Of a stretch of 64,000 nt of DNA, positions 1-64,000 are shown piece by piece. The notes beneath the pieces are model-generated. The model did no database searches. It was not told the origin of the DNA and saw nothing but the letters and a program-made list of their open reading frames with translations. The translations under genes were made by a program, and so were the position numbers. The stretch comes from Echinometra lucunter (Eukaryota; Echinodermata; Echinoidea; Camarodonta; Echinometridae), in the NCBI GenBank assembly GCA_029962745.1, contig CM057152.1:26162507-26226506 (forward strand), given 5' to 3'. The number at the start of each line of letters is the position of its first letter. Positions within the stretch are counted from its first letter, which is position 1.

Positions 1-1012
1 ATCAGTGCTATTTAATGAAGATTCTTTGTTAGGCCAAAGAAAAAATAGAAAGGTTTATTTTTCTTAAGTGTCCAGACACACAAACCCCCTCTAGCGGTTA
101 AAAATTTCATGGCCAGGTTTTTTTTTCTTTTTCAGTTATCATTTGTATTTCTTCAAAATGGCTATTGCATTAAATTTCCTTGAATATTTAGCCAATTGGA
201 CCCTTTTTTACTGTTATGCTTTACTCCTAAATTTGGGAGGGGGGAGAGGAAAGTACACCCCTAAAAAAAAAAAAGGCTTTATTACACAACTGATAAAAGC
301 ATAAGTTTTGATGTCCTCGCAACTTCCGGGCAAATTGGTTGTCACCTTGCCTGGAGATGTCCAAGACGTCTCTGAGTGAGGCGTCTCCTAGAAGTCGCGC
401 CTTGGTGAGAGAGCGCAAGCCATTTTTTGGCTGGAGACGTCGCTGCGACTGCCACGATTGATCAGTCAGAGAAGTCGCAGTGATGTCTCTGCCAGTGAGA
501 TATGGCCTTAACAGAAATAACATAATCATCAACAAATTCTTGGAAAATATTTTCACATCCAAGGACAATAAAATATCTAATTTCCAACCTATTCCTTCGA
601 CTGGATCTCAAGTATTTTAAAGTGAAATTCTCTTCCTTTTTTTTTCTTTTGATCACCACTATTGCTCCTCTGAAGCTCACACACGACTTAAATAGGAAAC
701 ACTTCCCTACTGTCAGCAATTTCCCACTCATAGGGCCAAACGTATATCGGACTGTAGCGAATATTCACTGTTGCAGCAGTCAAAAACAGACAACAAAATT
801 GCTCTAAAGCAAGATTTAATTTTTTTAAATTTGCTAGATTATCTGATTGAGGGACTTCAACTCTTGATATGCCACAAATTTGGGGATTCAGAGTTCAAAA
901 TGGAATTTTAAACAATTATTTTCCTCTCATGTGTGATTTTCTACCAAGCCCAAATGCCTGGGAATTATACACACAAAAGCTATTGAGGCTTTTCCACAAT
1001 TACTATTATGGA
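1..1012. other. no gene seen
   Basis: AT-rich sequence with short A and T runs. Open frames on both strands are short and have no recognisable domain or codon pattern. Around 330-500 there are loosely repeated GAGACGTC and GTCGC words, but no clean repeat. Confidence 0.5.
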
Positions 1013-1041
1013 GTACAAGCTTATCTCAGATAAGCTTGTAC
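1013..1041. repeat. near-perfect palindrome
   Basis: TACAAGCTTATCT is followed after one base by its exact reverse complement AGATAAGCTTGTA. It is a 13 bp perfect hairpin with almost no loop. No flanking element is evident. Confidence 0.75.
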
Positions 1042-1270
1042 ATGTAGATTCTATAAATGGCAATTTCCCTTGTATCAGTAACCCTACCGGGCTCCATCGT
1101 TCGAAATTATTGAATATGCATGAAGACATTGTAGGGTTATTGTATCAGGTGCAAGCTAACCTTGCATTCGGCCCTTTTGGGCATGTTGGGTAAGTGGACA
1201 AGTTCAATTTCAAGTTCATTTATTTCTTTCAGCTAAACTGAAAACAATACATTCATGAACAGTATCAAGG

Positions 1271-1400
1271 CGCTAATGCACTTTCGTATCCATATCCGAT
1301 GACTGACGGAATATTAAGCGCTGCTGGTGCATGCACAGCACGGTGGTGTGTGCGACTGTGTGCTTTATTCCGTCAGGCTTGGATAAGAAAGTGCATTAGC
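1271..1400. mobile_element. short MITE-like inverted repeat
   Basis: The ends are GCTAATGCACTTTC and its complement GAAAGTGCATTAGC. A second inner pair, CTGACGGAATA and TATTCCGTCAG, is also inverted. Total about 130 bp with no coding capacity, which fits a hairpin-type MITE. Superfamily unknown. Confidence 0.6.
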
Positions 1401-2255
<855 letters not shown>

Positions 2256-4639
2256 TTGTATTCACAACAGATTTTTGGTCATCACTGGTCAGTGCTCCAT
2301 GTCAGAGCACAGTGCGGAGGGGGGGGGGGGGGTGCACTAGCTTGCATGGGTCTCAATCCCTACTCTTCCTTACCCCCTGCTACAACTGAGTTTTTGAAAA
2401 TTTATGAAAATTATAAGACGGGGAATGTCCTCCTGAATAAGAGTTAAAGGGGTTCGTTTTACACACTGCCCCCTCCTCCCATCATAATGGCTTAATAAAA
2501 CTAGTAGGCCTATGTTTTGCCATGACCCAGGGCCGTGACCTCCTCGTGAAGCCATCTAAATCTAGGAGATATAAACCTCTGAAATGACATATGGATGATC
2601 CAGGTGATGATGATGATGAAGATTATAATAATTATGATGATGATTAATGATGATGATGATGTTAGTTGGAGACTGACAGGGTTCATGCCCCCCCCCCCCC
2701 GGGCATGCCCCAAGGTATGCTCTAGAAACAATCGCTCCAGACTTATAGATACAAGGTTAGTGTCATGGCCGAGGGGGGGGGGGGGGTACTCGCCTAATAT
2801 GGTATACGGGGGTATGCCACTCTAATGGGTAGCTTTTTTGCCAGAAATCCCTAAATATGGGGTATGGTTTTGTGCCGGAAAATCCCTAAACATGCCCTCA
2901 CTTTTAAATCACGACCTTAAACATGGGTAACTTAATTGTTCAGGAAGATATCCTCACTCATATTGTCGCTAAAGTACACACCCGAGACAGAGGCGTCGAT
3001 CCTGGGGGGGGGGGGGTAGGGGGCAGTTGCCTCCCAAAGAAAATTTTCGGGGGGGCCAAAGTTTGCCCCCCCCCCCCCCCAAATAATTTCGGAACCAACA
3101 AAAAAAAAAAGGAAAAAGAAAAAATGAGAAAAGAAAGGAAAAGGAAAGAAGGAAGTGAAATGAAAGCGGAAAACAAGGAAAAAGAAAGTAAATGGGACAC
3201 TGGGAAGCGCTCGCTCGCTTCACTCGCACGCATTTTAACCAATGCCGATGATGATTACTATTCTTATGAAAGGAAATCGGTTTGCATCTACAGTTCCTGT
3301 CTAATGTTATACTATTCTCCTACTCATAGGAAGTAATATAACCAAACAAGATATCACTCTAAGAAATCGAACGGCCAGTTGACCTAAAAATAAATACACT
3401 TTCAGTAGATAACGGCCTAGATTTTTTTTTTTAAGACATATTTATCGTTAGCTCGCTCGCTACTCTCGCTGTTAAAAGCTAGATACAAGATGATTTCGGG
3501 CAGCAAGTAGCTTATAATAGCAGGGAGATTCCAAAATATCATAATATTTGGGCAGCGATGCATGGGGTTGACAAATTTTTGGTGACGAATCCATGTAATT
3601 TTGCCGGGATCGGTCGTTGACTTTGCTTGCTAGCTAATGGTAGAAACAGAATGGATTCGGACTGCAAGCCAGGTAGCTGGTGATCGGATATATTATTTAG
3701 ATATCATACAGGCATGAAAGGTTTATAGTGTATTCTGATGATGATAATGATAACATTCCGTTCTTGTATAGCACATATCACATTATTATGATGACGAAAT
3801 AATACTGCTATCATATGGAAAAGGGTATATTTTTCCTCGCTCGCTACGCTCGCTTGTTTGATATTAATGGTTTTGAAAAGCAAACGAATTCAGTAAGTGA
3901 GATGAGATCGAATAGATAATGTAGATGTTTCATGGGCTCACAGAGAAATTTGCCGAAGGGGTTACTACTTCTACCATCAAAAACAGTGTGATTCCTCGCT
4001 CGCTCGTAATATTTAAAAACAGAGTGGTTTCGTTCGGGGGTAGCAACAATGTGACAAAATAGAGTCATATTCAGTGGCGGCACCAAGGGGGGCATGGGGG
4101 GGGGGCATTTGCCCCCCCCCCCCCCCACTCAGAAGCTTTGCCCCCCCCCCCAAAAGAAAAATTATACAGTAATTTGTAAATAAGTAAATGTTGTCATAAG
4201 CATCATATTCAAGCTGTGAAGTGCTTTAAAATACCATTTTCCGCTCTTCAAAACTTTGATTGAAAAAAAAAAAAGTGGTTATTTTTGGCTCGCTCGCTTC
4301 GCTCGCTCATCATATTTTAAAATTTCTTTCCTAAAATGCGATCAAAAACAAGAAAAGTAGCCATTTTTGGCTTGCTCACTTTGCTCGCTCGTCATATTTC
4401 AGAATATTTATTCGAAAATGCGATTAAAAACCAAAAAAGCAGTTATTTTTTGTTCGCTCGCTTCGCTCGCTCGCAAAATTGATATTAAAATGTGTGTAAG
4501 AGGAAAAAAAAATAGTCCAAAAATTCAATTATCCCCCCGCCCCACTCCTCAAAGTGGATTTACACCGGCGACTAAAACTCGCGCTTCACGCTCGATTTTT
4601 CCATACACGCAAAAAAAAATTGACTATATATAAAAATTG

Positions 4640-4644
4640 ACAAT

Positions 4645-4704
<60 letters not shown>
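4640..4704. repeat. (TA)n microsatellite
   Basis: Almost pure TA dinucleotides, interrupted once by TG. It directly precedes the MITE starting at about 4738. Confidence 0.9.
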
Positions 4705-4707
<3 letters not shown>

Positions 4708-4737
4708 GAAAATTAGTCTGCTTGGCATCTAGATAGT

Positions 4738-5064
4738 ACAAGAATCAGAGTTGGTAGTAGAATGCCAATAAAAAATAAAATCATAGATTTTAAAAGAAAA
4801 CGGAGCATAGCTCTCAAAAATGAAAGGCGAAGTCACACTCTTCGTCAGTGCTCACGGTGTGACAAAAAGATGTAAATCAAAATCCGTTTCTGAAACAGAC
4901 GAAAAAACACGTCAGTTCATGGGCAGACGGATTGTGAAACTCACCTTTCAAAAGAAATCAACGCGCTGAAGATGGAGATGGCGCGAAGTAAATAACGCAT
5001 TCACAATCCGTCTGCCCATGAACAGACGTGGCATTGGCATTCTACTTCCAACTCTGATTCTTAT
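4738..5064. mobile_element. MITE inserted in TA repeats
   Basis: Outer inverted repeats read AAGAATCAGAGTTGG and CCAACTCTGATTCTT, extending about 30 bp with one mismatch through AGTAGAATGCCAAT. An inner inverted pair, CATGGGCAGACGGATTGTGA and its complement, lies at about 4918-4938 and 5000-5021. TA repeats flank both sides, as expected for an element that targets TA. A fragment of the same end (CCAACTCTGAT) recurs near 5294. Confidence 0.7.
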
Positions 5065-5403
5065 ATATATATATATATATTAGGTATCATAATATGCCTA
5101 TGGTGTATTTTGATAACTAAACACTTCTCTCAGAACAAGAAATTTGTTATTTCTTTCGCTCGCTCTCTTCGCTCGCTCGCAAAATAAAAAAAGAAAACAG
5201 GATGGTTCAGAGTCTAGCAAGATGCGTATTTTCCCCACATTAAAAAATATGCTTCACGTTGACATATATGTTATGTATATAATATGTATATACTACCAAC
5301 TCTGATACACATATACATATACATATGTCAGTAGCCGTGGGTTCATCTCCGCTTGGTCGTCTTGCCCCCCCCCCTCCAATCCGAAAAATGGATCGACGCC
5401 TCT

Positions 5404-5452
5404 GAAATCAAAATCAAAATCAAAATCAAAATCAAAATCAAAATCAAAATCA
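5404..5452. repeat. (AAAATC)n microsatellite
   Basis: About eight head-to-tail AAAATC hexamers. Confidence 0.9.
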
Positions 5453-5600
5453 AGGTTCGCCTTAAAAATGAGTCACTTTTTGAATGAAAATCCCTAATAA
5501 CGGGTACCTTTTTTTTCAGATAAAATGACCCTTAAAAATGGGTACAGGTATGGAGGCTTCAGCTGCACACCCCGTCCAAACAATTCCCCCCCCCCCCCCC

Positions 5601-6840
5601 CCTGGTTGAAATCAGTGGCGTAATGAGCCAAAATATTTTTTTTTTTTTTTTTTTTTTTGGGGGGGGCTCAATCTTTGCGAGGAGCGAAGCGACCAACCCT
5701 GAGGGAATGTAGCGACCGAGCCGGGGTACCCCCCCCCCCTCACGATACGGAGCTTTTTCATCTTTTCGACTTAAAAATGTGCAATCTGCAAAACCTGAAA
5801 AGGAAATTCCAACTTCAGTTCAATTTTTATTTTTTCTCATTTCCAACAAAAGATGTAAATAGGCTTATCATGAAAAAATAAACATTTGAAGTAGAATACA
5901 TGAAATATGAAACATCAAATTTGATGACATGTACTATTATGGATACGCGTGTCATGAATCTACCGACCGGAAAAGGATTTTTTTTTTCATGAACTTGGAA
6001 ACATGATTATGAAAACATGCAGCCCAAATAATCTTCGTAAGTTTCAAACAAAGCGTTACACAAAATACTTAATTACTTATGATAATAATACAGACAAAGA
6101 CACTATGAAATAAAAGGGACGAGCATGAAGGGGGGGGGGAGTGTAATGCGGTGGGGTACCAGGGTTTCACTCCCATAGTGGCGTAGCTAGGATTTCATTT
6201 TAGTGGGGCGGTAGTGAGCACGCGAAGCGTGTGAATCACTTACTGGGGGGAGGGTGCAGGGAGGGGGAAGTTTCCCCCCTCCCGCGCGAAGCGCGGAAGC
6301 TCCGACGTTTCTTTGAATTGTTCAATGTCTGCTCCCGCTTTTCTTACGTTCTCTTACCTTTATTTCTTTTCTCGCTCCCGCTGTTTTTCCTTCTACTTTT
6401 TTCTTTCTTTTTTTGTTGGCGTTTAGGAGGGGATGACCGCCCCCATCGCCCCCTCCCCCTGGCTAGGCAAGTGCACTCCCATGGTAAAGGATTTTTTTTG
6501 CAGTATTGATGGTTTGCAACTCTGTAAAAGAACACCATTTGGGACTACAAACTTAAAGCCCGTGTCTAGTTTTGGTAAATCTAAGAATATTCATTATCAA
6601 AGTTTAAATCCATTGTCAGATAAACAGATAAAACCAAGTGTTATATCATAAAACACATAAGTTTTGATATCATGCGTGTTTTCTGCCTTGCTATGCATGC
6701 TATTTGGGAAATTGTGAATGCGTTACTTAACAGTAGAAAGGGAGTCTAGGGAGAAGTAATGAAATTCGCGTGATGGGTGATATCACTTATAAAGAATTGA
6801 AAATAAACCATGGTTGAAATTTATTTGGGGGGGGGGGGCT
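5601..6840. repeat. degenerate transposon remnants
   Basis: Phrases such as AGTGGCGTAATGAGCC (near 5613, again at 57113), GGGGGGCTCAATCTTTGCG (5660, again near 57143) and AGTGGCGTAGCTAGG (6177) mark dispersed repeats. GCGCGAAGCGCGGAAG near 6283 is a small palindromic word. No supported gene. Confidence 0.5.
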
Positions 6841-6848
6841 GACGCCCC

Positions 6849-6849
<1 letters not shown>

Positions 6850-6932
<83 letters not shown>
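6850..6932. repeat. (AGC)n-(AGT)n microsatellite
   Basis: About ten AGC units run directly into about seventeen AGT units. Confidence 0.92.
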
Positions 6933-6940
<8 letters not shown>

Positions 6941-7195
6941 CGTCTTAGAACCAGCATGTATACTAAGGGTATAAAGCAGCATTTTCACATTTTTTTCTTA
7001 ATTATCCTTGAAAATTTTTATTCATATTGCAGATTTGCATTGTATCATTTGTTTTTGATTGAATATGTATTTTGTTTGCATTGTATGAAAAATAATGTCA
7101 CTCTTTGGATTGATTATGTATTTTGTTTACAATCTATGAAAAATAATGTCTTGTCGGAATATCCGAGTAAAGGCAAAAAAACTAAAAGCATTACC

Positions 7196-7223
7196 AAAAA
7201 AAAAAAAAAAAAAAAAAAAAATA

Positions 7224-7262
<39 letters not shown>
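7196..7262. repeat. poly-A plus (TA)n
   Basis: A run of A of about 25 bases is followed by AATAAAAA and a TA dinucleotide repeat. Confidence 0.9.
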
Positions 7263-7268
<6 letters not shown>

Positions 7269-8132
7269 GTAGGGTGGTTATTTCTTGTCTACCCTTACAT
7301 TTTCATTGCATACTGAAATATCTGTTTCGACTGACTGAGGTTTTTAAGTGAATGAGAAAATAGATTTAACAAAAACAAAAACAAAAAAAATTGCAAAATA
7401 ATATTGACTTGAAATAGGTCACGGCGCCCATTTTGACCTCGGCGAACTTTTCAACGACCAATCACTGACTGAGTTATTCCGGAGGATATCATCATCCGCT
7501 CGAGCTAGCAACTATTGAAAAATTTACTGGATTTGGGGGCGTTAATTTTCTATTTCTGAACCTCAGTGGCCGAAAGTTTGCTCATTTCGTGTAAGTAGAA
7601 GTTTTTCCAATGTTATGTATGCATGTATTTTGAAAATTGATGGGCAGAAGAGTATGCAACCTGCTTGGAAATATTAGTGAGTGATATCTGATTTTTATGC
7701 GAAAGATCGTACTCGTAGTCCACATACATGTACGTTGCAGTGTGTGCTTCCGTACAACTCCGATCCACTTGCCACTGTTTCTGGATAAGTGCAATGCATT
7801 GCTCGAAAGCAAAAACTGCATGTGACCACCACTCGATCAGTCCGGTGCCGCCGCAGCTCAGCCTCAGCCTAGCCCAGCCCAGCCCTAACACTAACAGTAA
7901 CAGTATGAACAGTTAGGCCTAGGCAAGGGCAGGGCTGCCAATTCTCACGCAATTCACCCGATTCTGACTGTCTCACTCTGAACGAATTCTCACGCTGAAC
8001 TCCAAAAATAGAGAGAGAAAAAAAGAATGTCTCCAAAATATCTTGATATGCCCAAGCCCCAAATTTAAACTCAGGATTTTCCCACGTTTTTGGTCCTGCG
8101 CAAAGACAAGCTATTGAATTACGATTGTTTTA
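7263..8132. other. no gene seen
   Basis: Unique-looking sequence. The overlapping ORFs at 7582-7916 on both strands have no recognisable family. Confidence 0.45.
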
Positions 8133-8140
8133 TAGCAGGT
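8133..8140. repeat. target-site duplication, left copy
   Basis: TAGCAGGT, matching 10842-10849 exactly and flanking the foldback element. Confidence 0.7.
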
Positions 8141-10841
8141 GAATCAGGGACAACTCGGACCACGGGACAACTCGGACCGTGGGCCGAGTTGTCCCACCCG
8201 TTTCGTGATTTTTTTTCCACAAATTTGCGTCTATTTTTCCGTCATTTCGAAATTTCTTGTAAAGATTTTCTAGAGATAAGGTCTGTTGGTAATGTTCTTC
8301 ACTTTATATTACTTTTTTTCCGCTGGAAATAAAAAAAAAAGTGTAATTTTAGGAGTTTTTCGACAGCTCGCGATTCCCATAGGCGCGCGTGTATTAACAG
8401 TGTCGGTGCTCGGCTCGGCCCCGCTCAACAACTGACTTGATTTTGCAATCATTTCTCCTCAAGTTACCACTTTTATCGCAGAAGATGGACTTTCTGGTAT
8501 TCCATCAACTCCACTTTTTCATCACAAGGATGAAATTCGGTGTATAAGCACGATTTTGTCGAAGTTTTTCACCTTTTCTCTCTGGTCGTAAGAAGTGAAC
8601 AACCGATGATCGGTCCGCTCCTCTTCATCGCAATTCTACGTAGCTCGGCCGCCGAAACTGGCGGGGTGGGATTCAGCCCGAATCCCCAATGGAAGTGGGC
8701 GTGCACAGTCAAAGAGCTGAGCTTGACTGAGTGACAGAGAATCAACTAGAGCTTGAAGCTTGGCAGTGATAGGCTCTGCTTTTTAATTTTTTTTTCTAAA
8801 TAAATATATATGTATTTTTTTATTTTGTCTATATTGAATTTGATTTTCCTTGTGTAGATTTGAGATTGTAATAATTTAATATGCTTCAATTTCTTTGACA
8901 GCTGTGAGTTGCCCAAAAAATACTTAATTTGGATGGGGGCTCGGGGCGATTTCACTCCTGCCCCCGAAATGTGAAAAAATATTCACGGTCTAGATGTGTG
9001 GGCATGCCGGGCTGAGGGTAACCATCAATAAAAAACGTTATATTTGGGGGCTTATAAGAAATGTTTTATTTTGGGGCTTAATTTTTAATCAAATTATCAT
9101 TTTTGGGCCTTTTCATTTTTTTTATACATTTCATTTTTATTTTTCATATTGAGTTTCCATGGTGTTGAGAGCTGAGTTTTAATAATTATTATGCTTCAAT
9201 TTCTTTTCAGTGGTCTGAGTGTGACAGTGGTGTGGATGTTTGAGTCACACAAAAAAATACTTTTACGTGGGTGGGGGCTTGGGGCGATTTCACTCCTGCC
9301 CCCGAAATGTGAAAATGTTGTAGGTGTAGCTGTTTCGGCATGCCAGGCAGAGGGTATAGCCATAAAAAATGTTTTATTTGGGGGCTTAATTTTTAATTAA
9401 ATTATTTTTTTATTTTTTTTTACAGGATTTAAAATCGAATGTGCCCCTTTCCATTCTTTGTTTTTCTCCGATTTACTTTCTTTAATTTTATTTCTTGGTC
9501 TTAAGGGTGGGTGTCAGTCAGGCTGCCGGGGTGGAATTAAGCCGGAATTGCCGATGGAAATTTAAGTTAATTGAGTGATGCATTTTAGAACAATACCAAA
9601 TTAAATACATTTTATTTGGAGGAAACAATAATTGGTAAAAATACAAAACACAAAACTTCTTACTCTATTCTTTCCTCCTGTAAATTAATTAAAGAAAGTA
9701 AACCAGGGAAAAACAAAGAATGGAAAGGGGCACATTCGATTTTAAATCCTGTAAAAAAAATAAAAAAATAATTTAATTAAAAATTAAGCCCCCAAATAAA
9801 ACATTTTTTTATGGCTATAACACCATGGGAACTCAATATGAAAAATAAAATGAAATGTATAAAAAAATGAAAAGGCCAAAAAATGATAATTTGATTAAAA
9901 ATTAAGCCCCAAAATAAAACATTTCTCATAAGCCCCCAAATATAACGTTTTTTATTGATGGTTACCCTCAGCCCGGCATGCCCACACATCTAGACCGCGA
10001 ATATTTTTTCACATTTCGGGGGCAGGAGTGAAATCGCCCCGAGCCCCCATCCAAATTAAGTATTTTTTGGGCAACTCACAGGTGTCAAAGAAATTGAAGC
10101 ATATTAAATTATTACAATCTCAAATCTACACAAGGAAAATCAAATTCAATATAGACAAAATAAAAAAAATACATATATATTTATTTAGAAAAAAAAATTA
10201 AAAAGCAGAGCCTATCACTGCCAAGCTTCAAGCTCTAGTTGATTCTCTGTCACTCAGTCAAGCTCAGCTCTTTGACTGTGCACGCCCACTTCCATTGGGG
10301 ATTCGGGCTGAATCCCACCCCGCCAGTTTCGGCGGCCGAGCTACGTAGAATTGCGGTGAAGAGGAGCGGACCGATCATCGGTTGTTCACTTCTTACGACC
10401 AGAGAGAAAAGGTGAAAAACTTCGACAAAATCGTGCTTATACACCGAATTTCATCCTTGTGATGAAAAAGTGGAGTTGATGGAATACAAGAAAGTCCATC
10501 TTCTGCGATAAAAGTGGTAACTTGAGGAGAAATGATTGCAAAATCAAGTCAGTTGTTGAGCGGGACCGAGCCGAGCACCGACACTGTTAATACACGCGCG
10601 CCTATGGGAATCGCGAGCTGTCGAAAAACTCCTAAAATTACACTTTTTTTTATTTCCAGGGGAAAAAAAGTAATATAAAGTGAAGAACATTACCAACAGA
10701 CCTTATCTCTAGAAAATCTTTACAAGAAATTTCGAAATGACGGAAAAATAGACGCAAATTTGTGGAAAAAAAATCTCGTATTGGGTGGGACAACTCGGCC
10801 CGCGGTCCGAGATGTCCCGTGGTCCGAGTTGTCCCGACCCC
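8141..10841. mobile_element. 2.7 kb foldback transposon
   Basis: Two long inverted arms (about 8147-9490 and 9677-10836) are nearly exact reverse complements around a spacer of about 190 bp. The outer ends carry GGGACAACTCGGACC repeated in tandem. The element is flanked by the identical 8 bp TAGCAGGT. The left arm has an internal duplication of about 200 bp (near 9157-9357) that the right arm lacks. Mirror-image 64-residue ORFs at 8540-8734 (+) and 10250-10444 (-) are a by-product of the symmetry, and no transposase is visible. An 8 bp duplication fits hAT, P or Merlin mobilisation, but the ends match none of these clearly. Confidence 0.8.
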
Positions 10842-10849
10842 TAGCAGGT
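10842..10849. repeat. target-site duplication, right copy
   Basis: TAGCAGGT, identical to 8133-8140. Confidence 0.7.
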
Positions 10850-11702
10850 ATAGTGCGTGGACGTGTGACGACTGTATCATGTCAATGACGAGACTTTTTG
10901 TAACTCTCTGGCCAGACGTCATGGCTGTGTGATGTGCGGTGCAGCGGCGCACCCAGCGCTGCAGCCTGGTGTGGCCGTGTGGCTTAGAGTTTGCGCTTGA
11001 TCGGATACCAGTCGTAATAAATAGCCAGCATATCCCGCTTTGGCTGGACAGCAGGAATTTTCTTGGTAAGTTTCCTGGCTGTGTGTGAGCGTTGAGATTC
11101 CGTGATCTCTGTAGCTGTTGTGTGGGGATTTTTTCTTTTTGTCACAGATTGTATTAATCCTGTAGAGGTCTATGTACATGTAGTCCAGGGACGTCTGGAG
11201 AGTAAAAAAAAAAAAAAAAACGCTAACACTATTACTCTCCATGGTGTCCAGTGTTTTTACCCCCTATTTGTACATAGCAAGTATCTTGGCACTTCAAAAC
11301 AACCCCTGGAAAATCACTTTCCCATGGGCCAATGATACCACCAGCCTTGTAACCAGGGAAAAAATTAATTATTTTTTTTCCGGGGCTACTTTTTGAGCTT
11401 ACTCACCCGAATTTTCTTCATTGTATTACAGTTTACATTGGAGCCTATAAAAATTTCAGGGGCTCTTTTTTAGTTTTCCAGGGCTCTCTGTGGCATTTCG
11501 GGGGCGAATTCGCCCGAAGCCCCCGTATATTTTTTTCCCTGCTTGTAACTATCGGCTGTGGTCATCACGAACCTGACTGACACTTGGACTAAAAATTGGA
11601 CGAACGAAAACCGAAATTTAGATATAAATCTATCGTAGGGTAGCTGGAAAAACTCACCACTTGTTTACATTTCCCCGCCGTCCGTTGAAATGCAGATAGA
11701 AA

Positions 11703-11849
11703 ATGGCGACTAACTTTGGCATGCGCATCAATGCGCGACTAGATGCGAGCGATCTTGCAGACGTTTTCAAATTCCCGGCAATTCTCGCTGTAAATTTTTT
11801 GAAAGCGCAAAGCGCGGAAGTTTCGGAAGTGTTAAGGAATAACTCCTAA
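11703..11849 (+). CDS. candidate 48-residue ORF or first exon
   Basis: The ATG lies in an excellent Kozak context (AAAATGGCG) in a locally CpG-rich stretch. The frame runs 48 codons beginning MATNFGMRIN and ends TAA. GCT|GTAAAT at about 11791 could be a splice donor, so this might be a first exon. On the other strand ACAAGTG|GTGAGT near 11655 is also a strong donor, so a divergent promoter is possible. AAAATGGCGAC resembles a YY1 site. The last third resembles the dispersed GCGAAGCGCGGAAG word and lies inside an inverted-repeat element, which argues against a gene. No family recognised. Confidence 0.2.
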   Translation: MATNFGMRINARLDASDLADVFKFPAILAVNFLKAQSAEVSEVLRNNS

Positions 11850-12417
11850 TGTTAGGTGTACTGGCAGTATATTCTATAGCCATGATAGCAAAAGGATGAA
11901 AAATACTTCTTGGTGAGCAGTTGTCTATTAACCCATAGCAGTACAGAGATTTCTTGAGGTCTGAGTTAATCAACTTCAGTCCTCAAATTGGCAATACAAA
12001 TTATTTTTTTCCACGTTTACATGGCTTGAAAAAAATAAATATGGATATAACATAAACCAAAATGAAATATAATTGTAAAATTGAATAAGAAATTGCCAAT
12101 TTGAACACAGAAATAGTGATTACATATTAATCACTGCATTGCCAATTTAAAGAATTTAATGATTAGTTGCACTTAAACTGCTCTAACTCGAGAACGCCAC
12201 ACCATACAGCAATGGGAATGGGCTCAAATTTGTCAGTGCATTTTTCCCTTTCTGCTCATGTATGATATGTACTGCCCAACATTCTGGACCAACAGATACT
12301 GCGAAAGCGTCTCCTAAAGGTGACACTGTACCTCTATGGGTTAATGGCATAATAGCACAAATACATTGCCAAAAAACAAAACAGTCTGTGTCATACTGTC
12401 ATTTATCAGTATGTTAG

Positions 12418-12588
<171 letters not shown>

Positions 12589-12959
12589 TGTACTCCAATA
12601 TTTTTTTACCCTTGTCGCCATGCATGGTGCAGCAATTTCACACATGGTTCTTCTTTGTTTGAAATCCTGTATGCATGGTATTGGAACCATGGGTGTTATG
12701 TACTGCAGAGAACCATGTTGGCCCATGGGAAAGTGATTTTCCAGGGGTTGCTTTGAAGTGCCAAGATGCTTGCTATGTACAAATAGGGGGTAAAAACACT
12801 GGACGTCATGGAGAGTAATAGCTTTAGCGTTTTTTTTTTTTTACTCTCCAGAAGTCCCTGGACTGAGAAGGCATACTGCAAATACAAATCTGTAACTTTG
12901 TCATTTTTCATGGTCAGTGAACTACATGAAGCATTAATAACAATAACCTGTTTGTTATT

Positions 12960-13478
12960 CAATTCAATTTAGTACAATAATGCTGCTTCTGTGTATGTGT
13001 TGGAGTCATGACTAAAGTATACACCAAACTGCACCATTTAAAATGTAAAATTGTCAAAGCTCCCTACAGTGGAAGGGGGGACACCCCCCTTCCACACCTT
13101 CGCTCCCTCGCATTGTCTCACTTCAAATTCTCACTCAAGGTTGGCAGCCCTGCAAGGGGAAAAATAGAAACCACACCTTCCACACCTTTCCCTCGGCTCA
13201 GTCACTTCGCTCCCTCGCAGTGTCTTACTCCAAAGTTACTCTCACTCAATTCAATTTAGTACAATAATGCTGCTTCTATGTATGTGTTGAAATCATAACT
13301 AAAGTATGCACCAAACTGCACCATTTAAAATGTAAAATTGTCAAAGCTCCCTACCCTGGAAGGGGGGACACCCCCCTTCCACACCTTTACCCCGGCTTGG
13401 TCGCTTCGCTCCCTCCCATTGTCTCACTTCAAATTCTCACTCAAGGTTGGCAGCCCTGCAAGGGGAAAAATAGAAACC
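12960..13478. repeat. 289 bp tandem duplication
   Basis: A unit starting AATTCAATTTAGTACAATAA occurs at 12960 and again at about 13249, with small differences. Each copy contains GGAAGGGGGGACACCCCCC, a short hairpin, and a CTCACTTCAAATTCTCACTC stretch. Confidence 0.8.
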
Positions 13479-14272
13479 AAAGGAAAAGCAGTGTTTTAGG
13501 CCACAAACTGGTGTAAGAAAAAAAATTATGAAAGTGTAGAGAAATGGCCAGAAAATAGTCTTAATACTGAAAATACTACATAATGGAAAGTTCTTACTTA
13601 AGTTTTACTACTTTTGGTCAGCTCCCACAAAGACTGCTTCCAGGTGGGGAGATCTCCCGAAGCTTAACTTGAAGAACTACGAAGGTGACAGGCGACAGGT
13701 ACGAGGTTCAGAGAGGATCGTTGTTATACGTCTTTCTTCCAAACCAGTTCAATGTCGCACTAAAAAAGATAAGCAGTCAATATTTGTTATTTATACCGCA
13801 TCCGGCTTCATTTAATGTAAATTAAGGCATTATAATGTAGTTGTCGTGCTACCAGTCAGAGAAATTAAAGTATGTATTAAATTTTCACAGTGCGCAAATA
13901 TGGATACGCGCACAAGATATACTTACGCACATCTTACCCAGCCTACTTCTCTAGAGCTAGCGAGTAACAAACCATGTACCTATGTATTATACACGGAGGT
14001 AGAACTATATGCCCTGTCAATAGTTTTTTCGCTATATGCCCGGCAGTCAGCTAGCGGTTTCCATGACTGCCCCTTTGACCAATCAGAGGCCTAGAATCTT
14101 AGAATAAGGTATATAAAGGTATCTAAAGCTAGTCAACTATAAATTTACTATGCATCGTTCAACCCTGCAACTGAAAAAAAAAAGTTTACAAAAAACAAGT
14201 CAAAACTAAGCGCATGCCAGTTTATAAATAATTTATCCAAAATAGAGACCTATCAGTGGTAATGTAATTGCA
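13479..14272. other. no gene seen
   Basis: AT-rich sequence with no ORF that shows a recognisable domain. Confidence 0.4.
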
Positions 14273-14455
14273 TCATTCACTATCAAGGCAAATACCATAA
14301 AAATCATTTGGTTTTATTTTTAAAATGAGTTTGATGACATCTTCTCTCAAACCAAAGGTTTCTAGACCTTTGTTGATAATTTCATATTTTTCAGGAATGG
14401 ACCATAAATAAAGCAAAATCTGACCATCTTTTGCCAGTATTTTTACAAATTCCAA
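14273..14455 (-). CDS. possible MqsR-like fragment (uncertain)
   Basis: An open frame of about 60 codons with no ATG at its upstream end (it begins TTG just after a TGA), so if real it is an internal exon or a fragment. It reads like protein: GLETFGLREDVIKLILKI is followed by PNDFYG. In the bacterial MqsR mRNA-interferase family, a similar helix ending in DFYKS or DY.KGP precedes the catalytic sheet. TATG|GTATTT right after DFYG could be a splice donor. I found no following exon with the C-terminal sheet. Resemblance is at motif level only, and a chance ORF remains likely. Confidence 0.25.
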   Translation of the reverse strand: MEFVKILAKDGQILLYLWSIPEKYEIINKGLETFGLREDVIKLILKIKPNDFYGICLDSE

Positions 14456-14459
14456 ATTT

Positions 14460-15970
14460 CAAAGAAAATTTCCTAAGGTAATTTTAGGTTTCTCTATATG
14501 TTATTATAGGTGAAATTCAAAGAAAATCACGGAATAGGGTAAATTATATATGGATAGAAACGGGGAAGTATGTAGAAGACAGTGGTGTTTATTATTGCTC
14601 CTGTAAATTCCAAGAAATTATCTAAAAACACATTTACCCAAAACGTCCCTCTGGTTCTCAGAACCGGAAGTGGCTGCGAGAGAAACGGGTCCCCAATGAT
14701 GACGTAGGCACATGGACGATCTGTGGCGAGCTAGTGCTTGCACGTAATTAAACAATGTGCATTGAGATGATCGCATGCAATTTTGATGAATTTTAAATAC
14801 TGTTGTTAAAAGAGGAGGCAAAACTGCAGTGGCTTAATATTTACATTACCTCATTGACGAGTCGATTTTCTTTTCTTTTTTGGTCAAAGCAGAATTTAAA
14901 GTAGGAAATTGACCTGAAAATGACAAAGAAAACCAAGCCCGGCCGGGATGCAAACGTCAAACTACGTCCCAGAACGACGTTGCATCAAATTCTCAGAGAC
15001 AGAACTGATTAAGAGACGCGCTTGACAAATCATGATTGTATGTAAAAGTTACCTAGATAATATTGTTGTCTAAGGAAAATTGATGCTTCTTGTAGAAACT
15101 ATCTTGATCTACAACATTCCACTTTACTAAAATCTCGTATTTATTATGATAGGAATGGCTAGTTAGCGTACAGAGACTGGACCTCACCACTGATCTCAGA
15201 TAGTGTAGAGCCGGGGTGTAGAGATGAACATCATACATACTTGCATTATAGCGTAGCTTCAAGTCTTTATCAAGGGTTTTTGCCTGTAATACTCTGATTA
15301 AACGTGATTTCGATAAGGAATTTCATTCGAAAAATATTTTTTCAAGGAATTTATTTTTTAGTGCAGGTTATGATGATTTTCAAGCAACTAACCAGTAAAA
15401 ATAACCCAGATACGAAATTATAACTGAGCTAAGACTATCACCAAAGGCCTAATTGAATTAGAAGCCAAATCACTCTCACCTTCGCCTCACCTACTTCACC
15501 TACCTACTACATACAAACAATTGACTATACTGAAATGCCGAGTATGGAAAAGTTAACTTGAGCTTATAAGCACATGTAAATATAAATTAGCTACTTAATA
15601 GAAAAGAAAAAAATTAGCAGTAAGGTTATTACCGTTTCTATATTTTCTTTAGACAAGTTTCAAACTATTCACCAAGAAAACAATTTTAAATTCAAGAAAA
15701 CAAAATATTCCGTCTATCCCTCCGTCTTTCATGAATTATAACACCCCTAAAATTAAAATGGTATGCCCCACAACCGTCACATAGCATGTACAAGGGAGTC
15801 TGTTTTATTATATTATGGGATTTTTTCCCTTTCTAATTGCAAAAAGTCATCGTTAATTTGTAGAATTTCTCTGACATTATGATATGAATAATGTTGAACA
15901 GAATGGTTGAAACATACTTTGAAAACATTCACAAAATGATGAATTCATCCAAACAATGCAGAAACATTGT
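14460..15970. other. no gene seen
   Basis: Unique-looking AT-rich DNA. Short ORFs at 14618-14821 and 15053-15262 on the - strand have no recognisable features. Confidence 0.45.
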
Positions 15971-15975
15971 TTTAA

Positions 15976-16110
15976 TCACTCACTCGGACATGACACATCA
16001 CATTCACCACATTCATAACACACCACATCACAGACTATTGTCCATATGATGGCGTCACGGATCTCGCATCGAGTTGGGCAACATATGCACAGGCAACATT
16101 GGGGGTCCAT
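15976..16110 (-). CDS. candidate cysteine-rich microprotein, 44 aa
   Basis: A small ORF with an ideal start context (ATAAAATGGA, A at -3 and G at +4). It encodes 44 residues, 11 of them cysteine, beginning MDPQCCLCICCPTRCEIRD. A hydrophobic patch (AIIWTIV) lies mid-protein, followed by spaced cysteines. A possible poly(A) signal on this strand (TTTATT on the +) lies near 15804-15809. The function is unknown: it could be a metal-binding or lipid-modified peptide. The second half derives from TGTG-rich DNA, so some of the cysteines may reflect base composition. No homologue is recognised. Confidence 0.3.
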   Translation of the reverse strand: MDPQCCLCICCPTRCEIRDAIIWTIVCDVVCYECGECDVSCPSE

Positions 16111-16720
16111 TTTATCGATTTGTGACAGGCAATATTTGTTTCCCATTTACTTTTCAAAAGTTTCAGTCAGTTTCATAGTGATTTGTGCACCATAAACTTT
16201 ATTTTGATATGAAATTCGAGCATATTCAAAACCTATGAATAGCAACTTCAATGGTAACTGATTTTAGAAATATTTTCTGGCTTGTTTAGATATGCCCTGT
16301 GCGAAAAAGGACATCTGCAAAGTTTTGGTACACCACCATACAGTTTAATTAGTTTAGTGGGCCCTGAAAAACTATTCATTGGATTTCTTTGGCACTTGAG
16401 GTTGTCAGTAGCAAGATAAAGGTAAAACTGAGATGCTTTAAACCTTTTTTTCCTCAAGTTGAATATTAAAACAAATAAAAACCAAAAAAATGTTTTTTGT
16501 CTCTGGCTACTAGTGGCTTAAAATCAGAGAGTGCCAGCACATGAGCAGGGAGCAGGAGTTGGTCCAATGATAACATACATGTATGCAGTCAGCTTTGTCT
16601 TCCCTTATAAACTGACCTTATTTGGACCCAGGCTCGAACCTGACTAACGTTTTTCAGATGGTGATGTTAAATAGTTAAAAATGGTTAAATGGTTGGTTAT
16701 TTGACTGACTGCTAAGAATA
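16111..16720. other. no gene seen
   Basis: AT-rich sequence without supported coding or repeat structure. Confidence 0.4.
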
Positions 16721-16721
16721 G

Positions 16722-19153
16722 TAGGGTTGATTTTTTCGATTTTCGTGACATGGACAAAAGCACCATTTTTGGTATGAAGCTTCTTTAGGTAAATAAATTG
16801 ATTTCAGCCTAGGAGCCCTCCCAAAATATGTATGTAACCATGGCAACGGACCAAAATTCAAGTGAAGGAGCCGGTATTCGGCCACTTTAAAAAGGCAAAA
16901 CCCGTAGTATAGTTGTATTAGGCCTACAAAATCATTTCAACAGTTTACGCATATCATATAGAAGTCCATATATGTTTCCGTTTCAACAGCAGAAAACTCT
17001 TGGGGAAAAACGGAATTACCATGGAAATTTCAATTTTCTTTCGAGGCAGTTTTCGGCCTACCAGCACTGGTATCCGGCCATACACAAACCAGTGCAGAGT
17101 TCTCCTGCGTTGAACAATAGGCCTATCACAAAGGACCGAGCCAGCTTACCGCCGCAGAGATGTGCTTGACTAGAGCAGGTCGAAAACCAGCGTTGCTGTG
17201 TCGGAGACTGAAATATTAATAGGCCCTGTAAACTGTATGTTTCATACGAGAAGCATAACACCGAGACACATGAAATATCATGACCTAGTACATGTAAAAC
17301 TGGCAATTTCTTGAAACATTGCACAGCTTTTATTTAAACGCTGATAGCATTATCATGATTATAGGCCAGGGCACAAGTACCAGAAAGTCAAACTTACTTG
17401 TAGCATGTATACGTTGCATGATATATTAATAAAGGGCAAGACAGGACCCTGGATGGGATGGGACTGATTACAGTCCTGATATAATCCATAATAGACATAT
17501 CATAACTTATCACTGTGATACAGATCACGGTGTAAGTGTAAATATTTTTATTTTCCTTTTTACAAATCAAGTTTGGTTCTGCGACAAGTTTTTTGTTTGG
17601 TAATGATGCTCGTCTAAAATGGATATTTAGGATAAGAGACAGATCACAAACTGATACAAAATCATTCTGTTTTAAAGCCTATACCAATTTTTGAAGGAGG
17701 TCTTATACCCCTTGCACGAACATTAGTTTACCAAACACCCCACTATATAAAAAAAATTTTGTTTGTCATCGAGAGATAGGCAGGCTATATAAAAATTAGG
17801 TATTATATAGCACATCACTGCCCTCATTTAGGTGATGCTTGTAAAATATTGGTACGTATGACTCGTATGATTCTCAGAGATATAATTTTATGCATGGTAT
17901 AATCAAAATCTGTTTGGAACACAAACATTAAATTATTTTCATCACCACTTTCCATCAAAATCTTATTTTTTCGGCAAAGACCAAAGGATTCAGTGAGAAT
18001 CATTCATCCTCCTTTATCATAAGCGACTTACTATTTTGTTAATGATTTGATTACGATGCTTACAAATGTCTTTTAACACAAATCACATACAATGAACAGG
18101 CCGAGGAATAACTCGAAAACTGATTCACATAATAATTTGATAAGGATACTTATTGGTTGCATGAGTTAAGAAAAAAAAATACATGTTCAAGACTAGCAGA
18201 TCCTATGAATGTTTTTGAGCTACCGACTTGTTAGGTCTTCAGGAGTTCCCTTTCAGACATCCTCAGGAACTAGACGGTTGTATTTCTTTCTTGCTTTTCT
18301 TTTTAAATACGTTTTTCTCTTTGCCTGGAAAAATAAAATAAATGTGTAAAGTGTTCTTTACTGCTTAACACTCCTTAATCTAGATTTTGCTCTAAATCAC
18401 AAAATTATCAGTTGGCATTAATTTCATATTATTCCAAATGTATGTGCAGAGTGAGTTTGCAATCCTTCAATCAGAGAAGCCAGTGTTGTTTATTCTGAGT
18501 TTATTCTCTTCCATATATCATGAAAACAATATATGTATCACGTCTAAGTTCATTACATAGACAAAGTGTTTTATGAAATATCTTACAATCATTATACCCC
18601 TAGCCCTCTTTATATTTCTTCTATGGTGGAAAGCAAAAAAGGAAAAAAAAAATTACAATAACAAGTATCATATCTAAGTTTATAAATAAACTGAATACAG
18701 TAAAATATCTAACTCATGCGTATAAACCACCCTGTAATAAGTAGAATGTGTTGCTCTCAATATATTTTTTCATATTTTCCCTTACTCATATTCAGTGATT
18801 GCCATTCAAGTAAACTTTTTAGATCAGAGTGAGGGCACCCTTTACAAAATTATTTCTAAAAATCATTATTATACCTGTAATCCAGCTTTTTAATTTTATT
18901 AAGAAATGTAATGTGTTGAGATGCCCATCAATTAATTTCACAAACAATTTTTCTTTATAATTTGACATAATTTATCCTGCAATTTGAGTTTTCATTATTT
19001 TGATGGCGGCCATTTTTGATTTTGGCATTTTATGAAAGTAAATCCCCAAATTGGCGAGGGCTCCTAGGCTAATATTGATAAGTAGGCCATAAGGAGTGCT
19101 CATGCAAAATTTGGTACTTTTGTCCGCTCTGTCACAAAAATTTCCCTAACTCA
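16722..19153. mobile_element. degenerate TIR element, 2.4 kb
   Basis: Arms at 16722-16832 and 19046-19153 are imperfect reverse complements. Both carry GACAAAAG-ACCA followed inward by AGCCTAGGAGCCCTC. The interior (17000-19000) is AT-rich with no transposase-like frame. Likely an old non-autonomous DNA transposon. Boundaries are approximate and no target duplication is evident. Confidence 0.5.
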
Positions 19154-19167
19154 CCCGTCTAGCAAGC

Positions 19168-19450
19168 ATGTATGTAAGTTTGCATCCTGGGTCACGAATT
19201 TCGCGACTGGGATGCGTAATTTGCGTCCATTGGCCGCGAAATTCGTGGCGCACATCACCTGTTGTTGAGCGTACTTCAGGGGAGCGTTTCATGAAAGGAC
19301 TTGTCGGATGTTTTATCCGACAAAGTCTGTTTTATCTGACAGTTGCCATAGTAACAATGCTTCTCAGCCAATCAAAATCAAGGAAAGATGTCAGATCTGA
19401 CAACTTGTCGGACAACAAATGTTGATGAAACGCCTCCCAGGGCCACCATA
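19168..19450. mobile_element. TIR-element fragment with nested MITE
   Basis: GAATTTCGCGAC words and the end GAGCGTACTTCAG...GGGCCACCATA match the element at 21571-22991. That end is interrupted by an insert (about 19279-19438) running from GGAGCGTTTCATGAA to TGATGAAACGCCTCC, an inverted repeat. A relative of the insert lies at 36957-37096. This gives the order of insertion: the MITE is younger than its host element. Confidence 0.65.
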
Positions 19451-19455
19451 CATGC

Positions 19456-20300
19456 CACATGAGAGTAGTTATCAACACAATAAACAGCCATTCATTAATT
19501 CTCTCTTTGCTTTCATTTGTGTGGACAACGATGGGAGGGGGTCATCATGAACCCCTCCCCTAGTTGACCCTGTGATGTACAACAACTTTAGGGCTAAATG
19601 TGGACTGCAATTTCAAGAACATCATTCAGAATCACAGTTCTTTGTTTTTATATTTTGTTTATTTTGTTTTATTGTTATGGAATGTTTTTTGAATAGTTTT
19701 GTGTAGCTAGCACTCTGCCCTGCTGGTGCGCAGGTGGAATGTACATGCACGCACCATTACGGTAGTGGAAGGGCACGCAGGGTGTGGCGCGGAAACAAAA
19801 CAATTATCATGCATACACCACCAATGCGCCACAGGATCTTGTACTGCAGAACCTCTTGAATCCTGTAGAAAAATGGAAAAGTAAACTCAGAATGGCCTCA
19901 AAGGAAAAGTCCTCATCAGCATATCAGAAAAAAAACTTTCAAGGATGATTTTTCCAAGAAATAGACTTGCATAACTGCATCTAGAAAAGATCATACCTAC
20001 GCTAGATGTAGGTTGTGACTTATCCATTGGACATGGGGGTTGAGTGACATTCATTTGTACATATGCAGTCATGGTCACAGACCAGTAATTATTTTTCTGT
20101 AGGGCCATGTGTTAAAAATGAAAATTTTAAAAATTCACCAAAAATCTAGATTGGGAATGAGCCCTCTCAGGCTTACATCATCAGTAGATCAAACACTTGT
20201 CTTTATTTCCTGAAAGTATGAAGGCACATTTTTCTGCTCAATTTTCTTTTACAATGTATATGGTCTTAAACGAGACTAGCAAGAAACTACCTGTAGACCA
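19456..20300. other. no gene seen
   Basis: Unique-looking sequence. The - strand ORF at 19887-20108 shows no domain. Confidence 0.4.
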
Positions 20301-20305
20301 TTTTT

Positions 20306-21181
20306 ATGCCTCCGCCCACCGTAGGTGATTGCCGGAGGCATTATGTTTTCGGGTCGTCCGTCCGTCCCGTTTTCGTTCTCGCGATAACTTAAGAACCGTT
20401 TGACGGATCAACTTCAAACTTGGCTCGTGTATGCATATGGGAGGGACAATGATCTGATTAGATTTTGGAGTCTCAAGGTCATAGAGGTAATAATACACAT
20501 AAAAATGGCTCGTTCTTGCGATAACTTAAGAACCATTTGACAGGTTGGCTTCAAACTTGGCTCATGTATGCACATGGAAGGGGCAATGATCTGATTAGAT
20601 TTTGGGGTCACAAGGTCAAAGGTCAAAGGTCATAGAGGTCATTATGTACATAGAAATAGTTCGTTTTCACCATAACTCAACAACCATTTGACCGATCAAC
20701 TTCAAACTTCGCTCGTGTATGCATATGGGAGGGACAATGATCTGATTAGATTTTGGAGTCTCATGGTCAAAGGTCAAGGTCATAGAAATAATATTACACA
20801 TAAAAATGGCTCGTTCTCGCGATAACTCAACAACCATTTGAACGATCAACCTCAAACTTGGCACAGGTATGCATATGGGAGGGACAATGATCTGATTAGA
20901 TTCTCAAGGTCAAAGGTCAAAGGTCATAGAGGTCATTATGTACATAGAAATGGTTCGTTCTTGTGATAACTCAGTAACCATTTGACGGTTCAACAAACTT
21001 GCTCATGTATGCCTATGGACAGGGCAATGCTCTCATTAGATTTGGGGGTCACAAGGTCAAAGGTCAAGGTCAAAGATGTCATTGTATAAATGAAAATAAA
21101 TCAACATGAAGTGCCATTTATTTCTGATTTGGTAATGGCGGAGGCATAAAGTTCGACCACGCATGGTCGAAGATTCATCTA
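20306..21181 (+). mobile_element. Helitron/Helentron-like element with internal satellite
   Basis: The 5' end is a hairpin ATGCCTCCG...CGGAGGCAT (20306-20341). The 3' side repeats GGCGGAGGCAT inverted, then has the hairpin TTCGACCA-CGCA-TGGTCGAA (21152-21171), then GATTCATCTAG followed by T. A stem-loop about 10 bp before CTRR, with insertion next to T, is the hallmark of Helitrons. Subterminal inverted repeats plus internal tandem repeats fit the Helentron-associated type. Five internal units (starting near 20381, 20518, 20670, 20819, 20963) are 137-152 bp long. Most contain runs of AGGTCA. No Rep/helicase is present, so it is non-autonomous. Confidence 0.75.
20381..21080 (+). repeat. tandem satellite inside the Helitron-like element
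   Basis: Five diverged units each begin GATAACTYAA-AACC and contain GGGAGGGACAATGATCTGAT. Most close with AAGGTCAAAGGTCAAAGGTC or a shorter form. AGGTCA spaced by one base is the DR1 arrangement known for RXR, HNF4 and COUP-TF receptors. Any receptor binding is inference. Confidence 0.8.
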
Positions 21182-21564
21182 GTTTGCTCTTTGCCTCAGC
21201 TCTATAGGTGTCTATAAAATTTGAGGAAGGCCAAGTCCAGCTGGCCAAAAGAGCTCATCTGAAGCACCAGTAATTTCTCTTTCTCCATGTATCAAAATTA
21301 TTGATTTAAGATGTCAAAATGATTATATATGAATATTTTAGGGGAATTACATAACATCCAGACCTATTTACAGCGCTGCATCCTCATGATGTCTTCCATT
21401 GGATATTTTGAGTGCTTACCGGTAAATGCATGTATTATAACCTTGTACATGTATACGGTCTTAAGGCTCATTCAAATATGAAAAGGGAAATCCCCATGGG
21501 AAACCCCCCCCCCCCCCATATGGCACAGTGAACCACGCTACTTGTAATAATGAACACACAAGTT
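21182..21564. other. no gene seen
   Basis: Spacer between two mobile elements, with one C run near 21506. Confidence 0.45.
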
Positions 21565-22003
21565 GCATATTATGGTGGCCCTGAAGTACGCTCGACAACA
21601 GGTCACGTGCGACTAGTGTTATCTTGAATTAAATTCCCGGCCCGGAACCGTCCCGGCAACTTTTCATTTTTCTTAACGGGATCCCGGTTCGTCTCGGATC
21701 TCGGAATGAAAGTAGGCAAGATCTACAAATAATCATCGGGTTGTCCAAAGGGTCTAACGTACTTACGGTACATACATTTCCGGTTGTGATACGTAAGCAA
21801 CATCACTGCCATGTACAAACGATGTTATGATTGTGATTTGTATCTAACGTACACTTGATTCTTTCGTTTGTTAACAATCAAAGCGTGCCGCGGCAAATTG
21901 TTAGCATTCATTCAAAACGTGGGAAAGGAAAACAAGTCGCCCCGGTCGGCGGTGCCACCATAACTAACTGGCTTGCTCTCTCCAATACATCTGTAATCGC
22001 ACC

Positions 22004-22123
22004 ATGAGCAGCCCCTTCAAAGCCAATTTGAAGATCGAGGATGGCGTCACTAATTATTTATGTTATGTCCTATCGGTAGATGTACTTGTGCTGTGCAGCA
22101 AACGTACGTACTCTTCAAATTGA
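22004..22123 (+). CDS. short ORF inside TIR element
   Basis: A 39-codon ORF starting MSSPFKANLKIEDG in a good Kozak context (GCACCATGA). It lies within the 21571-22991 element and could be a remnant of captured or transposase sequence. CTATCG|GTAGAT is a weak possible donor. No family recognised. Confidence 0.15.
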   Translation: MSSPFKANLKIEDGVTNYLCYVLSVDVLVLCSKRTYSSN

Positions 22124-22714
22124 GAATTTAAAAAATAAGCGATAACTTCAGCATGTATAAAAGAATGGCTCCGCGAGAGAAAATTCTGTACTGTTTTATG
22201 GGATTTCTTCTCTGCAACTTTTCACTGTCAACTGAAGTAAGCAACAGTTTCATAACACTGATCTCTAATACCATTACGTTCACTGGTTTCTTCAACTACG
22301 TGCGGGTGGAAATCACAGAAATAGACAAGAATACAGAGCAGCGGATTATTGCGCAATGCACTCGCTGATACTTCCGCTACGTGCACGTGGAAAGCGAACA
22401 CAAATCTTAGAAATAGACACGAATATGGAGCAGCGGATTATGGCCCAGACACAAATATGGAGCAGCGGATTACTGCACAATGCAATCGTAGTGAAAGCCA
22501 AAATATAGATCTACCATTAAGCATTAGCTCTCTCGTATTTTGTAAGTACAAACACGATTATGCCGAAATTTTACAACATGAATCAACAGCCAGTTATTAT
22601 TTGATTTTTTTTCTGCCGGGATGCGGTCTCAATTGATTGATACCGGATCCGTTCCGGAACCGTCTTGAGGCCTCAGACGCCAGGATTTGTTCCTGATCCT
22701 GGACCGGCTAACAA

Positions 22715-22965
22715 CACTACGTGCGACGTGAATTTCGCATCCCAGGTCCTGAATTTCGCGCTGCGGGTCGTGAATTTCACGACTGCAGGATGCAAAGTTC
22801 GCGCCACGGGTCATGAATTTCGCATCTGGGGTCGTGAATTTCACGACTGGGTTGCAAAGTTTGCGCCACAGGTCATGAATTTCGCATCGCAGGTCGTGAA
22901 TTTCACGTCACGGGTCATGAATTTCATGACCTGGGATGCGAAATTCACGTCGCACATGACCTGTT
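22715..22965. repeat. GAATTTC minisatellite
   Basis: Irregular units of about 25-30 bp built on GGTC(A/G)TGAATTTC(G/A)C recur about nine times, sometimes inverted (GCGAAATTCACG). The periodic ORF across it (22665-23000) is a by-product. Confidence 0.75.
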
Positions 22966-23138
22966 GTCGAGCGTACTTCAGGGCCACCATAGCATATTAA
23001 CGCATCAATGCACAAATAAAAGAGAGCTTTGCCAAAAGTTGCACTGACAAACTCATGAAGTAATATTTTGCGCTAAGTTTTTTAAAAATTTGATTGGTCC
23101 GCAGCTTTCTGCCACTAGGAGGCTAAGAAATATGCCTC

Positions 23139-23935
23139 TTTGCTTTGCCTTCCTTTTTTTTTTTTCTTATTGTTTTTTCTTTCTGCCTCATATCCTATCA
23201 TGTTCCAGATTGTATTTCTGTATTTCCTTATGTTATTCTTTGTTTTTGTGTTTCCTTGTCTATCATGTTATTCTGTCATTTTAACCTTCTTTTTTTTTCT
23301 CTCCTTTCCCTATGTTTTCCTTTATTTCTCCTTACACCTTTTCTTCTAGCCTTCCTTTTGTAGTTCTTCTTTTATATCATCTTCTTTGTCTTTCGTTATG
23401 TTGTTCATTGTTTTCATCACCTTTTCCTTTTTCTTTCATTGTTATTCTTTCCATTTATTGTCCTTTCTCTTTTTCATCTTTCCTTATTTTTTCACTATTT
23501 TTTTCATTCTTTCATCTTTTCTACTATCCTTCCTGATGTGTTCCTTTTTTCCACATCTTTTCTTTCTGTTTTTCCATAAATGTATCTTATTCTTTGTTTT
23601 TATCTTTCTACATCACAGTATCACCTTTTCTTTCTTTCTTTTCACTGTGCTATTTCATTTTATCCCATCTTTTCTCTCTTACTCTTATGTTTCCCTTATT
23701 TTTCCCCTTCTATCATTTTTTATTTTATCCTTCCCATGAATTTTTTTCTGTTGTCTTCTCTCCTGTTTTTCTCATGTTATTCTTTGTTTGGATCTTTCCA
23801 GCATTTTCCCTCTCTGTCTTCCAATGTTATGTTTACCTTATTTCCCTTTCACTTTTATCTTTTCTTCTCACCTGTGTATTTCTCTATTTTTTTTCTTTAT
23901 TCCTCTTTTCTTTTTTTATTGCTATTCATCTTGCC
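23139..23935 (+). repeat. 800 bp polypyrimidine tract
   Basis: The + strand is almost entirely T and C, with recurring ATGTTATTCTTTGTTTT phrases near 23227, 23580 and 23776. This suggests a degenerate tandem repeat. The several Phe/Leu/Ser-rich ORFs are composition artefacts. Confidence 0.85.
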
Positions 23936-25072
23936 TTTAAAGGCAATGGCTAACTTTGTGAGCAGCTGATTTAAAAAATTCTCAAACTAAGATGAAACAT
24001 GTGTATGAGTACTTATATTTGTACTCAAAAAACCCTGAAACCAACCATAATTTGAAATGAAAAACTGTAAGTTTGACACAAACCGCGATTTCATTACTTT
24101 TCGTCTCATGAGACAATAAACTAAGAGGACCGTTTTGCTCGAATTAAAAAATACCGTTATGTGCCTCTCACCGCGTGATACGCCAATACACACAGTACGG
24201 TCCTGTGAGCCATGCACGCATGTACATGTACACTCCTTACATCTAGTCTGTGCAACCGACCCTTGTATATTTTTCAAACATTGGTTCACATTTCTAATAT
24301 TTAAAAATACTTCCTGTGGATATTATACTTTGAAACTTTCAGACTGGTATTTTTACACTATAACCCTTATGTTTATCCCCTTTTCAAGTAACAAAATGAG
24401 ATATTTTTAAAATCATAACAATGTTAACCAATGTCTTTAAGCTCTTTGTTATTCTTTGGCTTAAATTCTACTATAATGCATTTTCTTCTTTTTTTATTTC
24501 TTTGTAAATTGCTATATCATTGAAACATGACTGGGATATCCATAACATTCATGCAATTTCACAAATGGTGATTCTGGCAGAATCATGTTTCAAAAAACAC
24601 CTTTTCTGTGTTTGAATCCATGATCTCAATCATCGTTAAATTTACAACCAAAAATGCATGAACGCAAACGTTTTTTTAAAACTGAAACATGTTTCAAAAT
24701 GATGATTCTGGCTTAAGCTGGGTTGAAAATTGTTGCTTGAATCCAATCTTTATGTAATGTTTGGTTCTCTAATGATCTCCTATCATCTCTTGGTATAACT
24801 TTTTTTTTCCCTTCAAAAATTTTTCATAATAAAGAAATCCTTATCTTTATCCTTAAAGAAATTAAATCTAGCATGCCTACATTTCAAGTTTTTGTCTTCA
24901 TACATTGACAATGTCAGATTAATACTAATCTAGTCACTTTTGATGTTAATTTGCATTTTCTATGTCCTGAAAAAGAACCAGTTCGGGAATGATTGAATTT
25001 ATTTCTAGTTCTTCCCACACAGCATACATGTAAATCACATATATTTTTTTAAATGTTTATGCGTACTGCTCC
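23936..25072. other. no gene seen
   Basis: AT-rich, unique-looking DNA with no supported ORF. TTCAAAA-ATGATTCTGGC phrases repeat near 24570 and 24700. Confidence 0.4.
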
Positions 25073-25231
25073 ATGGAGAGAAAAACTATGATTGAATCTT
25101 TCAGACAGCTTTTTGAAGCTGCCTCAGCAACGCTGCTCTTTGACCCCTCCCTGTTTGGAACTAATGGAAATCCAAGGCCCCCCAGCTTACCCCCCACAGA
25201 ATGCCCTCTTGCCCTCATGAGTATGCAGTGA
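25073..25231 (+). CDS. candidate short ORF or upstream exon
   Basis: A 52-codon frame, MERKTMIESF..., with protein-like composition (an amphipathic FRQLFEAASATLLFD followed by a proline-rich PRPPSLPPTECP). It lies 3.6 kb upstream of the gene at 28804-33016 on the same strand. Possible donors at 25220 (A|GTATGC) and 25227 give phases 1 and 2. Neither matches the phase of the next exon as I read it, so a link is not established. It could be an alternative exon, a separate small gene or chance. Confidence 0.25.
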   Translation: MERKTMIESFRQLFEAASATLLFDPSLFGTNGNPRPPSLPPTECPLALMSMQ

Positions 25232-26110
25232 CTCGCCCTCTAGCTTGCTGGGGATCGGGCTCTGGCAACAAAAAGACCCCTACCAGGATTTTATATGCCA
25301 CAGATTAGGTAGACGGCTCTTTATTCAAGTCTGTTGGCTGAGAACAAGCACAACTAACTGTATTGTCTGTAGCTCAGTATCTGCTGTGGGAAATATAAGA
25401 TTCCTGTACACTAGCATTTTCATGGAACTTTTCTGTGGATAATTGCATACAGTGTAAAATCTTGTGAGTATTGATAGTATTGTACATGTACCAATTATTT
25501 CCCCTTGTCACTCAAATGTTTAACATTTTGAAACAAAAATTAGATGCATGTACATAATGTAGTCCTATTAGATGTAGACATCTTCTTTTTTTAGTGTTGA
25601 TGAGAGCATGCCAATTTTTTCTTCAGATTATAGATGGAATGACATGAATTTTGTTGTGTATTTCATCTTTTCACTTTACTTTAATATAATTAGAGGAATT
25701 TAGAGCATATACAGATGTCAGGTCAGACATATCCAGTGGGATATTAGACTCTTGTCAGTTTTGTTTTGTCTCCTTTTTATGATGTCCAAAGAACAGAAGG
25801 GATATGATTAATTTCATTGTTGTCATTTTAATATTGGTATGCTAGCCAAGGTAAGGATTGTTTATGTTGTAGTTATACAATTCCATGTTAAGTAAGTGAC
25901 AGTAGTAGTATTTTAGTTATTAGTAGTATTTTACATTCTTTAAATTTATTGTGAAGTTTTTTATTTCATGACTCTTCTAGGCTTAACAATGAACCACATG
26001 GTATCCGTAGGCAGTCATTGTATTTGTGAACTTGTTATTAAAGGAAGAAGATAAAACCAATCAAGCTCTGTATAATACTCATGTGAATTGTCGATAATTC
26101 TTCTTGCCAC
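25232..26110. other. no gene seen
   Basis: AT-rich, with no recognisable frame or repeat beyond short AGTAGTATTT words near 25900. Confidence 0.4.
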
Positions 26111-26112
26111 AA

Positions 26113-26480
26113 GAAACTTTTACCCCTTTTATACTGGGCATTAGGGCACCTCGGAAGCATTCCTGGGGCGCCCCAATACCCAGTATAAAAGGTTTTTCGG
26201 GAGCGCCCAGATTGGGAGTGCTCCAAACCTGGGGCACCCGAACTTCAGTGTAAACAGTCGCAGTGCTTTAGGGCAGTCTAAACTCAGTGATGTAATCATA
26301 TTTTCTTTGTTATAGGCTGTGATGTATTATTGTGACGTCATAATGGTATACGTGCACCAGTTCCGCTTGCAGCTCAGCGGTCATAAATGGCAGTATTTTT
26401 GCACCGGGGCACCCCAAATTTGGGTCGCTCTTTGAGCGCTCTCAGAACGCCCCACATTTGAGCTGTGGTATAAAAGTGTA
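26113..26480. mobile_element. MITE-like element with inner hairpin
   Basis: CCTTTTATACTGGG and CCCAGTATAAAAGG form a hairpin at 26123-26192. An outer GGTATAAAAG lies near 26468. GGGGCGCCCC and GGGGCACCCC words recur. A consensus CRE, TGACGTCA, lies at 26333-26340 within it. No coding capacity. Confidence 0.5.
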
Positions 26481-27655
26481 TATGTTAATGTGGACCACTT
26501 GCAAAAATTGCAGAAGTTTCATGTTCGTGAAAGTTTGTAGTTGCATTTAAGTAATCATATGTTGCATTATTTCTGTGTGTTTTTAAAGCAGTATGATGCA
26601 TAATTCTAACACAATTCTATTACCTGGGAAAATGTCACTCCAGTAGCAGTAGCAGGGCAACCATACAGTTTGCTATATTTACAGTATATATAACTTGTGT
26701 AGGCTCCCTTAATTTTGTTATCATTACTGCAATTATTGATATTTTTATGTGGCTCTATGTACATACATGTATTTCTTTTCATCCATATTGATTGCAAACC
26801 TGAATTCATACAGATATGGATCAAGTGTGTGTTGAGAGAAAAAGGACAAAAAATAAAGAAATGACAAAATGTGCCAGACATGTTTCATTACATTTACAGA
26901 CCCTTATACATTTGCATTGTGTCTGTTACCCTGTCATGGGTATTTCAAACCCTGTTGCTATTTTTACAGATCGTTGTACAGGATCTACATAGTCGTAGAT
27001 CATTACATGTACATGTATGTGTCAGTGAGGTTGAAATTTAACAAAATTTATAAATAGATCCAGTGCTCCACTGAAATTGGCCTCATTCAGGAAATAGCAT
27101 GTGTGCAAATTGCTCCAACATTTTCCCCAATACGGTTCATTCAGACCAATACATGTATGTTCCTACGCAAACAGCAGTATGCTTGGATTCATTTGAAATT
27201 TAATCCACACACATAGCACCCCTGCCATTTTTTGCGAGAGTCTGGGAGCAGAATTTGACCCTACCCCCCTATCAAGCCCCCCACGCATAGCTGAAAATAG
27301 CTGCCTCGATATATCCTCTGGACAGAATCACCGCTGTGCTTTCACTTGAGACTTGTTCAGTACATGTACCATGCTCAGAGCAGTAGACTTAATTAATGTA
27401 TGTGTTGCATGCATTACCGGGAAATACTACAGGATTTGAATTTATAAGTATTAGATGAGTTTGATTGTGTTGAAACATTGATTAGAGAAAAGGTATTCCA
27501 GTTCAAAATCCAAAACGGAGGAATTAATGCGAACATCTTTATAAAAGTTGTAACCTACATGGAGTTAGTATTTCCTTTTAAGACTAGAAAAAGACTTTCA
27601 GAATATTTACATGGAGCCAGAGCACAACACAAACTGTTGCCTGGAATACTGAGGC
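26481..27655. other. no gene seen
   Basis: Unique-looking AT-rich sequence. Small ORFs here show no domain. Confidence 0.4.
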
Positions 27656-27682
27656 CCCCTAAATCTTGGTCAGGTTTATAGT

Positions 27683-28102
27683 CACTTGGTCTAATACCAG
27701 TTGGTCTCATTCCCAGATCATCTAACACCACTGTGGCTAAACCCATTTGGTCTAATTGCTGTTTGGTCCAATCATCACTTAGTATCCACTTGGGCTAATT
27801 GTCATTTTGTCTAATGATCAGATGGTCTAATTGCTACTTTGTCTACTTAGTTTTCCTCATTTCGTCCAATGACCATTTGGTCTATTACCAGTTTGTCTAA
27901 TCAGATAGACTAAGTGGTGTTAGACCAATTGCGTATTAGACAAAATAAGCATAGCCTAACTGGAAATTAGACGAAATGGTAAATGGGCTAAGTGGTAATT
28001 AGACCTAATGGTTATTAGATGAACTGGTTGTAGACGAAATGGGATTAGACCATATGGGATGAGACCAAACGGGCATTAGACAAAGTGGGATTAGACCAAG
28101 TG
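27683..28102. repeat. palindromic TTGGTCTAAT minisatellite
   Basis: The left half (about 27683-27902) repeats a unit of 15-20 bp built on TTTGGTCTAATTGCC. The right half carries the same unit inverted (ATTAGACCAAATGG). The two ends, CACTTGGTCTAAT and ATTAGACCAAGTG, are exact reverse complements. The whole could fold into a long branched hairpin. Confidence 0.85.
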
Positions 28103-28800
28103 GCAATTCACCGTAGGGCTCACTGCAAACAGAGCTTTTTAAAATTTCAATCCTTCAATAAAAGTTAGTGTGGAGCCCTGCATGAAACAATAAATGCTTA
28201 ATACATGTAATTGTATTGGTAGGAATAAATGATATCTGTAGAATATTGATTTAGAAAAATAAATTCTTACATGTGCTTTTGGGAACTCTAAAACCATGCC
28301 TGGCTAAAAAATTACTTGCTTAAAATACAAGCAAAGCAATCAAACAAACTACGCCTAGTTTTAAATGACATGAAAAACTTTTGAAAACTATAAAAATAAT
28401 TAGACAACTGGAAAACTGAATCAGCCTTGATAGAAAAATGTTGGTGTTTTGCCTTTTTGTTTGTTTATTTTTCATATTACAAAAAGATGGCCAAATGCAG
28501 GCATTATTGAGCATATTCCACAACTTCATTCACATGCAAGGATTTTCTGTGAAAGGCATGGACACTTGTTATTTTATATTATGGCTTTGTATAAATTTAC
28601 TCTATTACATGTGCAATTTTTCCCGAGCCATCTGAAATATTTGTATTGAAGAATATTTCAGCTATTTTCATACGGTAATCTCCTAGCTCTGTATTTGTTC
28701 ATATCCGATGTACATGTACAGCATGCAGGGATGAAAGCACTTTGTAAAATTATGTATGAAAAATGTAAACTTTTGAATTTCTCTTGTTCTTCTTTAACTG
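28103..28800. other. no gene seen
   Basis: AT-rich spacer upstream of the first supported exon of the + strand gene, probably intron or 5' flank. Confidence 0.4.
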
Positions 28801-28803
28801 CAG

Positions 28804-29195
28804 CCAGTGAATTGAGAAGGATCCATCTGAGATCAAGGAGGAGCGAGGTATGTCCACTCTTCCCCAGCCCCTCTCCCACTGCCTGCTCAACCAGGTACAT
28901 CCTGCCGTTAACCTGCCCCAGACAGGGCTAGTCACCGACATCAAGCCCATGATCAGTAACAAACCTCCTACTCAGGAGGTCAAACCAAACATCATATCTA
29001 CTGGCTTGCCCTACCCACCACTCAACGTGCCTAGTCTGCCTGCCATGCCCAATGTGTCTATGCCCAGCGTGTCTCTCCCCAGCGTTTCTATGCCGAGTGC
29101 ATCCATGCCGAGTGTGTCCGTACCAAGTGCGTCCGTGCCCAGTGCATCCATGCCAAGTGTGTCCATGCCCAGCGTTTCTCATCAAAATCAACAGG
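28804..29195 (+). CDS. exon with MPSVS repeats
   Basis: The donor is clear: AACAGG|GTGAGT at 29195/29196. Upstream, the best acceptor is TTCTTTAACTGCAG ending at 28803. From there the coding frame meets TGA at 28808, so translation would begin at the first ATG, 28850 (G at -3). However, the codons between the TGA and this ATG also look coding (IEKDPSEIKEERG). A cryptic acceptor at 28816 or 28819 would keep them in a longer protein with upstream exons. I cannot decide between these. Confidence 0.7.
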
Positions 29196-32100
29196 GTGAG
29201 TTAATTGTTCTGTTGTACCCTCACAAGATCAAGTAATTTTTTTTTTTTTTTTTTTTATCTTTTGAAAATATTTGAGTTTGAATTCCACCATAGCACATTT
29301 GTGTGCAGGAAACTATCAATTACCAAGTAAAATGGATCCCATCCCACATTTTCAGATATCCATGTAAGAGAAACTAGAATTTTGTTTTACAGTACCTAAT
29401 ATTGTGAACATTGAAACAAATTAAATTTCTTTCAGGGATGTAATTCAACCCCAGTTTGTGCAGTCTTTGACCCATTAACTTATTAGTAAGCTCACATCTG
29501 AATACGCTCATATTTTCGTTGTGGTTTAATTATGCCTCCGCCCACCAAAGGTGAGTGCCAGAGACATTATTATTTTCGGGTTGTCTGTCCATCCCGTTTT
29601 CGTTCTTGTGATAACTTAAGAACCATTTGACGGATCAACTTCAGACTTGGCTCAGGTATGCATATTGGAGGGACAATGATCTGAGTAGAATTTGGGGTCA
29701 CAGGATCAAAGGTCAAAGGTCATAGAGGTTATTTATACATGAAAATGGCTTGTTCGAGAACATTGGCATGAAATTGATTGGATATAGTTCCACCTTGTCC
29801 ACCTTCATAAAAAAAATGCATGTGAGGTCTTGTAATATTCAATTCATGATTTTTAGTGCATTTAGTGTAAATATCTGAAAAGAACGCATAACAACTGCTA
29901 CACACTGCCTTATGGTGGGACCTGTATGCAGTGATCACAGCTCTTCATTATGCTTGTCATGTTACAAGCAGAACCTTCATCAGCTTTATATAGGTGTGCA
30001 GGCACTCTGCATGTCAACGTTTGAAGGTTTACGTCCCTAACCCAGGATAACAATTGGGCAATTCCACATGGGAAGCACAGTCACTTAACTTCAGATTTAT
30101 AAAAACAATCACTTTGATAGTCCTGATTTAGCCAAATCCTTGAATTCAAAGAAGCTAGAACAAAAAGGAATTCCACCATCTTTATAGTCATTATTGGTAT
30201 AGTGCATGTTTGATTTTACAAGACATATTTGTTATATGAAAGTAGCATCTTTTTTCTGGTAATTCCGTTACCAAGGTACATACAGTATACCACAATATCA
30301 TGAATATAAGTAGAAAATTGTTGAAATAAAAGAGTTCAGGTGAAAGAATAGGCATATTTTCAGAGTATTAAATGGTAAGAAGGAAGGCAGGGCATAAAAT
30401 AGGCACACAAACTCTAAAAAATGTAACAGAATTACAAATTGTAATTCCATTACTGTGGAATTGCCCAATCACTTAATGTTTTTCATTTGTGACTTGAGGA
30501 TGAAAAAATTCATAGCATCTTAATTTTGTTCTGCTTGTATCTGGCTATTTACAATAAGAAAGCAAAGAAATGTGATTTGTACCTTTTGAGGGCTGTCCAA
30601 AACTGTACGCATACCTTTAAAGAATAGGGTTGTGCATTTTAACACATGTTGTTTTAAGATAATAGCAGAAAAAAGACATGCCTACCCAAGAAAAAATTCT
30701 TTGGTAACCAGCCTTGAGTGCTGAAGGTGTTGACTTTGTCATTCCCTTCTTTTAACCCCAAATAGGCTAAGCCTTAAATCTAGAGAATAGTTATCCGAAC
30801 AGATTTGATACACTCTTGTTGGCTTCAGTTAGTATGGTAAATATACAGATATATTTAGTCTTCAAAATAGGAAAGAGCTAGAGGAAGAAGAAGAATAGGA
30901 GAATCATTTATGCCATCTAATCAGAAAAACTGGAACCTTCTGACCCAACTTCATGTACATGTATTTGAAGGCTTTTGGATTTAAGGCATTTGCTTGTTGT
31001 ACTGGCATGTATTGTTCCAGTATGAACAATGTTTCAATTTGATCTGTATCACCTTTGGAAGGATGTTGTTTTCTTTTATTGGTAAAAACGTGTGCTCTGT
31101 TTAATTGAAAATGTCACTTTGTAGTTTTAAATCAAACTGAATTAGAACAGGCAATGCACATTGCAGTCTATCAGTCTATGATCTCAACAAACACTGGTCT
31201 GCCTTTTAAATGTAATGTTTAAATTACACGAATGTAACCTATATTAAAAGTGCATCTGTAAAGTTGATTCAGTGCTCTAGAGAACCAGTAATGTCGCTGA
31301 TTCAAGGAACATCTGGTACTAAGTGGGACTGTTTGGTGCCTCTGAAATAGCACACATCTTATTACATTAAGGAAAGTTTACTTATCTGATTTTAAGTAAC
31401 ATTCATCCCGAAGGAGTTTCCAGCCATGACAAAGGAATTGACATCAGCATCTTTCTCGCACACTTATGAAAAACTCTTGTACTGAACTGAACTGAACTGA
31501 ACACAGTCACACTTGAAGTTTTAATGGTAAAATCAAACAGTACAAACATTCATGTTTCATCAAATGTTAGAATTAGATCCAATCCACTTTTGTGAAGGAC
31601 TGAAGATATTTGAGTATTTGAGATACTTGTGCTTCCAAAGATCAACACCAAAAATATAGTTACTTACTCTTATCTTTCTTTAATCCTTTTACACAAAACA
31701 AAGGCAAAATTTATGCATGTAGTAAAGCCGATATACCGTAACTTACATATAGGATACATTATTATGAGAATATGAATTTATATTGACTGCAGACCACATG
31801 CAGTAGAAGTTATTCTGTTTGATTTTTTTTTTTCTGTGTGGAGAAAAACTGCTTAATCTTTTATTTGCTTTTATTTGTTCCATTTCCAGGTAACAGTAGC
31901 CAACTAAACAGCAGTAATCCCCAAAGAATGTCACAGATGAAGAAGTGCCCCAATGAGTTTTTACATCAGAATCCCCAAAGTGAGCGCCAGCTTTTCTACA
32001 ACGATGTAGCCATGCAGCTCTATAACAGTGACTTCAACAAGTTTGCATCCAAGAAGGAATTTCATGGTTACCTGTTAGAGCAACAAAAGTGGAGATGGGA

Positions 32101-33016
32101 TACCCACAGCTATATTGGTAACCTTGAGACCAGAGTACATAACTTGCTCATTAATCCAAACAGTGGGGTTGCTCAGAACGTTGCTAGATACCGCAGTGTC
32201 CCCATCAAATGTAAAAGTGAGGATGTGAAGCGATGTGAAGCTACGTCCAAAGAACTTGAGAACATGGCAACTCGCATTGCCAGTGTACGGCAGCAGCTAC
32301 TACACAAAAAGGGTACCTTGCTAACATCCAGCGACAACAGCGTAGTGGTATGGCAGAATGAGCTAGCCTACATAGAGCAGCTGTTTGACAGGACTGATCA
32401 GATGTACAATGAGGTCTTGTCTACCTTGGCAAGTGTGAACCAGACCTTCTCCCACCTTCAGACAAGCTTCACAGCCGAAGCTGCAGAGTTGGCTGATCGC
32501 AGACGCCTGTGGAGACGGCGGAAGGAGAACAACCGCAAGAGACGGAAGCGCATGGAGAAACAGCTGGAAAAGATTGAGCAGCGATCTTGTGAGCTTCTTT
32601 TTCATATCACGTCGAGGGCAGCATATGACAGGGTGCGTTCCCACCCAGAGATGCCTCGAATCGGACCTAGCGAGGTGAACACGGACATGTTAAATGGGAT
32701 TAAGTCTAAATCAGAAGTGAGGCCTCTGATGCACCTACTCAGCAAGGGATACATGACTCCAGGTGCAATGGAGATGGTCTCTCAAAAGATTCAAAAACTG
32801 GAGTGTGGTATTAAGACTGAAGCACACCAACAAGCAACCCAGGTTGGTATCAACTCCCTAGCCATCAACAAAGTGACAGCACCAGCTTCAGAATTGAACT
32901 CCATACTGCCTCCTGTGACTGGCATTGCCTCTTCAACCATGGTATCAACAGCAAATTCGTCTGTGACACAACAATCAGTGCCCACTGTTAATCTTAACAC
33001 TCAGTTAGCAAAGTAA
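28850..33016 (+). CDS. uncharacterised nuclear-type protein, 490 aa (spliced)
   Basis: Two exons, 28850-29195 and 31890-33016, join at a phase-1 junction that makes a glycine codon. The product would be 490 residues. Residues 1-65 are proline-rich. Residues 66-110 are nine pentapeptides of the MPSVS type. From about 125 to 300 the sequence looks helical and acidic/basic, with aromatic clusters (QQKWRWDTH). Residues 319-339 form a dense Arg/Lys cluster (RRRLWRRRKENNRKRRKRM), a likely nuclear localisation or nucleic-acid-binding segment, followed by a short coiled coil. The tail is Ser/Thr/Val-rich. I do not recognise the family. A nuclear regulator is a guess from the basic cluster. Coding reality is strongly supported by length, phase agreement and codon use. 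Further upstream exons are possible. Confidence 0.8.
29045..29179 (+). repeat. 15 bp coding minisatellite, nine units
   Basis: Nine 15 bp units of the type ATGCCCAGCGTGTCT encode (M/V/L)P(S/N)(V/A)S. Most differences are synonymous or conservative (Val/Ala, Met/Val/Leu), which suggests selection on the peptide. Copy number is likely to vary between alleles. Confidence 0.92.
29533..29760 (+). mobile_element. 5' fragment of the Helitron-like element
   Basis: ATGCCTCCGCCCACC, CGGGTTGTCTGTCC and one satellite unit ending GATCAAAGGTCAAAGGTCAT match 20306-20640 closely. The 3' hairpin and CTAG end are missing. Confidence 0.75.
30056..30466. mobile_element. MITE with GGGCAATTCCA ends, copy 1
   Basis: It begins GGGCAATTCCACATGGG and ends GTGGAATTGCCC. 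A sequence 390 bp long and similar throughout lies at 35024-35413. No coding capacity. Confidence 0.8.
31890..33016 (+). CDS. main exon of the 490 aa protein
   Basis: The acceptor TTGTTCCATTTCCAG ends at 31889. The exon carries 375 codons and ends TAA at 33014-33016. It encodes the helical region, the basic cluster and the Ser/Thr tail. It is the longest open frame in the window and has balanced codon use unlike its surroundings. Confidence 0.88.
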
Positions 33017-33200
33017 ATGAACTTTGCTAACTGCAAATGAACAGCAACTTTTCCTCTTTTCCTGAGTGTAGGCACTGTAAATCTTAACTCGGCTCGTAAA
33101 ATACAATCTTAAGCTTTACCAACTTTCAATCAATTTTGTATGATGTACATGAGTATACTTGTACACATACATAATAAAATGTAAATTCATTTTGTCAACA
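33017..33200 (+). other. 3' UTR start of the 490 aa protein gene
   Basis: Non-coding sequence after the stop codon, up to the first AATAAA. Longer 3' UTRs are possible, since AATAAA-like words recur downstream near 34208. Confidence 0.5.
33173..33178 (+). promoter_or_regulatory. candidate poly(A) signal
   Basis: AATAAA, 157 bp after the stop codon of the + strand gene. Confidence 0.5.
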
Positions 33201-33507
33201 GGAATGTTGGATTATTTTTAATCTGAACCACTAAATTGTGAGATTGCTTATTGTTAAACCAGATGTACATGGAAATGTTACCTTGTGAAAATTGTTTTTC
33301 ACTTTGAATTTATTGAAATGTGAATTTATACTTTATTCTGCTAGTCTGCTGCTGTGCTTGCTGCATATGCATTGTGATTACAGTTTGGGAAAGAAGTAGA
33401 CAGACTATTCTTCGGCTGCTTTAAAGTTTATTGCTTCAAATTTATTACTTCAAAGTACGTACTTGCCTTTGCTCATCCATTATAAACGCTCTTCCTGATA
33501 CTTGCAC

Positions 33508-34135
33508 TGTATAAGCTGTTATTTTCGCGGGGTATTATTTTTGTGAATTTCACAAATCACGGATCTCATATTTAACAACACTTGAAAATATTGCCATTGT
33601 TGCATTTCGAAAATATTCGCACGTTTGCTTAGCTCTCATCGTCGTTGGTACGTTGTTACCATTGCCGGTACCTAAGTGCAGCATTCCTTCATGTGTAGCA
33701 TTCATATCATAACACATACAGAAATTGTCACTCAGCACAAGTTAGTTCTGTAGTCACCTCCAAAAATGTCTCTAAGAAGTCAAATTCTGCCACCAAACAT
33801 GCAGAATCAGCACCATTTTTCTAAAGTACCCAGGCTTAACTGGGGCAATAAGAAAATGGGTCACGGAAAACATGCTAGTAATCAAGAAATCAGTTTTATT
33901 ACGTGTTTTTTTTTTTGTTTTTTTTTAGCAAGGTAGAAGTGTGATGGTATTGCTGAAAATAAAAATTCAAAACCAATCCCTGCATCGACCTACCAATGTG
34001 GCACTTTCATGTACTAAGTTCACGGCACGTCCCATCTTGCCACCGATTCGCGCTCGCGACATCAACTACTCACGAAAATGTCTCTGAGCTTGTGATTTGC
34101 GAAAATATCTGTACGCAAACATATTGGCTTATACA
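33508..34135. mobile_element. possible TIR element
   Basis: CTGTATAAGC near 33508 and GCTTATACAGT near 34128 are inverted. Just inside, ATTTTCGCGG and GCGAAAATAT phrases are related. About 630 bp, non-coding. Weakly supported. Confidence 0.35.
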
Positions 34136-35023
34136 GTATTCTTTATTGATTATGACTAGGATTGTTCAAATGTAATGGATCAGGTTTTGGATTGGTGCTT
34201 ACGCTTTAATAAATGTTCCTCTGCCATCCTACGTTTCTTAAGGGTGATTGCAGTAGGGCAGTAGGGAGAATCTGTTCCCTTGGTTTGTTGTTTTTTGTTT
34301 TTTTTGGATTTCTATAGATTTATTTTATTGTATTTGTGGGGGATGTGGGGGGGGGTGATCATATTAAGTATAGTCTATATTTCAGCATGGCCAATGTATT
34401 TGGTAATTAGCTGTACCATATATGACTAAGAACAAAAGCAAATTAACATTGCACATGTTGATGTCTTCATTATTTGGTCATATTCAATCTCCATTATGGC
34501 TAGAATTGTTGTGTATACTAAAAGTGTTGATGTCCTTAATGTACATGACAAATAACCTTGTCCTTTATTTGTTTGTTGGGGTGGGGGGGGGGGGGGGGGG
34601 TTCACCCTGCTATTCCTTCATGGACCAAATAGAAATAATTGTTATTTGTTATTGTGGTTAATGTGACAAGTACCTGTGCATTTGTCAGTCTCTGTAAATT
34701 GGTCAGTGAAGTTATTTCAAATTACTGTATTGGTAACCAGGTAAAGAATAATGGTATCCCACGTCAACCCTTTCAAAATAACTTCAATATGTTTTGAAGC
34801 CATCTTGATATTTCATTATATATTTAGTTTTGTGTCACATGTATTACATGTTTCCTTTTCCTTGTCATAACTCATCGTGCACTAAAACTTATTTTGGATT
34901 TAATGACAGATTAATTCAAAAAGCAGGCTGCATGATAAGTCAAACCACATTTTTAAAAATTTGATTATCATCAGCTGTGATATGGATATGGAGGTTTTAC
35001 ATGTTCTCCAAATTTTAGCACTG
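34136..35023. other. no gene seen
   Basis: AT-rich spacer with a G run of about 20 bases near 34582-34601 and nothing else recognised. Confidence 0.4.
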
Positions 35024-35413
35024 GGGCAATTCCACATGGGAAGAACAATCAGCTCATTTTGGATTTATGGTAAAAACAATGACATTGATAGTCCTGAATA
35101 GCCAAATCCTTGAATTAAAAGAAGCTTAAACAAAAAAGGAATTCCACTATCATAATCAGTATTGGTATAATGCATGTTTGATTTTAGGAGACTTTTTTTT
35201 TCTTTGAAAATGGCACCATTTTCTGGTAATTCCATTTCCAAGGTTGCGTATCACAATATCATGAATGTAGAAAATTGTTGGCATGGAAGAGCTCAGGTGA
35301 AAGAATTGGCATATTTCACAGCATTAAATTGTAGAAAGGAAGGCAAGGTACAATACAGGCACACAAACTCTCATAATGTTACATTTTGTAATTCTGTTAC
35401 CATGGAATTGCCC
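35024..35413. mobile_element. MITE with GGGCAATTCCA ends, copy 2
   Basis: It starts GGGCAATTCCACATGGG and ends ATGGAATTGCCC. Collinear with 30056-30466, including CCAAATCCTTGAATT and GGCACACAAACTCT. The ORF at 35174-35503 runs through it and is not a gene. Confidence 0.8.
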
Positions 35414-36955
35414 TCTGGTAAATCTTTAGGATACACATTAAACTCTACAGCCCAAATTCAGAAGAAGTTTATTATAAATCGTGGTCTTAACCCTCTGTGG
35501 TAGAGAAGTGTAAATAAGTGCATTATATATGCATTACTGTTACCCATTAGCAAGAGGACATGTGCATACTAGGTTTAAAGCATGGTTTAAATACTAGTAT
35601 AAACTTCTTTCATGAATTTGGGCCTGCAAGTTCAAACTTGCTTCTAATTTTGTAAGTCTGTTGATATGATTAATGTAATACTAAACAAAGTTACGCACAT
35701 GTCCTTAAAATGGGTTTCAGCAAGTGAAGTGTGGGCCAGTACTGTAACGAAGAAAAGATACTATGCATGCTACAGAATAGGTAGTATGATTATTATTTTA
35801 TCTTATTATACATAGTAGAAAAAAATCACAAATGTTTGATACATGTAAGAAAAGGAGTATTGTTTGAAATACTTCCTTTTATGGCTGCTGGAAAAATAGT
35901 CAGCATTTGGGGGGAAATCCGGACTGTACCGCATATGTTATCATATTGTCTTTGTTATGACAGAGAATGATATCTGACAATATATTAATTGAAATTAGCA
36001 GCAGATCATTGTGATCATTATGTGAATTCCAAAGCAATCTGAAACATTAAAGTTTTCTCTTCATAAAGAGAGAGAGAAAAAAATGGAATTCTAATTAATT
36101 ACTAGCAAGCTCTACACACTTTCAGTGATGTTAACAGTTAATGGAATGTACAAAGTAAAACTAAAGAATTGATACAATGTACATGTATTGCTGATATTGA
36201 CTTCCTTATGTGACAAATATGATGATTATGTATGGGAAAGAAAGAAAGACAATATTTGATAAGATTTATTAGAAAATTTCACATTAGTTATTCAGTTGTA
36301 GAATGCAAGATGATAGAACATTAATGTATTCATGTAAAAATGTATATACAAACTGTATTATAGAAACAACAAAAGGTATGGAGATGCTAAAGTTTATTGA
36401 TCCTTTTTTTACTTTTTTTTTCAGTGACTCCTGGTGCTACAGTTTTTTAATGGCTTTGAGTTAAACCTTTGCTTTTTACAAAACGTAGTTGAACAAGATT
36501 TATGCATTATTCCTTCTCTCTTCTCTTTATAATCCTCTATGTCTGTAAAGAACAGTTTCTCCTTGATGAACTTGATACCAGTACAGTTATTAGTTGTTGT
36601 TGTTGTTGTTGTTTTTTTTTTTTTTTAGTCTTCTATTTATCACATGTAATCCTTGCAAAACTTAGGTAAAAAAGGGAAATGATGTTATGCAGCCTTTAAA
36701 CTTATGACTGTTTTGTCAGTATCATGTCATGTAAATTTCCAACTGCATGTAAAATCTTCAAATGAAAAACAAGACCTCCTAAATTTGAAGTATTCTCACT
36801 TCATTTATTCCATGATGGTAAAGACTTTAGGAGAACAGGAAAATATGAATTAACTCACTACAAAAAATAAGGCCTGGCTCTAGCATTCACAGTGGAATTC
36901 CAAATGCTGGTAAATTTACTTTCAGGCTGCAGTGCCTACACTGTAGTCGATCCAT
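35414..36955. other. no gene seen
   Basis: AT-rich sequence. A short (TTG)n plus T run lies at 36595-36628. TTTTTTTTCAG near 36424 looks like a splice acceptor but leads into a stop within eight codons. Confidence 0.4.
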
Positions 36956-36956
36956 C

Positions 36957-37441
36957 TAGGGAGCACTTCATGAAGAGTTTTGTCAGTGATTTTCACTGAC
37001 AACTGTTATAAGCTACTGAAAATCCTTGCATCTGATTGGCTGAGAGCAAATTAGTCAGTGAAAATCACTGACAAGACTCTTCATGAAACGCTCCCCAGGA
37101 CAACCCCTTTCTCTTCTAGCTGCTGTAATGTGAAATCAAAATTTCCAAATTCTGAAGTAATCAGAGCAGAAGAAAAATTTTAGAATACTGCGCTCATGTA
37201 ATTCCTGTTCGTATCCCCTGACAACTGCTATAAGCTACTGAAAATCCTCGCATCTGATTGGCTGAGAGCAAATTAGTCAGTGAAAATCACTGACAAGACT
37301 CTTCATGAAACGCTCCCCAGGACAACCCCTTTCTCTTCTAGCTGCTGTAATGTGAAATCAAAATTTCCAAATTCTGAAGTAATCAGAGCTGAAGAAAAAT
37401 TTTAGAATACTGCCCTCATGTAATTCCTGTTCGTATCCCCT
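36957..37441. repeat. MITE plus 222 bp tandem duplication
   Basis: A hairpin element from GGGAGCACTTCATGAA to TTCATGAAACGCTCCC (36957-37096) contains a second inverted pair, GTCAGTGATTTTCACTGAC. Its right part and the following flank are duplicated in tandem with a period of 222 bp (36998-37219 and 37220-37441). The duplication is clearly later than the MITE insertion. Confidence 0.8.
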
Positions 37442-38620
37442 GATTAAATGTCATTCAAATTTCTGCCATCAAGGTGTTGAATCTACAAGCATTGATTGTG
37501 ACGTAACATAAATTCTTTGCTAGTGGTATCATGGACATTATATCGCATGTATCATGTGTATGAAAGAGTTTTCTGTCATATATTATTTGTTATTCCAGTG
37601 CATTGTCAGTTTTACTTCACCATATAGCTTGTACAATGTACACGTGTGTAAGGAATTCAGTAAATTAAACTATTTTGCATCCTTCCTTTGCTGAAAAAAA
37701 ATGTATGAATTGTTTTGGGTATTGTATTCACCCTATGTTTTTGAATGTATTAAATCAAGTACCCAACATGTAAAGATTGCTTACGAGCAACAAGTAAGGG
37801 GATCCTCTTAGCAGACCTCCCAACCATTCTGAATTTGGAGGAAAGAATCTGAATTTTGACCATTCCAAGCTCTTGTTTCGATATGTTTTTCCTATTTTTC
37901 TTGATAAATTTACTACACACTCCTATGGGAAATGGTGTTTCCTTCCAAATTTTGAGAAAAATCATCCCTATTTTTCAGTCAGAAAGGTTGGGACGTCTGT
38001 TTTAGGAAAGTACTTGGTGGTTTTGAAAATATAGATTCCTTTAAAGAGAAGTTTGAGTTCCGAAAAAGGTTAGAAATAATTTCATTTTTTATAATTCATT
38101 TTGTATGTAAAGAAAATCATAGAAATGTCCCCTAAAAAGATTACTCTCCAAATGCTGAACATGTGAACAACAATTTGTGAGCTTCTTCGGTCTTTTTATT
38201 TCATTTTAGAAGAGTATCAGAGTAGAAATGTCCTCTGAAAAGGATTGCTCTTCAAATGCCCTCTCATTAAAAATATGACAAGACTAAAGCTCGAGTGTTT
38301 TGAGTGTGTAGCCCCATTTTATAATTTCTGTGCACAATCATGTACATGCATCCCACACAAAACAGGAGTACATGGGACCACACACAAAGGTGACATGAAA
38401 GTTCAGCCTGAACACTTCTGCTATGTCTAGTCTTATTTCAGATATGAGGGCATTTGAAGAGCAATCCTTTTTCAGTGAATAATTTTAATATGTTATTCTT
38501 CCTTAAATATAAAGAAAGAGAAAGCTCATGTTAGTAACCTTTCCCAGAACTCAAGCTTCTCTAATTGGGGACTCCCCATCCTTCTTTCTCTCCCTCTCTC
38601 TCTTATTTATCTCTCACTAA
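37442..38620. other. no gene seen
   Basis: AT-rich sequence with no supported feature. GTCCTCTGAAAAGGATTGCTC near 38230 and GAGCAATCCTTTTTCAG near 38457 are inverted, suggesting a small degenerate hairpin element. Confidence 0.4.
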
Positions 38621-38622
38621 AT

Positions 38623-39407
38623 ACTAAACACAACAAAAAAGTAACTCCCCCTAATTCAAAATAGCATAACTTTTCAACGAAAAAGTTTTGAGGAAAATAA
38701 TTTGGCAGGAGTGTTCCTACAAGTATTGACTAACTTCTGTGTGAAATTAGATTAATTTGTCAAGTCATGCATGAGTGAGCAGACATTAAAGGCAAAATTG
38801 TCACTTTTCAAAAGTCACAAGAGTCATTTTGGGGGTCTGTGAAACAAAAATTTGGCGATTTTGGTTTATTCCATTGCTTGACCCTGTCACGCCTATCCCT
38901 GATGCTTTTCATATTTATTAGAGTGGGATGAACACATTTTGCTGCAAAAAAATGTGATGTTCAGCCCTTCTAAAACTACAAAATCCATTAAGTATTATGG
39001 AAAGAATTGCCATCAACCAGCATGAGTCAGCACATATGTGAAAATACTGGTTTGTCGTTTTTCCGGCATTAAACAGTAAATTTCTAGCATTTCTTGCTTC
39101 ATCGTTAAAAATGTGCTCACACAATCACGATACAACCATGATAAACGTCAACAGCACTTAAACAAACCCCAGAAAAAGCTTGTTTCACAACTCCCCAAAA
39201 TGACTCTTGACTTTTGAAAAGTGACATTTTTGTCTTCAGTGTCTGCTCACTCATGCATGACTTGACAGATCAATCTTATTTTTACACAGAGGTTAGGCAA
39301 TAAGTGTAGGAACAGCCCTGCCAAATTATTTTGCTCAAAAGTTCTTAGTTATAAAGTTATGCTACTTTGAAATAGGGGGGGGGGGGGTTACTTTTTTGTT
39401 GTTTAGT
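38623..39407. mobile_element. 785 bp TIR element
   Basis: ACTAAACACAACAAAAAAGT at the left and its near complement at the right start inverted arms of about 230 bp. Both arms carry GTCATGCATGAGTGAGCAGACA and CTTTTCAAAAGTCA phrases. No transposase. Confidence 0.75.
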
Positions 39408-39426
39408 ATCTACATCACACATAGAC

Positions 39427-39505
39427 ACCCCCCCCACACACACACACACACACACACGTTTTTTCCCCCCTCTCTCTCTCTCTCCCTCTTTCTCTCTCTT
39501 TCCAT
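39427..39505. repeat. (CA)n and (CT)n microsatellites
   Basis: A C run and about 14 CA units are followed by CT-rich repeats. The ORF over this stretch is low complexity. Confidence 0.9.
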
Positions 39506-40060
39506 TCTATCTGTATCTCTCCATCATGATCACCTTCTATTTCTTTTTGTCATTCTGTCCTGTTTCCCTTATTTCCCCTTTGGAGTACATGAGACCACAC
39601 CCTTTGTTTATCATAGCTTCTCATTTCTAATGGACATTTGCCTATTTACGGCCCACAACGATTTTAAAACAGTATGGAAAACAGCTAGAAATACTCATAT
39701 GATTTTAGTACTGCACACAAAGGATACTCTTTAATATGTATAAACTGACATTAAACGGTTGTCGCTGAATTTTAGTAATTCCAATAATATAGCCAATAAT
39801 GATGAGGAATTAAAAGCACATACTTGGAAGTGCAATCAAACAAAGGTGATATACCACTATAACATAAAAATCAAAAATTAGGATTCAAGTTCAGTTCATT
39901 GTATAAAATACCACTGCAAGGTTAGCACTATAGTACACATGTACAATATTTATCCATTAGCAAATAAAAAAAAAAAGAATGATTACTGAGAAAAAAAGTT
40001 ATTGCACCAAGATCTATAATGTCCAATGTATGGACATTATTAACTATTTGACAATTTACA
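39506..40060. other. no gene seen
   Basis: No coding or repeat feature supported. Confidence 0.4.
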
Positions 40061-41217
40061 AACCTAGAAAAGTTCTTTCGTTGAAGTTTTTTCATGGATT
40101 TAGGTTCCTATGTGGTTTATGAACATTTTTAGCTTGGTTGCCCAAACAGCAACCTTGAGCAATTTGCATAATTTGCATAAATCTGTATGGATAAAGGATG
40201 TGCCACCCAAGATAACTTACACAGAATTTGTAAACTGAACTACGTACTAATTGTGTATGTGCGGGTGATACGGAACTTCAATAGCGTTGTCATTCTTGTG
40301 AATCTAACCTTTGATGAAACGAAACGGGGTACACTGATGTGTGATACTTCCATAAAATAGGGGTCTTGTAGGGATGTAGAATAGAGTTTAAACAAATTTT
40401 TGCAATTACAGGTCAGGGTTTAGTACTGAAAATCAAGGAAATGTCAACTTCGTTATATAATTATTGAAGTCTTACATTCATTAAGAATGAAACTAACAAC
40501 GGTATATATTCTTCGTTTACGCCCATCTTTAAAAAAAAAATGTTTACTGCAGCCATATTCTAGTCGGACTAAGTAGCGTTCACGCACAGACTCACATATC
40601 AGTGGTTGAAATATGGACTCTAGCATTTTAACAAAATACAAAGTCATGATTGAAAAGATACTTATGTACATCATTATGCACCCTATATGACTGCAACAAT
40701 CGTATCATATTTAAGGGGGAAATATCTTTTTGAAATGTACAAGTGAATGGGAAACATACTTGTGGTGTTAGGGTGTTCAAATAACGTTGATTTAATCCAT
40801 ACGGCTAACATTCCACGAAGAGGTACCCCAAAAGGAACTAAAACAATACAAGAGGCTGCCAACCTGCTAGCGCACATTAATAACGGTTCATTAGGAGCAG
40901 GCCTACTCTCATTCTAGGTGGAAAAAACGTACACTCACAGTTGTTTACAGATATTAAGTTGACATCAACTTGATAGTACAAAAGCGTGATTTCTAATTGT
41001 AAAAATAACACTGAAATGATTTCCATGTCCCACAAACCCTTAATTGGATGTGCACCCATATCTGATTGTATTTTGTAAAACCTATGCATACAGATCTATG
41101 CAGATTATGCAATTTGCTCAAAGTTGCTGTTTGGGCAACCAAGCTGAAAATGTTCATGGGCCACTTAGGATCATAAATCAGCCGGAAAAACATCAACGGA
41201 AAGAACTTTTCTAGGTT
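40061..41217. mobile_element. 1.16 kb TIR element
   Basis: Arms of about 130 bp (40061-40190 and 41088-41217) are reverse complements. They begin AACCTAGAAAAGTTCTTTC and include GGTTGCCCAAACAGCAAC and GCAAATTGC words. The interior has only short ORFs without domains. Confidence 0.75.
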
Positions 41218-41718
41218 ACGCTGTTAGCTAAATAGCACTGTCCAACCGACTAAACGATTTCACCATACAAACGAGTATTTTTTCTGAGTTAAACAGTATT
41301 TTGAATTATCATCTTAATATATACAGCTGGAATGTAAATAATACAAAACTATTAAGAATAAATTATCCGTGTGAATATTAGGTTACGACTAGTAATTAAA
41401 ATTCACTTTTCAAGATGAAGAATGATCATAATGATGTAGAGTGACAACTGGTCTTAAATAGTACCATGGGCTTTGCAAAAAAAAAACAACAACAACAACA
41501 AACATAATTTCACATTCAAAACATTGAAGTTTTTATACATGTTAGCCTTGTAACGCTCATGATGTTCAGTGTAACGGTAATAATAAAAAACAAAAACAAA
41601 AAAAAATCACACCAGCCAAATATTTTAAATGTCCAGTGGGTTAAATTTCGCACAAATACTATGTTACAAACCATTATTACATAGATTCATGCTGTAAGAA
41701 TAAAATATACCACTTCGT

Positions 41719-41871
41719 TCATTCGCTGCTTTCCAGTTCTTCTAGAATAAAGTTATAGGAGTCCGGTGATATATACTGATTAGGCATCATCTCAAGTAGT
41801 TTACCAATTGTTGCATCGTCATGATTCCGTCTTCGCCATTCATGTAACATCTTAAATATCGTATACTCCAT
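41719..41871 (-). CDS. exon 4: second half of death domain 2
   Basis: It begins after AAAAATACAG at 41872, in phase 0, and runs 50 codons to TGA. It contains YTIFKMLHEWRRRNHDDATI, the classic late helices of a death domain (W, then basic, then AT-GKLL). It completes the half domain of exon 3. On its own it is short enough to be missed. Confidence 0.8.
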   Translation of the reverse strand: MEYTIFKMLHEWRRRNHDDATIGKLLEMMPNQYISPDSYNFILEELESSE

Positions 41872-41886
41872 CTGTATTTTTGAAAG

Positions 41887-41918
<32 letters not shown>

Positions 41919-42328
41919 GATAAAAGAATAAAAGATGATGGTGACGACGACGATAATAATATTAAAGACAACAGCAACAACAATGATGATGATAATGATA
42001 ATAATGGTAATAAGAATATTATCTTGCCTGAATCAAACGACCGGGGTAATAATATTTCTGTAAAGCACTTAGACACATCTCAGAGAGATGCATTAGGCGC
42101 TAAATAAATGCAGAATAATCATCATTATTACATTATTATTATCATTTCTCAGTTTTCTTTCATTATCATTATTATTATTATTATAATCGTCATCATCATA
42201 ATTATAATCATTAAAAACTATTATCAAATAGTAGTAGCAGTAGGAGTAGTAGTAACAGTAGGAGTATAATAGCAGCAGTAGGAGTAGTACTAGTAGTATA
42301 GCAGCAGTAGGAGGAGTAGTAGTAGTAG

Positions 42329-42385
<57 letters not shown>

Positions 42386-42442
42386 CAGTAATACTATCAT
42401 TATTTACGCAATCACACGATCGTAATTATACACACGCACACA

Positions 42443-42520
<78 letters not shown>

Positions 42521-45500
42521 CCCTCCCTGAGTTACAATAGCCGATTTGTTTTAATGTTGCAAGTATTGAATATTGATTATGGTGACCTTTTCTGCGCACA
42601 CACGCATATATATATATTTTCCCTCCCTGAGTTACAATAGCCGATTTGTTTTAATGTTGCAAGTATTGAATATTGATTATGGTGACCTTTTCTGTTTGTT
42701 GTATTCTTTCCAACTTTGTACGAAATATATTTACTTCAACCCTCGGACTGCGATCAGGGCCGTCGCCAACGGGGGACCCCCCCCCCCCCCCCCCCCTGCT
42801 CTGGATATCGTCGGGGTAAAGCCGAGCTGCAGTCGGGAAACATGGGAAGGAAGGGGAAAAGAAGAGAAAAGAAAAAAGAAAGAAGAAAGGGAAGAAAGGG
42901 GAAAAGAAAAAAAAAACAATAATAGGCCTCAAGGTTTAAAAAAAGAAAAGAAGAAAAGTCTTGAAGAAAGAAAGAGAGGTTCTGAGGTTGCGCTTGTGGG
43001 TCGGACGTGGAGTCGGGACGATGGACCGTATCGGGTCAGGCGTAGCTCTTGTCGACGGCCCTGGCGCTGTGGAATCCCTGGTTGATATTAGGGAAAATTC
43101 TCTGGCGAGCGAAGCTAGTCAGAATACTATGGCGCTTCGCTCGCCAATTACTATTTTGCCTTGATATCTACTACGGACTCCAGGGCCGTCGACAAGTCAG
43201 AGGCTAGGTCAGGCGGGGCTGTCCCAGCTGTTCTGTGTCGGGTATTCTTGCTTGACCTATATCATCCTCGTCCTCGGTAGTGAACATTAATCAGTTTGAA
43301 GATGAAGGAAAGGAAAGAAGGAAAAGGAAAGAGGATGAAAACAAAAGGAAAGAAACAAGAAAAAAAATGGAGGCGCTCGTTCGCTTTGCTCGATTTTTAT
43401 GTATCTTAGCTAATGTCGGTTACATATGGTTTGCATCTTGAACGGAAGAGATGTCGATAAATTAAAATTGTGTACATTACTCAAATCATGAGAATGGAGC
43501 AACAGTACACCTGTTCTCAGTTATACCACAAAAACAATTTTCTCGCTCGCTTGCTGCGCTCGCTCATAAAATGTTGAAATAAGAAGGTTTCGGGCACTCT
43601 TATTCCAGCAGCGAGATTCTAGAATATCATTATATTTGGGCAGCGAGGTGTCCGACTATCATCCTCGAAGCTACAGGAAGATATACATTATATAATCAAC
43701 AAGAGTATTTTGGTGACAAATCTACGTTCTAAAGAAGCCTCACTTCGCTCACTCGCAGAAACAGAATGGTTTCGGACAGCAAGTAGGGTGCCCAAATAGA
43801 GTCATATTCGGCTTACTGGCTTGTGTATTTTGATGACGAAATAACATTGGTACCACGAAAGAGAGTATATATTTTTTCTTCGCTCGCTGCGCTCGCTCGT
43901 ATTAGATACAGGTTGTTTTCGGAAAGAAAAACACATTCGGCAAGTGAGGTGACCAAATATATGATTTAGATATCTTTAGGCCCATCATGTATTTTGATGA
44001 AGAATTGTCACTTCTATAAGTATACCATGAAAAAGAGTATATATATTTTTCTCGCTCGCTGCGCTCGCTCGTTTAATGTTTAGATATAGGATAGTCTTTG
44101 AAATCGAATGAATTAGACAAGAGAGGTAACAAAATATTTAATTTAGATATCATATAGGCCTATCGTGTATTTTGATCAAGAATTATAACTTCTACCATAA
44201 AAAGGAGTATATAGATTTTTTCCTCGCTCGCTGTGCTGGCTCGTATAATAGATACAAGATGGTTTGGGAAAGCAAACAAATTCGGCAAGCGAGGTGACCA
44301 AATGTACATATCTCAAAGTTAATTCCATCGTGTATTTTGATAAAGAATTATGTCTTCTAACATGAAAAGGAGTGAATATATTATTTCCTCGCTCAGTGCG
44401 CTCGCTCTTATAATATTAAGATTTAGGATGGTTTGGGAAAGTGAATGAATTAGGCAAGAGAGATGACCAAATATATAATTTAGATATCTAGGCCAGTCTT
44501 GTATTCTGATGTAGAATCATCACTTCTACCATGAAAAGGAGAATAAAAGGCCTATATTTTTCCTCGCTCGCTGCACTCGCTCGTGTAATATTTATAGCTA
44601 CAGGATGGTTTGGGAAAGCGAATGAATTCTGCAAGCGAAGTGACTGACCAAAATAATATATAATTTAGATATCGTATATGCCCACCAGATATTTGGGTGA
44701 AGAAGTATCTCTCCTAAAATGAAAAGGAGTATTTTCCTGGCTCGCTGCGCTCGCTTAAATAAAAGTCACCAAATCTGGTTGAAATTGACTGAAATGCGTA
44801 TAGGAAAGACGAAGGAAAATGTGAAAGAAGCACACAATTGAACATGCCTAGAAGGTTTATACCGTTGAATTTATAGACTTTGGTCGTCGCTAATCGATGG
44901 CAATGTTTATCAGTAATCAGTGGCCTCTTCACCCCCCCCCCCCCCCACTGAAAAAGGTCTATCGACGCCCCTGACTGCGATGCAATATCTTTTTAATAAA
45001 ACATATTATCATTATCATCATCTTTCATAATGATAGTAGTACAATACCAGCAATAATAGAAGACGAAGAAGAAGAAGAAAAAAAAAAGAAGGGAGGAGGA
45101 GGAGGACAGAAAAAGTGGCAAAAAAGAGAGCAGTTTCAGTAAATGAACGCCAAACGCCATTTACTATGCCTTGAACACAAATTAGATTTTGAACGAGAAG
45201 TACTTTTAAATGATTCAGGACCAAATATAGCAGCATTCATGGCCAGGTCAGGGTTCGGCATAATAGACATGATAGAGCAGAAAGAGACTACAAATGGACC
45301 ACACTATGAAACAGTGTAGAGTCTGAGCGTGAAACAAATGATTGGAACATTAAATGCTGCTGACAATAATTTTCCGAGCGCAGTTCGCTAAGATTTCATG
45401 TACAAAATTATACAAACAGCTGCAGGTCTTCCAACAAACACAGGAAACATTAACACGAGTAAGAATAAAGATCGTTACAGCCTTTTAAAATCAACTCTCT

Positions 45501-48500
45501 CGTGATGCCATAACAATAGAAAGTGTATGCATTTAGAGCAATAGGCTCCTCAATCCCCATGATCTGATGATGCAAAATATACTCTTTCACATAATATCAT
45601 TTTACTGTAAATGTACTGAAGGCTAAGGAAATGAATTAATTATCATCTGCTTACACTGGATTCGTTGTATTTAAACTGATCGATGTCAGCCTTCGTCATG
45701 CCCAGATGTACAATGCCGAACTGTGACCATCCGTCCCCCATCTGACTGGCTAGCCTGCACAAAATCTTATCAGAAACACTAGATGACCGGCTAAGTGGTC
45801 CAGAGTCCGGGTGCGTAGAGTTCCCACCTTCCTCTAGTAAAAAGAATCGTGTCAAATTCATGAAAACAACGAATGCTAGACTTGACTTTCATGCATATAA
45901 AGGCAAACAGAGTTGGGATCTTGTCCCCACTATACAGGGTTGACGATAAAAACGGACAACATACTTTCAATAAAGATGGGCAAAGTTCACCGATACCAGT
46001 AGATGGGGAATCTACTCAGAATAAAAAATTACACAAAATTTGTCAGAAATAGTTTGCATTCTAGAAACATTTTTTTTTGTGAAATAATGTTGAAGACATC
46101 GACCGCCGGTGTACCTTGCACAAAGTTACGTATTTCATTGTGTTATTTCAGAAATGGTATTATGCCGGAGCTTTTGGGCGAGATGTAATCAACGTCAGAT
46201 TGGAAATAAAAATAACATTACACAAATTTTCTCTTCTTCCATGCGTTTTTAATAGCTTGTTAAACATTGACATGAAATTAAACATCTTGGCATGCATATT
46301 CTGTAAACCCAAACTCAGATCACACATATCTTTAATTGTTTATACTTCATGGTTTTTCTTAAAGACAAAACAGGTAATATTGCATATTTACATTTGGACT
46401 GTTTGTCTTTATATGGGGTACATGACAAGGAATACCGGACAGTAGGGAATGTCAGACACAGTCACAAAAGGGCTTAAAGGGGTGGGATGTATTGCCCTGA
46501 TGAGTGATATAAAGTCATCAACCTGTCAGCGGGCACAAGTTTTCTTCTGACATGTTTTGCAAAGAAAGCTACATGATCGCGTGAATTTGATCTGCGCCTT
46601 TTAACAGATGTACATGCAGTATGAATTCGATGATTCTACCTCAATTCAATAGAAATTTATTGTGATCACAGTGCTTTTTGCAGAAAGTTCATGTAATGAG
46701 ATGTAATCAACGTCAGATTGGAAATAAAAATAACATTACACAAATTTTCTCTTCTTCCATGCGTTTTTAATAGCTTGTTAAACATTGACATGAAATTAAA
46801 CATCTTGGCATGCATATTCTGTAAACCCAAACTCAGATCACACATATCTTTAATTGTTTATACTTCATGGTTTTTCTTAAAGACAAAACAGGTAATATTG
46901 CATATTTACATTTGGACTGTTTGTCTTTATATGGGGTACATGACAAGGAATACCGGACAGTAGGGAATGTCAGACACAGTCACAAAAGGGCTTAAAGGGG
47001 TGGGATGTATTGCCCTGATGAGTGATATAAAGTCATCAACCTGTCAGCGGGCACAAGTTTTCTTCTGACATGTTTTGCAAAGAAAGCTACATGATCGCGT
47101 GAATTTGATCTGCGCCTTTTAACAGATGTACATGCAGTATGAATTCGATGATTCTACCTCAATTCAATAGAAATTTATTGTGATCACAGTGCTTTTTGCA
47201 GAAAGTTCATTGACCTTCAGACCTCTGACCTTGGTCAGATTCAACTCATTTTAGAACTTAACCTGTGCCTTTGAGAGATGTTCCTGTGGTATGAATTTGG
47301 GGATTTCTGTTTGCCTCAAATCTAAAAGTTATTTTTATTACAGTATGATTATCGACGACGCCATCGACACTGGAAATATTGACACCTATAATAGTCTAGC
47401 TCCGCTATGCAGGCAAGACCCCCCCCCCCCAACAAAACTTTTATCTCTTGACCGCCTCCACTCATCCTCAAAGAAATTCAGACTGGATCTTAAGGGCTGG
47501 TAATCCATTTAAAGTCTAGTCACTACGTGAATGTATGTGCGCCATTGCTTTAAGTTGTACGTGTCTCGACTTCACTCTCCACTTTCATGACATTCACCAT
47601 GTTCACAAGATTTAAATTGAATTTAACTAATGTGTAAAGCATCCTCACCAAAGCAAGCAGACACCAGGTCATCGAGGCCAGCTTCTTTTAAAGCGTTGAG
47701 CAGTGTTCGTCTTTGGTGTCGCTCCGGAACATTTTTTCTCCAGTGAACCAGCAAACTATACGTTCCTTTTAAACGTTTTGTGTCAATCTCCGCCAAAGAA
47801 ATGCCGAGAAAAATACCAAGACGATGGACGAACTCTGGCGAGATGCTGTCAGAGAGTTTCAGGAGGTCGATGTCAGTTACCCTGCCGGTAATAACTTCGT
47901 CAGTCGGCTCTGAAGTCAAAGTTGTATCACCACGATCACCCTTCTCCGGCTTACACATCGTGTTGTGCTGGGGTTCTGTGTTATTATTGCCTTCAAAAGA
48001 TTACATCAAATGTCATTACCATGGTGATAATCAATTTCATTGTCAGCATATTATTATCACATATTATTAGAACATAAATATAGTCTGAAATATCCACTTC
48101 AAATTGTTTATCAATATTCCTTTCTATTTCTGATGTCAAGGCCGTACGCAGGAATTTTCCGGGGGGGGGGGGCAAAAGTATGTTCAATATTCAAGGAAAC
48201 ATGCAAGCAAGGAAGCAAAACGATCGAGTGGGGGAGGGCGTGGGTACCCCTCCCTCATGAGGGAGCTTTTGCATTTTTCGAAACTGAATGATAGGTGCAC
48301 ACTTGGGGTGAGATTTTTAAACAATTTTTTTAAAAAGGTTAAAAATTCATGGGGGAGGGGACAATTGCCCCTTCCCGCTGCTGCGTACTGCCATGTTGCA
48401 CTATTAGCCCTTGGACTTCTGCGTTGCATTTTTTTTTAAATATTAATGAACCGAAATTAAAATGAATTGAATCGACCTGAATTGAAACATGGATCCTACG

Positions 48501-49002
48501 ATTGAAATAATTGCTAAAAAATTATTTTAGAATAAAAATCGACATTCACACATGCACTCTGCTGTCCAAAATCCAACATGTTAATTGGAGTTTGAACAAC
48601 AATAAATTGTGTTTATTTGTTCTCCTCACATCAAAATTTATGACATCACTATAGTTTATACTAAGACTCTCTTATTTTAGGTGAAACTGCAGGGGTGAAC
48701 ATGTGCCAAGCCCACATTGTCTTGACGGGTATCTTGTTATGGCCAGCATTCTGGTACTTACGTGTGTGTATAAATATGTATCAATGGGGGAAACATACCC
48801 CCCCCCCCCCAGGTATGAGGATCTGTCTACGCTAATGCTTCAAGACATGATACAATTTCACTTAATACATGTGTCCTTTGACTCATAGTTTTGGTATAAC
48901 CAGGGAACATCTTGATGACATCATCTCTACCGATGATTCCGAGTATCTCCACAAACGTGTGTGTGTATAAATATGTATCGACGGGGGAATCACCCCCCCC
49001 CC

Positions 49003-49038
<36 letters not shown>

Positions 49039-49389
49039 AGTTTGAGGACCTGTCTACACTATAATGCTTCAAGACATAATACAATTTCACTTTATACCTG
49101 TGTCATTTGACTCATAGTTTTGGTAACCAGGGAGGATCTTGATGACATCATCTCTCCCGATGATTTCAAGTATCTCCACAAACTTGTCATATTGACCTGG
49201 ATGAAGTATCATCCTCCTCTGGAGATCATGGATGATGTCCGAAGCTCGTTTCTCTTTATAATCGAATGCCCTGATGTGTCCCTGTTCGCGGCAAATGTTT
49301 TGGAAGTCCATGAGTCCATCGGGAGTCGATTCGATCTGTTTGGCTACCGCAAACATCAGCTTGCTGTATTCTGGCGGCTTGGCTGGCAT
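41719..49389 (-). CDS. DED-like plus two death domains, 316 aa (four exons)
   Basis: Exons 49389-49098, 47975-47649, 45833-45655 and 41871-41719 join in phases 1, 1 and 0, each at GT-AG borders, giving 316 residues. Residues about 8-90 resemble a death effector domain ending RDDVIKILPGY, which fits the RxDLL-type motif. Residues about 130-206 and 223-312 are death domains, with the typical Trp in LLVHWRKN and LHEWRRRN, LGISLAEID and LGMTKADID, and ATIGKLLEMM. No signal peptide or membrane segment is seen, so it should be cytosolic. FADD has one DED and one death domain; this protein has an extra death domain. A role as an adaptor in apoptosis or immune signalling is inference. The start is the first ATG after an in-frame TGA (GACATGC, G at -3). 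Confidence 0.82.
41886..41915. repeat. (TA)n beside the exon 4 acceptor
   Basis: A TA repeat about 15 bp upstream of exon 4 replaces the usual pyrimidine tract. Confidence 0.85.
42030..42215 (+). mobile_element. LINE/SINE 3' tail with ATT repeats
   Basis: GTAAAGCACTTAGACACATC followed by GCGCTAAATAAATGCAGAAT and then imperfect ATT/ATC repeats matches the 3' tail layout of CR1/L2-like LINEs and their SINEs. Lies in intron 3 of the death-domain gene. Confidence 0.6.
42228..42386. repeat. (AGT)n microsatellite
   Basis: AGT, AGC and AGG trinucleotides, becoming pure AGT over 42330-42380. Confidence 0.92.
42447..42694. repeat. (TA)n plus 100 bp duplication
   Basis: A TA repeat (42447-42516) is followed by a 78 bp segment (42517-42594) repeated identically at 42617-42694, with CACACGCATATATAT between them. 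Confidence 0.9.
42776..42925. repeat. C run and purine-rich tract
   Basis: About 21 C bases (42777-42797) lie beside GCCGTCGCCAACGGGGG. They are followed by an AAGAAAAGAAGG purine tract. Confidence 0.7.
43048..43196. repeat. nested palindrome
   Basis: Outer arms CTTGTCGACGGCCCTGG (43048-43064) and its exact complement (43180-43196). Inner arms GGCGAGCGAAGC (43104-43115) and its exact complement (43134-43145). The flanks are purine-rich repeats. Confidence 0.85.
43530..44765. repeat. 172 bp tandem satellite
   Basis: CTCGCTCGCTGCGCTCGCTCG-like cores recur near 43879, 44052, 44222, 44390, 44563 and 44739, spaced 168-176 bp. Units share TTAGATATC, GTATTTTGATGA and GGATGGTTTGGGAAAGC phrases. Related but more scattered units occur at 3440-5190, 52090-52680 and 55140-56090. 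Located in intron 3 of the death-domain gene. Confidence 0.85.
45060..45112. repeat. (GAA)n/(GGA)n tract
   Basis: Purine triplet repeat with an internal A run. Confidence 0.85.
45655..45833 (-). CDS. exon 3: first half of death domain 2
   Basis: The acceptor TTTTTACTAG ends at 45834 and the donor is AGT|GTAAGC at 45655/45654. It enters in phase 1 and leaves in phase 0 (59 whole codons). It encodes a Ser-rich linker and then SVSDKILCRLASQMGDGWSQ, the early helices of a death domain, ending FKYNESS. Confidence 0.82.
46181..47210. repeat. 518 bp tandem duplication
   Basis: The segment starting AGATGTAATCAACGTCAG at 46181 is repeated from about 46699 with a period of 518 bp. By eye the copies are essentially identical. 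Both lie in intron 2 of the death-domain gene. The repeated ORF (46116-46445, 46718-46963) has no domain. Confidence 0.9.
47649..47975 (-). CDS. exon 2: death domain 1
   Basis: The acceptor AATAACACAG ends at 47976 and the donor is TTTG|GTGAGG at 47649/47648. Phase 1 at both ends (327 nt). It encodes a charged linker and a complete death domain: SPEFVHRLGIFLGISLAEID, then TYSLLVHWRKN, then LLNALKEAGLDDLVSACF. It lacks the late ATxxxLL pattern of death domain 2. Confidence 0.85.
48160..48420. repeat. G-tract repeat fragment
   Basis: AAGGCCGTACGCAGGAATTT followed by a G run, then CTCCCTCATGAGGGAG (a small palindrome) and GGGGGAGGGGACAATTGCCCC. It looks like a non-autonomous element remnant in intron 1. 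Confidence 0.45.
48764..49190. repeat. tandem duplication of exon 1 end with C run
   Basis: A unit starting GTGTGTATAAATATGTATC (48764 and 48961) contains a C run and the 3' part of exon 1. The left copy holds about 67 bp homologous to the exon end (48890-48956), encoding a variant of the RDDVIK segment. Its donor reads ACACAT|GTATTA instead of ACACAG|GTATAA. Confidence 0.85.
49098..49389 (-). CDS. exon 1: DED-like domain and start codon
   Basis: ATG at 49389 and donor ACACAG|GTATAA at 49098/49097, leaving in phase 1. It encodes 97 residues with six likely helices. The end, ILEIIGRDDVIKILPGY, resembles the last helices of death effector domains. An in-frame TGA lies 24 bp upstream of the ATG. 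Confidence 0.82.
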
Positions 49390-49492
49390 GTCGTTTGCCA
49401 GAAGTATGGTTCAAAGTGAGCAATACTATAGTGAAGTGAAAGGGTGGGGGAAAAGGGTTATTTTCATTTTATTTACAGTCCGAATGTTTTGA

Positions 49493-49708
49493 ATGTATTG
49501 GGCTTCGGAACAGACATCGGAACAGAAAGAGAAATCTAATTTGAACTTTTCAGTGAGTAATAACAATCTGGGGAAACAACCAATTTCATATTCGGGACCT
49601 GTTATAAAGAATAATTTACCAAAAGAATTAAGGAAAATTAGCAGTCGCACAAGTTTTAGACGGGCATTACAACAATACATAATTGAAGAATACCAACATG
49701 AAATTTGA
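49493..49708 (+). mobile_element. 5'-truncated LINE, end of reverse transcriptase
   Basis: The frame ends in a stretch typical of the C-terminus of LINE reverse transcriptases: ISYSGPVIKNNLPKELRKIS, then SFRRALQQYII. Only about 70 codons remain. It is followed by an (ATT)n tail, as expected at a LINE 3' end. It points away from the death-domain gene and begins about 100 bp upstream of that gene's start codon. Confidence 0.75.
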
Positions 49709-49764
49709 TTTTAGAAATGTTCGTGCAGGTCATTATTATTCATTGTATTTATTTCAAAGTTGAC

Positions 49765-49803
49765 TTGATTATTATTACTGTTATTATTATTATTATTATC
49801 ATT

Positions 49804-49838
<35 letters not shown>

Positions 49839-49841
49839 TAA

Positions 49842-49875
<34 letters not shown>

Positions 49876-49926
49876 TTTTTTTTTTTTTTTTATCATCATT
49901 ATTATTATTATTATTATTATTATTAA

Positions 49927-49963
<37 letters not shown>

Positions 49964-49994
49964 TTTATCATCATTATTATTATTATTATTAATA

Positions 49995-50058
<64 letters not shown>

Positions 50059-50068
50059 GTTGTTGTTG
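49765..50068. repeat. (ATT)n microsatellite
   Basis: About 300 bp of ATT with ATC variants and a T run near 49875. Probably the expanded tail of the adjacent LINE. Confidence 0.95.
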
Positions 50069-50640
50069 TTCTTATGGTTATTGTAAATATTATATGTTGT
50101 TTTGAAAAGGTATCACAGCTGTACATTTCAATCAATTTACTGACATTGATTCATGTAATCAAATCAATGGGGCTAAACGCGATTAGCATATGCTATTTGT
50201 TAGCTCCTTATACCAAGATGTATCTATCATTGTGATTATCAAAATGTATATCATTATGAATTTGGTAGTGAAATTCATTCATTCATTCACTCACGTTTGG
50301 CAATCACCAATTATCACCCCCATGGTCAGCTCTTGGTATACGCATTTTTCTTTCACATTATTACCGCCCGTGAGAGTCTCGTTCATTAATATTTTCACTA
50401 AAGTCTTAAAAAATGAAATATTCCTCATAAACGATAAAAACCAAGGCCCTGAATCATGTCAGGGGCGTGGGGGGGGGGGGGGAGACATTTCACGTAATAA
50501 ATGTGACGAACTGCCTCTCATGGCTCGAGTATAACTTGAAGCTGCTCGTGACTCCCCCCCCCCCCCCCCCAAAAAAAAAAAAAAAAAAAAAAAGAAAAAA
50601 ACCCAAAACAAACAAAACAATACCTACCCAATAAAGTAAT
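50069..50640. other. no gene; G and C/A runs
   Basis: A G run near 50470 and C then A runs at 50555-50593 flank GACATTTCACGTAATAAATG. Probably transposon remnants. No coding feature. Confidence 0.45.
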
Positions 50641-51060
50641 ATCAGTATTCAGTTCAGGTATGGCGCTCTTATTCCTGTAACCACTTAAAATCTCTGTGGA
50701 TCACAGCGATGTAGGCCTATATTCCTAGTATGTGCACTTACGAAACGAGAATATGGCGCCATTAGGAAAAACCACTATCAGCTACGTAGAGCCAGCGTTC
50801 AAACAAATTCTTATATTAAACCACTTCCTCCACAAATACACCCCAAAATAATCAAAGGATATGCGGCATTTAATGCCTCCTGAGAAACAATGTATGAGAT
50901 CAGTGACATATACAGAGAGATGATTGTGTTCTTTAGTATACATCTTTATGTATACACACAACACAGTCATCTGCATTTTATGCGACGGGCGGAGAAGATG
51001 CGGACCCATAATTTTATGTGGCGTGTTGAGATCACGTGACCGAGTCTCGTCTGATACACA
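50641..51060. repeat. older copy of the duplicated block
   Basis: TATGGCGCCATTAGGA, CCACTTCCTCCACAAATACA and GAGATCACGTGAC correspond to 51480-51760 and 54390-54640, but with more differences. Confidence 0.7.
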
Positions 51061-51311
51061 CGTATCCCCTTTCTCAGAATACCCTTAAATAAGTATTTTG
51101 TCACGACAACAATCTACTCGTGACGACCCCCCCCCCCCTCCCACCACGACAAAATGAAAAAAAAAAGTAAGTTGAAAATTAAGTGATTTTTATTGATCTT
51201 TCATCCGAAAAAAACTGTGACATTCGAATGCCACCAAGCTGCTTTTTTTCCACTTTCTGCATTAAAACTTGTCTACGAACAATTCAATATCCCTGGACAA
51301 TAATCAATCAA

Positions 51312-53739
51312 TTTCTCCCTATAATGCATATGAATATCTGATTAAACTTCGAGATCAATTTTATTAGGGGAATATACACAAGATAAACTAATCATCTGAT
51401 AAAACAGTATTAAGTCAAAATAGTAATGGAGCTTGTATACCGATTAAAATCTTTATACATCACAGCAATGCATAATTATAGTCCTCGGCTGTATTATGTG
51501 CACTAACGAAATATGGCGCCAAATTAGGAGAAATCACTATCTGCCGGTAGCCAGGAGTGTGTTCAAACAAAATCCTAAATCAGACCACTTCCTCCACAAT
51601 TACACCTCCAAAATGATCAAAGTATAGGCCTCTAGATAAACATGTCTGATATCACAGACATAACACAGTCATGCATCCACATCTATGCCGAAGACGGAGA
51701 AGACGAGTAGGACAGGGCCGGACCATATTACTTATGTCGTATTTTGAGATCACGTGACACATTATGCTTGCAGGGGTCGTCTGATGATGCACACGTACCT
51801 TTAGGTATCATCTCGTTTAGGCAAGGTCACAGGTCCCTGGGGAGCCGGGGATGCTGGGGTGCTGCAGCACCCCTGGGAATTTTTTAGGGGAAGCGGAGCA
51901 CCCCCCCCCCCCCCGGCTTAATTTGGGTGGGAGTGCTGCAGCATCCCCTGATATCCCATCAGAATAAGTTATTTTCCCATCCCATCTTCGTCTTCTTCGT
52001 ATAAAAATTTTCTTTATGCAGCAGTAGATTGAAATATGAAACATTGCTGATTATACTCCGCGCGCATTGCACAGGGCTTTGTGCTTTTAGCTGTGCAATA
52101 ACTCTTTTTTTTTTTCTCGCTCATAAATATAGAAATAAACAAGCAAACACAAAATTGCAATAAGCACTCTTATTCCAGCAGCGAGATGCCCGAATATCAT
52201 GGAATTCTGCAGGAAGATGTGACAAATCTACTTTTTAAAGAAAATAGAGCTTTTGTCAGTATAGCTCGCTTCGCTGACTTGTAGAAACAAAATGGCTGAG
52301 GACTGCAGGCTAGGTGCCCAAATAGCTTCTTATTTGGCAGATAGGTGATTGAATATGTATTTATATATCTTACAGAGTTGTTTTGTGACACAGCAAACAA
52401 CTGGACTAGCGAGGTGCCAAAATAAAGTCATACTGGCAGCAAGGTGATCATGTCATTCAGATATCTAATACGCCTACAGTGGCCCTTTTTAATGACCAAA
52501 TAACACTACTTTCATAACAATTAAGAATGGCTATTTTGGCTCACTCACTACGCTTCGGACATCTTATAGGCCCACACTGTATTTCGATGACAAAATAAGG
52601 AACGCATCGATCTTAATTCTTAACAAGAAGTTACAAGAAGTCCATGTATTCCATTCGCTCGCTTCGCTCGCTCACAAAATTTGAAAACAAGGTGGTTCAT
52701 ATAATCTAGAAAGAAGCGTCCTTCCCCCCCCCACCCCCAATAAAAATTAATCAAAAAATACTTCGCAACCCCTAAATGTTTCAGCAAGTTAATAAAAATC
52801 TACATCTGCGATATTGTTTGAAAATAACTTCTTGTGTTTTGTGTGAGAGGGAGGGGGTACTTAGATTTGACTTATAATGTAGCATGAATTTAGGCCTTAC
52901 ACCCACCCCCCCCCCCTTTCATGTTCCCCGAATACTGAAACACTGCTTGCTTAAGGTGCGATAACCTAACATGTGGCTCAGGGGCTCAGCACCCCCTGTG
53001 AAAAACATCGTTCCCAGGGGCCTGCGAGGTCATAAAAATTACTTAACCATGTTTGATTTGTAATTTTGTCATGACGGTTCTTTTCTCTCTCTCTCTCTCT
53101 CTCTTTTCTTCTTCTCTTTTTAAACATTATCATGATCAGGTAACACACCGACTGAACATGTAGCCTATTCCACCATTTCATTTCCAGTTCTATATGTTTA
53201 ATAGCAAAAGGGGAAATACCTTGTCCCTATCTTTTAATAATTCAGCTATACTTATCATGGGGAGGCATTTAGACAATATGCCTATAAACTATTTGCGAAT
53301 TGAACTGCGTGGGATCATGATTAATTTATATGAGTCATTATAATCAAGATGTAATGTATTCTTCTACTCACCGCTTGATAATGTATATTCGAGCTTCCTG
53401 TATAATAGATTTTGGAATAATAATCTCGATTTCTCTTATAAAGAGAACGTTATCAGGTGCAGCACAATGCAGTACGACATGCAATAATGTAAGAAATAAT
53501 CTCATTGCATTACATGTTCTTCTGCTTATATAGTTACAGAATAGCGAATCCAACAGCAAAGCAACAGTAAAGCTGTGCTGGATTTATTTTGGGCGCTGTG
53601 ATCATTCAAACATGGAGATGCAAATATTTCACAATCACACCTAACAATGGTTCAGAAAAGAGAAGCATCTATACCACTGCAAAGATACCATGACGAATAA
53701 TATCCATACAGCCGTTTGCTGGGGATTCCCAAGCAACTG
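51312..53739. repeat. segmental duplication, copy A
   Basis: Collinear with 54163-57117 through many shared phrases (GCATATGAATATCTG, GAGATCACGTGA, CTTATTCCAGCAGCGAGATG, GCAAAGCAACAGTAAAGCTG). It lacks about 530 bp of satellite units present in copy B (near 55265-55795). No gene is seen within it; the ORFs are low-scoring and on both strands. Confidence 0.85.
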
Positions 53740-54162
53740 CTGCCAGGGTCGTACTCACAACCACTTAATGTGCTATTATTGCGAAATACTGTTCGATGAA
53801 AACTATACTTTCGATAAATCAACTCAAATGCAATTGGAACCGATTTCGAAAGCCTATTATACTGCCCATAATAATTGTTCGACATTTCTAACTGTGATAG
53901 ACAGGGCTGTTATAGTATTAAGTTGATTTTCGAAAGGAGTTTTTATCGTGTTTTATTCTTTTTTCCCAGAGGCTGCAACTAAGATGCCGAAATCAGTGGT
54001 TTCTGTAGGTACCAGCTGCAAATCAAGTATGGAATATGCATGAAGCTAAATGTGATCAGAGCCAGTTTCAGTGTGACTAGTGACAAACAATAAAATTATG
54101 CGAAAAATTATGCTAACATATGCAAAAAAAAAAAAAACGAACAAACGAGCAAACAAACAAAC
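53740..54162. other. spacer between duplication copies
   Basis: It contains an open frame (to 53926) that starts inside copy A and has no recognised domain, and an A run near 54125. Confidence 0.4.
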
Positions 54163-57117
54163 AATTTCCCCCTACTGCATATGAATATCTGATTTTAATC
54201 TTCGCGATCAATTTTATTAGGGGAATGTAACAAGATAAAACTTATCAGGTACATGCCTACCTAATAAAACGTTTTCTGTATTCAGTCAAAATATGGAGCT
54301 TGTATTCCTTAATCAGTTAAAATCTTTGTACATCACAGCAATGCATTATAGTCCTCGGCTGTAGGCCTATGATGTGCACTTATGAAATATAATAGCGCCA
54401 AAGTAGGAGAAATCACTATTTGCTGGTAGCCCTGTGGCCAGGAGTGTGTTCAAACAAAATCCTAAATCAGACCACTTCCTCCATTATTACACCTCCAAAA
54501 TAATCAAAGTATAGGCCTCTAGAGAAACGTGTCTGATATCATAGACATAACACAGTCATGCATCCACATCTATGCCGAAGACGGAGAAGAGGAGTAGGAC
54601 AGGGCCGGACCATGTCGTATTTTGAGATCACGTGATACATTATGCTTGTATACGTCTGATGACGCACACGTACCTTTAGGTATCATCTCATTTTGGCAAG
54701 GTCACAGGCCACCCCCTGGAATTTTTTAGGGGAAGCGGAGCACCCCCGGGCTTAATTTGGGTTGAGGGGAAGCAGAGCACCCCCCCCCGGCTTAATTTGG
54801 GTGGGGGTGCTGCAGCATCCCCAGATGTTTTTTGTTTTATGAGAGGTCAGCTCCCGGCAGAATAAGTTATTTTCCCATCCCATCTTCGTCTTCTTCATAT
54901 AATAATTTTCTTTATGCAGCAGTAGATTGAAATATGAAACACTGCTGATTATACTTCGCGCACATTGCACAGGGCTTTGTGCTTTTAGCTGTACAATAAC
55001 TCTTTTTTCTCGTTCATAAATAGAGAAATAAACTAAACAAAAAAAAAATCGCAGCGAGCACTCTTATTCCAGCAGCGAGATGCCCGAATGTCATAGAATT
55101 CTGCAAGAAGATGTGACAAATCTACTTTTTAAAGAAAATAGAGCGTTTGTCGGTATAGCTCGCTTCGCTGACTTTTAGAAATAAAATGGTAGAGGACTGC
55201 AGGCTAGGTGCCCGAATAGCTTCTTATTTGGCAGATAGGTGATCGAATATGAATTTAGATATCTTATAGAGGATTATATCGTATTTTGATGACGACCATG
55301 AAAAAGGGGATTTTTTTTTCGCTCGCTGCGCTCGCCCATGTGATATTTAGATACATGATGGTTGGGAAAGCAAATGAATTCGGCAAGCGAGGTGACCGAT
55401 TTTAGATATCTTATATGGGCCCACAGTGTATTTTGATAATAAATTATCCCTTCTACCAACAAAAAGTGTTTATTTCTTCTCGCTCCTTGGCTGCACTCGC
55501 TCGTATGATATTCAGATACAGGATGGTTGGGAAAGCAAACCAATTCTACCCACCAAAAAGTGTATATTTTTCCTCGCTCGCTGCATTGGCTCGTATGATA
55601 TTTAGATTCAGGATGGTTTCGGAAAGAAAAAAAAAAAGAAAGAGATATCAATAATAAATAAATGAATCAAAAACGGCAAGTGAGGTGACAGAATGTACAT
55701 TTTCTTAACATGTTGAGTGTATTTTGTTAACGAAATAATACTTCTATCATCAAAATAATATGTGTTTCCTCGCTCGTTTGTAATGTTTATAAACGGAGTT
55801 GTTTTGTGACACAGCAAACAACTGGACCAGCGAGGTGCCAAAATAAAGTCATATTGGCAGCAAGGTGATCATGTCATTCAGATATCTAATACACCTACAG
55901 TGGTCCTTTTGTATGACCAAATAACACTTCTTTCATAACAAGAATGGCTATTTTGGCTCACTCACTACGCTTCGGATATCTTATAGGCCCACACTGTATT
56001 TTGATGACAAAATAACGCATCGATCTTTCTTAACAAGAAGTTTCAAGAAGTCCGTGTTTTTCCATTCGCTCGCTTCGCTCGCTCACAAAATTAAAAACAA
56101 GGTGGTTTATTTAATCTAGAAAGAAGCGTCATTCCCCTCCCCCCAAAAATTTAATAAAAAAATACTTCGCAACCCCTAAATGTTTCATCAAGTAAATAAA
56201 AATCTACATCTGCGGTATTGTTTGAAAATAACTTCTTGTGTTTTGTGTGAGGGGGGGGGGGTACTTAGGTTTGACTTATAATGTAGCATGAACGTCGGCA
56301 AATTAAGGTCTTACACCCACCCCCCCCCCCTTTCATGTTCCCCGAATACTGAAACACTGCTTGCTTAAGGTGCAATAACCTAACATGTGGCTCAGGGGCT
56401 CAGCACCCCCTGTGAAAAAATCGTTCCCAGGGGCCTGCAAGGTCACCAAATTACTTAACCATATTTGATTTGTAATTTGTCATGACCGTTCTTTTCTCTC
56501 TCTTTTTTTTCTTTTCTTCTTCTCTTTTTAAACATTATCATGATCAGGTAACACACCGACTGAACATGTAGCCTATTCCACCATTTCATTTCCAGTTCTA
56601 TATGTTTAATAGCAAAAAGGGAAATACCTTGACCCTACCTTATCATAATTCAGCCATAATTATCATGGGGAGGCATTTAGACAATATGCCTATAAACTAT
56701 TTGCGAATTGAACTGCGTGGGATCATGATTATCAGTAATTTATATGAGTCATTATAATGTATATTCGAGCTTCCTGTATAATAGATTTTGGAACAATTAT
56801 CTCGATTTCTCTTATAAAGAGAACGTTATCAGGTGCAGCACAATGCAGTACGACATGCAATAATGTAAGAAATAATCTCATTGCATTATATGCTCTTCTT
56901 CTGCTTATATACAGAATAGCGAATCCAACAGCAAAGCAACAGTAAAGCTGTGCTGGATTTATTTTGGGCGCTGTGATCATTCAAACATGGAGATGCAAAT
57001 ATTTCACAATCACACCTAACGATGGTTCAGAAAAGAGAAGCATCTATACCACTGCAAAGATACCATGACGAATAATATCCATACAGCCGTTTGCTGGTTT
57101 GGGTATTCCCAAGCAGT
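54163..57117. repeat. segmental duplication, copy B
   Basis: Second copy of 51312-53739, with extra CTCGCTCGCTGC satellite units at about 55265-55795. Confidence 0.85.
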
Positions 57118-57377
57118 GGCGTAATGAGCCAAAATATTTGGGGGGCTCAATCTTTGCGAGGAGCGAAGCGACAGAATAGCGAATCCAACAGCAAAGCAAC
57201 AGTAAAGCTGTGCTGGATTTATTTTGGGCGCTGTGATCATTCAAACATGGAGATGCAAATATTTCACAATCACACCTAACGATGGTTCAGAAAAGAGAAG
57301 CATCTATACCACTGCAAAGATACCATGACGAATAATATCCATACAGCCGTTTGCTGGTTTGGGTATTCCCAAGCAGT
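56920..57377. repeat. 252 bp tandem duplication cut by the gap
   Basis: ACAGAATAGCGAATCCAACA begins units at about 56920 and 57172. Between them sits AGTGGCGTAATGAGCC...GAGCGAAGCGAC, a dispersed repeat also found near 5613. The second copy ends at the N run. Confidence 0.85.
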
Positions 57378-57877
57378 NNNNNNNNNNNNNNNNNNNNNNN
57401 NNNNNNNNNNNNNNNNNNNNNNNNNNNNNNNNNNNNNNNNNNNNNNNNNNNNNNNNNNNNNNNNNNNNNNNNNNNNNNNNNNNNNNNNNNNNNNNNNNNN
57501 NNNNNNNNNNNNNNNNNNNNNNNNNNNNNNNNNNNNNNNNNNNNNNNNNNNNNNNNNNNNNNNNNNNNNNNNNNNNNNNNNNNNNNNNNNNNNNNNNNNN
57601 NNNNNNNNNNNNNNNNNNNNNNNNNNNNNNNNNNNNNNNNNNNNNNNNNNNNNNNNNNNNNNNNNNNNNNNNNNNNNNNNNNNNNNNNNNNNNNNNNNNN
57701 NNNNNNNNNNNNNNNNNNNNNNNNNNNNNNNNNNNNNNNNNNNNNNNNNNNNNNNNNNNNNNNNNNNNNNNNNNNNNNNNNNNNNNNNNNNNNNNNNNNN
57801 NNNNNNNNNNNNNNNNNNNNNNNNNNNNNNNNNNNNNNNNNNNNNNNNNNNNNNNNNNNNNNNNNNNNNNNNNNNNN
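57378..57877. other. assembly gap (500 N)
   Basis: Exactly 500 undetermined bases, a conventional scaffold gap. ORFs spanning it are meaningless. Confidence 1.
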
Positions 57878-58379
57878 AAAATTGCAATGCAAATATTACG
57901 ATTTAAAATTGAATTGCAATAAATTAAAAATTACAACATTACAACATTACGACTGTGGCATATTCTTATAAAGGTTTGTATGGCGGATGAACATGTTTGC
58001 CGAAGATTTTGTCCTTTTTAAAAATGATGTGATCAGCTTATGCTGGCCATGCTGACCATACAAAGTTGCCGGTCTGCCGAAGTTTGGCAAGTGATTTAAT
58101 ATCTTTTTAAAAAATGATATACCCATTAATTTGATTTTTTTTCCTATATTCTTTTCTTGTTATATCTCATTTTTCATTTATTTTCCCCTTTCTTCGAGCT
58201 TTTTTTTTTTTATAGCTGTTTCCCAAATTTCCAACCTCATTTGATTGGTGTGAATTTTTAAAGTGTTAAGCTTAATGTTATAATGCTGCAAAGTGTAATT
58301 ATCATTGTTAAGTTAGAATTTTTCGAATTTTTCAATATGTACATCAAACTTCGTATTTTTATTTGTTGGAAATAAATGC
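57878..58379. other. no gene seen
   Basis: AT-rich sequence after the gap with no supported feature. Confidence 0.45.
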
Positions 58380-58722
58380 CGGGGGGGGGGGGGGGGGTCA
58401 TACAGCTTTTCGTAAAGTTACGCATGACTTTACGAACGAATGGAATAGGAAGTGCAAAATGGATGTCCAAAGTTTTTCCTGACGTCTAAACAAAGTGTGA
58501 CTATATTTCTCATAATCTCAATTAAATTTCGGCCAAAAATATACTTTGCAATAAAAATGTTTGTAAACAATAGTAATATCAATCTACGTCTGCATCTTTT
58601 ACCTTTAGCTAATGCGATTTATAATGATGAGAATCCCATTTGTCTTACCATATTCAAGTCGTTCATAGAGTAATTCGTAACTTTACGAAGATATGAACCC
58701 CAACCCCCCCCCCCCCCCCCCC
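58380..58722. mobile_element. MITE with G/C homopolymer ends
   Basis: It starts with about 17 G, then TCATACAGCTTTTCGTAAAG. It ends CTTTACGAAGATATGAACCC then about 18 C. The ends are inverted, and a second CGTAAAGTTACG palindromic word lies inside. No transposase. Confidence 0.65.
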
Positions 58723-59385
58723 TTTTGGAAAACCGGTCCTTGATCTAAAACAAAATGTGACCGTCGTGAGGAAAACTCCCCAAAGACAAGTCGCCCCCTG
58801 GCGCTTTCCCTGCGCATGGTCCCTGAAGAACAGAAACAGGCCTACACAATCATGTGTGAAAAATCAGTGACCACTGATTGTGCCCCTGACTGAAAATTTC
58901 CACTTAATCGTACGGGATTTTCTTGTTTTTTCGTTTTTAACTTTGTGTGTCTGATGGTATGTTTGTTTTGTTGTTTGCTATATTCATTTTACATCCCGGG
59001 TTTTACATGTATAAGTCAGAGAATTTATGAGCAAAGACCTGGATTTTCTTCTTCTTTTTTTCAACCTTTTCTTACTAAGAAATAGTCCCTTACAAGATTC
59101 ATGAAGAAATAGTCCTAACTATTTTCAATTTGTTTGTCTGTCCTGCTAGGAAGGGGACCTTTGGAATTTTGAAAGAGAAGGCAATTCTATCATGTAATCA
59201 GATCCTCTATAAGCTGTACTATTCCGATGTGAAAAGCTCCCTTAGGTGTATCACTTGTTGTTTGAATATGCCGACAGGATGACCCGGGGCATGACAAGAT
59301 ACAATTTTGTTAAAGTTAAAGCTATAGTATTCCATTTCTTTTAACTTTATAATGTTTATGTTGTCAAGGCTTATAAGCACTGGCG
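58723..59385. other. no gene seen
   Basis: No coding or repeat structure recognised. Confidence 0.4.
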
Positions 59386-59800
59386 TAAATCCAGGGGGAT
59401 GGGGGGGGGGGGGGTATCCCCCTCACTTTTTGGAGAGGGGGAATGACGTGTACAAATATCCCCCCACACTTTTTAAGGAAGAAATTATATTTCAATTAAT
59501 CAGTTAGTAAAATTTGTGATAATCTGTCATAAACGACCATCATATTTCTATTTGAAAATGCGATTAAAACCAGAAAAGTGGTTACTTTTGACTCGCTCGC
59601 TTAAGGGGGTCTGTGCAGGTGGGTGAAGCCCAGAGGGTGTGTGTTTATACTCAAGTGTGAGTTCGACAGAAAAAAAAAATTGGCAAAAAAGTCGATCTCC
59701 CCCTCCCCCCCCCCCCCTCCTCAAAGTGGATTTACGCCGGTGCAGAGGTGGCGCTCCCGGGTGGAGGGGGGGCAGGGGGCACAGTACCCCCCACACACAC
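59386..59800. repeat. G/C-run repeat remnants
   Basis: CACTGGCGTAAATCCAGGGGG, G runs near 59400 and C runs near 59706, plus AAAGTGGATTTACGCCGG (also near 4550). These are dispersed non-autonomous element fragments. Confidence 0.5.
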
Positions 59801-60650
59801 TTTTCGAAGCACCCAAAAAGTGCCCCTTTTTGCCCAAGAAAAATGCCCCTTTCAAACCTGATCAGTGCCCCCTTTCATCTTAGAAGGGCCCATATTCTTT
59901 GTCAATAAGTGCCCTTTCGTCTTCTTATAAGTGCCCCCTTTCCTTTCAGATAAGTTACCCTTTTTAAAACCTAGAAGTGCGCCCGTTTTTATGCCTGATT
60001 AGTGCCCTTTCCCTTTTTAATAGCGCTCCGTTCCCTTACTGAGAAGTGCGTCTTTTACACTTCAAATGAATCATCCCTTTTAAAATGTGATTATTTCCCC
60101 CTCTAACTACCTATTTTCCGTTTTCATCGTCCAGTCTTATTATGCAGAGTGCCCCTTTTCACCTCTGATAAGTGCCTCAAATTGAAATCTGATACATGCC
60201 CACTTTTACTTCTGATAAGCATGATAAATGCCCCTTTTCCTTTCTAGTAAGTCCAATTTCTCCACCTGTTAATGTAAGATGTAAATGCGATTAGCACCCT
60301 TTTGTTTTCTGATAGTGTCCCTTTTCCATTCGGGCAGTGCCCCTTTTACACTGTTTTAAGAATTTGATAAATTCCAATTCAATTTCTGATAAGTGCCCTT
60401 TTCCTTAGTAGTAAATGCCATCTCTCCTAACGATTTAGGACCCCCTTCGAATCTGTGTCTCTTTTTATTTCTGATTAGTGTCCCATTTGATTATGATAAG
60501 TGCCCATTTTCAGTCCCTCTTTCGTTTAAGATAGTACTCCTTCTGATAAATGCCCCTTCAAATCAGAAAGAGGCCCCTTTTCTCTCTTGTGCCATTTCCT
60601 CTTCTTTAAATTTTCCCTTTCACCTCCGGTAAGCCCCCTAAAGTCCTTGA
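59800..60650 (+). repeat. degenerate AAGTGCCCCTTTT tandem repeat
   Basis: Units of about 20-40 bp built on TGATAAGTGCCCCTTTTCC recur more than 20 times over 850 bp with heavy divergence. Spans of low-complexity ORF are by-products. Confidence 0.8.
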
Positions 60651-60758
60651 AATAGCCATTTACGAATAGCTCCAAAGCATCAGAGAGGCTTCAGCGCCTC
60701 CCACAACTTTAACTGAAGCAATACTTGGTATACTTACTTACTTGGTATACTTGGTAGA

Positions 60759-61010
60759 TTAGCCCTCTGCTCCTAAGGGAAGGGCTCTCAAATAATTCTT
60801 AAAGGTAGCCACTGTAGGTGCAGATACTATGTTTTCTGGTAAAGCATTCCAGGATTCCACCACTCTGTTAGCATAGACATGATAGAAGTGGCCAGCTAAC
60901 TTAGTTCTGGAACGTCTATGGAATAATTTCTTAGAATGACCTCTTAATTGTTTGTTTGGGGAAGAGAAAACTCTAAAAGAAATACTGAGGGTATTTCTTT
61001 TACTTTTTCT
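60759..61010 (-). pseudogene. LINE reverse transcriptase C-terminal fragment
   Basis: The - strand frame, ending TAA at 60761-60759, reads RGHSKKLFHRRSRTK, then FYHVYANRVVESWNALPENI, then ATFKNYLRALPLG. It is the usual end of CR1-like LINE reverse transcriptases (RGHS-KLF, NR-V--WN-LP--VV-A, F---L). Only about 80 codons are left. Confidence 0.8.
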
Positions 61011-61759
61011 TTAATTGGAAGGAACGGTGCCCCTAAATTGAAGCAATAGGGGGTATTTCTTTTACTTTTTCTTTCCAAAGCTCGCTCGCTACGCCAGCTC
61101 ACACTTACTTATTATATATCACGCAAGGCATTTCAAGTAGTGTGTGGTAACCATAAAGTCTTATCTGTTCTCCTATTTCTGATGGTAATGTGTTTAAAGC
61201 CCCATTCATTTTGAATATTTTCTCCATTAAAACATGATCGGTCGCTATGAGACCTCACAAATGCATTAAAAGCATTATAGCTTGGTCACCATAAGGAAAA
61301 ATATATACAGAGTAAATGGAAAATTAACAATGATAATTATGGAACACCCATAAAATGAATTTGCAATAGGTTTTATCAGTATAGGCCATTCTAAATATAC
61401 TGCAAATACCATGACTTTCAGCAAAAATACTTAGCATTTTTGCTTGCTCGCTTCGCTCGCTCGTAAAATAAGTTAGACAGAGCAGTATACAATTGCAAAG
61501 TAGTTATTATCATAAAGATATAAATAGTATGTCAAAATGCCCCTTAAAAAGTGTTAAATAGAATGTAGGGGTATATTTTCCTTCTTGTGTTCCATTTATG
61601 TAAGTGTCCCTTTTTTCCCCCCAAAGTGCTCTTTTTCGCTGATGCCCCCCCCCCTTAAAAGACGCTCCGCCGCCCCTGCGCCGGCGTTACATGCAGCCAG
61701 AATTCCGCAGAACAATATATCTGGCCTCAGAATAACAGATATCAACTGTTATTATCATC
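61011..61759. other. no gene; repeat remnants
   Basis: It contains GGGGGTATTTCTTTTACTTTT twice (near 60990 and 61050) and CTCGCTCGC words near 61080 and 61443. No gene. Confidence 0.45.
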
Positions 61760-61767
61760 ATTATAGC

Positions 61768-62167
61768 CCCCCCCCCCCGGGGGGGGGGGGGGGATATGTC
61801 TCATTGAGGCCTGTACATCATCCGCGTAAATCACTTTCTGAAAAGCACCCTAAACGGGGCTTAAAATAAGGCGGCAGTAGGAGTGATTTTAATACCCTAA
61901 ACAGAGAAATAATGTATTACATCTCCAATTTTTATACCTTTATGCCCTAAATGGGGATTTTATGCTAGGATTACATCATCTCCTGATTTAATAACCTTTT
62001 CCCAGATTTTTCCTGATTTTGATATACAGTACCCTTAACTGGATCCCCGTTTTCCCCGCCTGGTGCTGAAAAACAACCCCTTTTTTACGTTTTTGTTTAG
62101 TTTAATACGCGGATGATGTACAGGTCTCAATGAGATATATCCCCCCCCCCCCCCCCCCCCCCCCGGG
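61768..62167. mobile_element. 400 bp MITE with G/C homopolymer ends and 8 bp TSD
   Basis: Flanked by ATTATAGC on both sides (61760-61767 and 62168-62175). The inner ends read GGGGGATATGTCTCATTGAG and its near complement, extending through CCTGTACATCATCCGCGTA. A C run precedes the G run at the left end. An 8 bp duplication suggests hAT-type mobilisation. Confidence 0.75.
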
Positions 62168-62175
62168 ATTATAGC

Positions 62176-63330
62176 ATGGAGTAACAACTCCAACCACGCC
62201 CACTAGCACTGTACATACTCAACCATTAACGTAAATAACCAGACAAAATTAACGAGATCCATATCGCTAGCCCTATATGCATGAGCTAGCTTATTAGCTT
62301 AATCTACAGTTAAGTTTTATGTACATCAGTTGCAGTGTAACTGTTAAAGTGTAAGATGGACCAAATGATCACTATATGTTAACTCATCTTCAAGTTTTTT
62401 TTTTAATTTTTCTCGGTAAGTACCATGATAAAATGATCTATACCTGCCAGCCATCATAAATTTGTATTTCGTTTCGTTTATTTGTGAGAAAATCCCGGGA
62501 GAAAATGCTAAGAATCAACCAGGTTTGGCTTGATACGGTCCCACCTGTTTAAATATGTGTTGTTTAATTGGTTTCATTGTTTGGTTGCAGTTCTGTTTAG
62601 TCTTGAGCTAAATTAAAGTCAACTATATCCTCACGAAACTTTGATGAATATTTTAGAGAATGACTGTTGATTTCAGGGGACACCAACAAAACAGATTGAT
62701 ACTTTCTCCCAGGAAAATTTCTGAGGACCTCCTGTCATGCCTGTCTGCCTGTGGCTGTGCATTCACTTTCAAAATATCACCAGATTAGGGAATTGTAAAT
62801 TCTAAACTCATAGAATTTAGCACTTATGATGGGGGGACCATAGTTCGCACACATTTTGATTTTCTAAAGAAGGCAATTTTCAGTCCATAATTTCTCAAAG
62901 TTACCAAAAATTATTCTGATTTAATTGACACCAAAGACCAAGCAAAGTTTTAGACTACAAAATGGGCGCAAGAAGAAGAAGACTGTATGTACGAAGAATT
63001 CCCGAGATATCGCGAGAGTATGTGCTCCTGTGGGCGGCCGTCCCCTGTGAGCGGCTGGTGGTGAATAAAAACTAAAAATTAAAAAAATATTTTTGATATC
63101 CCTTCAAAAAATTACCTTGGACAGTCTCAGGTAGGTTCTAGTGCACCAAAAAACATACTCGGCGAAAGCAGTAAGCATAATGAGTCTCACTGAATATCAT
63201 TAGAATTCGACACCACCAGTCACTGGCTGAAAAATGGCAGTTTCGTATTTTTAAGTTAAGAAACTTTGACATACTTAAGCCAGTACTTCAGCTTTATTTG
63301 TTCAATTTGATTACTGATTTGATTTTTGTC
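62176..63330. other. no gene seen
   Basis: Unique-looking sequence. No ORF with a recognisable domain. Confidence 0.45.
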
Positions 63331-64000
63331 TCGCCTGCGTAGCGGAGCGAGACATAGGTATCACTATTTCCGGTGTCGGCGTCGGCGTCGTCGGCGTCGT
63401 CGGCGGCGTCGTCGGCGTCGTCGTCAACAATTGTGTTGTACACCCAATAACTTTCTATAGCTTTAAGGTGGGATCACCAAATTCATACCAGAGGTCCATC
63501 TCTTGAAGGCGCAGGTCAAGTTCGAATATGAGTCGAATTTGAATAAGGTCAAAGGTCAAAGGTCAATGAACTTTCCATGACTGGCACTGTGCTATATTGT
63601 ACACACAATAACTTTTTATACCTTCGAGGTAGGATTGCCAAATTCATACAAGAGGTCCATCTCTTGAAGGTGCAGGTCAAGTTCGAATGTGAGTTGAATT
63701 TGATTAAGGTCAAAGGTCAAAGGTCAATGAACTTTTCATAACTGGCACTGTGCTATGTTGTACACCTAATAACTTTCTATAGCTTTGACGTGGAATCACC
63801 AAATTCATACCAGAGGTCCATCTCTTGAAGGCGTAGGTCAAGTTTGAATATGAGTCGAATTTGAATAAGGTCAAAGGTCAAAGGTCAATGAACTTTCCAT
63901 GACTGGCACTGTGCTATATTGTACACACAATAACTTTTTATACCTTCGAGGTAGGATTGCCAAATTCATACAAGAGGTCCATCTCTTGAAGGTGCAGGTC
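63331..64000 (+). mobile_element. satellite-bearing element, runs off the window
   Basis: It starts with the hairpin TCTCGCCTGCGTAGCGGAGCGAGA (63331-63354), then GTCGGCGTC repeats, then a satellite with a period of 160-161 bp (AAGGTCAAAGG words at 63545, 63706 and 63866). The layout of 5' hairpin then tandem units parallels the Helitron-like element at 20306. The 3' end is outside the window. Confidence 0.7.
63365..63424. repeat. (GTCGGC)n repeat
   Basis: GTCGGCGTCGTCGGC triplet-type repeat, strongly CpG-rich in an AT-rich window. Confidence 0.9.

What the first reader, a model, noticed from the sequence alone, without database searches (positions are those of the whole stretch)
41719..49389. 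Four-exon gene with a DED-like domain and two death domains
Seen: four open segments on the - strand join at GT-AG borders with matching phases (1, 1, 0). They yield one DED-like and two death domains in 316 residues. Known: FADD joins one DED to one death domain, and sea urchins and amphioxus have expanded death-fold repertoires. Inference: an adaptor able to bind a caspase-type DED and two death-domain partners, or to scaffold a larger oligomer. The last exon is only 50 codons and easily missed by automated annotation.
Basis: partly seen in the sequence, partly recalled or inferred. Interest (0 to 1): 0.75.

Follow-up and report, generated by a model that had tools for sequence, protein, structure and literature searches.

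The report
Sea urchin triple death-fold adaptor gene
This is a real sea urchin gene, also listed but uncharacterised in other urchins, whose protein strings together three cell-death-type binding modules and probably acts as a connector in immune or cell-death signalling.

Summary
The four exons are real. Full-length homologues (57-62% identity, 99-100% of the query) exist in Strongylocentrotus purpuratus and two Lytechinus species, named "uncharacterized". Three truncated models leave the alignment at the three predicted borders. Exon 2 and exons 3+4 are death domains (Pfam E 1.4e-4 and 1.7e-9). Exon 1 is a probable but divergent death effector domain: E 0.003, 18.2 bits against a cut-off of 35.9; FADD and caspase-8 DEDs head its fold matches, other death folds close behind.

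It is single-copy here and is not FADD, which lies elsewhere. DD1 sits closest to death domains of NACHT (NLR) genes and of a HOIP-like ligase. DD2 resembles RAIDD, RIPK1 and PIDD.

Best reading: a DED-DD-DD adaptor joining death-domain proteins, possibly NLRs, to DED proteins. Structure is well supported; function is inferred. A new variant of the FADD/RAIDD kind, already in databases; no paper naming it was found.

The parts
49098..49389 (-). Exon 1 coding part, from ATG; codons 1-97 and one base of codon 98
   Evidence: 70/97 identical to S. purpuratus P0001
49120..49365 (-). DED-like domain, residues 9-90
   Evidence: Pfam DED E 0.003, 18.2 bits, cut-off 35.9; coordinates checked
47649..47990 (-). 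Exon 2, symmetrical phase 1-1, carries DD1
47653..47856 (-). Death domain 1, residues 143-210
   Evidence: Pfam Death E 1.4e-4, 22.4 bits, cut-off 22.6; profile comparison with own-genome DDs E 2.4e-6
45655..45833 (-). Exon 3, first half of DD2 (DD2 part 45655-45768)
   Evidence: Pfam Death 20.3 bits alone
41719..41871 (-). Exon 4 with stop codon TGA (41721-41719), second half of DD2 (DD2 part 41788-41871)
   Evidence: DD2 joined: E 1.7e-9, 38.1 bits; 37/48 identical to P0001
47623..47648 (-). Read-through of exon 2 to a stop (TAA 47625-47623): possible 219-residue DED-DD form
   Evidence: S. purpuratus model P0005 reads on at the same place
48833..48960 (-). Decayed partial copy of the 3' end of exon 1, in intron 1
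   Evidence: 91-94% identity to 49062-49187; two extra bases and a changed donor base

Best explanation
A single-copy sea urchin gene encodes an adaptor of three death-fold modules, DED-DD1-DD2, with no enzyme domain found. Shown: exon structure, conservation in three other urchins, two death domains, a six-helix predicted fold for exon 1. Inferred: the two death domains bind or co-assemble with death domains of other proteins (DD1 with those of its own subtype, carried by NLRs and a HOIP-like ligase; DD2 with RAIDD/RIPK1/PIDD-type partners), and the DED-like domain passes the signal to a DED protein such as FADD or a caspase-8-like caspase. Two unlike death domains would let one molecule join two complexes.
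Against: No binding, expression or transcript data. DED under Pfam's cut-off, no DED listed by PDB sequence search, fold scores of a cytoplasmic lattice protein (8.7), pyrin (8.3) and DD (8.2) within 1 of the best DED, and no Foldseek match at E <= 0.001. In the full-length model of P0001 residues 1-122 have pLDDT under 50. DD1 has no significant PDB sequence match (best TNFR1, E 0.35), its place in the tree is unresolved, and two NLR DD exons begin in another phase. With 90% clustering DD2 also leans to NLRs (p 0.02). Caspase genes could not be searched.
Confidence: 0.6

Rival explanations
1. Two transcripts or two genes: exons 1-2 read through to the stop at 47623 give a FADD-like DED-DD protein of 219 residues, and exons 3-4 belong to another transcript.
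For: Exon 2 stays open for eight codons past its donor. S. purpuratus model P0005 reads on at the same place, and P0008 carries exon 3 behind unrelated upstream sequence.
Against: P0001-P0004 carry all three domains in one chain at 57-62% identity. The stop after exon 2 is not in the same place in P0005, which runs on. As an alternative isoform it stays possible.
Confidence: 0.1
2. Exon 1 is a death-fold domain of another subfamily (pyrin, CARD or a third DD), so the protein is not a DED protein.
Against: DED is the most frequent Pfam family, 6 of 6 segments, best E 6.1e-4; no pyrin or CARD family was listed. The control against DDs aligned only 24 columns. R79 and D81, the R-x-D of the DED motif as I recall it, are invariant in 6 of 6.
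Confidence: 0.15
3. A decoy: the protein caps or sequesters death-fold assemblies and so inhibits, rather than transmits, death signalling.
For: The hydrophobic helix 2 position recalled as FADD Phe25 is Asn31 here, invariant in 6 of 6. No enzyme domain was found.
Against: Indirect only; surface changes also fit new partners.
Confidence: 0.15

Closest known systems
Uncharacterized proteins LOC100893977 and LOC115929617 (S. purpuratus), LOC121418798 (L. variegatus), LOC129265371 (L. pictus)
   Same: Same family over the whole length
   Different: Named in databases only; the precomputed Pfam domain shown is Death, not DED
FADD
   Same: DED before DD, phase-1 intron between them in the FADD gene of this genome, adaptor size
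   Different: One DD more; FADD itself is at C20 in this genome; DD1 scores 5.1 bits against its DD
CRADD/RAIDD, RIPK1 and PIDD death domains
   Same: Nearest solved sequences to DD2
   Different: Different companion domains (recalled: CARD in RAIDD, kinase in RIPK1, LRR in PIDD)
Amphioxus DED-bearing ASC-like adaptors and DED-DD caspase prodomains (PMC3196919, passages seen)
   Same: Invertebrate deuterostome proteins with reshuffled death folds
   Different: Other domain sets; not compared by sequence here
Apaf-1 homologues with double death domain repeats (PMC2246300, passages seen)
   Same: Two DDs in one chain
   Different: NB-ARC proteins, not small adaptors; not compared by sequence here

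Membership tests
Death domain family (PF00531) | Match over the curated cut-off | tested here: met
   Whole protein 60.2 bits, two stretches, cut-off 22.6; DD2 alone 38.1; DD1 alone 22.4, just under
Death effector domain family (PF01335) | Match over the curated cut-off | tested here: not met
   18.2 bits against 35.9
Death effector domain family (PF01335) | DED fold and R-x-D motif near the end | tested here: inconclusive
FADD orthologue | One DED and one DD; closest gene in the genome to FADD | tested here: not met
   Two DDs; FADD is at C20
Adaptor of NLR-type death domains | DD of the same subtype as NLR DDs | tested here: inconclusive
   Ranking p 7e-4, best profile match is NACHT-linked, but tree unresolved and phases differ
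Caspase-recruiting adaptor | Binds a procaspase prodomain | not testable with these tools
   Needs binding assays; caspase search unanswered

The most novel reading that the evidence does not exclude
The protein is the urchin working counterpart of ASC: a DED-DD-DD bridge that joins the expanded DD-NACHT receptors (through DD1) and a PIDDosome-like or RIPK-like complex (through DD2) to FADD or DED caspases, perhaps together with a HOIP-like ligase whose tandem death domains share the DD1 subtype.
Probability: 0.18. Interest if true: 0.7.

Novelty: new variant of a known kind. Interest (0 to 1): 0.42.

Why it matters
Urchins have many DD-bearing NLRs, but how these pass signals on is, to my knowledge, open. 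A 2007 survey counted 87 death domains and only 3 DEDs in S. purpuratus (PMC2246300, table row seen in a passage). A family whose DED falls below profile cut-offs would be missed by such counts, and this protein is a concrete candidate bridge to test.

Tried and rejected
Considered and rejected: (1) an artefact of joining unrelated frames: homologues cover all four exons. (2) FADD orthologue: FADD is on C20. (3) A multi-copy family in this genome: each exon has one strong match, all in the window; the next match has E 4.3e-5. (4) Direct origin of DD1 from an NLR exon: the tree is unresolved and phases differ in the two NLR exons looked at, so I claim only a shared subtype. (5) The exon 1 duplicate in intron 1 as an alternative exon: two extra bases shift the frame and the donor base is changed.

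Led nowhere: PDB sequence search with the exon 1 profile and with the DD1 profile (best TNFR1 E 0.35). Pfam on ten other window frames gave no match over a curated cut-off. The species was not identified. Literature: no paper in the held library has any of six LOC numbers; none has 'two death domains' with 'death effector domain' and 'invertebrate'; the architecture terms found two papers, neither about this gene as far as seen (passages of PMC2246300; the listing only of PMC3614778). One search is void: wrong hmmsearch options left an old table in place, so its three blocks are identical; redone.

Limits of the DD1 statistics: 84 of 96 DD places were in hand (12 not fetched). The set includes places found with the window protein itself. 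NACHT linkage rests on the 99 NACHT places listed of 219 candidates plus a look downstream of ten DD places, of which two proved NACHT-linked, so some 'other' rows may be NLRs. Of 28 DD1-like places 14 lie within 12 kb upstream of a listed NACHT on the same strand, against 5 of 66 other DD places; near-identical copies inflate this, hence the clustered tests: DD1 p 0.005, 7e-4, 9e-6 and DD2 p 0.14, 0.29, 0.02 at 40, 60 and 90% identity. The comparison sets used 6 of the 10 DED places and 6 of the 85 DD places. The join of DD2 with C11:20862503 involves a long branch that the tree program flags as possibly false; by score C1:3645469 is slightly nearer (40.7 against 38.3 bits).

Full report
OBSERVATION. 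The six borders are ACAG|gtataaag, tttgaag|GCAAT, TTTG|gtgaggat, tactag|AGGAA, CAGT|gtaagcag and aatacag|ATGGA. Phases are 1, 1, 0. The joined frame is 321 codons plus TGA (41721-41719). A second acceptor two bases into exon 3 would break the frame.

SUPPORT FROM RELATIVES. A protein search listed six proteins, all from sea urchins: P0001 and P0002 (S. purpuratus, 62% and 60%, 100% of the query), P0003 (L. variegatus, 57%, 99%), P0004 (L. pictus, 58%, 99%), and two partial models, P0005 and P0006. A search with the alignment listed the same six and two fragments, P0007 and P0008. Exon by exon, P0001 matches 70/97, 57/106, 38/60 and 37/48 aligned residues. Three partial models stop matching at the predicted borders: P0007 at residue 98, P0005 at 213, and P0008 covers only 213-272. 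P0008 continues VSN after the exon 3 end where the window frame reads VSR, as expected of read-through of a GT donor. The gene is therefore real and the joins are right, short of transcript evidence.

DOMAINS. DD1 and DD2 are death domains: E 1.4e-4 (22.4 bits, just under the cut-off of 22.6) and 1.7e-9 (38.1 bits) apart, 60.2 bits together; profile comparisons with six own-genome DDs give E 2.4e-6 and 3.7e-14. DD2 is split by a phase-0 intron; its pieces score 20.3 and 12.9 bits. By profile the nearest solved relatives of DD2 are CRADD/RAIDD (1.4e-6), RIPK1 (2.6e-6), PIDD (8.9e-5) and TNFR1 (1.7e-3); DD1 has none that is significant (TNFR1, E 0.35). In a Foldseek search with the S. purpuratus model the head of the list is RAIDD, RIPK1, p84 and FADD death domains, best E 5.2e-3.

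NOT FADD. In the genome, DED exon C20:18126980 and DD exon C20:18130377 (first of the 85 DDs listed) lie 3.2 kb apart on one strand. The DED matches caspase-8, FLIP and FADD DEDs, and the DD matches human FADD at E 1.7e-20. The window gene is separate and single-copy. Its DD exons are not among the 85 DD places that an exon-by-exon Pfam scan of the genome listed (150 of 229 candidates scored), so such scans can miss it.

WHAT THE DEATH DOMAINS RESEMBLE. Against 84 own-genome DDs, the DD1 profile's best match is C11:6193678, whose NACHT lies 829 bases downstream. C304 and C12:6009778, first unlabelled, proved NACHT-linked too. With copies merged at 60% identity, 8 NLR clusters rank above 41 others for DD1 (p 7e-4), not for DD2 (p 0.29); at 90% merging DD2 also reaches p 0.02. 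A FADD-DD control gave p 0.25 with the earlier labels. DD2's nearest are C1:3645469 by score and C11:20862503 in the tree (98/96, long branch); no NACHT was found within the 2.8 kb stretch holding the latter.

The second-best DD1 match, C8:2724892, is the third of three tandem DD-like exons. They lie between a zinc-finger-like exon (assigned by eye; no Pfam match) and two exons matching the HOIP UBA pair, E 4.3e-4 and 7.4e-5, followed by IBR and RBR C-terminal exons, E 1.2e-15 and 9.9e-8: a HOIP-like ligase with death domains. Of its other two DDs one reaches Pfam E 0.0048 and one nothing; they were assigned by alignment with DD1. DD1 alone scores 38.6 bits against this third DD, 36.0 and 32.3 against two NLR DDs and 5.1 against FADD.

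EXON PHASES. Exon 2 is a symmetrical 1-1 module. DD exons at C8:2724892 and C521:11192 also look 1-1, and the FADD intron between DED and DD is phase 1, while the two NLR DD exons that I judged start in phase 2 (acceptors picked by eye). This fits exon shuffling but does not prove a source.

MECHANISM. With no enzyme domain found, a DED-like domain and two DDs, the economical reading is an adaptor. DD1 and DD2 barely align with each other (probability 7%), so they probably bind different partners rather than form a repeat. Which partners is inference. DED-mediated recruitment is plausible because R79 and D81 are invariant in 6 of 6, but Asn31 at the position recalled as FADD Phe25 argues for a changed surface; a decoy role stays open.

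LITERATURE. DD-NACHT and DED-NACHT combinations are reported in sea urchin (PMC2575513, passages). Double DD repeats are reported at the C-terminus of some CED-4/Apaf-1 homologues, and 87 DDs against 3 DEDs in S. purpuratus (PMC2246300, passages). Amphioxus has DED-bearing ASC-like adaptors and FADD1 and FADD2 (PMC3196919, passages). A P. lividus cell-death gene survey has FADD twice, as background, in the passages shown (PMC6394757). I found no paper on this family in the listings; subscription papers, including the 2006 urchin apoptosis paper cited there, are not held.

VERDICT. A well-supported gene and architecture, already in databases as uncharacterized protein, with a DED that needs a structure and a function that needs binding tests.

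Noticed in passing
Own genome G000:C8:2706000-2732000, - strand (L117, L115, L105, L116): A HOIP/RNF31-like gene: zinc-finger-like exon, three tandem death-domain-like exons, HOIP UBA pair, IBR and RBR C-terminal exons. I recall no death domain in human HOIP. Its third DD is among the closest to DD1.
   Followed up: partly
window 48833-48960: Partial, frameshifted duplicate of the 3' end of exon 1 inside intron 1, next to long G runs.
   Followed up: yes
window 46180-46479 and 46698-46997: A 300-base direct repeat, 100% identical, inside intron 2: recent duplication or assembly artefact.
   Followed up: no
window 31823-33013, + strand: Longest open frame seen in the window, 397 codons, no Pfam match over a cut-off: probably an exon of a neighbouring gene.
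   Followed up: partly
G000:C20:18126980-18130619 (L041): Canonical FADD of this genome in two exons with a phase-1 intron.
   Followed up: yes
G000:C17:10680394 and 10684187: Two DED exons 3.6 kb apart on one strand, 55 and 69 bits: perhaps a tandem-DED caspase or FLIP-like gene; the caspase search stayed unanswered.
   Followed up: no
window 57378-57877: 500-base run of N, an assembly gap outside the gene.
   Followed up: no
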